From the NCBI GenBank assembly GCA_007124045.1, contig SLFX01000002.1, positions 1-37,370 on the forward strand: a stretch of 37,370 bases of DNA, read 5' to 3'. Origin of the DNA: Candidatus Delongbacteria bacterium. GTDB lineage: Bacteria; UBA4055. The position numbers and the translations under genes were made by a program. Below, one piece after another: positions 1-37,370 of the stretch; within the stretch, counting starts at the first letter, position 1; every line of letters begins with the position of its first letter. The notes below the pieces were generated by a model, which was not told where the DNA came from, made no database searches, and was given only the letters and a program-made list of their open reading frames with translations.

Positions 1-1469
1 CCCTTTTTTCCTTCAAAATTCAAAACCAGTGCTGAATTGTCGGGAACTCCGATAGTTGTGTTTGCTGTGGGTGTTATCTGGTCATAAGTTGATCTTGTAG
101 CCTCTGCGGTATTACCGTAAGCACCGATGTTAACCCTTTCGCCGTTGGGAATAGGCTCATTTTCGAAAGGAGACATAGGATCACCTGCATCAATACATGG
201 CGACAGAAGAGAGACATGGAAATCGAACCTGTTCTTGTTAATTCTTCTCGGATAATCATACAGTCTTGTCAGATCAGGCGGTCTAACAAAAAGAGGGTTC
301 TGGCTTATATTAGTACCCTCTCCGGTGAAATACTGTTCAATGTTGCAGTAATTAAAAACATTGTCGGGATGTAATCCGCCGCCCTGATTTTGAATAAAAA
401 AGTTGGATGGTCCGACCAGATCTCTATTGCCCCATAAAATAGAGTTTCTTATAATGGGAGCATTGCCGTTAAAGGATCTGATGAATATTCCGGATGACTG
501 CTGGTTTTTTTCTTCTTTTGAAGGTTCAAGGAAGTTGTAAACGACATTTATGTTTGTAAAGGTTATGTTATTGGGATTCTGAGTCTGACCCATATCGATC
601 TGAATACCTGACTGGTAGTATCCCTTGTTCATAAAAACTATCAAATTCCTGAACTTCTGCGCAAGTATCGGACCGGGCATTTCTTCCATGAAGGACATAA
701 AAATGCCGCTTCCCTGAAATGCCGAGTTGGTAAAGATCAGAGATTTCTCGAATTCAAGGTCTATTTTACCTTTGTTATCGTAGTAAAGAGCTCCTCCAAG
801 TTCGTATCCCCTATTTTGAGTAAATGTACATTTAGAAATTTTGATGTGCATATTGTTGGGTGAGTCAAACTTGTCCAAAATGTAAATAGCTCCGCCATCC
901 TGTCCTTCGTTAGCTATGAACTGGCTGTTAAGAATATCAATTTGACTTAACGAATTGAGGGAGTTGTTGTAAACATGCACCGCTCCACCGTAACTTCCGT
1001 AATTGTTTTCAAATAAAGTTTCATCGACCGTAACATTTCCGCCGACTATCTTCAAAGCGCCGGGTTTGCCGTACATTCCGCTGTTACCCCGGAATATACA
1101 ATTGTGGATGACTGCATTTGACTGCATCAGTACAAGCGGCGTGTCTCCTGCTCCAATGAATACAGCATGACTGAATTCGTTCAAGGCGGTCGTGTTTTCC
1201 AGAATAATTCCGCCCCAGTTAGAATCAAGAGCATAATAGTTCGAGAAAAGTACAGGATTGCTGGGATCGCCGTAAACTTTTATTTCTCCCTGGACAGTAA
1301 GCGTCACCTGATTTCCGAAACCGACTCTGGTTCCCGCTTCAATAATAAGAACATCTCCAACCTGAACGGTGTAGTCGTCATTTAAGACGACATTTCCCCG
1401 CCATACAGTCGTATTGGACATGAGTGCAGTGAAGAGAAACGACACCGCAATTACCATTATTTTTTTCAT
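1..1469 (-). CDS. Secreted parallel beta-helix surface protein, partial (C-terminus beyond window)
   Basis: The frame is open from an ATG at 1469 to the window edge (489 codons). The start is supported by a GGGGAG Shine-Dalgarno about 8 nt upstream. The N-terminus MKKIMVIAVSFLFTALMSNT is a signal peptide. The body is a string of short Asn/Gly-rich turns (for example NCIFRGNSG, LFENNYGSYGGAV, FIANEGQDGGAIY) typical of right-handed parallel beta-helix (pectate-lyase-like) proteins. It ends in a block with SPCIDAGDP and NIGAYGNTAEAT that recurs almost word for word in the upstream neighbour. It lies 21 nt after that neighbour and is probably cotranscribed with it. It is likely exported to the cell surface or medium; whether it binds or degrades glycans cannot be told. 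No catalytic residues are identifiable. Confidence 0.85.
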   Translation of the reverse strand, partial: MKKIMVIAVSFLFTALMSNTTVWRGNVVLNDDYTVQVGDVLIIEAGTRVGFGNQVTLTVQGEIKVYGDPSNPVLFSNYYALDSNWGGIILENTTALNEFSHAVFIGAGDTPLVLMQSNAVIHNCIFRGNSGMYGKPGALKIVGGNVTVDETLFENNYGSYGGAVHVYNNSLNSLSQIDILNSQFIANEGQDGGAIYILDKFDSPNNMHIKISKCTFTQNRGYELGGALYYDNKGKIDLEFEKSLIFTNSAFQGSGIFMSFMEEMPGPILAQKFRNLIVFMNKGYYQSGIQIDMGQTQNPNNITFTNINVVYNFLEPSKEEKNQQSSGIFIRSFNGNAPIIRNSILWGNRDLVGPSNFFIQNQGGGLHPDNVFNYCNIEQYFTGEGTNISQNPLFVRPPDLTRLYDYPRRINKNRFDFHVSLLSPCIDAGDPMSPFENEPIPNGERVNIGAYGNTAEATRSTYDQITPTANTTIGVPDNSALVLNFEGKK

Positions 1470-1490
1470 AACCCACTCCCCGTTGTAAAA

Positions 1491-4400
1491 TTACTGTGTA
1501 AGCGAATTCTTGATTTTTAACTCGTTTTTGTCAATTGAAGCCGGAGTTTTAACAACCGGAATATCAAAGTTGATGCCTGTATCTTCAACATACGGTATAT
1601 CTTTCACTCCTTCTCTTGACGCAGTTACATAATAGAAGTATTTGTCTGATCCCGATGTGGATCCGGACCATGATGTCGAAGATGTGTTGGCAACTATGCT
1701 AAAACCGGCGTAAGGATTATCCGACCTGTAAATTGAATAGGAAACCGCATCCGGTACTCTGGACCATGAAAGCGAAACGGTTGTTGCTGAAATGACGCAG
1801 GATACATTCTGAGGAGCATAGAATTGCGATTCCTGCCAGAATTCGAATGCTCCTATATCGGGTGCACTGCCGTAATAATTTTCGCCGTAAACATGGTATC
1901 TTTCATCATATCTCCCGGTGTTAATACACTTTGAGTCTCTCCAGAGATAAAAATCATTTATTCTCGTGGACTGGAAAAGGGGATCGTCACTAAGTGTATT
2001 TTCCTCGTGATGAACTGATCCGGGGGAGATACTGCCGACAATATTGTTGTTGAGAAGTATGAGATTTTTTGAGTCTGAATGTATATCTGAATAAGTTTTA
2101 GGGCCGTAGAAAATGTTGTTTATTATTTCTATGAGATTGACGGTATTTTCGAAATAGATACCTTTGTTAGCATTGTAAACAGTGTTGTTGATGAATATTG
2201 AGTTTTCAGACAGACCGATGGCATAAAAACCGTATCTGTAACCGGATCCGCTATCAGAAAAACTTATAGCATTGTAGTGGGCGTTCACAAAGGAATTATC
2301 CACGGATAATGCGTGTATTTCAGTAGAACGATCATCGTTCGAGATAATCCGGTTATTATCTACTTCATACGACGAATTGTCAGTAAGGTGAATAGCTTTT
2401 CGTGCTGTTTTGTTTTTTGTCGCTTCCGAAACATTGAAACTGATAGTATTGTTGGTTATCCTTCCCGATGAAGAACCCAATGCTTCAATGCCGGTATCAG
2501 CATCTATAACAATATTATCTTCTATGTCAGCAAGACTGTTTTCTGTGACTATACCTTTGTTTGTAACGCCTTTTGTTGCTTCAACAGCATTGAAACTTAC
2601 AGTATTATTTGTGATCCTTCCTTTCCTGGCAGCTTTTCCGTTCGCTTTTCCGCCTCCGAAATATATACCGATATTGAAATTATCTATTATGTTGTTCTCG
2701 ATATATGCGTTTTCCGCATCGGCAGTTATACCTGTGAGTTCAGCGTTGAAATCGAAAAGGTATATGTGCGAATCTCTGAGGGTGAGATCTTTTCCCGGAC
2801 TGATGCAGGAAACTGCCATATTGCTGAATCTGGCTCCGGTACAGTCCATGCTGTTGACGCGTAGTATATTATAAGGAAGTTCTGATCCGTTAGGGTCCGG
2901 CAGTCTCTGGATCCTTGTTGTGTAGAGATCACCTATTTTGGCCCCCTCCGTTACAAGAGATTCTATGAATATTTCAGGATCATACGGCTTGGATGCTATG
3001 AATATCTGACCTCCGTCCTCGATCCTCAGTTCTGTTAATTCAACAGTTTCTTTGTACTCCCGGGTGTTCAGGAGTACTGTTTCGCCTCTTTTTACCAAAA
3101 CGGATACCGGTTTTGTGTAGATTATTGTTTCAAAAATCGATGTGGTCGCCTCGTTTGTATTTCCGTATGCCCCCATGTTTACTATAGTTCCGTCAGGCTC
3201 AACAGAGGGTATTTTGGGATCTCCGGCATCAACACACGGGGATTCAAGAGAAAGCCGGTAATCTCCGCGCAGAAAATTACGGTAGGGCAAAGCACCGTGA
3301 TTTTCAACCTTTCGCATGAACATCGGATCGCCTTCGATGTTCCCTGTGCCTTCAATTTTTGAAGTGAAATTCGAGTAGGATATAAAACTGCCCGGATAGG
3401 TGTAAGGTATTGTAGCAACATCTGAAATCTCAGACCCGAGATAGTTGTTGTAGAATATCATGTTCCTCATTTCAAAGAGGTTGCCGATTTTATCATCAAA
3501 TTCAATAAACAGTCCGCCCGCACCGCTTTTACCGTCAGTATTATGGTTGTTCACTATGTCGTTATTCTCGAAAATGATATTCTCAATGTTTTCTGTCAGT
3601 CCAGTTCTGTACAAAACTCCGCCCGATTTTTCTGACGAGGTGTTATTGGAAATAATATTATTTGTAAAAATGTGTTCGCCGGTTCCTTTTTTTGAAATAT
3701 GCTCCACATAAAGACCGCCGCCGCTCCCGGATACATTGTACATTATCTTGTTTCCGATGAGAGAAACGGAATGCCCCTGACCTGTAATTATGCTTATTCC
3801 GCCGCCATTTCCTGTGTATAAGCCTTTCAAATCACGAACAGTATTTGAGATTATGTTATTTTCCTGTATAAGAATGTTTGATTTTATCCCTTCCTCATTA
3901 TCAAGTTCCTCTATGTAAACAGCTCCCCCTCCAACGGATTTCTCACCCTCCACTCTATTGTTTATAAAAGTGTTCTTGAAAAATTTGACATTCGCCAAAT
4001 ATGTATCGCTGTTAAGTATTGAGACAGCTCCTCCGTGCTGTTGTGCGGTATTGTTCTCGATAATGCTGTGTTCCAGAGTCAATGCCGAATTATCAACGAA
4101 AAATGCACCGCCTCTTGAAGATTCGTTGTTGTGGATCCTTGTGTTTCGGACTTTAACTATCGAATTAGACAGATCAATACTGCCTTTTCCGTCATTTCTG
4201 ATGATATTTTCTATAACGCAGTGCTCTATCCGCGAAGTATCCTGATCGGCCTTAATAAAATCTATACCTCTCCAGAAATCATTGCCTCCGGATTCCGGTT
4301 CATAAGAAGTGAGTCTTATAGGATCTTTTTCAAGTCCCTGAGCCAGAAGTATTCCGCCGTCAATGATCAGTTTGGCATCTGAAGCAAATCTTACAACTGT

Positions 4401-4538
4401 ACCGGGCATTATCTCCAGTACTTTCCCTTCTTCGACAATATGATCTTTTTTTACATCAACATAACCCTGCCATATCTGACCGAGTAACGCGCTTCCGGCT
4501 GAAAAAACACACAGAATCAACAATGTTATTTTTCGCAT
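1491..4538 (-). CDS. Large secreted parallel beta-helix protein with C-terminal fibronectin type III domain
   Basis: This gene encodes 1,015 residues. I chose the ATG at 4538 over an in-frame upstream ATG at 4616 because AGGAGG lies 6 nt before it and the protein then begins with a clean signal peptide (MRKITLLILCVFSAGSALLGQ). Residues about 60-480 and 560-880 are beta-helix coils rich in NNxI/NNTISFN turns. A SPCVDAGDP...GAYGNTNEAT block closes the first helix, and a second CINTGR...GAPDIGAFEF-like block closes the second. Residues about 903-985 form a fibronectin III fold (VSLSWSRVPDAVSYSIYRS, then YFYYVTA). There is no recognisable C-terminal sorting domain; the chain ends in NSLTQ. It is probably a cell-surface adhesin or glycan-binding protein. 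It is the first gene of a two-gene operon and sits behind a CRP-type operator. Confidence 0.88.
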   Translation of the reverse strand: MRKITLLILCVFSAGSALLGQIWQGYVDVKKDHIVEEGKVLEIMPGTVVRFASDAKLIIDGGILLAQGLEKDPIRLTSYEPESGGNDFWRGIDFIKADQDTSRIEHCVIENIIRNDGKGSIDLSNSIVKVRNTRIHNNESSRGGAFFVDNSALTLEHSIIENNTAQQHGGAVSILNSDTYLANVKFFKNTFINNRVEGEKSVGGGAVYIEELDNEEGIKSNILIQENNIISNTVRDLKGLYTGNGGGISIITGQGHSVSLIGNKIMYNVSGSGGGLYVEHISKKGTGEHIFTNNIISNNTSSEKSGGVLYRTGLTENIENIIFENNDIVNNHNTDGKSGAGGLFIEFDDKIGNLFEMRNMIFYNNYLGSEISDVATIPYTYPGSFISYSNFTSKIEGTGNIEGDPMFMRKVENHGALPYRNFLRGDYRLSLESPCVDAGDPKIPSVEPDGTIVNMGAYGNTNEATTSIFETIIYTKPVSVLVKRGETVLLNTREYKETVELTELRIEDGGQIFIASKPYDPEIFIESLVTEGAKIGDLYTTRIQRLPDPNGSELPYNILRVNSMDCTGARFSNMAVSCISPGKDLTLRDSHIYLFDFNAELTGITADAENAYIENNIIDNFNIGIYFGGGKANGKAARKGRITNNTVSFNAVEATKGVTNKGIVTENSLADIEDNIVIDADTGIEALGSSSGRITNNTISFNVSEATKNKTARKAIHLTDNSSYEVDNNRIISNDDRSTEIHALSVDNSFVNAHYNAISFSDSGSGYRYGFYAIGLSENSIFINNTVYNANKGIYFENTVNLIEIINNIFYGPKTYSDIHSDSKNLILLNNNIVGSISPGSVHHEENTLSDDPLFQSTRINDFYLWRDSKCINTGRYDERYHVYGENYYGSAPDIGAFEFWQESQFYAPQNVSCVISATTVSLSWSRVPDAVSYSIYRSDNPYAGFSIVANTSSTSWSGSTSGSDKYFYYVTASREGVKDIPYVEDTGINFDIPVVKTPASIDKNELKIKNSLTQ

Positions 4539-4569
4539 TTTGAACCTCCTTTTTAAACTACAGAGGAAA

Positions 4570-4578
4570 AATATTACA
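4570..4578 (-). promoter_or_regulatory. Candidate extended -10 for the beta-helix operon
   Basis: The minus strand reads TGTAATATT, which fits an extended -10 (TGn followed by AATATT, or TAATAT offset by one base). There is no good -35 box; the CRP-type palindrome occupies that place. This is the layout expected of an activator-dependent promoter. The start point would be near 4561-4564, giving a leader of about 25 nt. Confidence 0.4.
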
Positions 4579-4594
4579 AAGGATCTCTTTTTGC

Positions 4595-4610
4595 TGTGAC
4601 CCGTGTCACA
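4595..4610. promoter_or_regulatory. Perfect CRP/FNR-family operator (TGTGA-N6-TCACA)
   Basis: The 16 bases TGTGACCCGTGTCACA match the CRP half-sites 10 of 10. The site is centred at 4602.5, about 64 nt upstream of the beta-helix start codon and 31-33 bp upstream of the end of a candidate -10 (minus strand, 4576-4570). That would put it close to -40, a class II activator position. That it binds a CRP-like protein is inferred from the consensus. No regulator gene is in the window. Confidence 0.6.
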
Positions 4611-4659
4611 ACACATCTACAATAACAAATAAATTGTTTTTATGCAACAAAAAAATAGT

Positions 4660-5634
4660 TTATTTTCGAGATCCGGTATCACCCGCCGATGAATTCAGAA
4701 GCAGTACAGCAATAACTCCTGTCAGCATTATCAGGATCTGAACAAAAAGGCCTTCTGCGGAAAATTCAGGAATAATATTAATTTCCGATATGATAAATTC
4801 CCTTGACCCTATAACCTCTTTTTCCAGAACTTCCTTCCACGGCCATATTTTGCGCAGGGAACCGGCCATAAAACCTGTAAGAACGGCAAGGGTCGTACAC
4901 CTGTAGTTTTCAATCAGCCACTTTAAGAATCGTGCAAAAGCAGCAAGGCCTGATGCGCATCCTATACAAAAGATGATTATAATGACAAAATTTCCGGGAT
5001 TGAAAGGATTTTTTAGTGTGCCGGTGATAAACTCATATTTTCCGAGAAGTAATAATATAAAAGCTCCACTGATACCGGGAAGTATCATTGCCATTATCGC
5101 TATAAAGCCGCTGAAAAAAATAAAGGTATAGGTCTCAGGGGTCGTTGCGGGTACTGCTCCTACGAGAAAGTAAGAAAATACTGTTCCGATAATGAAGTTA
5201 ATCATTACTGAGATGTTTTTTTTATTGATATCCCTGTAAAGCACGAATATTGAAGATGCGATAAGTCCGAAAAAAAGACTGTATATATACGGCTGATGAT
5301 GTATGAGCAAATGATTGATCAGTCTTGAGAGCAGCAGAATTGATATTCCTATTCCGGTGAATAGAACGAAGATGAATTTAAAATGAAATTTTGACAATGC
5401 GTCCTTAAATCTTAAGCGAAATATATCCCTGATAAGATCAGTGTTAAAAGATCTTATTGCATCTATGAGCTGGCCATAAATACCGGTTATCAGCGCAATG
5501 GTGCCTCCCGAAACCCCGGGAACTATATCTGCCGCTCCCATAGCCAAACCCTTTAAAAAGAGCTTGAACGAGTCCTTTACATTCCCGGGACCGGGATTTG
5601 AATTTATTATCTCACGAAATGTTTTTTCAGGCAT
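4660..5634 (-). CDS. popT: DUF368 polyprenyl-phosphate translocase (PopT family)
   Basis: This is a 324-residue polytopic membrane protein of the DUF368 family. The signature GAADIVPGVSGGT lies at residues 33-45, followed by LITGIYG, and about eight hydrophobic segments follow. DUF368 members (PopT) were recently shown to return undecaprenyl phosphate across the cytoplasmic membrane, recycling the lipid carrier used for peptidoglycan and surface polysaccharide. The start overlaps the end of pcm by 8 nt and has GGAAGG as a Shine-Dalgarno, so translation is probably coupled. Its place in an operon with a lytic transglycosylase and sugar-transfer genes fits a role in envelope recycling. It is the last gene of the run; I see no strong hairpin terminator after it. 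Confidence 0.88.
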   Translation of the reverse strand: MPEKTFREIINSNPGPGNVKDSFKLFLKGLAMGAADIVPGVSGGTIALITGIYGQLIDAIRSFNTDLIRDIFRLRFKDALSKFHFKFIFVLFTGIGISILLLSRLINHLLIHHQPYIYSLFFGLIASSIFVLYRDINKKNISVMINFIIGTVFSYFLVGAVPATTPETYTFIFFSGFIAIMAMILPGISGAFILLLLGKYEFITGTLKNPFNPGNFVIIIIFCIGCASGLAAFARFLKWLIENYRCTTLAVLTGFMAGSLRKIWPWKEVLEKEVIGSREFIISEINIIPEFSAEGLFVQILIMLTGVIAVLLLNSSAGDTGSRK

Positions 5635-6268
5635 TATGCTTCCTTCCTATTAGAGGGACAAAGTGACAGTCTGTCATCTCTTCTGTAATATATCCGTCCT
5701 CTTCTTTTTTTATGAGGGTCAGTTTATGAGAATCCTCTGAACCCAAAGGAATGATCATTCTTCCTCCGGGTTTCAGCTGGGCTAAAAGCACCTGCGGAAG
5801 GACCTCTGACCCGGCCGTTACCATTATACCGTCATAAGGTGCATTTGCTTTCCATCCTAAAGATCCGTCCCCTACAAATATCTGGACATTATCTGACCCT
5901 GTTTCAGATATGTTTTTTTTTGCAAAAGCAGCCAGCTCAGGGATCCTTTCTATAGAAATTACGAATTTGCACATTGTTGAGAGTATTGCTGCCTGAAAAC
6001 CGGAACCCGTACCTATTTCGAGTATGACATCATTCCGGTTCGGTTTTAACAGCTGTGTCATTAGGGCTACTATATAGGGTTGAGATATAGTCTGACCGTA
6101 ACCGATTGAAAGTGCTGAATCGTCATAAGAATGACCTTTGTCATTTTCACCTACAAAAAGATGCCTGTGTATTTTCTCGAAAGCACTGAGAGTATTTTTA
6201 TCGACTATACCTTTTTTTTTCAGCTGATTGTTTATCATGTCTTTTCTGGCAAGATCATAGTTTATCAT
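5627..6268 (-). CDS. pcm: Protein-L-isoaspartate O-methyltransferase
   Basis: This 213-residue protein repairs isoaspartyl residues in aged proteins by SAM-dependent methyl esterification. The SAM-binding motif I, VILEIGTGSGFQAAIL, begins at residue 81. Upstream, IGYGQTISQPYIVALM (from about residue 55) is the family's substrate-side signature. GGRMIIPLG lies near the C-terminus. The length is usual for bacterial PCMT. The start ATG has TGGAGAT about 9 nt upstream, lying within the end of birA (14 nt overlap), so it is translationally coupled. Confidence 0.93.
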   Translation of the reverse strand: MINYDLARKDMINNQLKKKGIVDKNTLSAFEKIHRHLFVGENDKGHSYDDSALSIGYGQTISQPYIVALMTQLLKPNRNDVILEIGTGSGFQAAILSTMCKFVISIERIPELAAFAKKNISETGSDNVQIFVGDGSLGWKANAPYDGIMVTAGSEVLPQVLLAQLKPGGRMIIPLGSEDSHKLTLIKKEEDGYITEEMTDCHFVPLIGRKHNA

Positions 6269-6995
6269 CGTAATTTATATCTCCAGTGTAAATTGATCTT
6301 AATTCTCCGGTTCTTTCATCAGTGATTACAAGACCTCCGTTGGAGTCTGTCATGCGTATTTTACCCGAGAATGATTCTTTTCCTGAAACGACACTGACTC
6401 TTCTGTTCAAAATCCCGGCTTCTCTGAACCATATTGAAGGAATGTCAGAGAGTTCTGTTGTACAGTATCGTTCAAAAACCTGATTAACGCATTCAATCAA
6501 AGAAATCTTAAATCCGGCGATATCCGGCCTGCTTCCGGATTCTGATTCGACAGTAGTCCACGGTTGTTCAATTTCTTTTTCAGGATCGAAGTTTAAAACA
6601 TTCAATCCTATTCCCGATATAACTGAGTCGCCTGTGTGTTCCGAGAGTATTCCGCATATCTTTTTTCCACTGCAGAGTACATCATTTGGCCATTTCAGCT
6701 TTATTTTTGAATTAGGGATATATTTTAAAAGCAAAAATCTGACGGCGATAGAGAAAAGAAATGTTATCCTTACCGCATCAATCGGCTCATACATCTCTTT
6801 TAAGAGAAAAGAGCAAAAAACAGATTTGTCTTTTTCGCCTTGCCAGTTTCTGTTCATGCGACCCCTGCCGGATGTTTGTTCTCCGGAAAAAACCACAGTC
6901 CCGGTTTTTAATCCTGAAATATGTTTCTTCAGGTAAGAATTTGTGGAGTCAACAGTTTTAAGTTCCAGTATGTTATTGAAAGTTATAGATCTCAC
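6255..6995 (-). CDS. birA: Biotin-[acetyl-CoA-carboxylase] ligase, catalytic-only form
   Basis: The 246-residue protein attaches biotin to carboxylase carrier domains. The biotinyl-AMP loop GRGRMNRNW is at residues 43-51, KWPND at 101-105, and KKICGIL at 111-117. There is no N-terminal helix-turn-helix, so it should be a class I ligase without the repressor function of the E. coli enzyme. The start is GTG, overlapping the TGA stop of the preceding 72-codon ORF as GTGA, a classic coupling arrangement. The C-terminal domain (from about 195) is the short SH3-like lobe. Confidence 0.92.
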   Translation of the reverse strand: MRSITFNNILELKTVDSTNSYLKKHISGLKTGTVVFSGEQTSGRGRMNRNWQGEKDKSVFCSFLLKEMYEPIDAVRITFLFSIAVRFLLLKYIPNSKIKLKWPNDVLCSGKKICGILSEHTGDSVISGIGLNVLNFDPEKEIEQPWTTVESESGSRPDIAGFKISLIECVNQVFERYCTTELSDIPSIWFREAGILNRRVSVVSGKESFSGKIRMTDSNGGLVITDERTGELRSIYTGDINYDDKL

Positions 6996-7210
6996 TCTTT
7001 ATTCGTCTCGTAATTGCTGTAGGCGACATCATCTTTTTTCATCTGCTCAAGTATATCTATAATGTCCTCAACATCATCCTCGGTTACAACAGGCAGTACG
7101 GGGGTTCCTTCAGGGTAGGTCAGATATATTCTGCCGGTCTTAAGAACAACAGAACCCAAACCTTCAGATGCAGGCCGCTTCTTTTTTCTCATAACCAATC
7201 TCTTTTTCAT
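6992..7210 (-). CDS. Small conserved-context protein of unknown function (72 aa)
   Basis: The product is not recognised. The protein has a very basic N-terminus (MKKRLVMRKKKRP), a middle with possible beta-strands (GSVVLKTGRIYLTYPEG) and an acidic helical tail (TEDDVEDIIDILEQMKKDD). It overlaps the end of the ABC ATPase gene by 47 nt if it begins at 7210, or 29 nt if it begins at the internal ATG at 7192. Both starts have only weak AG-rich Shine-Dalgarno sequences. It ends in a GTGA overlap with birA. Being wedged between two clear coding overlaps makes it plausible that it is translated. It could be a small accessory protein of the ABC exporter or simply an operon filler. Confidence 0.55.
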   Translation of the reverse strand: MKKRLVMRKKKRPASEGLGSVVLKTGRIYLTYPEGTPVLPVVTEDDVEDIIDILEQMKKDDVAYSNYETNKE

Positions 7211-7949
7211 ACTCTCTTACAAAAAATACAAATACATCTTCCATATAATGTTTTTTCGATATTTCCCGAAGTTCATCGGGAGTACCTGCAGCAAGTAATT
7301 TGCCTTTGTTAATAATTCCGATACGGTCACAAAGTTTTTCGACCTCTCCCATATTGTGGGATGAGAATATTATGGTTTTACCTTCATTCTTTAGCTCAAA
7401 GATATGGTGGTGTATCTTCTGTGCTACGATAACATCAAGACCCGTGCTGGGTTCATCGAGTATAAGTACCGGAGGGTCGTGAACTACAGTTCGGGCTATT
7501 GAAGTCAGCTGCTTCATTCCTGTAGAAAGTTTTTCTGAGTATGTATCTGCATAATCCTGAATTCCAAAATGCGAAATCAGTTTTTCCACCCTTGTAACGA
7601 GTTCAGTTGAAGGATAATCGTTCAGTTGCGCAAAATAGCTGATTATTTCTCTGGGTGAAAGCCTGGGGTACAGGGCGGTAGTTGAAGAAAGGTAGCCAAT
7701 GGATCTCCGTACCTTTTGCGGTTCCGAGACCGTATCGTATCCTGCGATAGAAATGCTTCCCGAGTCAGGTCTCATAAGGGTTGCCATCATTCTGAGGGTG
7801 GTTGTCTTGCCGGCGCCATTTGGACCGAGAAGTCCAAATATTTCTCCCGAGAAAGCTTCGAGGCTAACATTATCAACGGCTTTCACAAGTCCTCTTTGCG
7901 GGTCACTGAAATGTTTGCTCAGATTTTCTATTTTTACTTTAGTTTCCAT
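7164..7949 (-). CDS. ABC transporter ATPase, NatA-like exporter
   Basis: This 261-residue nucleotide-binding subunit belongs to an ABC-2 type exporter. Walker A GPNGAGKTT is at 42-50, the signature LSTGMKQ at 141-147 and Walker B VLILDEP at 161-167, followed by the D-loop STGLDV and an H-switch ending in FSSHNMGEVEKLCDRI. It resembles NatA/CcmA-type subunits. The ATG lies in the last codons of the permease gene (16 nt overlap) with AAAGGA as Shine-Dalgarno. It partners the permease at 7934-9163. The substrate is unknown; NatAB exports sodium, but relatives carry many substrates. Confidence 0.9.
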   Translation of the reverse strand: METKVKIENLSKHFSDPQRGLVKAVDNVSLEAFSGEIFGLLGPNGAGKTTTLRMMATLMRPDSGSISIAGYDTVSEPQKVRRSIGYLSSTTALYPRLSPREIISYFAQLNDYPSTELVTRVEKLISHFGIQDYADTYSEKLSTGMKQLTSIARTVVHDPPVLILDEPSTGLDVIVAQKIHHHIFELKNEGKTIIFSSHNMGEVEKLCDRIGIINKGKLLAAGTPDELREISKKHYMEDVFVFFVREYEKEIGYEKKEAACI

Positions 7950-9163
7950 TTAAAAAGTTTTCCTTTGATCTTTTTTGCAAGTGAGGTGTCAGAATAACCC
8001 ATAAGTACCTCTTCGTCCAAAAGAAACGGAAGTATATATCGGTAAGCGGTAAAAGTCCAGAGAAAAGAGAAAATAGCCGTCTGTATAATAAATAAAGTAT
8101 TAATATCTCCGGAAATGATCAGTTTCATTGCAAATGCAACATTTAAAACAGGAACTGCCGATATCAGAATTCCCGGTTCCAGAGCGGGTATTACAATAAC
8201 TAGCGGTATGTATGTGACAGCAGCCATAAATGGTGATACAAGAACACTTCCTTCCTTTCTTTTTGATGCAAAACCGGCGGCTGTTACGAATATCAATGAT
8301 ATAAAAAAGGCTGTCAGGCATAATGAAACAAAAGAGAAGAATAAAGTGTTGAAACTGATTATTTTACTCCAGCCAATTCCTTCAATTCCCTGGTCAATAA
8401 TACCCATAAAACTTCTAAATATCTGCATCATAAAAACTGTAAGAAATATGAAGTTTAAAGATCCGGCAAGTATTCCGTAAATGGATACTGAAATAAACTT
8501 CGATATCATAATCACCTTTCTTTCAACCGGTAAAGTGAGGGTTGTTTCGGATGTCTTATCCTCGCTGTGTCCTGAAGCAAGCTCAACAGAAGCGGCAACA
8601 CATGATCCGAGTATCGACATAATTGAAAACAGTGGTACCAGAAGTGAAAGTATCTTTAGTATAACAACAACGCTCTCATCACCTTCTGTATCATTCATCT
8701 CAATGTTGTAAACCTGAAAATATTCAGGTGTATAATCATTTTCCTTCACGATTCTATCAACTGAGGATCTGTAGTATTTTGAAAGGGATTTTTCAATCTG
8801 AGCTGACATACTTAAAAGAGAAGAGTTTGAGCTGTCGACATAAACTTCAAAATACGGCAGTCCCTGTTGTGACCGGACAGTTAAATAAATATTGTCTGTA
8901 TCAGCCTGTTTAAAAAAACCGGGTTCGATGATCAAATTATTAATGGCTGACAACGAGTCTTTAAGGTCGCCAAATTCTGAAGTTTCAGAATGATACTTAA
9001 CCGTTATGACGGTGTTTTCCGAAAATGCCGTTCGCAGGAGCATGAATTGAGTAATACCCCAATATATTAGAGGGTAAAAGATCAGCGGAACCAACAGAAC
9101 CATCAGTCCGAGCATTTTGTTGCGGAGAAGGTCTTTTAAAAATATGATAACGAGTGTCTTCAT
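7934..9163 (-). CDS. ABC-2 type transporter permease, NatB-like
   Basis: The protein has 409 residues, with one N-terminal membrane segment (about 17-37), a large outward domain of about 120 residues (about 40-160), and five or six membrane segments in the C-terminal half. This is the arrangement of NatB and related ABC-2 permeases. The segment ASGHSEDKTSETTLTLPVERKVI is characteristic: the sequence ETTL..P..R..I is a family hallmark next to the first of the C-terminal helices. It forms a two-gene exporter with the overlapping ATPase. Its own promoter seems to lie in the end of the preceding gene (9174-9202), leaving a leader of only a few nucleotides. Confidence 0.85.
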   Translation of the reverse strand: MKTLVIIFLKDLLRNKMLGLMVLLVPLIFYPLIYWGITQFMLLRTAFSENTVITVKYHSETSEFGDLKDSLSAINNLIIEPGFFKQADTDNIYLTVRSQQGLPYFEVYVDSSNSSLLSMSAQIEKSLSKYYRSSVDRIVKENDYTPEYFQVYNIEMNDTEGDESVVVILKILSLLVPLFSIMSILGSCVAASVELASGHSEDKTSETTLTLPVERKVIMISKFISVSIYGILAGSLNFIFLTVFMMQIFRSFMGIIDQGIEGIGWSKIISFNTLFFSFVSLCLTAFFISLIFVTAAGFASKRKEGSVLVSPFMAAVTYIPLVIVIPALEPGILISAVPVLNVAFAMKLIISGDINTLFIIQTAIFSFLWTFTAYRYILPFLLDEEVLMGYSDTSLAKKIKGKLFKWKLK

Positions 9164-9173
9164 TTACCGGCTA

Positions 9174-9202
9174 AATATAAATCAGTTAGGTTTCAATATC
9201 AA
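9174..9202 (-). promoter_or_regulatory. Internal promoter for the ABC exporter/birA/pcm/popT segment
   Basis: On the minus strand TTGATA (9202-9197), a 17-bp spacer and TATATT (9179-9174) form a near-consensus sigma-70 promoter. The -35 lies inside the last codons of the epimerase gene. The -10 ends 10 nt before the ABC permease ATG (9163), so the leader would be about 3-5 nt and lack a Shine-Dalgarno. Confidence 0.55.
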
Positions 9203-10271
9203 CGCAATAATCGGCAATTATCGAAGAAGGTTTTTTTTCTGCGGTCACGGGATCTTTTGCGTATGCACTGTAATTATCTGTGAAATTTTCAATAACTGCG
9301 GTGTCGAATCCGGAAAGAACGGCGTTTTCCCCCAGCCCTTCGTTCCTTTCAGAAACATTTCTGAACAAAAGTACGGGTTTGCCGAGGTAAAAACACTCCT
9401 CCTGATTGCTTCCGCCGTCAGAAATGACGAAAGATGAATTCTTAATGAGTTTTATGAAACGGAAGTAATCATATCTCTGACGGAGTTCAAGTCCCGGCAG
9501 GATCTGAAGCCGTTTTATCAGTCCGTATCTATTCAGCTTTTTCTCAGTGATCTTGTGAAGTATGAAGACTATCTTTATTTTTTTCGAAATTTTTTCTATA
9601 AGGCGGACTATCTTTTCGAGATGCTTCCTGTCCCTGACATTTTCGAACCTGTGAAGCGTTGCAACGGCATACCTTTCCTTAGGGATCACTACATTGGAAA
9701 GTGCATCAATTGCCGGTTCGGCTTCTTTAAGAGAATCAAATAGAGTGTTCATGCCCGTGTCTATCTTTATACCCTTGTATTTTTTCAAATTACTGATGGC
9801 CCGGCTGCCGGGGCAGAACATAACATCTGAAAGCCTGAAAGTCATCAGCCGAAAAATCTCTTCGGGAAAAGGTTGGAGTACATTAAATGACCGCAGGCCA
9901 GATTCGATATGTCCGACTTTAATCCCTGCGAATTTACCCATTAAGGCTCCGATAACCGTACTCAGCGTGTCTCCGTGAACAAGAACGATTCCTTTTTTGT
10001 CATTTCCGAAAATTTCTTTACGGGATTTGAAGGCCTTATACAAAAGCTTAAACGACCATAATATCATTTGCCCGACAGAGATTATGTCTTTTCCGTCATA
10101 AAGCTTGTGGTCGGGTTCTTTGATAGAAAAATTTGCAAGGATGTCATCTATTGTTTCTCTGTGCTGTCCGGTCGAAATATAATTATATTTGATCCCGCGG
10201 ATAGTCAGTTCCTTCATGACTGGTGCGGTTTTGATAAGCTGAGCTTTTGTTCCGATAACAAAATGGATCAT
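9186..10271 (-). CDS. UDP-N-acetylglucosamine 2-epimerase (non-hydrolysing) family protein
   Basis: This gene encodes 361 residues. I chose the ATG at 10271 rather than an upstream TTG because GAGGAT precedes it; that Shine-Dalgarno is formed by the last codons of the preceding gene. The WecB/MnaA fold is clear and its catalytic positions are kept: D101 in HGDTLST, E123 in HIESGLRS, E137 in PFPEE and H207 in TLHRFENV. The UDP-binding end DGGSNQEECFYLGKPVLLFRNVSER differs somewhat from WecB (which has PCLTLR..TERPE). It should convert UDP-GlcNAc or a related UDP-sugar (for example a 2,3-diacetamido sugar as in WbpI) to the manno epimer for surface glycan synthesis. The adjoining aminotransferase and glycosyltransferase support this. 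Confidence 0.82.
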   Translation of the reverse strand: MIHFVIGTKAQLIKTAPVMKELTIRGIKYNYISTGQHRETIDDILANFSIKEPDHKLYDGKDIISVGQMILWSFKLLYKAFKSRKEIFGNDKKGIVLVHGDTLSTVIGALMGKFAGIKVGHIESGLRSFNVLQPFPEEIFRLMTFRLSDVMFCPGSRAISNLKKYKGIKIDTGMNTLFDSLKEAEPAIDALSNVVIPKERYAVATLHRFENVRDRKHLEKIVRLIEKISKKIKIVFILHKITEKKLNRYGLIKRLQILPGLELRQRYDYFRFIKLIKNSSFVISDGGSNQEECFYLGKPVLLFRNVSERNEGLGENAVLSGFDTAVIENFTDNYSAYAKDPVTAEKKPSSIIADYCVDIET

Positions 10272-10275
10272 TTCT

Positions 10276-11157
10276 TTAATCCTCTTCAACTTTATCGTAT
10301 CTCAAAGTGGCTATCTGTTCGGAAAGGAGGCCGATGAGGAAGATAATTACGCCCACGCTTATGAGGAATATGGAGAACTGAGTATATCTGAGTCCGAGAA
10401 GAACTATTTTGTAGAACATGTGGGCAAGTCCAGCCGTTACGAAACCGAGGCTTACCGGAAGAAACACTTTGAGAGGGGAGAACAGGATAGCGATCTTGAT
10501 TATTATCAGAATGAACCGGAAGCCGTCGCGCAATATCTTTATTTTACTTTTACCGATCCTTTTTTTAGCTATGATGGGGCAGTATTTAAGATTGTACCCT
10601 GCTTTGATCACGGCGAGAGTTGAAGTGGTGGGATACGAGAATCCGTTGGGGAACATATACAGGAATTTTTTGATCACCGATGTTCTAAATCCGCGGTATC
10701 CGCTCGTGAGGTCTTCGATCTTAATGTTCGTAACATAGGTCGCGAGACTGTTGTAGAACCTGTTTGCCATATTTCTGTGAAATGAGCCGTGGGACGATTC
10801 TGTTCTGGCTCCGATCACGCAGTCATATACTCCGAGATATTCTGTTATCTTCAGAATATCTTTGATGCTGTGCTGACCGTCGGCGTCCATCATTACCACG
10901 AATTCCTTTTTGGCGTTCCTTATACCGGTTCTTACAGCCGAACCATTTCCCTTGTTGTAAGGATGAGTGACTATTATAACATCATCAAACCCGGAAACTA
11001 TCTCTGCGGTTCTGTCAGTCGAAGCATCGTTTACCACAATTATCTCATAGTCGGAAAAATTCTGCTTCATGAATCCGGTTATCTTTTTCAGCGATGACGA
11101 GATCGCCTTTTCCTCATTATATGCGGGAAGAACAAGTGTAACAGGTTTGTCTATCAT
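10276..11157 (-). CDS. DPM1-like family 2 glycosyltransferase with two C-terminal membrane helices
   Basis: The protein has 293 residues. The ATG at 11157, with AAGGATAG as Shine-Dalgarno in the end of the aminotransferase gene, is preferred to the ATG at 11190. The GT-A fold begins TLVLPAYNEE (7-16), and DADGQH at 91-96 carries the metal-binding DxD. HPYNKGNGSAVRTG and LTSGYRGFR are typical of dolichyl/polyprenyl-phosphate mannose synthases and their ArnC-like relatives. Two hydrophobic segments follow (about 222-245 and 255-280). It probably transfers a sugar from a nucleotide donor to undecaprenyl phosphate, which would tie it functionally to the polyprenyl-phosphate recycler popT at the end of the same gene run. 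Confidence 0.85.
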   Translation of the reverse strand: MIDKPVTLVLPAYNEEKAISSSLKKITGFMKQNFSDYEIIVVNDASTDRTAEIVSGFDDVIIVTHPYNKGNGSAVRTGIRNAKKEFVVMMDADGQHSIKDILKITEYLGVYDCVIGARTESSHGSFHRNMANRFYNSLATYVTNIKIEDLTSGYRGFRTSVIKKFLYMFPNGFSYPTTSTLAVIKAGYNLKYCPIIAKKRIGKSKIKILRDGFRFILIIIKIAILFSPLKVFLPVSLGFVTAGLAHMFYKIVLLGLRYTQFSIFLISVGVIIFLIGLLSEQIATLRYDKVEED

Positions 11158-11161
11158 ATAT

Positions 11162-12262
11162 CTATCCTTGCCTGAAATATTTTTTAACATTTTCGATCAC
11201 ATACTCTGTCTGTTCTTCAGTCATTTCCGGATAAACGGGCAGAGAAAGAATTTCATCAGCTATTTTTTCAGTTACAGGAAGGTCACCTGTCTTATATCCG
11301 AGTTCTGAAAAAGCCGGCTGCAAATGAAGAGGTACCGGGTAATGAATTCCGGCAGAAATCCCTCTCTCTTCAAGATATCTTTTGAGGTCATTTCTTTCGG
11401 GCGTCCTTATTACGATCAAATGGTTAGATGAGACGGCAGACGGCTCCAGTTCGAAGAACGAAACGGAGTTCTTAAGACTTTTTTTGTAAACATCCACAGT
11501 CTTTTTCCGCTTTTCATTCCAGAGAGCGAGATGTCTCATCTTAACATTAAGAACGGCGGCCTGAATATTGTCCATTCTGGCATTAGTGCCGCAGACCAGA
11601 TGTTCGTATTTCGACATTCTTCCGTGATCCGAAAGCATCTTGATTTTTTCGCAGAGTCCACGATCATTCGTCACAACTGCTCCGGCATCCCCGAAAGCCC
11701 CCAGATTTTTTCCGGGATAAAAACTGAACGATGTTGCATAAGCGTAGCTTCCAACTGTCTTATTTTTGTAGGAAGCGAGGTGGGACTGGGCAGCGTCCTG
11801 AATTATAAAAACATTTTCGCCCGCCGCGGCTTTTACCGCGTTATGGTCTGCCGGCTGACCGTATAGGTCAACAATTATGACAGCTTTCGTTTTGACATTA
11901 AGTGAACTTTTCACGCTTTCCGGGTCAATAAGAGCGGTCTTTTCGATACAGTCAGCGAAAACAGGTTTCGCGCCGCAGTTGGCTACAGCTTCGGCGGTAG
12001 CTATGAATGTATGTGACGGAACTATTACCTCGTCTCCCGGTCCTATGCCTAAAGCTTTTAAGATAAGCTCAAGTGAAACGGTACCGTTCGCTAAACCTGC
12101 ACAACATTCCGCATTGCATTTCAATGCCCAGTTCTTCTCGAAATCATCAAGTTCCCGGCCTTTGACAAATGCGGTATCTCCGATCACTGAAAAAATCTTT
12201 TCATCAATTTCTTTTTTTACAGACAGATAATTTGCTTTAAGATCTACAAGAGGTATTTTCAT
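11162..12262 (-). CDS. DegT/DnrJ/EryC1 family PLP-dependent sugar aminotransferase
   Basis: This 366-residue protein resembles nucleotide-sugar aminotransferases such as WbpE, WlbC, FdtB and DesV. It opens with IPLVDLKANY, has GTVSLELILKALGI (substrate/PLP phosphate site), HTFIATAEAVANCGAKPVFAD, the PLP-pyridine aspartate D156 in QDAAQSHLA, and the internal aldimine lysine K185 in SFYPGKNLGAFGDAG. The C-terminus has IHYPVPLHLQPAF, normal for the family. It overlaps mltB by 4 nt (ATGA). With the 2-epimerase it suggests synthesis of an amino sugar for surface polysaccharide. The matching dehydrogenase and acetyltransferase are not in this window. Confidence 0.88.
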   Translation of the reverse strand: MKIPLVDLKANYLSVKKEIDEKIFSVIGDTAFVKGRELDDFEKNWALKCNAECCAGLANGTVSLELILKALGIGPGDEVIVPSHTFIATAEAVANCGAKPVFADCIEKTALIDPESVKSSLNVKTKAVIIVDLYGQPADHNAVKAAAGENVFIIQDAAQSHLASYKNKTVGSYAYATSFSFYPGKNLGAFGDAGAVVTNDRGLCEKIKMLSDHGRMSKYEHLVCGTNARMDNIQAAVLNVKMRHLALWNEKRKKTVDVYKKSLKNSVSFFELEPSAVSSNHLIVIRTPERNDLKRYLEERGISAGIHYPVPLHLQPAFSELGYKTGDLPVTEKIADEILSLPVYPEMTEEQTEYVIENVKKYFRQG

Positions 12263-13473
12263 AATGAAAGCCGTTTTAATTCAAGTGCAATTTCGAAAAC
12301 AGATTCGGCATATGTTCTGCTGGTATTATATCTCAGAATCAGCCTTTCGATATCTTTCTGATTTTCTCGGTTTAATTCATAAAAACGGTTCCAACCGTTA
12401 TGATTAAGAAAGTTTCCTATACTCATTATTGCATCTTCCATGTTGGAAAGATCTGCTTTACCGTCGCCGCTGCCGTCAACAGCAAGGTGAAGGTTGAAAG
12501 GCATGAACTGTGTAAATCCCAAAGCTCCGACAAAATTACTTCTAAGGCCGGATACGGGCATCTCATTAGTCAGTGTATATTTAACGATGTTTAACAGACT
12601 GCTTTCCGCAGAAGTTTTCAGTCGGTTTATTCGCTGACCTGCCCTTATCTGGTCATCTTTATCCTCATAATAGTTTTTTATTGCAAAAAGTGACTGGCCC
12701 AGCAGAACCTCGAAAGGATTATAATTTAACGGTACTCTGCCTAAATTGGTTTCTATTCTCAAAATAGCGATTATGATCTCAGCATTTACCTTATACTTGT
12801 TTTCAGCTCTTTTTAAAACATCGGAATAGGTTGCAGAAAAACTCAACAGATCGTCAAAATCGAACTTCTTAATATCAAATGTGTCTGCTATCATCTGCTC
12901 CTCAATGGAACGGGGTCGGTAATAAAAATGTACGGGTTCAAAGCGGATTCTTTCAATGTTTAAAAAAAGAGAATCTATCCTTGAATCCTGAATACCCGAC
13001 TCTCTGGTTTTTTTAATAAGATTTCTGTAAACATCAGTTTCTTTAAAATCTTTAAGAGAGAATCCCGAAAAGTGTTTACGCATTACAGCATATTCTATCC
13101 TGAATGCTATATACTCAAGGACCGTTCTGTCATCCCATCTTCCCAAACGGTTGTTAAAATAAGGTGATGTCATCAGATCTTCAATTGAATAGCTCAGAGT
13201 TTTAAGAGTGTCAATTCTGTTTGAAAGCCTGAACCTTGCTGTGTTGTGATCTAAGGTTGCATAGAAAATTTCTGAAATAGTTTCCGGGATATTATTTCTG
13301 TCGAGTTTCATAGATAAAACTTTTGAATAGATTGAATCCCTCATACGGTCAAGTTCCGAATTGTCTTTTTCGTAAAAATAGCCTGATCCGATTAAAGCAG
13401 AGTGATTAATAACAATTATTGTCAAAATGACCGATAAATTTAATCTGCATGATCTGAAATATGAAAACTGCAT
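12259..13473 (-). CDS. mltB: MltB-family membrane-bound/periplasmic lytic murein transglycosylase
   Basis: This gene encodes 404 residues. The start at 13473 is preferred over GTG 13488 because AAGGGTG lies just upstream. A signal or membrane anchor spans residues 12-31, with no lipobox cysteine. The catalytic glutamate is E241 in AILRIETNLGR, corresponding to the MltB GVETRWG motif. GALGFTQFMP and GSGDGKADLSNMEDAIMSIGNFLNHNGW match the GAMGYGQFMPS and DGDG..NLWDP.DAI..V.NY...HGW blocks of MltB. An unusually long N-terminal part (about 200 residues) precedes the catalytic domain and is of unknown function. It should cleave peptidoglycan glycan strands to 1,6-anhydro ends. It is the first gene of the long minus-strand run. 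Confidence 0.85.
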   Translation of the reverse strand: MQFSYFRSCRLNLSVILTIIVINHSALIGSGYFYEKDNSELDRMRDSIYSKVLSMKLDRNNIPETISEIFYATLDHNTARFRLSNRIDTLKTLSYSIEDLMTSPYFNNRLGRWDDRTVLEYIAFRIEYAVMRKHFSGFSLKDFKETDVYRNLIKKTRESGIQDSRIDSLFLNIERIRFEPVHFYYRPRSIEEQMIADTFDIKKFDFDDLLSFSATYSDVLKRAENKYKVNAEIIIAILRIETNLGRVPLNYNPFEVLLGQSLFAIKNYYEDKDDQIRAGQRINRLKTSAESSLLNIVKYTLTNEMPVSGLRSNFVGALGFTQFMPFNLHLAVDGSGDGKADLSNMEDAIMSIGNFLNHNGWNRFYELNRENQKDIERLILRYNTSRTYAESVFEIALELKRLSL

Positions 13474-13500
13474 TTTTTCACCCTTCACTTAAGTTTACTG

Positions 13501-13529
13501 ATTATAAAAAAAAATCTACTGTATATCAA
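13501..13529 (-). promoter_or_regulatory. Sigma-70 type promoter for the mltB-to-popT gene run
   Basis: On the minus strand TTGATA (13529-13524), a 17-bp spacer and TATAAT (13506-13501) form a near-perfect promoter. The start point would be near 13494, 20 nt before the mltB ATG and just upstream of its Shine-Dalgarno. Confidence 0.65.
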
Positions 13530-13565
13530 CATTAAAATGTCTCTTTCTTTTTCAAATAAAACTGT

Positions 13566-13594
13566 TTGACTTAATATCTTTAATACGATATATT
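13566..13594 (+). promoter_or_regulatory. Sigma-70 type promoter for pilT-gcvH-gcvPA
   Basis: TTGACT (13566-13571), a 17-bp spacer and TATATT (13589-13594) stand 34 nt before the pilT ATG, with AAGGAG in between. It is divergent from the mltB promoter; the two -35 boxes are about 37 bp apart. Confidence 0.65.
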
Positions 13595-13627
13595 TTAGAC
13601 CTGTTTTAAACTTGACAAGGAGTCTTT

Positions 13628-14743
13628 ATGTTCGATCTTCAGAAAATGTTCGCCTCTCTACTGGAAATGGGAGGTTCGGATATCCATCTTAAGGTTGGTA
13701 TTAAGCCTATATTCAGGATCAACGGGGAACTCGTGGACTGGGGTGACGAACCGATCGGAATGGATGAAATGAACAATATAGCCGATGGTTTAATGGGAAA
13801 AAAGGAAAAAGAGACATTCATAGAACAGAAAGAGGCGGATTTCGGATTCGGCGTAAAAGGTGTCGGAAGATTCAGGGTGAACATATACAAACAAAGGGGA
13901 ACGATAGCCATTGCCATCAGGGCAATACCTTTCGATATTATGGGGATCGATGAACTGCATCTGCCTGATGTATTAAAAAAAATATGTTCGGCACCGAGGG
14001 GATTGATCATTGTTACCGGAACTGTTGGATCCGGAAAGTCAACGACCATAGCTGCCATGCTTGAATATATTAATCAAACACGCCGTACCAATATAATTAC
14101 AATCGAGGATCCTATTGAGTTTCTTTTCCGGGATAAAAAATCCATTATACATCAGCGTGAGGTCGGAAGTGATACAGATTCATACAACGGTTCTCTGAGA
14201 TATTTACTCAGACAGGATCCGGATATTATAATGATCGGTGAGATTAGGGATCCGGAAAGCATGTATACCGCAATCAGAGCAGCAAATACAGGTCATCTTG
14301 TTTTTACAACACTGCATACAACTGATGCCTTGCAGACGATAAACAGGATACTTTCTTTTTTTCCGGGTGATCTGCAGAATGAAGTCAGGAATCTTTTGTC
14401 AGTGACTCTCAGAGCAATAATATCACAGAGACTCATACCTACAAGAGACGGGAAGGGACGAGTTCCTGCAACCGAAATACTCGTAAATAATGAGACTGTA
14501 AAAGAGGCTATTATCGATCCTTCCAAATCGCATGATATTAAAATGTCGATCGAAAAAGGAGAAACTATTTATGGTATGCACAGTTTCGATCAGAGTATAT
14601 TCAGACTCTATGACAAGGGTCTTATTTCTTATGAGGATGCATTAAAGGGAGCTTCAACTCCAACAGATTTTGAAAGAAGACTGAAAGGACTTGATTCTTC
14701 AGACAGCAACAATTTTGAATTGGGTGATTACAGAACCAGTTAA
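13628..14743 (+). CDS. PilT/PilU-family twitching motility ATPase
   Basis: This 371-residue protein is a type IV pilus retraction ATPase of the secretion NTPase superfamily. Its N-terminus SDIHLKVGIKPIFRINGEL is the PilT PAS-like domain. Walker A is GTVGSGKST at 131-139, with the usual Pro-Thr replaced by Thr-Val. An Asp box (ITIEDPIEF), Walker B (DPDIIMIGEIRDPESM) and His box (AANTGHLVFTTLHTTDA) follow. The C-terminal GMHSFDQSIFRLYDKGLISYEDAL looks more like PilU than PilT. No pilin, PilB or PilC genes are nearby, so it appears as a single gene, cotranscribed with glycine cleavage genes. Confidence 0.9.
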   Translation: MFDLQKMFASLLEMGGSDIHLKVGIKPIFRINGELVDWGDEPIGMDEMNNIADGLMGKKEKETFIEQKEADFGFGVKGVGRFRVNIYKQRGTIAIAIRAIPFDIMGIDELHLPDVLKKICSAPRGLIIVTGTVGSGKSTTIAAMLEYINQTRRTNIITIEDPIEFLFRDKKSIIHQREVGSDTDSYNGSLRYLLRQDPDIIMIGEIRDPESMYTAIRAANTGHLVFTTLHTTDALQTINRILSFFPGDLQNEVRNLLSVTLRAIISQRLIPTRDGKGRVPATEILVNNETVKEAIIDPSKSHDIKMSIEKGETIYGMHSFDQSIFRLYDKGLISYEDALKGASTPTDFERRLKGLDSSDSNNFELGDYRTS

Positions 14744-14761
14744 ACTAAAAGGGAGATTTAT

Positions 14762-15139
14762 ATGTTGATTCCAGAAAATGTTCTTTTTGCCGAATCCCAC
14801 GAATATGTCAGGGTGGAAAACGGCATTGCAACGATCGGCCTTTCCGATTATGCTCAGCAGCAGCTGGGTGATATTACCTATATTGAGCTGCCTGCAGAAG
14901 GAGATACCGTATCAAAAGGTTCAAGCGTTGGAGTAATCGAAGCGGTCAAGGCGGCGTCTGATCTGTATTCGCCAATATCAGGTGAAATTGTCGAGATCAA
15001 CAGCGAACTTGAGAGTGCTCCTGAGCTTGTTAATCAGGACTGTTACGGACAGGGTTGGATTCTTAAAATAAAGATCAGTGAAGAATCAGAACTTTCAGGT
15101 CTTATGGATAATCAGGCCTACAAAAAACATGTAGAATAA
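14762..15139 (+). CDS. gcvH: Glycine cleavage system H protein
   Basis: This 125-residue lipoyl carrier shuttles the aminomethyl group between P, T and L proteins of the glycine cleavage system. The lipoylated lysine is K63 in VGVIEAVKAASDLYSP. The length is normal. AAGGGAGA precedes the ATG. It starts 18 nt after pilT and 19 nt before gcvPA, so the three form an operon. Confidence 0.96.
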   Translation: MLIPENVLFAESHEYVRVENGIATIGLSDYAQQQLGDITYIELPAEGDTVSKGSSVGVIEAVKAASDLYSPISGEIVEINSELESAPELVNQDCYGQGWILKIKISEESELSGLMDNQAYKKHVE

Positions 15140-15158
15140 AAATACCAGAGAGAGACAA

Positions 15159-16505
15159 ATGCCTTATATAAGCAATACTGAAAAAGACAGGAAAGCTATG
15201 CTTGACGAGATAGGCGTTAAGAATTTTGACGATCTTTTAAAGGATATCCCGGAAGAATTCCTATTCAAAGGCAGGCTCGGACTTGGAAAAGGACAAAGCG
15301 AGCTTGAAGTCACAAAATCAGTAAGGAAAATTGCAGGATCGAACAAAAATACAGCCGACTTTATATCTTTTCTTGGCGCGGGTTCTTATGACCATTATGT
15401 TCCCGCGGTTGTCCCATACCTGATATCAAGACCTGAATTTCAGACTGCCTACACACCTTATCAGGCAGAAATAAGTCAGGGTACCCTTCAGAGCATATAC
15501 GAATATCAATCTCTGATATGCTGCCTCACAGGAATGGATGTCAGCAATGCGTCAATGTATGACGGTGCTTCTTCAATGGCGGAAGCGGCTATTCTTGCTT
15601 GCAGGCATACCAGAAGGAACCGGATAGTTATCGCTTCAACTGTAAATCCGGGATGGATAGATGTTGTAAGGACTTTCGTATCATCATTAAAATACGAAGT
15701 CGTTATCGCCGGAGTTGAATCCGGGGCAGTTGAAGAAGGATCGCTTAACAGCGTTATTGACGATAATACGGCTTGTGTGATAGTTCAGAATCCGAATTTT
15801 TTCGGAAATATTGAAGATTATACAGGATTGTCCGATTATATTCATTCTAAAAAAGCTTTGTTTATTGTTGCGATAGATCCAATAAGTATCGGTATTCTGA
15901 AAAAACCTTCTGAATACGGTGCTGATATTGTTGTAGCAGAAGGCCAGCCTCTTGGTTTGCCGCAGTCTTTCGGCGGACCTTATCTCGGAATTTTCGCTAC
16001 GACAAAACAACTTATGCGAAAAATCCCCGGAAGAGTTGTCGGTGTCACAAAAGATGTTGACGGCAAAAGAGGGTTCGTACTTACCATGCAGACAAGAGAA
16101 CAGCATATAAGAAGAGATAAAGCAACTTCGAATATATGTTCGAATCAGGCTTTATGTGCTTTGGCTTCAGGAGTCTATCTCAATACAATGGGAGAGCAGG
16201 GTCTTCGGGAAGTGGCTGAGAACTGTTACAGCAGAAGCCGTTATCTGGCATCAAAGATCACAGAAACAGAAGGTTTTCAAATGCGCTATAAAAAGCCCTT
16301 CTTCAAGGAATTTGTTGTAAAGACAGAATATCCCGTAGCGGAAATTCTTACCGGAATGGCAGGTGAAGGTGTATTTGCAGGAATAGCCCTTGAAAGATTC
16401 GGGATGGCTTCGGATGAATTCATTGTTGCTGTTACAGAAAAAAGAAGCAGAGAAGAGATGGATCATTATGTTTCAGCTCTGAAAAAAGTGGTGAGAGAAT
16501 TGTGA
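15159..16505 (+). CDS. gcvPA: Glycine dehydrogenase (decarboxylating) subunit 1
   Basis: This 448-residue protein is the N-terminal half of the glycine cleavage P-protein, in the two-subunit form found in many Firmicutes, Thermotogae and FCB bacteria. It begins PYISNTEKDRKAMLDEIG, a typical opening, and contains FLGAGSYDHYVPAVVPYLISRPEFQTAYTPYQAEISQG-type blocks and SFGGPYLGIF. The PLP lysine belongs to the other subunit (GcvPB), which is not in the window; neither is GcvT. The start has AGAGAG upstream. A hairpin terminator follows. Confidence 0.95.
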   Translation: MPYISNTEKDRKAMLDEIGVKNFDDLLKDIPEEFLFKGRLGLGKGQSELEVTKSVRKIAGSNKNTADFISFLGAGSYDHYVPAVVPYLISRPEFQTAYTPYQAEISQGTLQSIYEYQSLICCLTGMDVSNASMYDGASSMAEAAILACRHTRRNRIVIASTVNPGWIDVVRTFVSSLKYEVVIAGVESGAVEEGSLNSVIDDNTACVIVQNPNFFGNIEDYTGLSDYIHSKKALFIVAIDPISIGILKKPSEYGADIVVAEGQPLGLPQSFGGPYLGIFATTKQLMRKIPGRVVGVTKDVDGKRGFVLTMQTREQHIRRDKATSNICSNQALCALASGVYLNTMGEQGLREVAENCYSRSRYLASKITETEGFQMRYKKPFFKEFVVKTEYPVAEILTGMAGEGVFAGIALERFGMASDEFIVAVTEKRSREEMDHYVSALKKVVREL

Positions 16506-16518
16506 TATTCCGGAATAT
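16505..16518. repeat. 14-bp perfect palindrome directly after the gcvPA stop
   Basis: ATATTCCGGAATAT begins at the last base of the stop codon and is a perfect inverted repeat with no spacer, 8 bp upstream of the terminator hairpin. It has no obvious assignment. It could be a protein binding site or part of the 3' end structure. Confidence 0.4.
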
Positions 16519-16525
16519 GTCAGTT

Positions 16526-16556
16526 AAAAAGCGGCGAATTCGTCGCTTTTTATTTC
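16526..16556 (+). terminator. Rho-independent terminator after gcvPA
   Basis: AAAAAGCGGCGAATTCGTCGCTTTTT forms an almost perfectly self-complementary hairpin (one G-T pair) followed by TATTT. It separates the pilT-gcvH-gcvPA operon from the acyltransferase gene, whose Shine-Dalgarno follows at once. Confidence 0.8.
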
Positions 16557-16568
16557 GGGGAGAAAATT

Positions 16569-17486
16569 ATGAGTCATAAGCCGCTTCATTATGTTGAATA
16601 TTTTTTCATGCTGGTATTCCAGTTGATTATCAGATTACTGCCTCTCAGAGTTGTAGTTTACGGCGCATCGTATTTTGCAGGTTTCTTAACATTTTTTTTA
16701 AAATTCAGATATGATGTCGCTGTAAAAAACCTTTCTTCTGCTTTTCCGGAAATGAGCGGTTCGGCAAAAAAAAATATCATCATTCAAAGTTATAAAAATA
16801 TCCTCATCTACTCATTTGAAAGTTACAAGTACATGTACATAAGTGCAGATGAAAAGAAAAAAAATCTTCGAATTGATGCAGATTCAGACGAGCTTCTGTC
16901 AGCAATAAAAGAAAAAGGAAAGGGATGCGTTGTCGTCGGAGGTCATTACGGTTTCTTTGAAGCCGGCGGTCATTATGGTGTTTCAAGAGGTCTGAAATGT
17001 GCCTATGTAGTCGCTAATCAAAAAAATAAACTTACAGAAAAGTTGATAGACATACCGAGGGAAAGATCCGGACTTACTGTCATTCACAGAAAAAACATGA
17101 TGAAACTTTTCAGATCTTTAAAACAAAACTATTTTGTCGCCCTTTTATCTGATCAGAACGCTGGAAGAAAACATGGTGTCTTTGTTGAATTTTTCGGAAA
17201 ACAGGCCTCAACTCATAAAAACCCTGCGGTTATTTCACTTAAGTATAATATCCCTATGATAATCGTGAACACTGTCAGAAGGAAAGATGATTTGACTAAA
17301 CACGATCTCTCATTTAAGAAAATACCATTTGATGATATTATCTCCGAAAATACTGATTTTGAAAGCAAGGTAATAAAACTGGTTCAGAGGTATACCAGAG
17401 TCCTTGAGGATCAGATCAGGACCGACCCCACACATTACTGGTGGATACACAAACGCTTTAAGACACAACCTAAAAGATCAAAATAA
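16569..17486 (+). CDS. LpxL/HtrB-like lipid A (Kdo2-lipid IVA) acyltransferase
   Basis: This 305-residue membrane-associated protein is of the lysophospholipid acyltransferase superfamily, HtrB/LpxL branch. An N-terminal membrane segment spans about residues 12-45. The catalytic HX4E motif is H126-E131 in GGHYGFFEAGG. LLSDQNAGRKHGVFVEFFG follows, and the C-terminus YWWIHKRFKTQP is the family hallmark. It should add a secondary acyl chain to lipid A precursor at the inner membrane, arguing for an LPS-bearing outer membrane. CGGGGAG precedes the ATG. A strong terminator follows. No other lpx gene is nearby. Confidence 0.88.
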   Translation: MSHKPLHYVEYFFMLVFQLIIRLLPLRVVVYGASYFAGFLTFFLKFRYDVAVKNLSSAFPEMSGSAKKNIIIQSYKNILIYSFESYKYMYISADEKKKNLRIDADSDELLSAIKEKGKGCVVVGGHYGFFEAGGHYGVSRGLKCAYVVANQKNKLTEKLIDIPRERSGLTVIHRKNMMKLFRSLKQNYFVALLSDQNAGRKHGVFVEFFGKQASTHKNPAVISLKYNIPMIIVNTVRRKDDLTKHDLSFKKIPFDDIISENTDFESKVIKLVQRYTRVLEDQIRTDPTHYWWIHKRFKTQPKRSK

Positions 17487-17514
17487 AAAAGCTTCAGTGC
17501 TGAAGCTTTTTTAT
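17485..17514. terminator. Bidirectional rho-independent terminator between acyltransferase and rpmB
   Basis: A 13-bp stem (17485-17497 with 17500-17512; AAAAAAGCTTCAG paired with its complement) and a 2-nt loop gives T-runs on both strands. It serves the acyltransferase gene (plus) and rpmB (minus), which converge here. Confidence 0.85.
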
Positions 17515-17533
17515 CATATTAAATTCCCGACAA

Positions 17534-17761
17534 TCAAACAGAAATTGTTTTTCCTGCTTTAATGCATGAAGTGCAGGCTTTGATCTTCATGCTTTCATTG
17601 TCTTTCTTTATCCTTACAGGCTGAAGATTAGGAAGGAACACTCTTTTCGATCTTCCTGTTACATTCAGGCCTATTCCGCCTTTTTTCTTGGCCATTCCTC
17701 TTCTGCAGTATGATCCGCCGAAAACCGGACCCTTTCCGCAAATTTCGCATACTCTGGACAT
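17534..17761 (-). CDS. rpmB: Large ribosomal subunit protein bL28, zinc-binding form
   Basis: The protein has 75 residues. Residues CEIC (5-8) and CTSC near the C-terminus make the four-cysteine zinc site of C+ bL28. RVFLPNLQPVRI and ACTSCIKAGK are standard. Between them the common GNNVSHANNKTKRRF segment is replaced by a longer, very basic stretch (GGSYCRRGMAKKKGGIGLN, then VTGRSKR), about 12 residues longer than the usual 60-64-residue form. AAAGAGG precedes the ATG. It is a single-gene unit with its own promoter and the shared terminator. Confidence 0.93.
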   Translation of the reverse strand: MSRVCEICGKGPVFGGSYCRRGMAKKKGGIGLNVTGRSKRVFLPNLQPVRIKKDNESMKIKACTSCIKAGKTISV

Positions 17762-17815
17762 TTTAACCTCTTTATTTCAATTAATAATCAAAACCAAACT
17801 CAGTCGAGACCCGGA

Positions 17816-17844
17816 AATATAATATTACCCAAAAGTTTATGCAA
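17816..17844 (-). promoter_or_regulatory. Sigma-70 type promoter for rpmB
   Basis: On the minus strand TTGCAT (17844-17839), a 17-bp spacer and TATATT (17821-17816) lie about 55 nt upstream of the rpmB ATG. The leader would be about 47 nt. Confidence 0.6.
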
Positions 17845-17864
17845 TAAAAAAAATAAAATATAAA

Positions 17865-17893
17865 TTGACATTTATACATTAAAAATATAGTAT
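17865..17893 (+). promoter_or_regulatory. Sigma-70 type promoter for the CoA-disulfide reductase fusion
   Basis: TTGACA (17865-17870), a 17-bp spacer and TAGTAT (17888-17893) stand 25 nt before the TTG start. ACGGAGAAG lies between as Shine-Dalgarno. It is divergent from the rpmB promoter. The surrounding 100 bp is markedly AT-rich, unlike the GC-rich gene that follows. Confidence 0.6.
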
Positions 17894-17918
17894 TCAGCAA
17901 AAATTAACGGAGAAGCAA

Positions 17919-20411
17919 TTGAAAGTAATTATTGTAGGGGGTGTCGCGGGAGGTGCTTCTGCTGCCGCGCGCCTGAGAAGACTTGACGAACACGCACAGA
18001 TCGTGATATACGAAAAAGGGGATTATATTTCCTACGCCAATTGCGGCCTTCCTTATTATATAGGAGAAGTGATCACCGAACGGGACAAACTTCTTCTGAA
18101 CACTCCTGATTCTTTCGGAAAGGCTATAAACGCTGAGATAAAGACAGGGCATGAGGTGATATCTCTCGACGCATCAAAAAAGGCCGTGAAGGTAAAAACC
18201 GCTTCAGGAAAGATTTTTGAAGACAGTTACGACAAGCTGATACTCTGCCCGGGTTCAGTGCCGGTACAACTGCCCGTCGAAGGTACCGAACTCGACAATG
18301 TCTTCACTCTCTGGACCATCCCGGACACAGACAGGATCAAAACTTTCGTTGACGAAAAGAAACCTGCTTCGGCAGTCGTGGTGGGCGGAGGCTTTATAGG
18401 GCTTGAAATGGTCGAGAACCTCGTTCACCGCAGGATCGCCGTCTCGCTTGTCGAGCTTGCTGATCAGGTGATGAGCCCCTTCGATTTTGAAATGGCCCAG
18501 GCCGTTCACAAAGAACTTGCCGGCAACGGGATAGACCTGTTTCTCGGCAACGGTGTAAAAAAGATAGAAAACGACGGCAGCAGGACCAGACTTGTTCTTT
18601 CAGACGGCACAACCATACTGACCGATCTTGTTATATTGAGCCCCGGAGTAATGCCGCGGACCGGATTTCTGAAAGATTCGGGCATAAAACTTAACTCCAG
18701 AGGCGGCATAGTTGTTGACGAAAGGATGAAAACATCCTTCGAAGATGTTTATGCGGCAGGCGACGCTGTGGAAATAGAGGGTTTTCTGACAAAAGAGCCA
18801 GAAATGATCCCTCTTGCAGGTCCGGCCAATAAACAGGGAAGAATAGCCGCCGGCAATATCTGCGGCGTTGACTCAACCTACCGGGGCACCCAGGGTACGG
18901 CTATCGCGAAGATCTTCGATCTTACCGCCGCTTCTACCGGGTTGAACGAAAAACGGCTCAAGGAGCGCGGCAAAGTCCCCGGAGCGGACTACGAGACAGC
19001 CGTCATCCACCCCAAGTCGCATGCCTCCTATTATCCCGGCGCGATGCCCATGACAATAAAACTGATATTCTCGCTGCCGGAAACAAAGATCCTCGGAGCC
19101 CAGATATACGGCTACGACGGGGTGGACAAGAGGACCGATGTTATCGCCTCGGCGATAAGACTCGGTGCGACCGCTGACGACCTTGCCGAACTCGAGCTCG
19201 CCTACGCTCCTCCTTATTCTTCGGCTAAAGATCCCGTAAATATGGCAGGCTTTGTGGCCTCGAACATCGCTAACGGCAAGGTCAGAACGGTCTCATGGGA
19301 CAGGATAGCAGGGATCGAAGATCCGGTCTTTCTTGATGTCAGGGAGCAGATCGAATTCGATTCAGGCTCCATAGACGGCGCAGTACTGATACCTCTCGGC
19401 GAACTGAGGAGCAGGTTATCCGAACTTGACCCGGACAGGAAATACATCGTTTTCTGCGCGATCGGATTGAGGGGGTATCTCGCCTGCCGGATTCTCTCTA
19501 TGAACGGTTTTAAGAATCTCTGGAACCTGAACGGCGGGATTACTGTCTATAAGAACGCTTTATGGAAATACGAAAGGCAGGAAAACGACCCGCCTGCAGA
19601 AACAAAAAATTCTGACGGAGCTGATGATATGGCCACTATTTTGAACGATATGCATAAAGGGGAAGTACTCAGACTTGACGCCTGCGGGCTTTCCTGCCCC
19701 GGACCGGTACAGGCGGTCTTTACAAAAGTCGGCTCTATGAACGAGGGCGATGTAGTTGAAGTAATTGCCACAGATCCCGGTTTTAAGACCGATATCGCCT
19801 CCTGGTGCAGAAGGACGGGTAACACCCTTCTTGATGTAAGATCGGAAAACAAGATCATCACGGCGAGGATCAGAAAGGGTTCCCTCGAAGCCAAGATCGG
19901 CAGCCTTTCAGCCGCCGGAACCGCCCTTCAACAGCCGCGCGGCAACGACAAGACCATCATCGTTTTTTCCGGCGATCTAGACAAAGCAATAGCGTCTTTC
20001 ATCATAGCCGGCGGAGCTGCGGCGATGGGCAGGAAAGTTACAATGTTCTTCACTTTCTGGGGGCTTAATGTTTTGAGAAAAGAGGAAAAACAGAGCGTGA
20101 AGAAGGACTTTGTAAGCAGAATGTTCGGCATGATGATGCCGAGAGGAGCGAAAAAACTCGGTCTTTCGAAGATGAACATGCTCGGCGCAGGACCGGTCAT
20201 GATAAAGGGGTTAATGAAAAAGCACAATGTTCCGCTTCTGGAAGATCAGATAAGATCGGCGGTCTCGGCCGGTGTGAACATTATAGCGTGCAGGATGAGC
20301 ATGGACCTGATGGGCATAACGGAGTCGGAACTTGTTGAGGGCGTCAGCTTCGGCGGCGTCGCGGCTTACCTGGATGCGGCTGAGGACTCTGATATGAATC
20401 TTTTTATCTGA
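17919..20411 (+). CDS. Four-domain fusion: CoA-disulfide reductase, rhodanese, TusA, DsrE-like
   Basis: The protein has 830 residues with a TTG start supported by GGAGAAG. Domain 1 (1-450) is an FAD/NAD(P)-dependent CoA-disulfide (or CoA-persulfide) reductase: Rossmann GGVAGGASAAARLRR at 7-21, redox cysteine C42 in SYANCGLPYY, second nucleotide motif VVVGGGFIGLEM, and YAAGDAVE. Domain 2 (about 460-550) is a rhodanese with active cysteine C513 in FCAIGLRGY. Domain 3 (about 585-655) is TusA with C589 and C593 in ACGLSCPGP. Domain 4 (670-830) is a DsrE/DsrF/DrsH-like domain. Such fusions handle persulfide sulfur, reducing CoA persulfide or polysulfide and relaying sulfane sulfur. The gene is much richer in G+C than its neighbours (one 60-base line at 18,961 is 67 %), suggesting acquisition. 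It overlaps the convergent glycosyltransferase gene by 8 nt. Confidence 0.92.
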   Translation: MKVIIVGGVAGGASAAARLRRLDEHAQIVIYEKGDYISYANCGLPYYIGEVITERDKLLLNTPDSFGKAINAEIKTGHEVISLDASKKAVKVKTASGKIFEDSYDKLILCPGSVPVQLPVEGTELDNVFTLWTIPDTDRIKTFVDEKKPASAVVVGGGFIGLEMVENLVHRRIAVSLVELADQVMSPFDFEMAQAVHKELAGNGIDLFLGNGVKKIENDGSRTRLVLSDGTTILTDLVILSPGVMPRTGFLKDSGIKLNSRGGIVVDERMKTSFEDVYAAGDAVEIEGFLTKEPEMIPLAGPANKQGRIAAGNICGVDSTYRGTQGTAIAKIFDLTAASTGLNEKRLKERGKVPGADYETAVIHPKSHASYYPGAMPMTIKLIFSLPETKILGAQIYGYDGVDKRTDVIASAIRLGATADDLAELELAYAPPYSSAKDPVNMAGFVASNIANGKVRTVSWDRIAGIEDPVFLDVREQIEFDSGSIDGAVLIPLGELRSRLSELDPDRKYIVFCAIGLRGYLACRILSMNGFKNLWNLNGGITVYKNALWKYERQENDPPAETKNSDGADDMATILNDMHKGEVLRLDACGLSCPGPVQAVFTKVGSMNEGDVVEVIATDPGFKTDIASWCRRTGNTLLDVRSENKIITARIRKGSLEAKIGSLSAAGTALQQPRGNDKTIIVFSGDLDKAIASFIIAGGAAAMGRKVTMFFTFWGLNVLRKEEKQSVKKDFVSRMFGMMMPRGAKKLGLSKMNMLGAGPVMIKGLMKKHNVPLLEDQIRSAVSAGVNIIACRMSMDLMGITESELVEGVSFGGVAAYLDAAEDSDMNLFI

Positions 20412-21258
20412 GGCTCCTGTAAATAGCTGCTTTAAACAGATAGCTGTAGTTTAGATATCCTAAAAACCCCCGGGATCTTTTTGCTTTCAGCTTTTCAGAC
20501 CATACAAATAAAGGATTGAATATAACGGCTCCAATAAAAGAGTTTAAAAGGCTGTAGTGAATTTTCTTTTTAAACTGAGGATGTTTGTTGATCAGGTACT
20601 TTAGGTTGTTTCCCGATTTTTCAATCTGCTCGATCCATTCGTCCACATTTTTGTCGTGATAATGCTTTAAGCCTTCGGTTTTAAGAAAAGAAATCTTACC
20701 CTGATTTGATTCTATTCGCAGTCCCAGTTCAGGATCTTCCCAGCCGTAACTGCAAAATTCTTCATCAAATTTTCCAATACGATCAAAGAAATCCTTTTTT
20801 ATGCTGCAGAAGGCTGTTGTAAAGTAGTTACTTCTGAATTTGCTTCTGAATTTTTTTTTGTTAGCTCCCCGTGTATTCAAAAATTCGTTCAGAAATGAAT
20901 ATTGGCCGTCGCTTCTGACATTTGTTACATTGCTGAAGACAGCATCATATCCTTTTTTGTATTCATTAATGTATGCGTCAAATATATTTTCATTAACCTC
21001 GATATCGTCATCAATAAAAAATAGAATAGGAAAATTTGCGGCAGCCGCTCCCGCATTTCTGGATTTAGCTCTTCCGAGATTCTTTGTGTTTTTTAAAATA
21101 ATAACTCTTTCATCATAAAATTCTGGTATTTCGGATCCCGGACTGTCATTTACTACAATAATTTCAATAACTTCTTTTATATCCAGACTGAGAATTGATC
21201 CGATTGTTCTTTTAAGGGCATCTGGTCTGTTATATGTCGGAATTACTATCGAGAACAC
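20404..21258 (-). CDS. Family 2 glycosyltransferase
   Basis: The protein has 284 residues, with a GTG start preceded by GGAAAG. The GT-A fold begins FSIVIPTYNRPDALKRTI; the metal-binding DDD is at 83-85 in FFIDDDIEV. An acceptor-side ED motif sits in YGWEDPELGLRI, typical of chondroitin- and rhamnosyl-transferase-like GT2 enzymes. No membrane helix is obvious apart from a short hydrophobic stretch near residue 245. It probably adds a sugar to a surface glycan. It overlaps the upstream membrane protein gene by 29 nt, so the two are cotranscribed. Confidence 0.87.
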   Translation of the reverse strand: MFSIVIPTYNRPDALKRTIGSILSLDIKEVIEIIVVNDSPGSEIPEFYDERVIILKNTKNLGRAKSRNAGAAAANFPILFFIDDDIEVNENIFDAYINEYKKGYDAVFSNVTNVRSDGQYSFLNEFLNTRGANKKKFRSKFRSNYFTTAFCSIKKDFFDRIGKFDEEFCSYGWEDPELGLRIESNQGKISFLKTEGLKHYHDKNVDEWIEQIEKSGNNLKYLINKHPQFKKKIHYSLLNSFIGAVIFNPLFVWSEKLKAKRSRGFLGYLNYSYLFKAAIYRSLR

Positions 21259-22366
21259 CTGTTCTTTCCTTTTTCAGCTTGTAGAAATATGCCGTGACGA
21301 AAGTCATGGTAAAAAAAGACAGTATGACTTTCCAGTCTCTGTTGGGGAGTGTAAATCTGAATATGAGATGATTGGGGATACTTAGAATACAGGCGGTGAA
21401 CAGGATGATTTTTTGATCTGTTCTTTTGAATGATATCTTTTCGAATATCTGACCGAGAAGAAGAAAAAATACAGGGAAAACGGGGACTATGAGTCTTTGG
21501 GTGTCACCTGCAAGGAAAGAGCTCAGTACATATATTACGACGAATAGAAGAAAGTGCGTATTGTATTTTAAAAAGTTTATGGTAGTTTTGAAGAATACCA
21601 AAGGTATAAGTGTTAAAGGTATGAAGGTGTCGATCATTCTGTAGTATGTCACCGGATCAAGAATTTTATTGGAATCGTTAAATCTCACTTTGCCCAGAGA
21701 ATAAGCAAGGCCGGAATCAGCGCCTGATTCAGTTACTATGAGAAATCTTAACGCGACGAACATTATAACTGCCGGCAAAACGGACATGATCATCCTAATT
21801 CCTTTTTGCATGTCTTTGAGCATTATAAGGTAGTAGAAAAGTGCAGGGGGGACTAAAAAAAGCACAGTTTCCCTGTTCATAACCCCGACAGTCAGCAAAA
21901 TGGACATTATAATAAAATCATTTTTTTTAAGAGCCAGAAAGAATAGAGGTATGATTGCATGGGTCAGAAGGTCGTGGACATCATAAAAATACCATGCTGG
22001 AAAACCGAAAGTATGCCTTCCGGCAATAAAAAGTATTGAAAGGTACAATGAAGTATCATCCTTCAACCCGTATGCTCTTAAAAAAATAAACAGGATGAGT
22101 GGAACGGACAGGGACATTACTATTGTCATAATATGGAAGCCGGTATCTATGCTGAAAGGCATCAGGCCTGCCATGTAAGGAAGAAGTATCCTGTATCCGA
22201 AATTTCTGGAAACAGTTGTATCAAAACCGGGTGAGGCGATTGCCATCTGTCTGTAATTCTGTATATCCGGTATCTCGTTAAAAGGTGCGTTTTCAATATC
22301 AATTTTTCCGTAAAAAAACATCATCGAAGCAGAGATAACGATCAAAATCAGATAAGGATTTTTCAT
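21230..22366 (-). CDS. Polytopic membrane protein, possible GT-C type glycosyltransferase
   Basis: The protein has 378 residues with about nine or ten hydrophobic segments. It is not a family I can name with certainty. Features such as RNFGYRILLPYMAGLMP near residue 55 and MNRETVLFLVPPALFYY in the middle recall integral-membrane glycosyltransferases of the GT-C fold, which use polyprenyl-linked sugars. No clear DxD or DE catalytic loop stands out, though the first outward loop carries several acidic residues (KIDIENAPFNEIPD). It pairs with the GT2 gene downstream. There is no Shine-Dalgarno before the ATG, but a TATATTTG -10 box lies 7 nt upstream, so the mRNA may be leaderless. Confidence 0.6.
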   Translation of the reverse strand: MKNPYLILIVISASMMFFYGKIDIENAPFNEIPDIQNYRQMAIASPGFDTTVSRNFGYRILLPYMAGLMPFSIDTGFHIMTIVMSLSVPLILFIFLRAYGLKDDTSLYLSILFIAGRHTFGFPAWYFYDVHDLLTHAIIPLFFLALKKNDFIIMSILLTVGVMNRETVLFLVPPALFYYLIMLKDMQKGIRMIMSVLPAVIMFVALRFLIVTESGADSGLAYSLGKVRFNDSNKILDPVTYYRMIDTFIPLTLIPLVFFKTTINFLKYNTHFLLFVVIYVLSSFLAGDTQRLIVPVFPVFFLLLGQIFEKISFKRTDQKIILFTACILSIPNHLIFRFTLPNRDWKVILSFFTMTFVTAYFYKLKKERTGVLDSNSDI

Positions 22367-22373
22367 GACGACA

Positions 22374-22379
22374 AATATA
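22374..22379 (-). promoter_or_regulatory. Candidate -10 box giving a leaderless mRNA for the membrane protein gene
   Basis: The minus strand reads TATATT followed by TGTCGTC and then ATG, placing the expected start point at or next to the A of the start codon (22366). The -35 region is AT-rich without a clear TTGACA, so support is moderate. Confidence 0.35.
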
Positions 22380-22426
22380 AGCTAATGAATAAATAATAAA
22401 AATAAAAATTTTAAGAATAAAATTCT

Positions 22427-22454
22427 TTCAAAGTTAACAGGCAGGCCTTATATT
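22427..22454 (+). promoter_or_regulatory. Candidate promoter for hisS
   Basis: TTCAAA (22427-22432), a 16-bp spacer and TATATT (22449-22454) stand 30 nt before the hisS ATG, with GGGGAG as the Shine-Dalgarno. The -35 is weak. Confidence 0.4.
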
Positions 22455-22484
22455 TACCTGCAGTAATAAACCCCGGGGAGAATT

Positions 22485-23723
22485 ATGAAGATAAACACGA
22501 ATCCGGTCAGAGGTATGAAGGATTTTTTGCCGGACGAAGCAGAACTCAGAGAGAAGGTCAGAAGAACCATAATTGATACATACACATCATTCGGATACAG
22601 AAAGATAGAAACACCGGTGCTTGAACATCTTGAGCTTTTGACGGGCGGGGACGGCGGCGAGAACGAAAAACTTATCTTCAAGGTACTCAAAAGAGGCGAA
22701 AAGCTTGATATTTCCAATGCGAAGGAAGAGAACGATCTTGCAGATTCAGGACTCAGGTTTGATCTGACAGTGCCGCTTACGAGGATATATGCCAACAATC
22801 AGGGAAATATCCCTCTTCCGTTCAAGGTCATCCAGACTGATAATGTATTCAGGGCGGAACGACCGCAAAAGGGTCGTTACAGGCAGTTCATGCAGTGCGA
22901 TATTGACATAATCGGCGAGAAAGATATTATTGCCGAGATAGATCTGCTCATGGCATCCTCGCAAGCACTTCTCAATATCGGATTCGAAGATTTCACTATT
23001 AAGATCAACGATAGAAAAGTTTTACATGACTTGGCGAATAAATGGCAATTTGAAGAATATAATCATGATCAAGTATTTATATCATTAGATAAACTTGACA
23101 AAATAGGTATCGATGGTTTAAGGAAAGAGATGGAACTAAAGCAATTTCCTCAAGACGCAATAGAAGCTATGATAGCTGAAATACCATTCTTAGAAAGAGA
23201 AAATACAAGTTTTCTAACAGATGAAATGTTACATGTTATGGATGCACTCAGTCAATTTTCAGGAGGAAAATTTAAAATCGAATTCGATCCGACCCTCGTT
23301 CGCGGAATGGGATACTACACAGGAATGATCTACGAGATAAAAATAGAAGGATATCCGGGCTCGGTCGGCGGTGGCGGCAGGTACGATAAAATGATCGGTA
23401 AGCGAACCGGTAAGGATGTCCCCGCATGCGGTTTCTCGATCGGCTTCGAGCGGATCGTTGACATAATGCTTGGACAGGCGCAGGAAAAGCAGAAACAGGA
23501 AAAACTCGCGATAATTTTCGATCCCGAAAAAGATGATGCTAAGGTTGCATATCTAAGAGTAAGGGAACTTGAAGAAGAGAAATATAGCGTAATATCAGTT
23601 TTCAAAAAAGAAAAGAAGTATGGACGGCAGCTTAAAAAACTGTTTGAAATGGGATTTACTCACTACGGGGAGTTCTTTGAACACAATCTTTACAACATAA
23701 TGCCGCTGGAATTGAAGGACTAA
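22485..23723 (+). CDS. hisS: Histidyl-tRNA synthetase
   Basis: This 412-residue class II synthetase charges tRNA-His. Motif 1 covers FLPDEAELREKVRRTIIDTYTSFGYRKIETP, motif 2 is FRAERPQKGRYRQFMQCDIDIIG, the HisA block is LVRGMGYYTGMIYEI, and motif 3 is ACGFSIGFERI. All three motifs are intact and the length is near normal. The C-terminal anticodon domain (from about 340) is divergent, ending in LYNIMPLELKD rather than the usual VTLKDL-like end. Base composition is mosaic: about 52-55 % G+C in the catalytic ends but a 23 % G+C stretch around 23,041-23,100 within the insertion domain (residues about 181-265). The reading frame is intact throughout. Confidence 0.95.
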   Translation: MKINTNPVRGMKDFLPDEAELREKVRRTIIDTYTSFGYRKIETPVLEHLELLTGGDGGENEKLIFKVLKRGEKLDISNAKEENDLADSGLRFDLTVPLTRIYANNQGNIPLPFKVIQTDNVFRAERPQKGRYRQFMQCDIDIIGEKDIIAEIDLLMASSQALLNIGFEDFTIKINDRKVLHDLANKWQFEEYNHDQVFISLDKLDKIGIDGLRKEMELKQFPQDAIEAMIAEIPFLERENTSFLTDEMLHVMDALSQFSGGKFKIEFDPTLVRGMGYYTGMIYEIKIEGYPGSVGGGGRYDKMIGKRTGKDVPACGFSIGFERIVDIMLGQAQEKQKQEKLAIIFDPEKDDAKVAYLRVRELEEEKYSVISVFKKEKKYGRQLKKLFEMGFTHYGEFFEHNLYNIMPLELKD

Positions 23724-23799
23724 TTGACAAATTCCTTAGAAAACTGCTGTGTATTCGTACAAAAGTTGTATTAAGTATGACCACAAATCAAAATAATAC

Positions 23800-23829
23800 T
23801 TGACAACCATGCAAATTGAAAGTTATATT
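23800..23829 (+). promoter_or_regulatory. Promoter giving a probably leaderless DUF4143 ATPase mRNA
   Basis: TTGACA (23800-23805), an 18-bp spacer and TATATT (23824-23829) are followed by GCAGT-containing sequence and then ATG at 23836. The expected start point coincides with that ATG. No Shine-Dalgarno is visible before any candidate start. Confidence 0.55.
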
Positions 23830-23835
23830 TGCAGT

Positions 23836-25005
23836 ATGCATGGTTATGTAAAAAGAAATATTGAAGAATTTATAGTAGAATCGATTGATAACAATCCTGT
23901 TGTGGCTATTTTAGGTCCGAGGCAATGTGGAAAATCTACACTTGCTAAAGAACTATTAATGAGAATTGGAAATTCAATTTATCTTGACCTTCAAAGAAAT
24001 TCCGACCTGAGAAGACTTGATGATCCGGAATTATTTTTCCAAAGTGCAAAAGACCAATTGGTGTGTATTGATGAAATACAGCTTAAACCGGAACTGTTTC
24101 CATTGATCCGCAGTATTGTTGATGAAAGTAATGCAAATGGCCAAATTTTAATACTGGGTTCTGCTTCAAGAGATTTGATCAGGCAAAGCAGTGAAACGCT
24201 CGCAGGCAGAATATCATATTCAGAGTTAACTCCATTTACAATTCACGAGGTTGAAAATTCGTTTGATGAAATACGGATATTATGGAACAGGGGCGGATTT
24301 CCGAGGAGTTATTTGGCGAAATCCGATAAGGTAAGCTTCAATTGGAGAATTGATTTTATCAGATCTTTTCTTGAAAGGGATATTCCTCAATTCGGAAATC
24401 CCGTTCAAGTATCAGCCGTGGGCAGATTATGGACCATGATAGCTCATATTCATGGTCAACTTCTAAATCTGTCAAAAATCGGAGATTCTCTTGGCGTGTC
24501 ACATACAACAGTTAGAAATTATATTGAACTGCTCGAACAGACTTTTATGGTAAGAACGCTGAAACCTTATGAAGCTAATCTTAAAAAAAGAATGATCAAA
24601 TCACCAAAAATATTTATCAGAGATACCGGAATATTACACGCTTTATTGGATATTGCAGATTTTAATGATCTGCTTGGTCACATTGTGATAGGAAATTCAT
24701 GGGAAAGTTTCGTGATAGAAAATGTTCTTTCTGAACTACCTGATTGTAAGGGATATTTCTACAGGACTGCAGCAGGAGCTGAGATTGACCTGATTCTGCA
24801 AAGAGGAAACAAGGTAGTGGCAGTTGAGTGTAAATCTTCGATGGCACCGAATATTTCAAAGGGTTTTTACTCTTCCCTTGAAGACCTGCGGATCGAAGAA
24901 GGATATATAGTTGCACCTGTAAAAGAAAGTTATCCTGTTAAAAAGAATGTGTTTGTCGTATCTCTGCCAGAATTTATAGTTAAAATGAAAAAGAAGTTTT
25001 TATGA
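23836..25005 (+). CDS. AAA ATPase with C-terminal DUF4143 (PD-(D/E)XK-like) domain
   Basis: This gene encodes 389 residues. I chose ATG 23836 because it begins at the normal MHGYVKRNIEEFI end of the family and sits at the predicted transcription start; upstream TTG 23800 and ATG 23809 lie within the promoter. Walker A GPRQCGKST is at 27-35, Walker B is LVCIDEIQL, and the sensor is LILGSASRDLI. A winged-helix-like stretch (SLGVSHTTVRNYIELLEQTFMV) precedes DUF4143, whose end has the nuclease-like D318...E331-x-K333 (GAEIDLIL, then VECKSS). The family is common, often in many copies and patchily distributed, with unknown function. The gene is more AT-rich than its neighbours and separates hisS from panE, with a 4-nt ATGA overlap into the latter. 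Confidence 0.88.
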   Translation: MHGYVKRNIEEFIVESIDNNPVVAILGPRQCGKSTLAKELLMRIGNSIYLDLQRNSDLRRLDDPELFFQSAKDQLVCIDEIQLKPELFPLIRSIVDESNANGQILILGSASRDLIRQSSETLAGRISYSELTPFTIHEVENSFDEIRILWNRGGFPRSYLAKSDKVSFNWRIDFIRSFLERDIPQFGNPVQVSAVGRLWTMIAHIHGQLLNLSKIGDSLGVSHTTVRNYIELLEQTFMVRTLKPYEANLKKRMIKSPKIFIRDTGILHALLDIADFNDLLGHIVIGNSWESFVIENVLSELPDCKGYFYRTAAGAEIDLILQRGNKVVAVECKSSMAPNISKGFYSSLEDLRIEEGYIVAPVKESYPVKKNVFVVSLPEFIVKMKKKFL

Positions 25006-25925
25006 AAAACAGATTCGTCATACTGGGTGCAGGCGGGGTCGGAACTGCGATCGGTGCTGCTCTTGCGGAAAATTTTTATGAGGAGACTCTCCTCATAGGG
25101 AGAAAGGCGCATGTTTTCGCTTTGAACCTGAAAGGCTGTGAAATTACCGGATCTGTTCACAAGACGGTCAGGGCAAGAGCCGCCGAGGAAATAGATTTCC
25201 TTCTGGAAAATACTCTCCTGATCGTAGCTGTAAAAATAACGGTTCTCGAAGAGACGCTCAGGCAGATTCAGCCATATGTTACAAATACCACTTCGGTGCT
25301 GCTCGTACAGAACGGCTACGGGGTTAAAAATATTGCGAACAGAGTCCTGCTCGGCCTTGTTGATCAGGAGAGAGTTTTCCAGGCGATCGCTACCATGGGC
25401 GCGGTACTCGGTGCGCCCGGTCAGCTGGAGCTTTATCCGGGCGGACTGAAGGCGGAAAAAGCGTTCTCGGATTCGGTTTACGGAGATATATTCAGAGACA
25501 CTTTCCTTGATTACAAAGTTACATCCGACCTTGAAAAAGCGATATGGATAAAACTCGTCATAAATTCTATCGTAAATCCGCTTTCAGTTATTTTCCGCGC
25601 AAAGAATAAGGTTATAGCTGAAGAACGACTGAACGAACTTAAAAATTCCATACTGCAGGAAGGTTTAAAGGTCGCAGCATCGGAGGGTTATGAAATAAAT
25701 TTAACCGTCGGAGATATTAATGAATTTATCAGAAGCGATAACCGGACATCGATGCTTCAGGATTATTTTAAAAGGCGGCCAAACGAGATCAATTTCATCA
25801 ACGGGGCAATAATAAGGGCAGGTGAAAAAAATGATATCCCTGTTCCGATCAATAAAACAATATTTGAACTTGTGAAAAATATGGAAAAGAACAGGGTCGA
25901 ATCTAAAGAAGAGCAGAACTTGTAG
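25002..25925 (+). CDS. panE: Ketopantoate reductase family (2-dehydropantoate 2-reductase)
   Basis: The protein has 307 residues. The N-terminal NADP Rossmann motif is FVILGAGGVGTAIGAAL. LLVQNGYGVKN matches the family's QNG loop. The catalytic-lysine segment is AIWIKLVINSIVNPLSVIF, and the C-terminal block NRTSMLQDYFKRRPNEINFINGAII is diagnostic (SM..D...R..tEi..ing.i). It should reduce ketopantoate to pantoate for CoA synthesis, though family members also act on other 2-oxo acids. Its ATG overlaps the DUF4143 stop by 4 nt. No other pantothenate genes are near. Confidence 0.85.
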   Translation: MKNRFVILGAGGVGTAIGAALAENFYEETLLIGRKAHVFALNLKGCEITGSVHKTVRARAAEEIDFLLENTLLIVAVKITVLEETLRQIQPYVTNTTSVLLVQNGYGVKNIANRVLLGLVDQERVFQAIATMGAVLGAPGQLELYPGGLKAEKAFSDSVYGDIFRDTFLDYKVTSDLEKAIWIKLVINSIVNPLSVIFRAKNKVIAEERLNELKNSILQEGLKVAASEGYEINLTVGDINEFIRSDNRTSMLQDYFKRRPNEINFINGAIIRAGEKNDIPVPINKTIFELVKNMEKNRVESKEEQNL

Positions 25926-25943
25926 GAAAACATTGAAAAATTC

Positions 25944-25972
25944 TTGACATTTAAAGCCTTTAATCTTATATT
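25944..25972 (+). promoter_or_regulatory. Sigma-70 type promoter for the CAU tRNA
   Basis: TTGACA (25944-25949), a 17-bp spacer and TATATT (25967-25972), then a GC-rich discriminator (GCCACGCC). A GC-rich discriminator is typical of stable-RNA promoters under stringent control. It is the strongest promoter match in the window. Confidence 0.75.
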
Positions 25973-25998
25973 TGCCACGCCGCAATTTGCAGGCACCC

Positions 25999-26072
25999 GG
26001 GGGTATAGCTCAGTCGGTTAGAGCAGCAGACTCATAATCTGTTGGTCCGGGGTTCAAGTCCCTGTACCCCCA
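25999..26072 (+). tRNA. tRNA with CAU anticodon (elongator Met, or Ile2 if lysidine-modified)
   Basis: A full cloverleaf can be drawn over 74 nt. The acceptor stem GGGGGTA pairs with TACCCCC. The D-arm is GCTC/GAGC, the anticodon stem is GCAGA/TCTGT around loop CTCATAA, the variable loop is TGGTC, and the T-arm is CGGGG/CCCTG around TTCAAGT. The discriminator is A and CCA is not encoded. It is not an initiator: the first pair is G-C and the anticodon stem lacks the three G-C pairs. A terminator follows. Confidence 0.93.
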
Positions 26073-26086
26073 CAAATTTTTTTAAG

Positions 26087-26107
26087 TTGGCGCACGCGCC
26101 AATTTTT
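26087..26107 (+). terminator. Rho-independent terminator after the tRNA
   Basis: TTGGCG, loop CACG, CGCCAA, then TTTTT: a GC-rich 6-bp (up to 7-bp) stem with a T-run, 15 nt after the tRNA. Confidence 0.75.
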
Positions 26108-26123
26108 ATAATTTGGAGTTATT

Positions 26124-27254
26124 ATGAAAGTATCTGAGGTTCTTCAAATACTGTCCAGAGAGATCATACCGGCCGTTAAGTGGAAGAACGACCCCTGCGG
26201 TCTTTTGGTCGGCAATCCGGAATCTGAAGTCAATAAGATACTGACGGCCCTGAATCCGACGCTTGAAGTAGTTCAGGAGGCCAAAGACAAAGGCTGCGGG
26301 CTTATTGTTTCTCATCACCCTCTGTTTAAGAAAAAAGTAGCTTCACTGGTTGAGGGAGATATGTATTCAGACATAATCAGGTGCCTGATCAGGAACGACA
26401 TTTCTCTTATATCCTTCCATACATCCTATGATCTGCTGAAGGACGGTGTCAGCACTTTACTGGCAGAAGAGCTTGGGATGAAAAACATTGCTCCTCTGGT
26501 TCCGGTATCGGAACTTGATGAAGTTGAAGTGCACGAATTGTATAAAATCGTTGTTTACTGCCCACTGGAATTCGAGAGCAGGATTAAAAAAACGATACAT
26601 AAGCATGGCGGAGCAACTATCGGTAATTACGATCATTGTTTCTTTTCTTCTGAAGGAACAGGTAGTTTCAGGCCCGGAAATCTGACCGATCCTTTTATAG
26701 GAAAGCCCGGAAAAATTGAGAGTGTTAAAGAAAAAAGAATTGAAACAGTGATACCTGAATGGAAAATAAATGAAGTTGTGGATGCCGTAAAGAGATCGCA
26801 TCCTTATGAAGAGCCGGTTATTGATCTCTACAGAATATACACAGGATCCGGAAATTTCGGCCTTGGAGCGATAGGAGACCTTGAAAATAAAGTTACATTG
26901 AAGGATCTTTGCAGAACTGTTTCAGAAAAACTCCGAACTCAGAGCTTGAGAATAGTCACCGGAAAAAACAGCAGGTCAAAAAAGCTGGGCAGGATTGCTG
27001 TATGCGGAGGCAGCGGATCATCATTCTGGAAATATGCATTGGCGAAAGGAGCTGAGGTTTTTATTTCATCAGAATTCGGTCACCACCTTTATCAGGAAGC
27101 CTCATATCACATGAATATTATTGACGCAACTCATCACTCAACGGAACAATTTGTAAAAAAAGGATTAAAAGAGGTGTTGGAAAGATTCTTTGACGGGACA
27201 GTGTCAGAGTCTCTGAAAGATACAGACATTATAAAAAATATGGATCAAATTTAA
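26124..27254 (+). CDS. NIF3/DUF34 family dinuclear metal-centre protein
   Basis: The protein has 376 residues, the long bacterial form with a central PII-like insert (about 130-240). Metal ligands are visible: H64 and H65 in IVSHHPLFKK, H99 and D103 in SFHTSYD, and the C-terminal DATHHSTEQF. WKNDPCGLLVGNPESEVNKILTAL is the family's N-terminal signature. The family is often annotated as GTP cyclohydrolase 1 type 2, but the true role is unsettled (metal insertion or damaged-metabolite hydrolysis have been proposed). TGGAG precedes the ATG. It is followed after 17 nt by the zinc-ribbon protein gene, a pairing seen in many bacteria. Confidence 0.92.
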   Translation: MKVSEVLQILSREIIPAVKWKNDPCGLLVGNPESEVNKILTALNPTLEVVQEAKDKGCGLIVSHHPLFKKKVASLVEGDMYSDIIRCLIRNDISLISFHTSYDLLKDGVSTLLAEELGMKNIAPLVPVSELDEVEVHELYKIVVYCPLEFESRIKKTIHKHGGATIGNYDHCFFSSEGTGSFRPGNLTDPFIGKPGKIESVKEKRIETVIPEWKINEVVDAVKRSHPYEEPVIDLYRIYTGSGNFGLGAIGDLENKVTLKDLCRTVSEKLRTQSLRIVTGKNSRSKKLGRIAVCGGSGSSFWKYALAKGAEVFISSEFGHHLYQEASYHMNIIDATHHSTEQFVKKGLKEVLERFFDGTVSESLKDTDIIKNMDQI

Positions 27255-27271
27255 AACCGGAGAAATAAAGA

Positions 27272-28000
27272 ATGTCAGAAAAAATTAGCGAGAAACTGAA
27301 TAAGATCGCAGAGCTTCAGTCCATAGACACCGGGATCAATGCTATAGAGAAATCAAAAGGAAATCTGCCTTATCTTGTTGATGAACTGAAAAAAGAGATC
27401 AATGAGATCAAAAGTGATATAGAAACTCTGGAAAATAACGGAATTGACCTGGACGAGAATCTGAGAGAGTCAAAAAACACGATAGAAAAATCAAAGATAC
27501 TTCTTGAAAGATATAAGAGTCAGAGAAATCTGGTGACGAACAATAAGGAATACGAAGCGATTATCAAAGAGATAGACTTCCGGGAAAGTGTGGTCATCGA
27601 GGAAGAAGAAAGGGCAAGAGTTCTTGCAGAGGATCTTGCGGAAAATAAAAATCAGCTGGAAAGCAGAAAAAAAATACTTGAATCAAGATCGGCTATGCTT
27701 TCAGAAAAACAGGATGAACTGGAACAAAAGCTCAATGATACTCAGGAAGATGAAAAAAAACTCATAGAAAAAAGAAAATTACTGGTTGCGAAAATCGATA
27801 AACATTTATATAATCTCTATCTTAGAGTCTATAACTCTAAGGGCAGGCTTGCAGTTGTGCCTGCCGACGAAGGTTTTTGCGGCGGTTGTTATACGGTTCT
27901 TCCGTCACAAAAGCTTTCTGAACTAAGAAGAAGAGACTCGGTAGTGCAGTGTGACGCATGCAGCAGGATTCTGTACTACAAAGAAGAAGTTGTTCATTGA
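27272..28000 (+). CDS. Coiled-coil protein with C-terminal C4 zinc ribbon (CT398-like)
   Basis: The protein has 242 residues. Residues about 5-180 form a long charged coiled coil (many K/E/L heptads, including LLERYKSQRNLVTNNKEYEA). A zinc ribbon follows with two CxxC pairs, CGGC and CDAC, separated by about 25 residues. The motif NNKEYEA in the coil turn is characteristic of the family (COG1579). The function is unknown; the Chlamydia homologue CT398 has been linked to sigma-54 and the type III secretion ATPase regulator. AACCGGAGA precedes the ATG. The stop codon lies 2 nt before RNase P RNA. Confidence 0.88.
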   Translation: MSEKISEKLNKIAELQSIDTGINAIEKSKGNLPYLVDELKKEINEIKSDIETLENNGIDLDENLRESKNTIEKSKILLERYKSQRNLVTNNKEYEAIIKEIDFRESVVIEEEERARVLAEDLAENKNQLESRKKILESRSAMLSEKQDELEQKLNDTQEDEKKLIEKRKLLVAKIDKHLYNLYLRVYNSKGRLAVVPADEGFCGGCYTVLPSQKLSELRRRDSVVQCDACSRILYYKEEVVH

Positions 28001-28002
28001 AA

Positions 28003-28330
28003 TAAGCCGGTCGAATGGTCGCGTTCCGGTAACGGAATGAGGAAAGTCCGAACGCCACAGGGCGGGATGCCTGCTAACGGCAGGGAGCAGTGATGCTACG
28101 GAAAGTGCAACAGAAAACAAACCGCCGCATTGCGGTAAGGGTGAAAAGGTGCGGTAAGAGCGCACCGCGGCGGTCCGTAAGGATAGCCGGCTAGGCAAAC
28201 CCCATCCGGCGCAAGACCAAATAAATCTTTCGTTGAGGACGGCCCGTCCGAGTGCGAAAGCACCGAAAGAAGGGTAGGTTGCGTCAGATAAATGACCATT
28301 TAAACAGAATTCGGCTTACAGACCGGCTTA
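28003..28330 (+). ncRNA. rnpB: RNase P RNA, bacterial A type
   Basis: This 328-nt RNA is the catalytic subunit of RNase P, which trims tRNA 5' ends. A 10-bp P1 helix closes it: 28003-28012 (TAAGCCGGTC) pairs exactly with 28321-28330. Universally conserved stretches are present: GAGGAAAGTCC at 28039-28049, the ACAGAAA strand, a P10-P12 region with GGGTGAAAAGGTGCGGTAAGAG, AGGCAAACCCC, AGATAAATGACC at 28286-28297, and ACAGAATTCGGCTTAC at 28304-28319. No promoter is obvious between it and the preceding gene, so it may be cut from a longer transcript or driven from within that gene. Confidence 0.96.
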
Positions 28331-28356
28331 AAATATATTTAATGAAGAGAGCTATT

Positions 28357-29139
28357 ATGAAAAAGATAGCATTAATACCATACATCCTGTTCGTGTTTTA
28401 CCTCACGGCACAGGTTCCTTTTCAAACGATCTATCTGGAGATCGAAAAAGTAAGGTTTGAGGGAGAAGAAGAGCATATCAGAAACTCCGATGACAACATC
28501 GATCTTTTGGATAAATACAGATCCGTTGAAAGAATATGGGTTAATGTTCCCGAGAATTCATATCTCATGATAGAAGAGCCGGATGAGGATAACTATCTGG
28601 TGGAGAAGAATGGAAGGCTTAAATTCAGAGACAGGCATTACACACTGGATTACAGTTTGAATTTCGCCTGGGATGCAACAGAAGTACCCTCAGAGCACAT
28701 AGTAGATAATTATACAGCGGAAATCCCAAATTTTAAATATTTTGACTCAAGACTTGTCAGGAGAGTCATGATAACAACTCTGGACGGAGTGAGAAGGCGA
28801 GCGCATATTTATGCTTATATGCAGCTTGATCCGGTTGATGAAGATCAGACCCTTGCCTATATAAGTGAGATCGAAAGCAGTGACATGCCCGATGAATATA
28901 AAGAAATGGAGATCGCTGCTGCAAGGGAAGCTCTTGAAAGAAAAGCTGTCAGATACATTGAGTGGATATGGGTTGATGAAGACGGTAATGAGTTAAATAT
29001 GTTTTTGAGAAAACATGAAATGATGCGAAATGTTAAGATCGAGTATAATGTGAGAAAGATCGAAGTTGATATAGATTTCGATAACAGTATTTTTGAAGAG
29101 ACTCTTTCAAAATTCAGGATCAGAGAGGTCAGAGGTTAA
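28357..29139 (+). CDS. Exported protein of unknown function (260 aa)
   Basis: The start at 28357 has AGAGAG upstream and gives a clear signal peptide (MKKIALIPYILFVFYLTAQ); longer frames would run back into RNase P RNA. The mature part is acidic and hydrophilic, with no cysteine pairs or known domain that I recognise. It has a predicted beta-rich middle (SYLMIEEPDEDNYLVEKNGR, RRVMITTLDGVRRRAHIYAY) and a helical stretch (DMPDEYKEMEIAAAREALERK). Near the C-terminus IEWIWVDEDGNELNMF repeats the style of an earlier RIWVNVPENSYL segment. It is probably periplasmic. It sits between rnpB and recJ without clear functional context. Confidence 0.7.
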   Translation: MKKIALIPYILFVFYLTAQVPFQTIYLEIEKVRFEGEEEHIRNSDDNIDLLDKYRSVERIWVNVPENSYLMIEEPDEDNYLVEKNGRLKFRDRHYTLDYSLNFAWDATEVPSEHIVDNYTAEIPNFKYFDSRLVRRVMITTLDGVRRRAHIYAYMQLDPVDEDQTLAYISEIESSDMPDEYKEMEIAAAREALERKAVRYIEWIWVDEDGNELNMFLRKHEMMRNVKIEYNVRKIEVDIDFDNSIFEETLSKFRIREVRG

Positions 29140-29178
29140 AATGTTTTTTTTAATTTTAAAATACAATCAGGTAGAAAT

Positions 29179-30942
29179 TTGGAAAAGAGGTGGGATTATC
29201 AGAAAGAGTTAGATCCTTGCAGAATTCAACAACTTGCAAAAGCATCAGGTCTGTCTGAGACAGTAGTGAGACTTTTGGCGGTCAGAGATTTGACCACTGA
29301 GTCAGATATAGATTTATTTCTTCATCCGGAAAAAGCAAAATACCACGAACCTTTTCTTCTTAAGGATATGGAGAAGGCAGTTGACAGGATAACAGAGGCG
29401 CTTGTCAACCGTGAAAGTATTCAGATATGGGGAGATTATGATGTTGACGGTATAACTTCGACCGGTCTTCTTTACCTTTTCTTTGTAAAATGGCTTGGTA
29501 TCAAAGCTGACTATGTTATACCCAATAGAGAATTTGACGGATACGGACTCAGTAAAGCAGGAATAAAAGAGGCTGCTGAAAAGGGAATTAACCTTATCAT
29601 AACTGTCGACTGCGGAATTACTTCAGTCAATGAAGTTGAATATGCAAAAGAATTGGGTGTGGATATTATTATTACAGATCATCATGAGCCCGATAAAGAA
29701 TTGCCCAAAGCTGTCGCTATAATAGATCCTAAAAGAGAAGACTGTCCGTATCCTTTTAAACATCTGGCCGGAGTGGGAGTGGCATTTAAGCTCATTCAGG
29801 GCATTTTGTTTAAAAATGAGATGTCAATGAGTATCACTTCCGATTTTCTTGACATAGTCACGATAGGAACTGCGGCAGATATTGTTCCCTTGACCGGAGA
29901 AAACCGTAAAATAGTTTCCGAAGGCCTTAAATATCTTGAAAACTGCAAAAATGTAGGGATATCGGTGCTTCTGAAAAAACTCAATTTTTACAGAAAGAGT
30001 ATAAGGGTTAGCAATATCCTTTTCGGTATTGCACCGAGGCTGAACGCAGTAGGAAGAATGGGTGATGCTGTAAGGGCAGTAAAACTCCTGTTATCCAATG
30101 ATCCTGAAGAAGCTGAAGGAATTGTCGAAGAACTTGAAGTAGAGAACAGAAGAAGACGGGAATTCGATTCGGAGACCCTAAAAGAAGCAATAAGACTTGT
30201 TGAGGGCGGAGGTGAGACTTTTGATCCGGACAGGGATAAGGCCATAGTTGTAGCTAATGAAAACTGGCATGTCGGAGTTATAGGAATAGTCGCTTCCAGA
30301 CTTGTTGAAAGATACTACCGGCCAAGTGTTGTAATATCCGTCAGTGACGGAATAGGAAAAGGATCCTGCAGAAGCATACCTGGTGTCAATATTTACGATG
30401 TTCTTATAGAATGCTATAAGATCAATCTTCTGGAAAAAGAGAATTTTGGAGGACACAGTTATGCGGCAGGATTTGAGATAGACAGCTCTAAAATACCTGA
30501 GTTCAGAGCTAAATTCAACGAAATACTCATCAGCAGAATACCCAAAAGAGATTTTGAACAGTCCTTAAAGATCGACTTGAAAATTGAACTTAAGGATATT
30601 GATTCGCACCTGATCGAAAATCTGAAGATGTTCGAACCTTTCGGTCCGGCCAATGAGCAGCCGATATTTTCGAGTGATAATGTTCAAGTGGAAGGCGATA
30701 TAAGAATAGTGGGTAACAGGTCTGATCATAGCGGCAAAAAGCTTAAAACCAGAGACAATCACCTTAAGATGAAATTGAGACAGGGTGGGGTTGTGTTTGA
30801 TGCGATAGGTTTTAATCTTGCAGGAAAATACGACCTGATAAGCGGTGTTGACCATGGTTTAAATATAGCTTACTCGATAGAAGAGAACCACTGGAACGGG
30901 AAATTATATGTCCAGCTGAAAATTGTTGATATAGTTCTATAA
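29179..30942 (+). CDS. recJ: Single-stranded-DNA-specific 5'-3' exonuclease RecJ
   Basis: This 587-residue protein has a TTG start; AGGT lies upstream, and no earlier frame is plausible. The DHH phosphoesterase motifs are intact: DYDVDG at 86-91, VDCGI at 143-147, DHH at 167-169, then CPYPFKHLAGVGVAFKL. The DHHA1 domain follows with GGHSYAAGFEID, and a C-terminal OB-fold ends the protein. The length is normal. It degrades ssDNA in recombination and mismatch repair. It is the first of three same-strand genes (gaps 18 and 22 nt). Confidence 0.95.
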   Translation: MEKRWDYQKELDPCRIQQLAKASGLSETVVRLLAVRDLTTESDIDLFLHPEKAKYHEPFLLKDMEKAVDRITEALVNRESIQIWGDYDVDGITSTGLLYLFFVKWLGIKADYVIPNREFDGYGLSKAGIKEAAEKGINLIITVDCGITSVNEVEYAKELGVDIIITDHHEPDKELPKAVAIIDPKREDCPYPFKHLAGVGVAFKLIQGILFKNEMSMSITSDFLDIVTIGTAADIVPLTGENRKIVSEGLKYLENCKNVGISVLLKKLNFYRKSIRVSNILFGIAPRLNAVGRMGDAVRAVKLLLSNDPEEAEGIVEELEVENRRRREFDSETLKEAIRLVEGGGETFDPDRDKAIVVANENWHVGVIGIVASRLVERYYRPSVVISVSDGIGKGSCRSIPGVNIYDVLIECYKINLLEKENFGGHSYAAGFEIDSSKIPEFRAKFNEILISRIPKRDFEQSLKIDLKIELKDIDSHLIENLKMFEPFGPANEQPIFSSDNVQVEGDIRIVGNRSDHSGKKLKTRDNHLKMKLRQGGVVFDAIGFNLAGKYDLISGVDHGLNIAYSIEENHWNGKLYVQLKIVDIVL

Positions 30943-30960
30943 TATCAGTCGGAGTGAAAA

Positions 30961-31329
30961 GTGAGTACTTCTATACCTGATCAGTTCAGGATAACCCTTT
31001 CATCATTCTATGGAAGATCATATACCGTACTAATAAGGGACGGAAAACTGCACTACCATTCAAACAGGCCCGAAAAAATGATAAAAAGGCGACCTGCGGA
31101 TGAAGACTGGCAGAAGTTCTGGAAAAAAACAGTAAGTCTGAAAATATGGCTGTGGGAGAAAGAGTATCTGGACAAATCTACATCCGACGGCTCAAACTGG
31201 AGCGTGAATATTGAGATCGGTAGTCTAAAACTCAAATCTTACGGTTCAAACAAAAAACCGGAGAATTTTTCAGAGTTTCTGGATGCTCTGCGCGAACTGT
31301 TGCCCGGAATAGAGCTTATGCTGAACTAG
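30961..31329 (+). CDS. Small conserved-looking protein of unknown function (122 aa)
   Basis: The start is GTG with CGGAGTG upstream. The pattern DEDWQKFWKKTVSLKIWLWEKEY, then DGSNWSVNIEIGSLKLKSYGSNKKPENFSEFLDAL, looks like a compact, Trp-rich alpha/beta protein. I recall similar short bacterial proteins with the same DG..W...I..G..K..SYG.N..P..F layout, but no function is known to me. It is soluble, with no signal or membrane segment. It lies between recJ and the cyclase gene in what looks like one operon. Confidence 0.7.
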   Translation: MSTSIPDQFRITLSSFYGRSYTVLIRDGKLHYHSNRPEKMIKRRPADEDWQKFWKKTVSLKIWLWEKEYLDKSTSDGSNWSVNIEIGSLKLKSYGSNKKPENFSEFLDALRELLPGIELMLN

Positions 31330-31351
31330 TAATAACCTCCGGAGAGATAAA

Positions 31352-34300
31352 ATGAGAAATCTTATACCAGAAAGAATTGCAAAGAACTTTGAAAAAGGCA
31401 AATATTCAGATAAGTTCAAATGCTTTTCCATGTTTGTCGATATCTCAGGTTTTACCAGCACTACCGAAGCTCTGATGAGACACGGCCAGGAGGGTGCTGA
31501 AGTTTTATCTGATATTCTGAAATATTTGTTCGAAGAAACAGTTAGAGCTGTATATGAAAGAGGAGGTTATGTAACCAAATTTGCGGGCGATGCTTTTACT
31601 GCTATTTTTGAGCCTGCGGGGTCTGATGAACAGACAGCTCTGAATGTTTTGGAAGCAGCCCTGATAACCAACATGTTTTTTGCGAAAAATAAAACATTCA
31701 GATCAAAGTACGGAGATTTCGAGTTTGGCGTAAAGATCGGACTCGGTTACGGAGAGTGTTATTGCGGAATAGCAGGAAAGGGTTTAGAAAAAACATATTA
31801 TTTCAGCGGTTCCGCAGTAGATATTTGCGCTAAAGCTGAACATAATGCATCTAAAGGTCAGATCTGGGCTTCAGAAAATTTTTACCGGTTTGTCGAAAAT
31901 GTTGTAAAAGAGACCGGAAGAAATAATCTTTACGGAATGGAATTTTTCAAAATAGGGAAATGTTCAGAGTTCAATACGGAAATCAGTGACTATGAGTTTG
32001 AGGGTTACCGACCAGAAACATTATATGCTCTGGCGGGCGAGTCTGAATCCGAATTTCCCATCGGCGAGTTCAGGGATATCGTTTCCGTATTCATATCTTT
32101 TAAAGGAGAGGTTGACCTGAATGAACTTATGACGAAAGTATATGAGATAAGGTCCATTTACGGCGGATCACACCCGGTACTTGATTTTGGTGACAAGGGG
32201 GGAAATATACTTTTCTTTACAGGTGCGCCGATTTCATACGAAAATAACGGAGCCAGAGCATTAAATTTTGTTAATGACCTTTTTGAATGGTCAGACAAGA
32301 CAGACGGCCTGCAAATAAGGGCAGGTCTGGCAAAAGGTGTTGTTTACTGCGGCTTCAACGGTTCAGAACTGAGGAATGAGTTTACCTGCCTGGGAAACAC
32401 AGTGAATCAGAGTGCAAGATTCATGATGAAAGCTGACTGGGGGCAAATATACACAGATCATGAACTGTCAAAATGTTCTGAATTTAGATTTGCCTGCCTC
32501 GGGGAAATGGCCTACAAAGGCAGGGAAAAGGGCATAGCTACCTTCAGAATGGACGGGAAACTTGAGTTAAAAGATGTTTTCTTCAAAGGTGAATTCGTTG
32601 GCAGAACTGTCGAAAAGAAAAGACTTAAGAGCTTTTTGTCGCCGCTTATTTCAAAATCGAACTGCGGTGTACTTTATCAGGATGGTGACGCGGGATCAGG
32701 AAAATCAAGGCTGGCAAATCAGGTTAGGCAGGAGATCACATCCCGGAGCGTTAAAGAAAGGCAAAATGTTGAATGGTTATACTTCGTATGCGACGATATA
32801 ATAAAAACGCCTTACAACCCGCTGAAGTATTTTCTCAACAGATATTTTGATCTTAAAGGCGACGATCTGAAGGCAAATCGTGAAAAGATCAGAAAAAAAA
32901 TTCCTGCTGAAATGATCGCACATTCGGAATACATATCATTTTTTCTTGATATGGGATCGGAAAGTAAAGACATACTGGATCAGGACCCTGTGGAAAGGCA
33001 GAATTCCGTGATACTTTCCCTCATACTGTTTTTTAAAAGTCTGAATAACAACAGATCTGTCATTTACGAGATCGATAATGCATCTTTTGCTGATGATCTT
33101 TCAATTGATTTTTTTAAGAGACTTTCTGTTGAGCTGAAAAAACACCCTGCCGCATTTATTTTTAACTGCCGGTATAAAGATAATGGGGAAAACTACGATT
33201 TCGGTTTCATAAAACAGAAAAGACTAAAGATCAAATCTTTAAAAGCATCAGATTTTAAAGAGCTTGTAAAAAACAGGCTGGGAGTAAGATCTGTGCCTGT
33301 TGAAACAATTGAACTGATAGCAGAAAAGAGTTTCAGGAATCCGTTTTATGCAGAACAGGTCATTATGTATGTTAAAGAAAAGCATCTGCTGGACTCAAAA
33401 CTGAAAATAGTTTCAGGTAAAGAGATCCCCAACGGAATAAATCAGATAATGATAGCGAGAGTTGACAAACTTGATGCGGTTCAGAAAGAAATAGTCAAAA
33501 CGGCATCCGTTCTCGGAAATGAGGTAGATGTTGATATTCTGGCCGAGTTGCTTGGCGGCGGACACGGCATTTTAAAAGATCATTTGAATACTCTGGAATC
33601 AGAAGATATTTTAATAAAATTCAATGAGTATAGTTATTTGTTTAAATATTCAGCACTTCGCGAAGCAGTTTACGGAATGCAGCTAAAAAAGATTTTAAGA
33701 GAACTGCACAACAGGGCAGGTTCTGCCATTGAATATTTGCATCCTGAGAATCCGGAAAAATATCTTTCTGTACTTGCATTTCATTTTGATAATGCTGAAA
33801 ACACGGACAAAGCACTTGAGTATCATAAAAAGGCCGGATATAAACTCAAGGAAAAATATGAGAACAGGTCAGCTTCGGAACATTTTGAGAGATGGGATAT
33901 TATCGCAAAGGATCATCTGAAAAATGACCTGTATGACAACAAAATGACATCCTCGATTATCGAGATAGGCCTGATCAGGTTTTATTTTTCTTTTTCCATA
34001 TTTCATGATATTGAAAGGAGTAATAAGATCATAGATGATCTGCTCGGGTATGGCGAGAGAACAACAAAGATCACCGACAAAGCTCAGATAATGATGGATT
34101 ATGCAAATTTTCTCAATTACAAAGGAAAAGTGTCAGAGGCCGAGAAGTACTATAATGATGCGAAAGAGATTTATATTAGTGCACATGATTATCATAAATT
34201 AGCTCTCATAAATCTGAGCCTGGGAAAGAACCGCATGGCATCCGGTGAGGCTGATAAAGCTCTTGAACTGTACGACCATGCACTCAAGAACGCTTCAATG

Positions 34301-34984
34301 GTAGAGAATCCATTGAAAAGTGCGAAAGTGGAGTCTTCAATTTACGGAGATATGGGCATAATCTATGACTACTCGGGCGATTTTCCGAAAGCGCTGGAGT
34401 ATTACGGGAAACAATTGTCAATATGCGAAAAATATGGTTTTAAGATGGAGATGGCGACGGTAATAGGAAATATAGGGGTTGTCTATCACCTTACCGGTGA
34501 TCTCGACAAGGCTGCTTCCTGCTATGAAAAGAAGCTCAAGTTAAGTACCGAACTGGGAAAAAGAAACGAAATAGCTCTTGCCCTTAACAATATCGGTTAT
34601 CTTTATAAAGACAAGGGTAATTATTCCAAAGCGCTCAGATACTTCCAGAAAAGCAGAAGTATAAGCAGAGAACTAATGGATAACGCTTCTGTTGCCAATG
34701 TGAGTGTAAATATCGGCCATGTATATAAACTCATGAACGATGGCGTTAAGTCCGAAAAAGAGTATCTTAAAGGTATTGAAATATCCGAAAAATACAGTTA
34801 TAAATCTGTTTTGGCCGAAGGTATGGTGGAACTGGCCGATCTATATTTATTATTAAAAAGACCCGATGAAGCATTAAATTATGCCGATAAAGGATATATG
34901 ATCTCAAAGAGCATCGGACTTGGGGAATATATCTCAAAGGGAGAGGATCTGATAAAAAAGATCAAAATAAATCAAAAATTGTAA
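31352..34984 (+). CDS. Soluble-adenylyl-cyclase-like protein: two class III cyclase domains, AAA ATPase, TPR repeats
   Basis: The protein has 1,210 residues; CCGGAGAG precedes the ATG. Cyclase domain 1 (about 22-180) holds metal aspartates D30 (FVDISGF) and D80, with base-binding K76 in KFAGDAF. Its transition-state pair is replaced, reading D157 and K161 in VDICAKA. Cyclase domain 2 (about 240-375) has lost the first aspartate (VFISFKG, S249) but keeps N352 and R356 in VNQSARFM. So one complete site can form between the domains, as in mammalian ADCY10. A STAND/AAA-like ATPase follows (Walker A GDAGSGKS, 445-452; EIDNASFADD near 575). From about 800 to the end come TPR repeats, including ALALNNIGYLYKDKGNYSKALRYF. 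There is no signal or membrane segment, so it is cytosolic. It probably makes cAMP in response to a ligand or partner sensed through the ATPase/TPR part. Confidence 0.88.
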   Translation: MRNLIPERIAKNFEKGKYSDKFKCFSMFVDISGFTSTTEALMRHGQEGAEVLSDILKYLFEETVRAVYERGGYVTKFAGDAFTAIFEPAGSDEQTALNVLEAALITNMFFAKNKTFRSKYGDFEFGVKIGLGYGECYCGIAGKGLEKTYYFSGSAVDICAKAEHNASKGQIWASENFYRFVENVVKETGRNNLYGMEFFKIGKCSEFNTEISDYEFEGYRPETLYALAGESESEFPIGEFRDIVSVFISFKGEVDLNELMTKVYEIRSIYGGSHPVLDFGDKGGNILFFTGAPISYENNGARALNFVNDLFEWSDKTDGLQIRAGLAKGVVYCGFNGSELRNEFTCLGNTVNQSARFMMKADWGQIYTDHELSKCSEFRFACLGEMAYKGREKGIATFRMDGKLELKDVFFKGEFVGRTVEKKRLKSFLSPLISKSNCGVLYQDGDAGSGKSRLANQVRQEITSRSVKERQNVEWLYFVCDDIIKTPYNPLKYFLNRYFDLKGDDLKANREKIRKKIPAEMIAHSEYISFFLDMGSESKDILDQDPVERQNSVILSLILFFKSLNNNRSVIYEIDNASFADDLSIDFFKRLSVELKKHPAAFIFNCRYKDNGENYDFGFIKQKRLKIKSLKASDFKELVKNRLGVRSVPVETIELIAEKSFRNPFYAEQVIMYVKEKHLLDSKLKIVSGKEIPNGINQIMIARVDKLDAVQKEIVKTASVLGNEVDVDILAELLGGGHGILKDHLNTLESEDILIKFNEYSYLFKYSALREAVYGMQLKKILRELHNRAGSAIEYLHPENPEKYLSVLAFHFDNAENTDKALEYHKKAGYKLKEKYENRSASEHFERWDIIAKDHLKNDLYDNKMTSSIIEIGLIRFYFSFSIFHDIERSNKIIDDLLGYGERTTKITDKAQIMMDYANFLNYKGKVSEAEKYYNDAKEIYISAHDYHKLALINLSLGKNRMASGEADKALELYDHALKNASMVENPLKSAKVESSIYGDMGIIYDYSGDFPKALEYYGKQLSICEKYGFKMEMATVIGNIGVVYHLTGDLDKAASCYEKKLKLSTELGKRNEIALALNNIGYLYKDKGNYSKALRYFQKSRSISRELMDNASVANVSVNIGHVYKLMNDGVKSEKEYLKGIEISEKYSYKSVLAEGMVELADLYLLLKRPDEALNYADKGYMISKSIGLGEYISKGEDLIKKIKINQKL

Positions 34985-34995
34985 TACATATCACA
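34980..34995. promoter_or_regulatory. CRP/FNR-family operator, 9 of 10 half-site bases (TGTAA-N6-TCACA)
   Basis: TGTAATACATATCACA differs from the CRP half-site consensus at one position. It overlaps the stop codon of the cyclase gene and is centred at 34987.5, about 73 nt before the fibre gene start and about 29.5 bp from the end of a TATATT box (35012-35017). The spacing is close to that at the beta-helix operon. Binding is inferred. Confidence 0.45.
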
Positions 34996-35006
34996 GTTTT
35001 TTCAGT

Positions 35007-35017
35007 TATATTATATT
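35007..35017 (+). promoter_or_regulatory. Candidate -10 region for the S74 fibre operon
   Basis: Two overlapping TATATT hexamers (35007-35012 and 35012-35017) lie in TTATATTATATTAA without a good -35; the CRP-type site sits about where an activator would. The leader would be about 35-40 nt and contains CGGAGG, the Shine-Dalgarno. Confidence 0.4.
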
Positions 35018-35060
35018 AAATTGCTTTAAGTTTAAGTAATTTAAGAAAATCGGAGGTTCT

Positions 35061-36545
35061 GTGAAAATATCAAAATTCCTGGCTAAAGCAGCTTTGATCG
35101 CAGCTTTTGTTGTGCCTGTTTTACATTCGGAAACACTTTTTCAGGTAAAGGACAGTCAGGACAGAGTCGTACTTGATGTATCAACTGACGGACTGAGGGT
35201 TTATAACGAGGGCGATCTTCTCATGGAGATAAGTTCATCGGATATCAGGGCGTTCATTGATAACGATCCACAAAAAGGTTTGGCGAGATCGTTTAGTGTT
35301 ACCACATCTTCGAATCAGAAGGGAGATACAAATGTACTTGAAGTAACAACTCAGGACGCGAAAATGCGGGAGGGTACGGATGGAGATCAATACACAGTAT
35401 TCAGTCCGGAAAATATATTTCTTGGACTGAATGCAGGAGTTTCCAACACAGATGGAACATCAAATGTTTTTCTTGGAAATAACAGCGGTTTTTCCAACTC
35501 GCTGGGAGGAAATAATATATTTATCGGAACAGAAAGCGGGCATAATTCGACCAACACTTTTCAGAATACATTTGTAGGTCACAGAAGCGGTTATTCGCTT
35601 ACAGGAGCTTCCAGTACAGTCGTAGGATCTTTTGCAGGAGAGAATGCCGGAGGTTCAAATAATACTTTTGTCGGTAGAAGTTCAGGAAGAGATGCAACAG
35701 GAGGAAATAACACTTTTTTCGGACAGGGATCAGGAGCAAGCGTGGGAAGAATTAATACAGGAAGATTTAACACTTATATAGGTGAGAATTCAGGTTCTTT
35801 CACTACAAGTGGAAATAATAATGTTGCTCTCGGTTATTGGGCAGGCTATCTTAATCTCGAAGGCGAGAATAATGTCATGATCGGATATCATTCAGGAAGG
35901 GGAAGCGGGCAGTATTCGGGATCGAACAACATATACATAGGTTATGAATCAGGAAGGAACAGCAACTCGGCAACCGGCAATGTATTCATAGGTTATCAGG
36001 CAGGAAGAGAAGAAACTCTTTCTAATAAACTTTATATTGCAAATTCCAGCACATCAACACCCTTAATAAAGGGAACATTTCCGAATACGGACTTGGAATT
36101 CAGAGCTACCAACATAAACCTTATCGGAAAAGTTAATGCTACAGTTCTTGGTTCAGGATCAGGAGCAAATCTGCACATTACATCAGGAAATGAAATAGTA
36201 AAACAAACCTCAAGCAGAAAGTATAAAAAAGATATTGAAGAACTATTCTTTGATATTTCAAAATTCATGAAATTGCGCCCAGTGAGTTTTAAATGGAACG
36301 AAAAAAGCTCAACTGAAAATAAAGAGGATTACGGACTTATAGCCGAAGAAGTTGAAAAGATCGATCCTCAGTTGGCAATATATGATGGGGAAGGGGATAT
36401 CGAAGGTGTAGATTATCAGAAAGTAAATATCATGCTTCTTAAAGTAGTTCAGGATCAGCAGAATAAAATTGATGAACTTGAGAAACAAAATAATATGATA
36501 ATTAGAGAACTGAGCTTAATCAAACAATCACTTAAGTTGGAATAA
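35061..36545 (+). CDS. Surface fibre protein with 12 NxxxG repeats and C-terminal S74 self-cleaving chaperone domain
   Basis: The protein has 494 residues, with a GTG start after CGGAGG. The signal peptide is MKISKFLAKAALIAAFVVPVLHS. A conserved head (24-126) follows. Then come about a dozen repeats of about 15-25 residues of the form N-[TVI]-[FY]-[IVL]-G-x-x-[SA]-G (NVFLGNNSG, NIFIGTESG, NTFVGRSSG, NVFIGYQAG), like trimeric adhesin or tail-fibre beta-helices. The C-terminal part from S384 (SSRKYKKDIEEL, then LRPVSFKWNE, YGLIAEEVE, VDYQKVNIMLLKVVQDQQ) is a peptidase S74 intramolecular chaperone, which trimerises the fibre and cuts itself off at a Ser. It probably forms a trimeric surface fibre. 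It is the first of at least two tandem paralogues. Confidence 0.88.
   Translation: MKISKFLAKAALIAAFVVPVLHSETLFQVKDSQDRVVLDVSTDGLRVYNEGDLLMEISSSDIRAFIDNDPQKGLARSFSVTTSSNQKGDTNVLEVTTQDAKMREGTDGDQYTVFSPENIFLGLNAGVSNTDGTSNVFLGNNSGFSNSLGGNNIFIGTESGHNSTNTFQNTFVGHRSGYSLTGASSTVVGSFAGENAGGSNNTFVGRSSGRDATGGNNTFFGQGSGASVGRINTGRFNTYIGENSGSFTTSGNNNVALGYWAGYLNLEGENNVMIGYHSGRGSGQYSGSNNIYIGYESGRNSNSATGNVFIGYQAGREETLSNKLYIANSSTSTPLIKGTFPNTDLEFRATNINLIGKVNATVLGSGSGANLHITSGNEIVKQTSSRKYKKDIEELFFDISKFMKLRPVSFKWNEKSSTENKEDYGLIAEEVEKIDPQLAIYDGEGDIEGVDYQKVNIMLLKVVQDQQNKIDELEKQNNMIIRELSLIKQSLKLE
35130..35438 (+). repeat. 309-bp direct repeat, copy 1 (fibre head domain)
   Basis: It encodes the 103-residue segment from ETLFQVKDSQDR to NIFLGLNAG. 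It aligns without gaps to copy 2 at 36609-36917; 94 of 103 residues are identical, with many silent third-position changes. Identity collapses immediately after both ends. Confidence 0.85.
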
Positions 36546-36557
36546 GAGGAGAACAAA

Positions 36558-37370
36558 ATGAAGAAGTATGCAGTTTTAATCATGGTAGCAGTTTTTTTAC
36601 TGACCGCCGAAACGCTTTTTCAAGTGAAGGACAGTCAGGACAGAGTAGTTCTTGATGTGTCAACTGACGGACTGAGGGTCTATAATGAAGGCGATCTTTT
36701 GATGGAGATAAGTTCATCGGATATTAGAGCTTTCATTGACAACGATCCGTCAAAAGGTTTAGCAAGATCTTTCAGTGTTACGACCTCATCTAATCAGAAG
36801 GGAGATACCAATGTACTCGAAGTAACCACGGATGCCACCCAAATGCGAGAGGGTGATGAGGGACAGCAATATACGGATTTTAGTCCTGAAAATATCTTTC
36901 TCGGATTAAACGCAGGCAAAAACACTGACTACGATCCTGGATTGCCGGGTAAGAATTATATCATAATCGGAAACGAGGCGGGGGCAAATGTAAGAGGTGG
37001 AGTCAGGAATATATACATAGGACATGAAACGGGATACGGATACGGTTATGGCAATCCTGAACCTTCGCACGGTGGTGAGGACAATATTTTCATTGGATAT
37101 AGAGCAGGTTACAAGAACTGGGTTTCTGTAAGGCAAATGTTTATCGGTACCGAAGCCGGTACAAATCAAACTGGAGGTTCTCATAATACCTACATAGGAA
37201 CTTCGGCCGGTATGAGAGGTGTAAATGGCAGTCATAATCTATTTCTTGGGGCAAATGCGGGTTGGAGAAATATCAGCGGTTCAAATAATACCTATATTGG
37301 AACGGGCAGTGGTTCGGGAAGCCAGGATTATAGCGTAAACTACAATACTTTTATTGGTCAGGGGTCAGGA
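36558..37370 (+). CDS. Second S74-type surface fibre protein, partial (C-terminus beyond window)
   Basis: The frame is open for 271 codons to the window edge. AAGAGGAG precedes the ATG, 12 nt after the first fibre gene. The signal peptide is short (MKKYAVLIMVAVFLLTA). The head domain is almost identical to that of its neighbour, then a different set of NxxxG repeats begins (NIYIGHETG, NIFIGYRAG, NTYIGTSAG, NLFLGANAG, NTFIGQGSG), with a Gly/Tyr-rich insertion GYGYGYGNPEPSHGG. The S74 domain is expected downstream but cannot be seen. It looks like a tandem duplicate with a diversified shaft. Confidence 0.85.
   Translation, partial: MKKYAVLIMVAVFLLTAETLFQVKDSQDRVVLDVSTDGLRVYNEGDLLMEISSSDIRAFIDNDPSKGLARSFSVTTSSNQKGDTNVLEVTTDATQMREGDEGQQYTDFSPENIFLGLNAGKNTDYDPGLPGKNYIIIGNEAGANVRGGVRNIYIGHETGYGYGYGNPEPSHGGEDNIFIGYRAGYKNWVSVRQMFIGTEAGTNQTGGSHNTYIGTSAGMRGVNGSHNLFLGANAGWRNISGSNNTYIGTGSGSGSQDYSVNYNTFIGQGSG
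36609..36917 (+). repeat. 309-bp direct repeat, copy 2 (fibre head domain)
   Basis: This is the counterpart of 35130-35438. Of nine amino-acid differences, eight cluster in the last 30 residues; the first 74 residues differ at only one (Q to S). Confidence 0.85.

Follow-up and report, generated by a model that had tools for sequence, protein, structure and literature searches.

In Pseudomonas aeruginosa, the enzyme CyaB is membrane-bound and coupled to a chemosensory array. Type IV pili and a virulence regulon are named as targets of the CyaB-Vfr system in the cited passages (PMC3019171, PMC8787478), and CRP control of surface structures, described in the parts cited here for Synechocystis (PMC7076178) and Pseudomonas (PMC8787478), is of an already known kind. 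A site centred at -41.5 is a common position for CRP as activator (PMC10328515). In case of the soluble adenylyl cyclase (sAC), R176 is the bicarbonate switch residue (PMC12250328; PMC12867704).

The window analyzed here, i.e., the whole stretch of DNA of 37,370 nucleotides, is contig C30 of a Delongbacteria metagenome-assembled genome (1.99 Mb, 95 % complete). Delongbacteria are uncultured, and to our knowledge their gene regulation is almost wholly unknown. The comparison set comprised 13 family genomes (labelled G000–G012; genera labelled g1, g4 and so on), in retrieved stretches of which promoter sites were inspected; the orthologs compared are related to one another, i.e., they are dependent observations. 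Judged from sequence, part of the surface coat of this organism is probably set by the cAMP level of the cell.

Promoters of the fibre array and the beta-helix operon

The following features lie at the right-hand end of the window:

30961–31329, plus strand: small conserved ORF of 122 aa directly 5' of the cyclase gene
31352–34984, plus strand: sAC-like class III adenylyl cyclase of 1210 aa, predicted from Pfam and from sequence and fold matches to human sAC, with CHD1 (aa ~26–182), CHD2 (aa ~239–400), an AAA_16-like ATPase (aa ~414–595) and a TPR region (aa ~958–1189)
34980–34995, plus strand: CRP-type site TGTAATACATATCACA with one mismatch before the fibre array, overlapping the cyclase stop codon
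35017–35022, plus strand: inferred -10 box TAAATT at +30 from the site centre, a spacing common to the relatives
35061–36545, plus strand: fibre gene 1 with signal-peptide-like start (judged by eye from the sequence), conserved N-domain, head-type repeats and C-terminal Peptidase_S74
36558–37370, plus strand: fibre gene 2, cut by the contig end before any S74 domain

The CRP-type operator that the initial annotation had placed directly after the cyclase and before the fibre genes is found at 34980–34995 and is conserved in position among the relatives. Its promoter-side half is perfect, while the upstream half is degenerate (TGTAA). With a predicted transcription start at ~35029, the site is located at -41.5. 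The box TAAATT is one among several TAnnnT motifs in an AT-rich stretch; the relatives display boxes of the TATATT type.

In 8 of 9 genomes, the fibre gene that comes first after the cyclase is preceded by a CRP-type site with a -10 box 29–30 bp from its centre; among these is G011, where the cyclase gene end lies 5' of the fibre array on another contig. The exception is the most distant relative G005, which retains the gene order without the site and has only 11 bp between cyclase and fibre gene. None of 74 other fibre genes carries the combination of site and -10 box; since they have the coding family in common but not the promoter, they serve as an internal control. Site and -10 box at +29 to +31 from the centre recur in all seven orthologous intergenic regions (0.0003–0.008 per region in shuffles), across which the TCACA half is 100 % identical, as compared to 32–51 % for the neighbouring parts of the spacer; past the site, the -10 box aside, agreement amounts to only 32–46 %.

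The second promoter belongs to an operon at the other end of the window:

4595–4610, minus strand: perfect CRP-type site TGTGACCCGTGTCACA (minus-strand reading, TGTGACACGGGTCACA) preceding the beta-helix operon
4568–4573, minus strand: inferred -10 box TATTTT at +30 from the site centre
1491–4538, minus strand: secreted-type right-handed beta-helix protein of 1015 aa (Pfam Beta_helix, E 4e-14; full-length orthologs)
3–1469, minus strand: another beta-helix-type gene in this operon, truncated at the contig end and sharing 32 % identity with the preceding one

The longest ORF would place this site inside the beta-helix gene; the likely true start, ATG 4538 with an AGGAGG ribosome site, puts it 56 bp upstream of the coding region. 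A perfect operator 30 kb away from the fibre genes had also been proposed, and it holds up across relatives: a perfect TGTGA-N6-TCACA is present before the beta-helix gene in 7 of 7 genomes (the own genome and six with full-length orthologs and upstream sequence), in each case with TAnnnT exactly at +30, without any filtering for spacing. The tandem order of the two beta-helix genes is also found in G003, G006 and G010. A third surface gene, located at the end of the fibre array, has a CRP-type promoter of its own with a perfect site in G008, G011, G001, G007 and G004 and one mismatch in G006 and G009; no promoter of this type was found for it in the own genome.

Among 22 surface promoters, the -10 box starts at +30 in 20 and at +29 in two, the six non-window beta-helix promoters in this count having been selected by a -10 box at +30 (unfiltered figure, 7/7). 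A -10 box at +30 from the site centre corresponds to a site at -41.5, i.e., to class II spacing, and this spacing is near-exact in three promoter families. A dimer bound close to a promoter may also block RNA polymerase, in which case CRP would repress these genes. However, a site centre at -41.5 from the inferred start is the standard activator position, and together with the near-exact spacing renders repression very improbable; activation by CRP is the reading adopted below.

Within the window alone, sites with up to two mismatches are not above chance (11 versus 16 expected), and chance as source of the two window sites is ruled out by their conservation and spacing. In the whole genome, 51 sites with up to one mismatch compare to 20 for a reversed-pattern control; requiring a -10 box at class II spacing leaves 11 versus 1 in the own genome and 137 versus 33 in the 13 genomes. 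The same excess of sites occurs in most relatives with a CRP ortholog (e.g., 51/11 in G007 and 63/23 in G010), whereas none was detected in G009 (50/53) nor in G002 (44/56), which lacks a CRP ortholog. The correlation of the class II pattern with the presence of the ortholog is not perfect, since G002 also gains when the spacing is required (11 versus 3). Outside the surface operons, CRP-type sites precede an [FeFe]-hydrogenase gene, a kinase gene and genes for other secreted proteins.

The sAC-like cyclase

The cyclase matches human sAC by sequence (E 2e-21), and human sAC is also the first fold match (E 6e-31, TM 0.85; 21–23 % identity in the fold alignment) of the structure model of residues 1–403 (pLDDT 91). 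Pfam, sequence and fold matches agree on two catalytic domains in one chain in a C1-C2 pseudo-heterodimer arrangement. Residues D30, D80, K128, K282, T345, N352 and R356 are invariant in eight orthologs. Since these include the counterparts of the metal-binding D47/D99 (D30, D80), the ATP-selective K334/T405 (K282, T345) and the transition-state N412/R416 (N352, R356) of sAC, the enzyme is predicted to form cAMP from ATP, i.e., to have adenylyl rather than guanylyl cyclase activity; a guanylyl cyclase was rejected in view of the base-recognising Lys and Thr. The adenylyl cyclase with ATPase/TPR part predicted in the initial annotation is thus borne out at the level of fold and of ATP-selective residues.

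This does not extend to bicarbonate, suggested there as a cytosolic signal. R176 of sAC aligns with A160, and this position is Ala in 8 of 8 orthologs, while the counterpart of K95 is kept except in G005 (Asn). Sea urchin sAC, which likewise lacks R176, does not respond to bicarbonate, and the bicarbonate site is absent from many animal sACs, too (PMC12867704); therefore, the replacement excludes the mammalian bicarbonate mechanism and not the likeness to sAC. Because of the invariant Ala, it is more probable that the enzyme responds to a signal sensed through its ATPase/TPR part, or to pH, as non-mammalian sAC does.

Full-length orthologs of the cyclase occur in genera g1, g4, g5, g6 and g7 (50–54 % identity, but 37 % in G005). 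The small 122-aa ORF also adjoins the cyclase in G010, G004, G006 and G009; it has no Pfam match, and its structure model is poor (pLDDT 48). In neither the own genome nor the relatives was a site with up to one mismatch detected 5' of the cyclase or the small ORF that would point to CRP control of the cyclase, the best (two mismatches) being that of G008. Overall, seven proteins with cyclase domains are encoded in the genome.

CRP-type regulator and its likely ligand

The genome encodes six cNMP-binding proteins, three of which possess a helix-turn-helix (HTH) domain. By-eye reading of the recognition helices distinguishes one of them (C164:42377–43072), whose SRETLSR matches the helix of E. 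coli CRP (SRETxxR), from the other two with FNR-like helices. This protein, referred to as CRP in the following, combines a cNMP-binding domain with an HTH displaying an R-E-x-x-x-R helix and matches CRPs in the PDB. Orthologs are present in 11 of 13 family genomes, and all 11 retain SRETLSR, the GE motif and the phosphate-binding arginine. No ortholog was detected in G004 (91 % complete), although CRP-type sites are present there.

The palindrome TGTGA-N6-TCACA is also contained in the operator of Rex (consensus TTGTGAAW4TTCACAA; PMC2883068), so that Rex had to be considered and the sites could alternatively respond to NADH/NAD+. Rex-like inner bases (A...T) indeed occur in some perfect palindromes of relatives, e.g., G004 C17 and G008 C26. 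In the 22 surface promoters, however, A or G and in no case T occupies inner position 11, and T or C predominates at position 6, i.e., the inner bases are CRP-like (T/C...A/G). Moreover, the Rex DNA-binding family (PF06971) was not found in the genome, whereas a control search retrieved it from seven genomes. Rex operators are hardly conceivable under these circumstances and were rejected in favour of CRP sites.

The cAMP pocket of CRP deviates from that of E. coli: S83 is replaced by N except in G005, S128 by D, and T127 is mostly kept (A in two relatives). The protein scores 101.9 bits against the curated equivalog model NF008732 and, since the cut-off is 266 bits, is filed as CRP-like rather than as an equivalog of E. 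coli CRP. Given this score and the non-canonical pocket, cAMP is rated as the likely ligand and not more firmly. The same two deviations would fit a CRP-family protein that binds the sites in response to another ligand or to none, with the cyclase functionally separate; DNA binding independent of cAMP is described for the family member DdrI in the passage cited (PMC11253593). Against this stand the GE motif and phosphate-binding arginine kept in all 11 orthologs and the canonical RSA of the G005 protein, rendering such a regulator improbable. Control of the surface operons by cAMP-CRP, as originally suggested, is probably right.

Gene order, proposed circuit and known systems

Fibre gene 1 ends in a Peptidase_S74 chaperone domain (aa 384–438; Pfam, E 7.5e-11). 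The N-domain of fibre gene 2 is 83 % identical to that of gene 1, and the array probably continues on contig C130. Some members of the fibre family have other C-termini instead of S74.

Conservation of the order of cyclase and S74 fibre genes, a check already proposed with the initial annotation, extends across several genera. A fibre gene lies directly 3' of the cyclase in G000, G003, G004, G005, G006, G007, G008 and G010; wherever the contig runs on, the gene following the cyclase is a fibre gene with the common N-domain. Ten genomes possess both cyclase and fibres, and G002 and G012 possess neither; the one mismatch to this co-occurrence is G001 (82 % complete), with fibres and no cyclase ortholog. 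Outside Delongbacteria, no cyclase-S74 linkage was found in 42 loci of other groups (genome scan; 8 kb or to the contig end).

We consider it rather probable that several surface operons are subject to class II activation by cAMP-CRP, one of these targets having retained a sAC-like cyclase gene as its neighbour. The sites at 34980 and 4595 would then represent class II CRP-dependent promoters, at which a CRP dimer centred at -41.5 could touch RNA polymerase and thereby promote transcription of the secreted S74-type fibre array and of the beta-helix operon. Class III cyclases would supply the cAMP, among them the presumably ATPase/TPR-regulated sAC-like enzyme whose gene immediately precedes the fibre array; this gene may have been retained in that place for the signal it supplies to the array. 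Both fibre and beta-helix proteins are expected at the cell surface. Since the upstream half-site at the fibre promoter is degenerate and the beta-helix site perfect, the coat may respond stepwise, with beta-helix proteins formed at low and fibres only at high cAMP.

Alternatively, the class II promoters may be real and the neighbouring cyclase no special source, its position being passively inherited and pooled cAMP serving a global CRP regulon. The seven cyclase proteins of the genome with one diffusible signal in common, the sites before hydrogenase, kinase and other secreted-protein genes, and the synteny of the upstream genes up to RecJ in g4 and g5 would all agree with this. On the other hand, the order of cyclase and fibre genes persists in G005 and G006 despite different upstream genes, and both are jointly absent from G002 and G012, which argues against passive inheritance and makes this alternative rather unlikely. 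More tentatively than the main reading, a dedicated arrangement may be envisaged: a sAC-type sensor cyclase not responding to bicarbonate, kept with its small partner ORF in cis to the fibre operon, might switch this operon on by its own cAMP, the intracellular signal read by the ATPase/TPR part setting the fibre types that coat the cell in steps of CRP-site strength.

As for the local circuit originally envisaged, the conserved order and co-occurrence of cyclase and fibres speak for it; however, seven cyclase proteins and a single CRP whose sites precede genes elsewhere weaken the term "local". A local circuit is putative, and class II activation of several surface operons, with the adjacent cyclase as the presumed relevant cAMP source, is the reading carried into the comparison below.

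A literature search retrieved no paper joining cyclase, CRP and S74 fibres; what is new is the S74 fibres as a target, together with a sAC-type cyclase linked to them in cis, in a phylum without cultured members. Delongbacteria would thereby gain a regulon delineated by footprinting, its promoter architecture resolved to single bases and its regulator named, and a bacterial sAC-type cyclase with likely output genes offers a handle on what ATPase/TPR cyclases sense without the mammalian bicarbonate mechanism.

Human sAC (ADCY10) and the Delongbacteria cyclase share the tandem C1-C2 domains, the catalytic and ATP-selecting residues and a C-terminal ATPase plus TPR-like part; they differ in R176 (Ala) and, in G005, in K95 (Asn), and relatedness of the sensor parts is putative. 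With E. coli CRP and its class II promoters (PMC10328515), the palindrome, the SRETxxR helix and the site position at -41.5 are in common, whereas the pocket residues S83 and S128 are replaced, the -10 box reads TA(T/A)(A/T)TT and the target genes encode secreted fibres and beta-helix proteins. The CyaB-Vfr system of P. aeruginosa is alike, as far as the cited passages go (PMC3019171, PMC8787478), in that a class III cyclase feeds a CRP homolog acting on surface structures, and differs in being without S74 fibres. In the Cya1-SYCRP1-slr1667/pilA9-slr2018 system of Synechocystis, surface-appendage genes are likewise activated by a CRP that goes together with a class III cyclase, according to the parts cited (PMC7076178, PMC2633013), in which no cyclase gene next to the target operon is mentioned; there, the targets are pilus-related and the function of SYCRP1 was tested experimentally. 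Finally, phage Peptidase_S74 tail-fibre and endosialidase chaperone proteins are, like the Delongbacteria fibres, repetitive and end in an S74 intramolecular chaperone domain; the Delongbacteria fibres are set apart by their chromosomal location, signal-peptide-like starts, tandem arrays, common N-domain and, in some members, other C-termini. The present findings also suggest that in Delongbacteria, fibres of the S74 type, known chiefly from phage tails, may form a regulated cell-surface coat.

Possibly modular fibre genes and the gene closing their arrays

The fibre genes of four sequence stretches (L056, L057, L059 and L060) have an N-domain of ~100 residues in common, and their C-termini are exchanged (S74 chaperone, a second, non-S74 end or a weak H_lectin match), which suggests modular surface variation. 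In relatives, the fibre arrays are closed by a large surface-protein gene possessing its own perfect predicted CRP class II-type promoter; its counterpart in the own genome (contig C130) is devoid of such a promoter.

Predicted CRP class II-type promoters (perfect site) of the array-end surface-protein gene
L195, 4567-4609
L201, 8910-8952
L203, 1273-1315
L205, 2192-2234
L192 (G004, contig C56, 37088-37130)

C-terminal segment of the beta-helix protein

1491-1817 of the window (residues ~908-975), C-terminal end of the beta-helix protein, ~70 residues

This segment is common to dozens of proteins per Delongbacteria genome and resembles a sorting or surface-anchoring domain; no match to NCBIfam sorting domains was obtained.

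Small ORF adjoining the cyclase

30961-31329, + strand, 122-aa ORF of no known family, directly 5' of the cyclase

Its position is kept in four relatives, and in genome G006 it still adjoins the cyclase although RecJ does not. The ORF product is a possible cyclase partner.

CRP-type sites at other genes

L112, 144-159, perfect palindrome TGTGAAAAAAATCACA, preceding an [FeFe]-hydrogenase-type gene
L109 (contig C171, 2015-2030), one mismatch, preceding a Ser/Thr kinase plus AAA_16 gene

The palindrome is accompanied by TAnnnT at class II spacing on the divergent side. In case of L109, TATAAT is located at exactly +30, and similar sites of the form TGTGACGCAGGACACA were repeatedly found in relatives.
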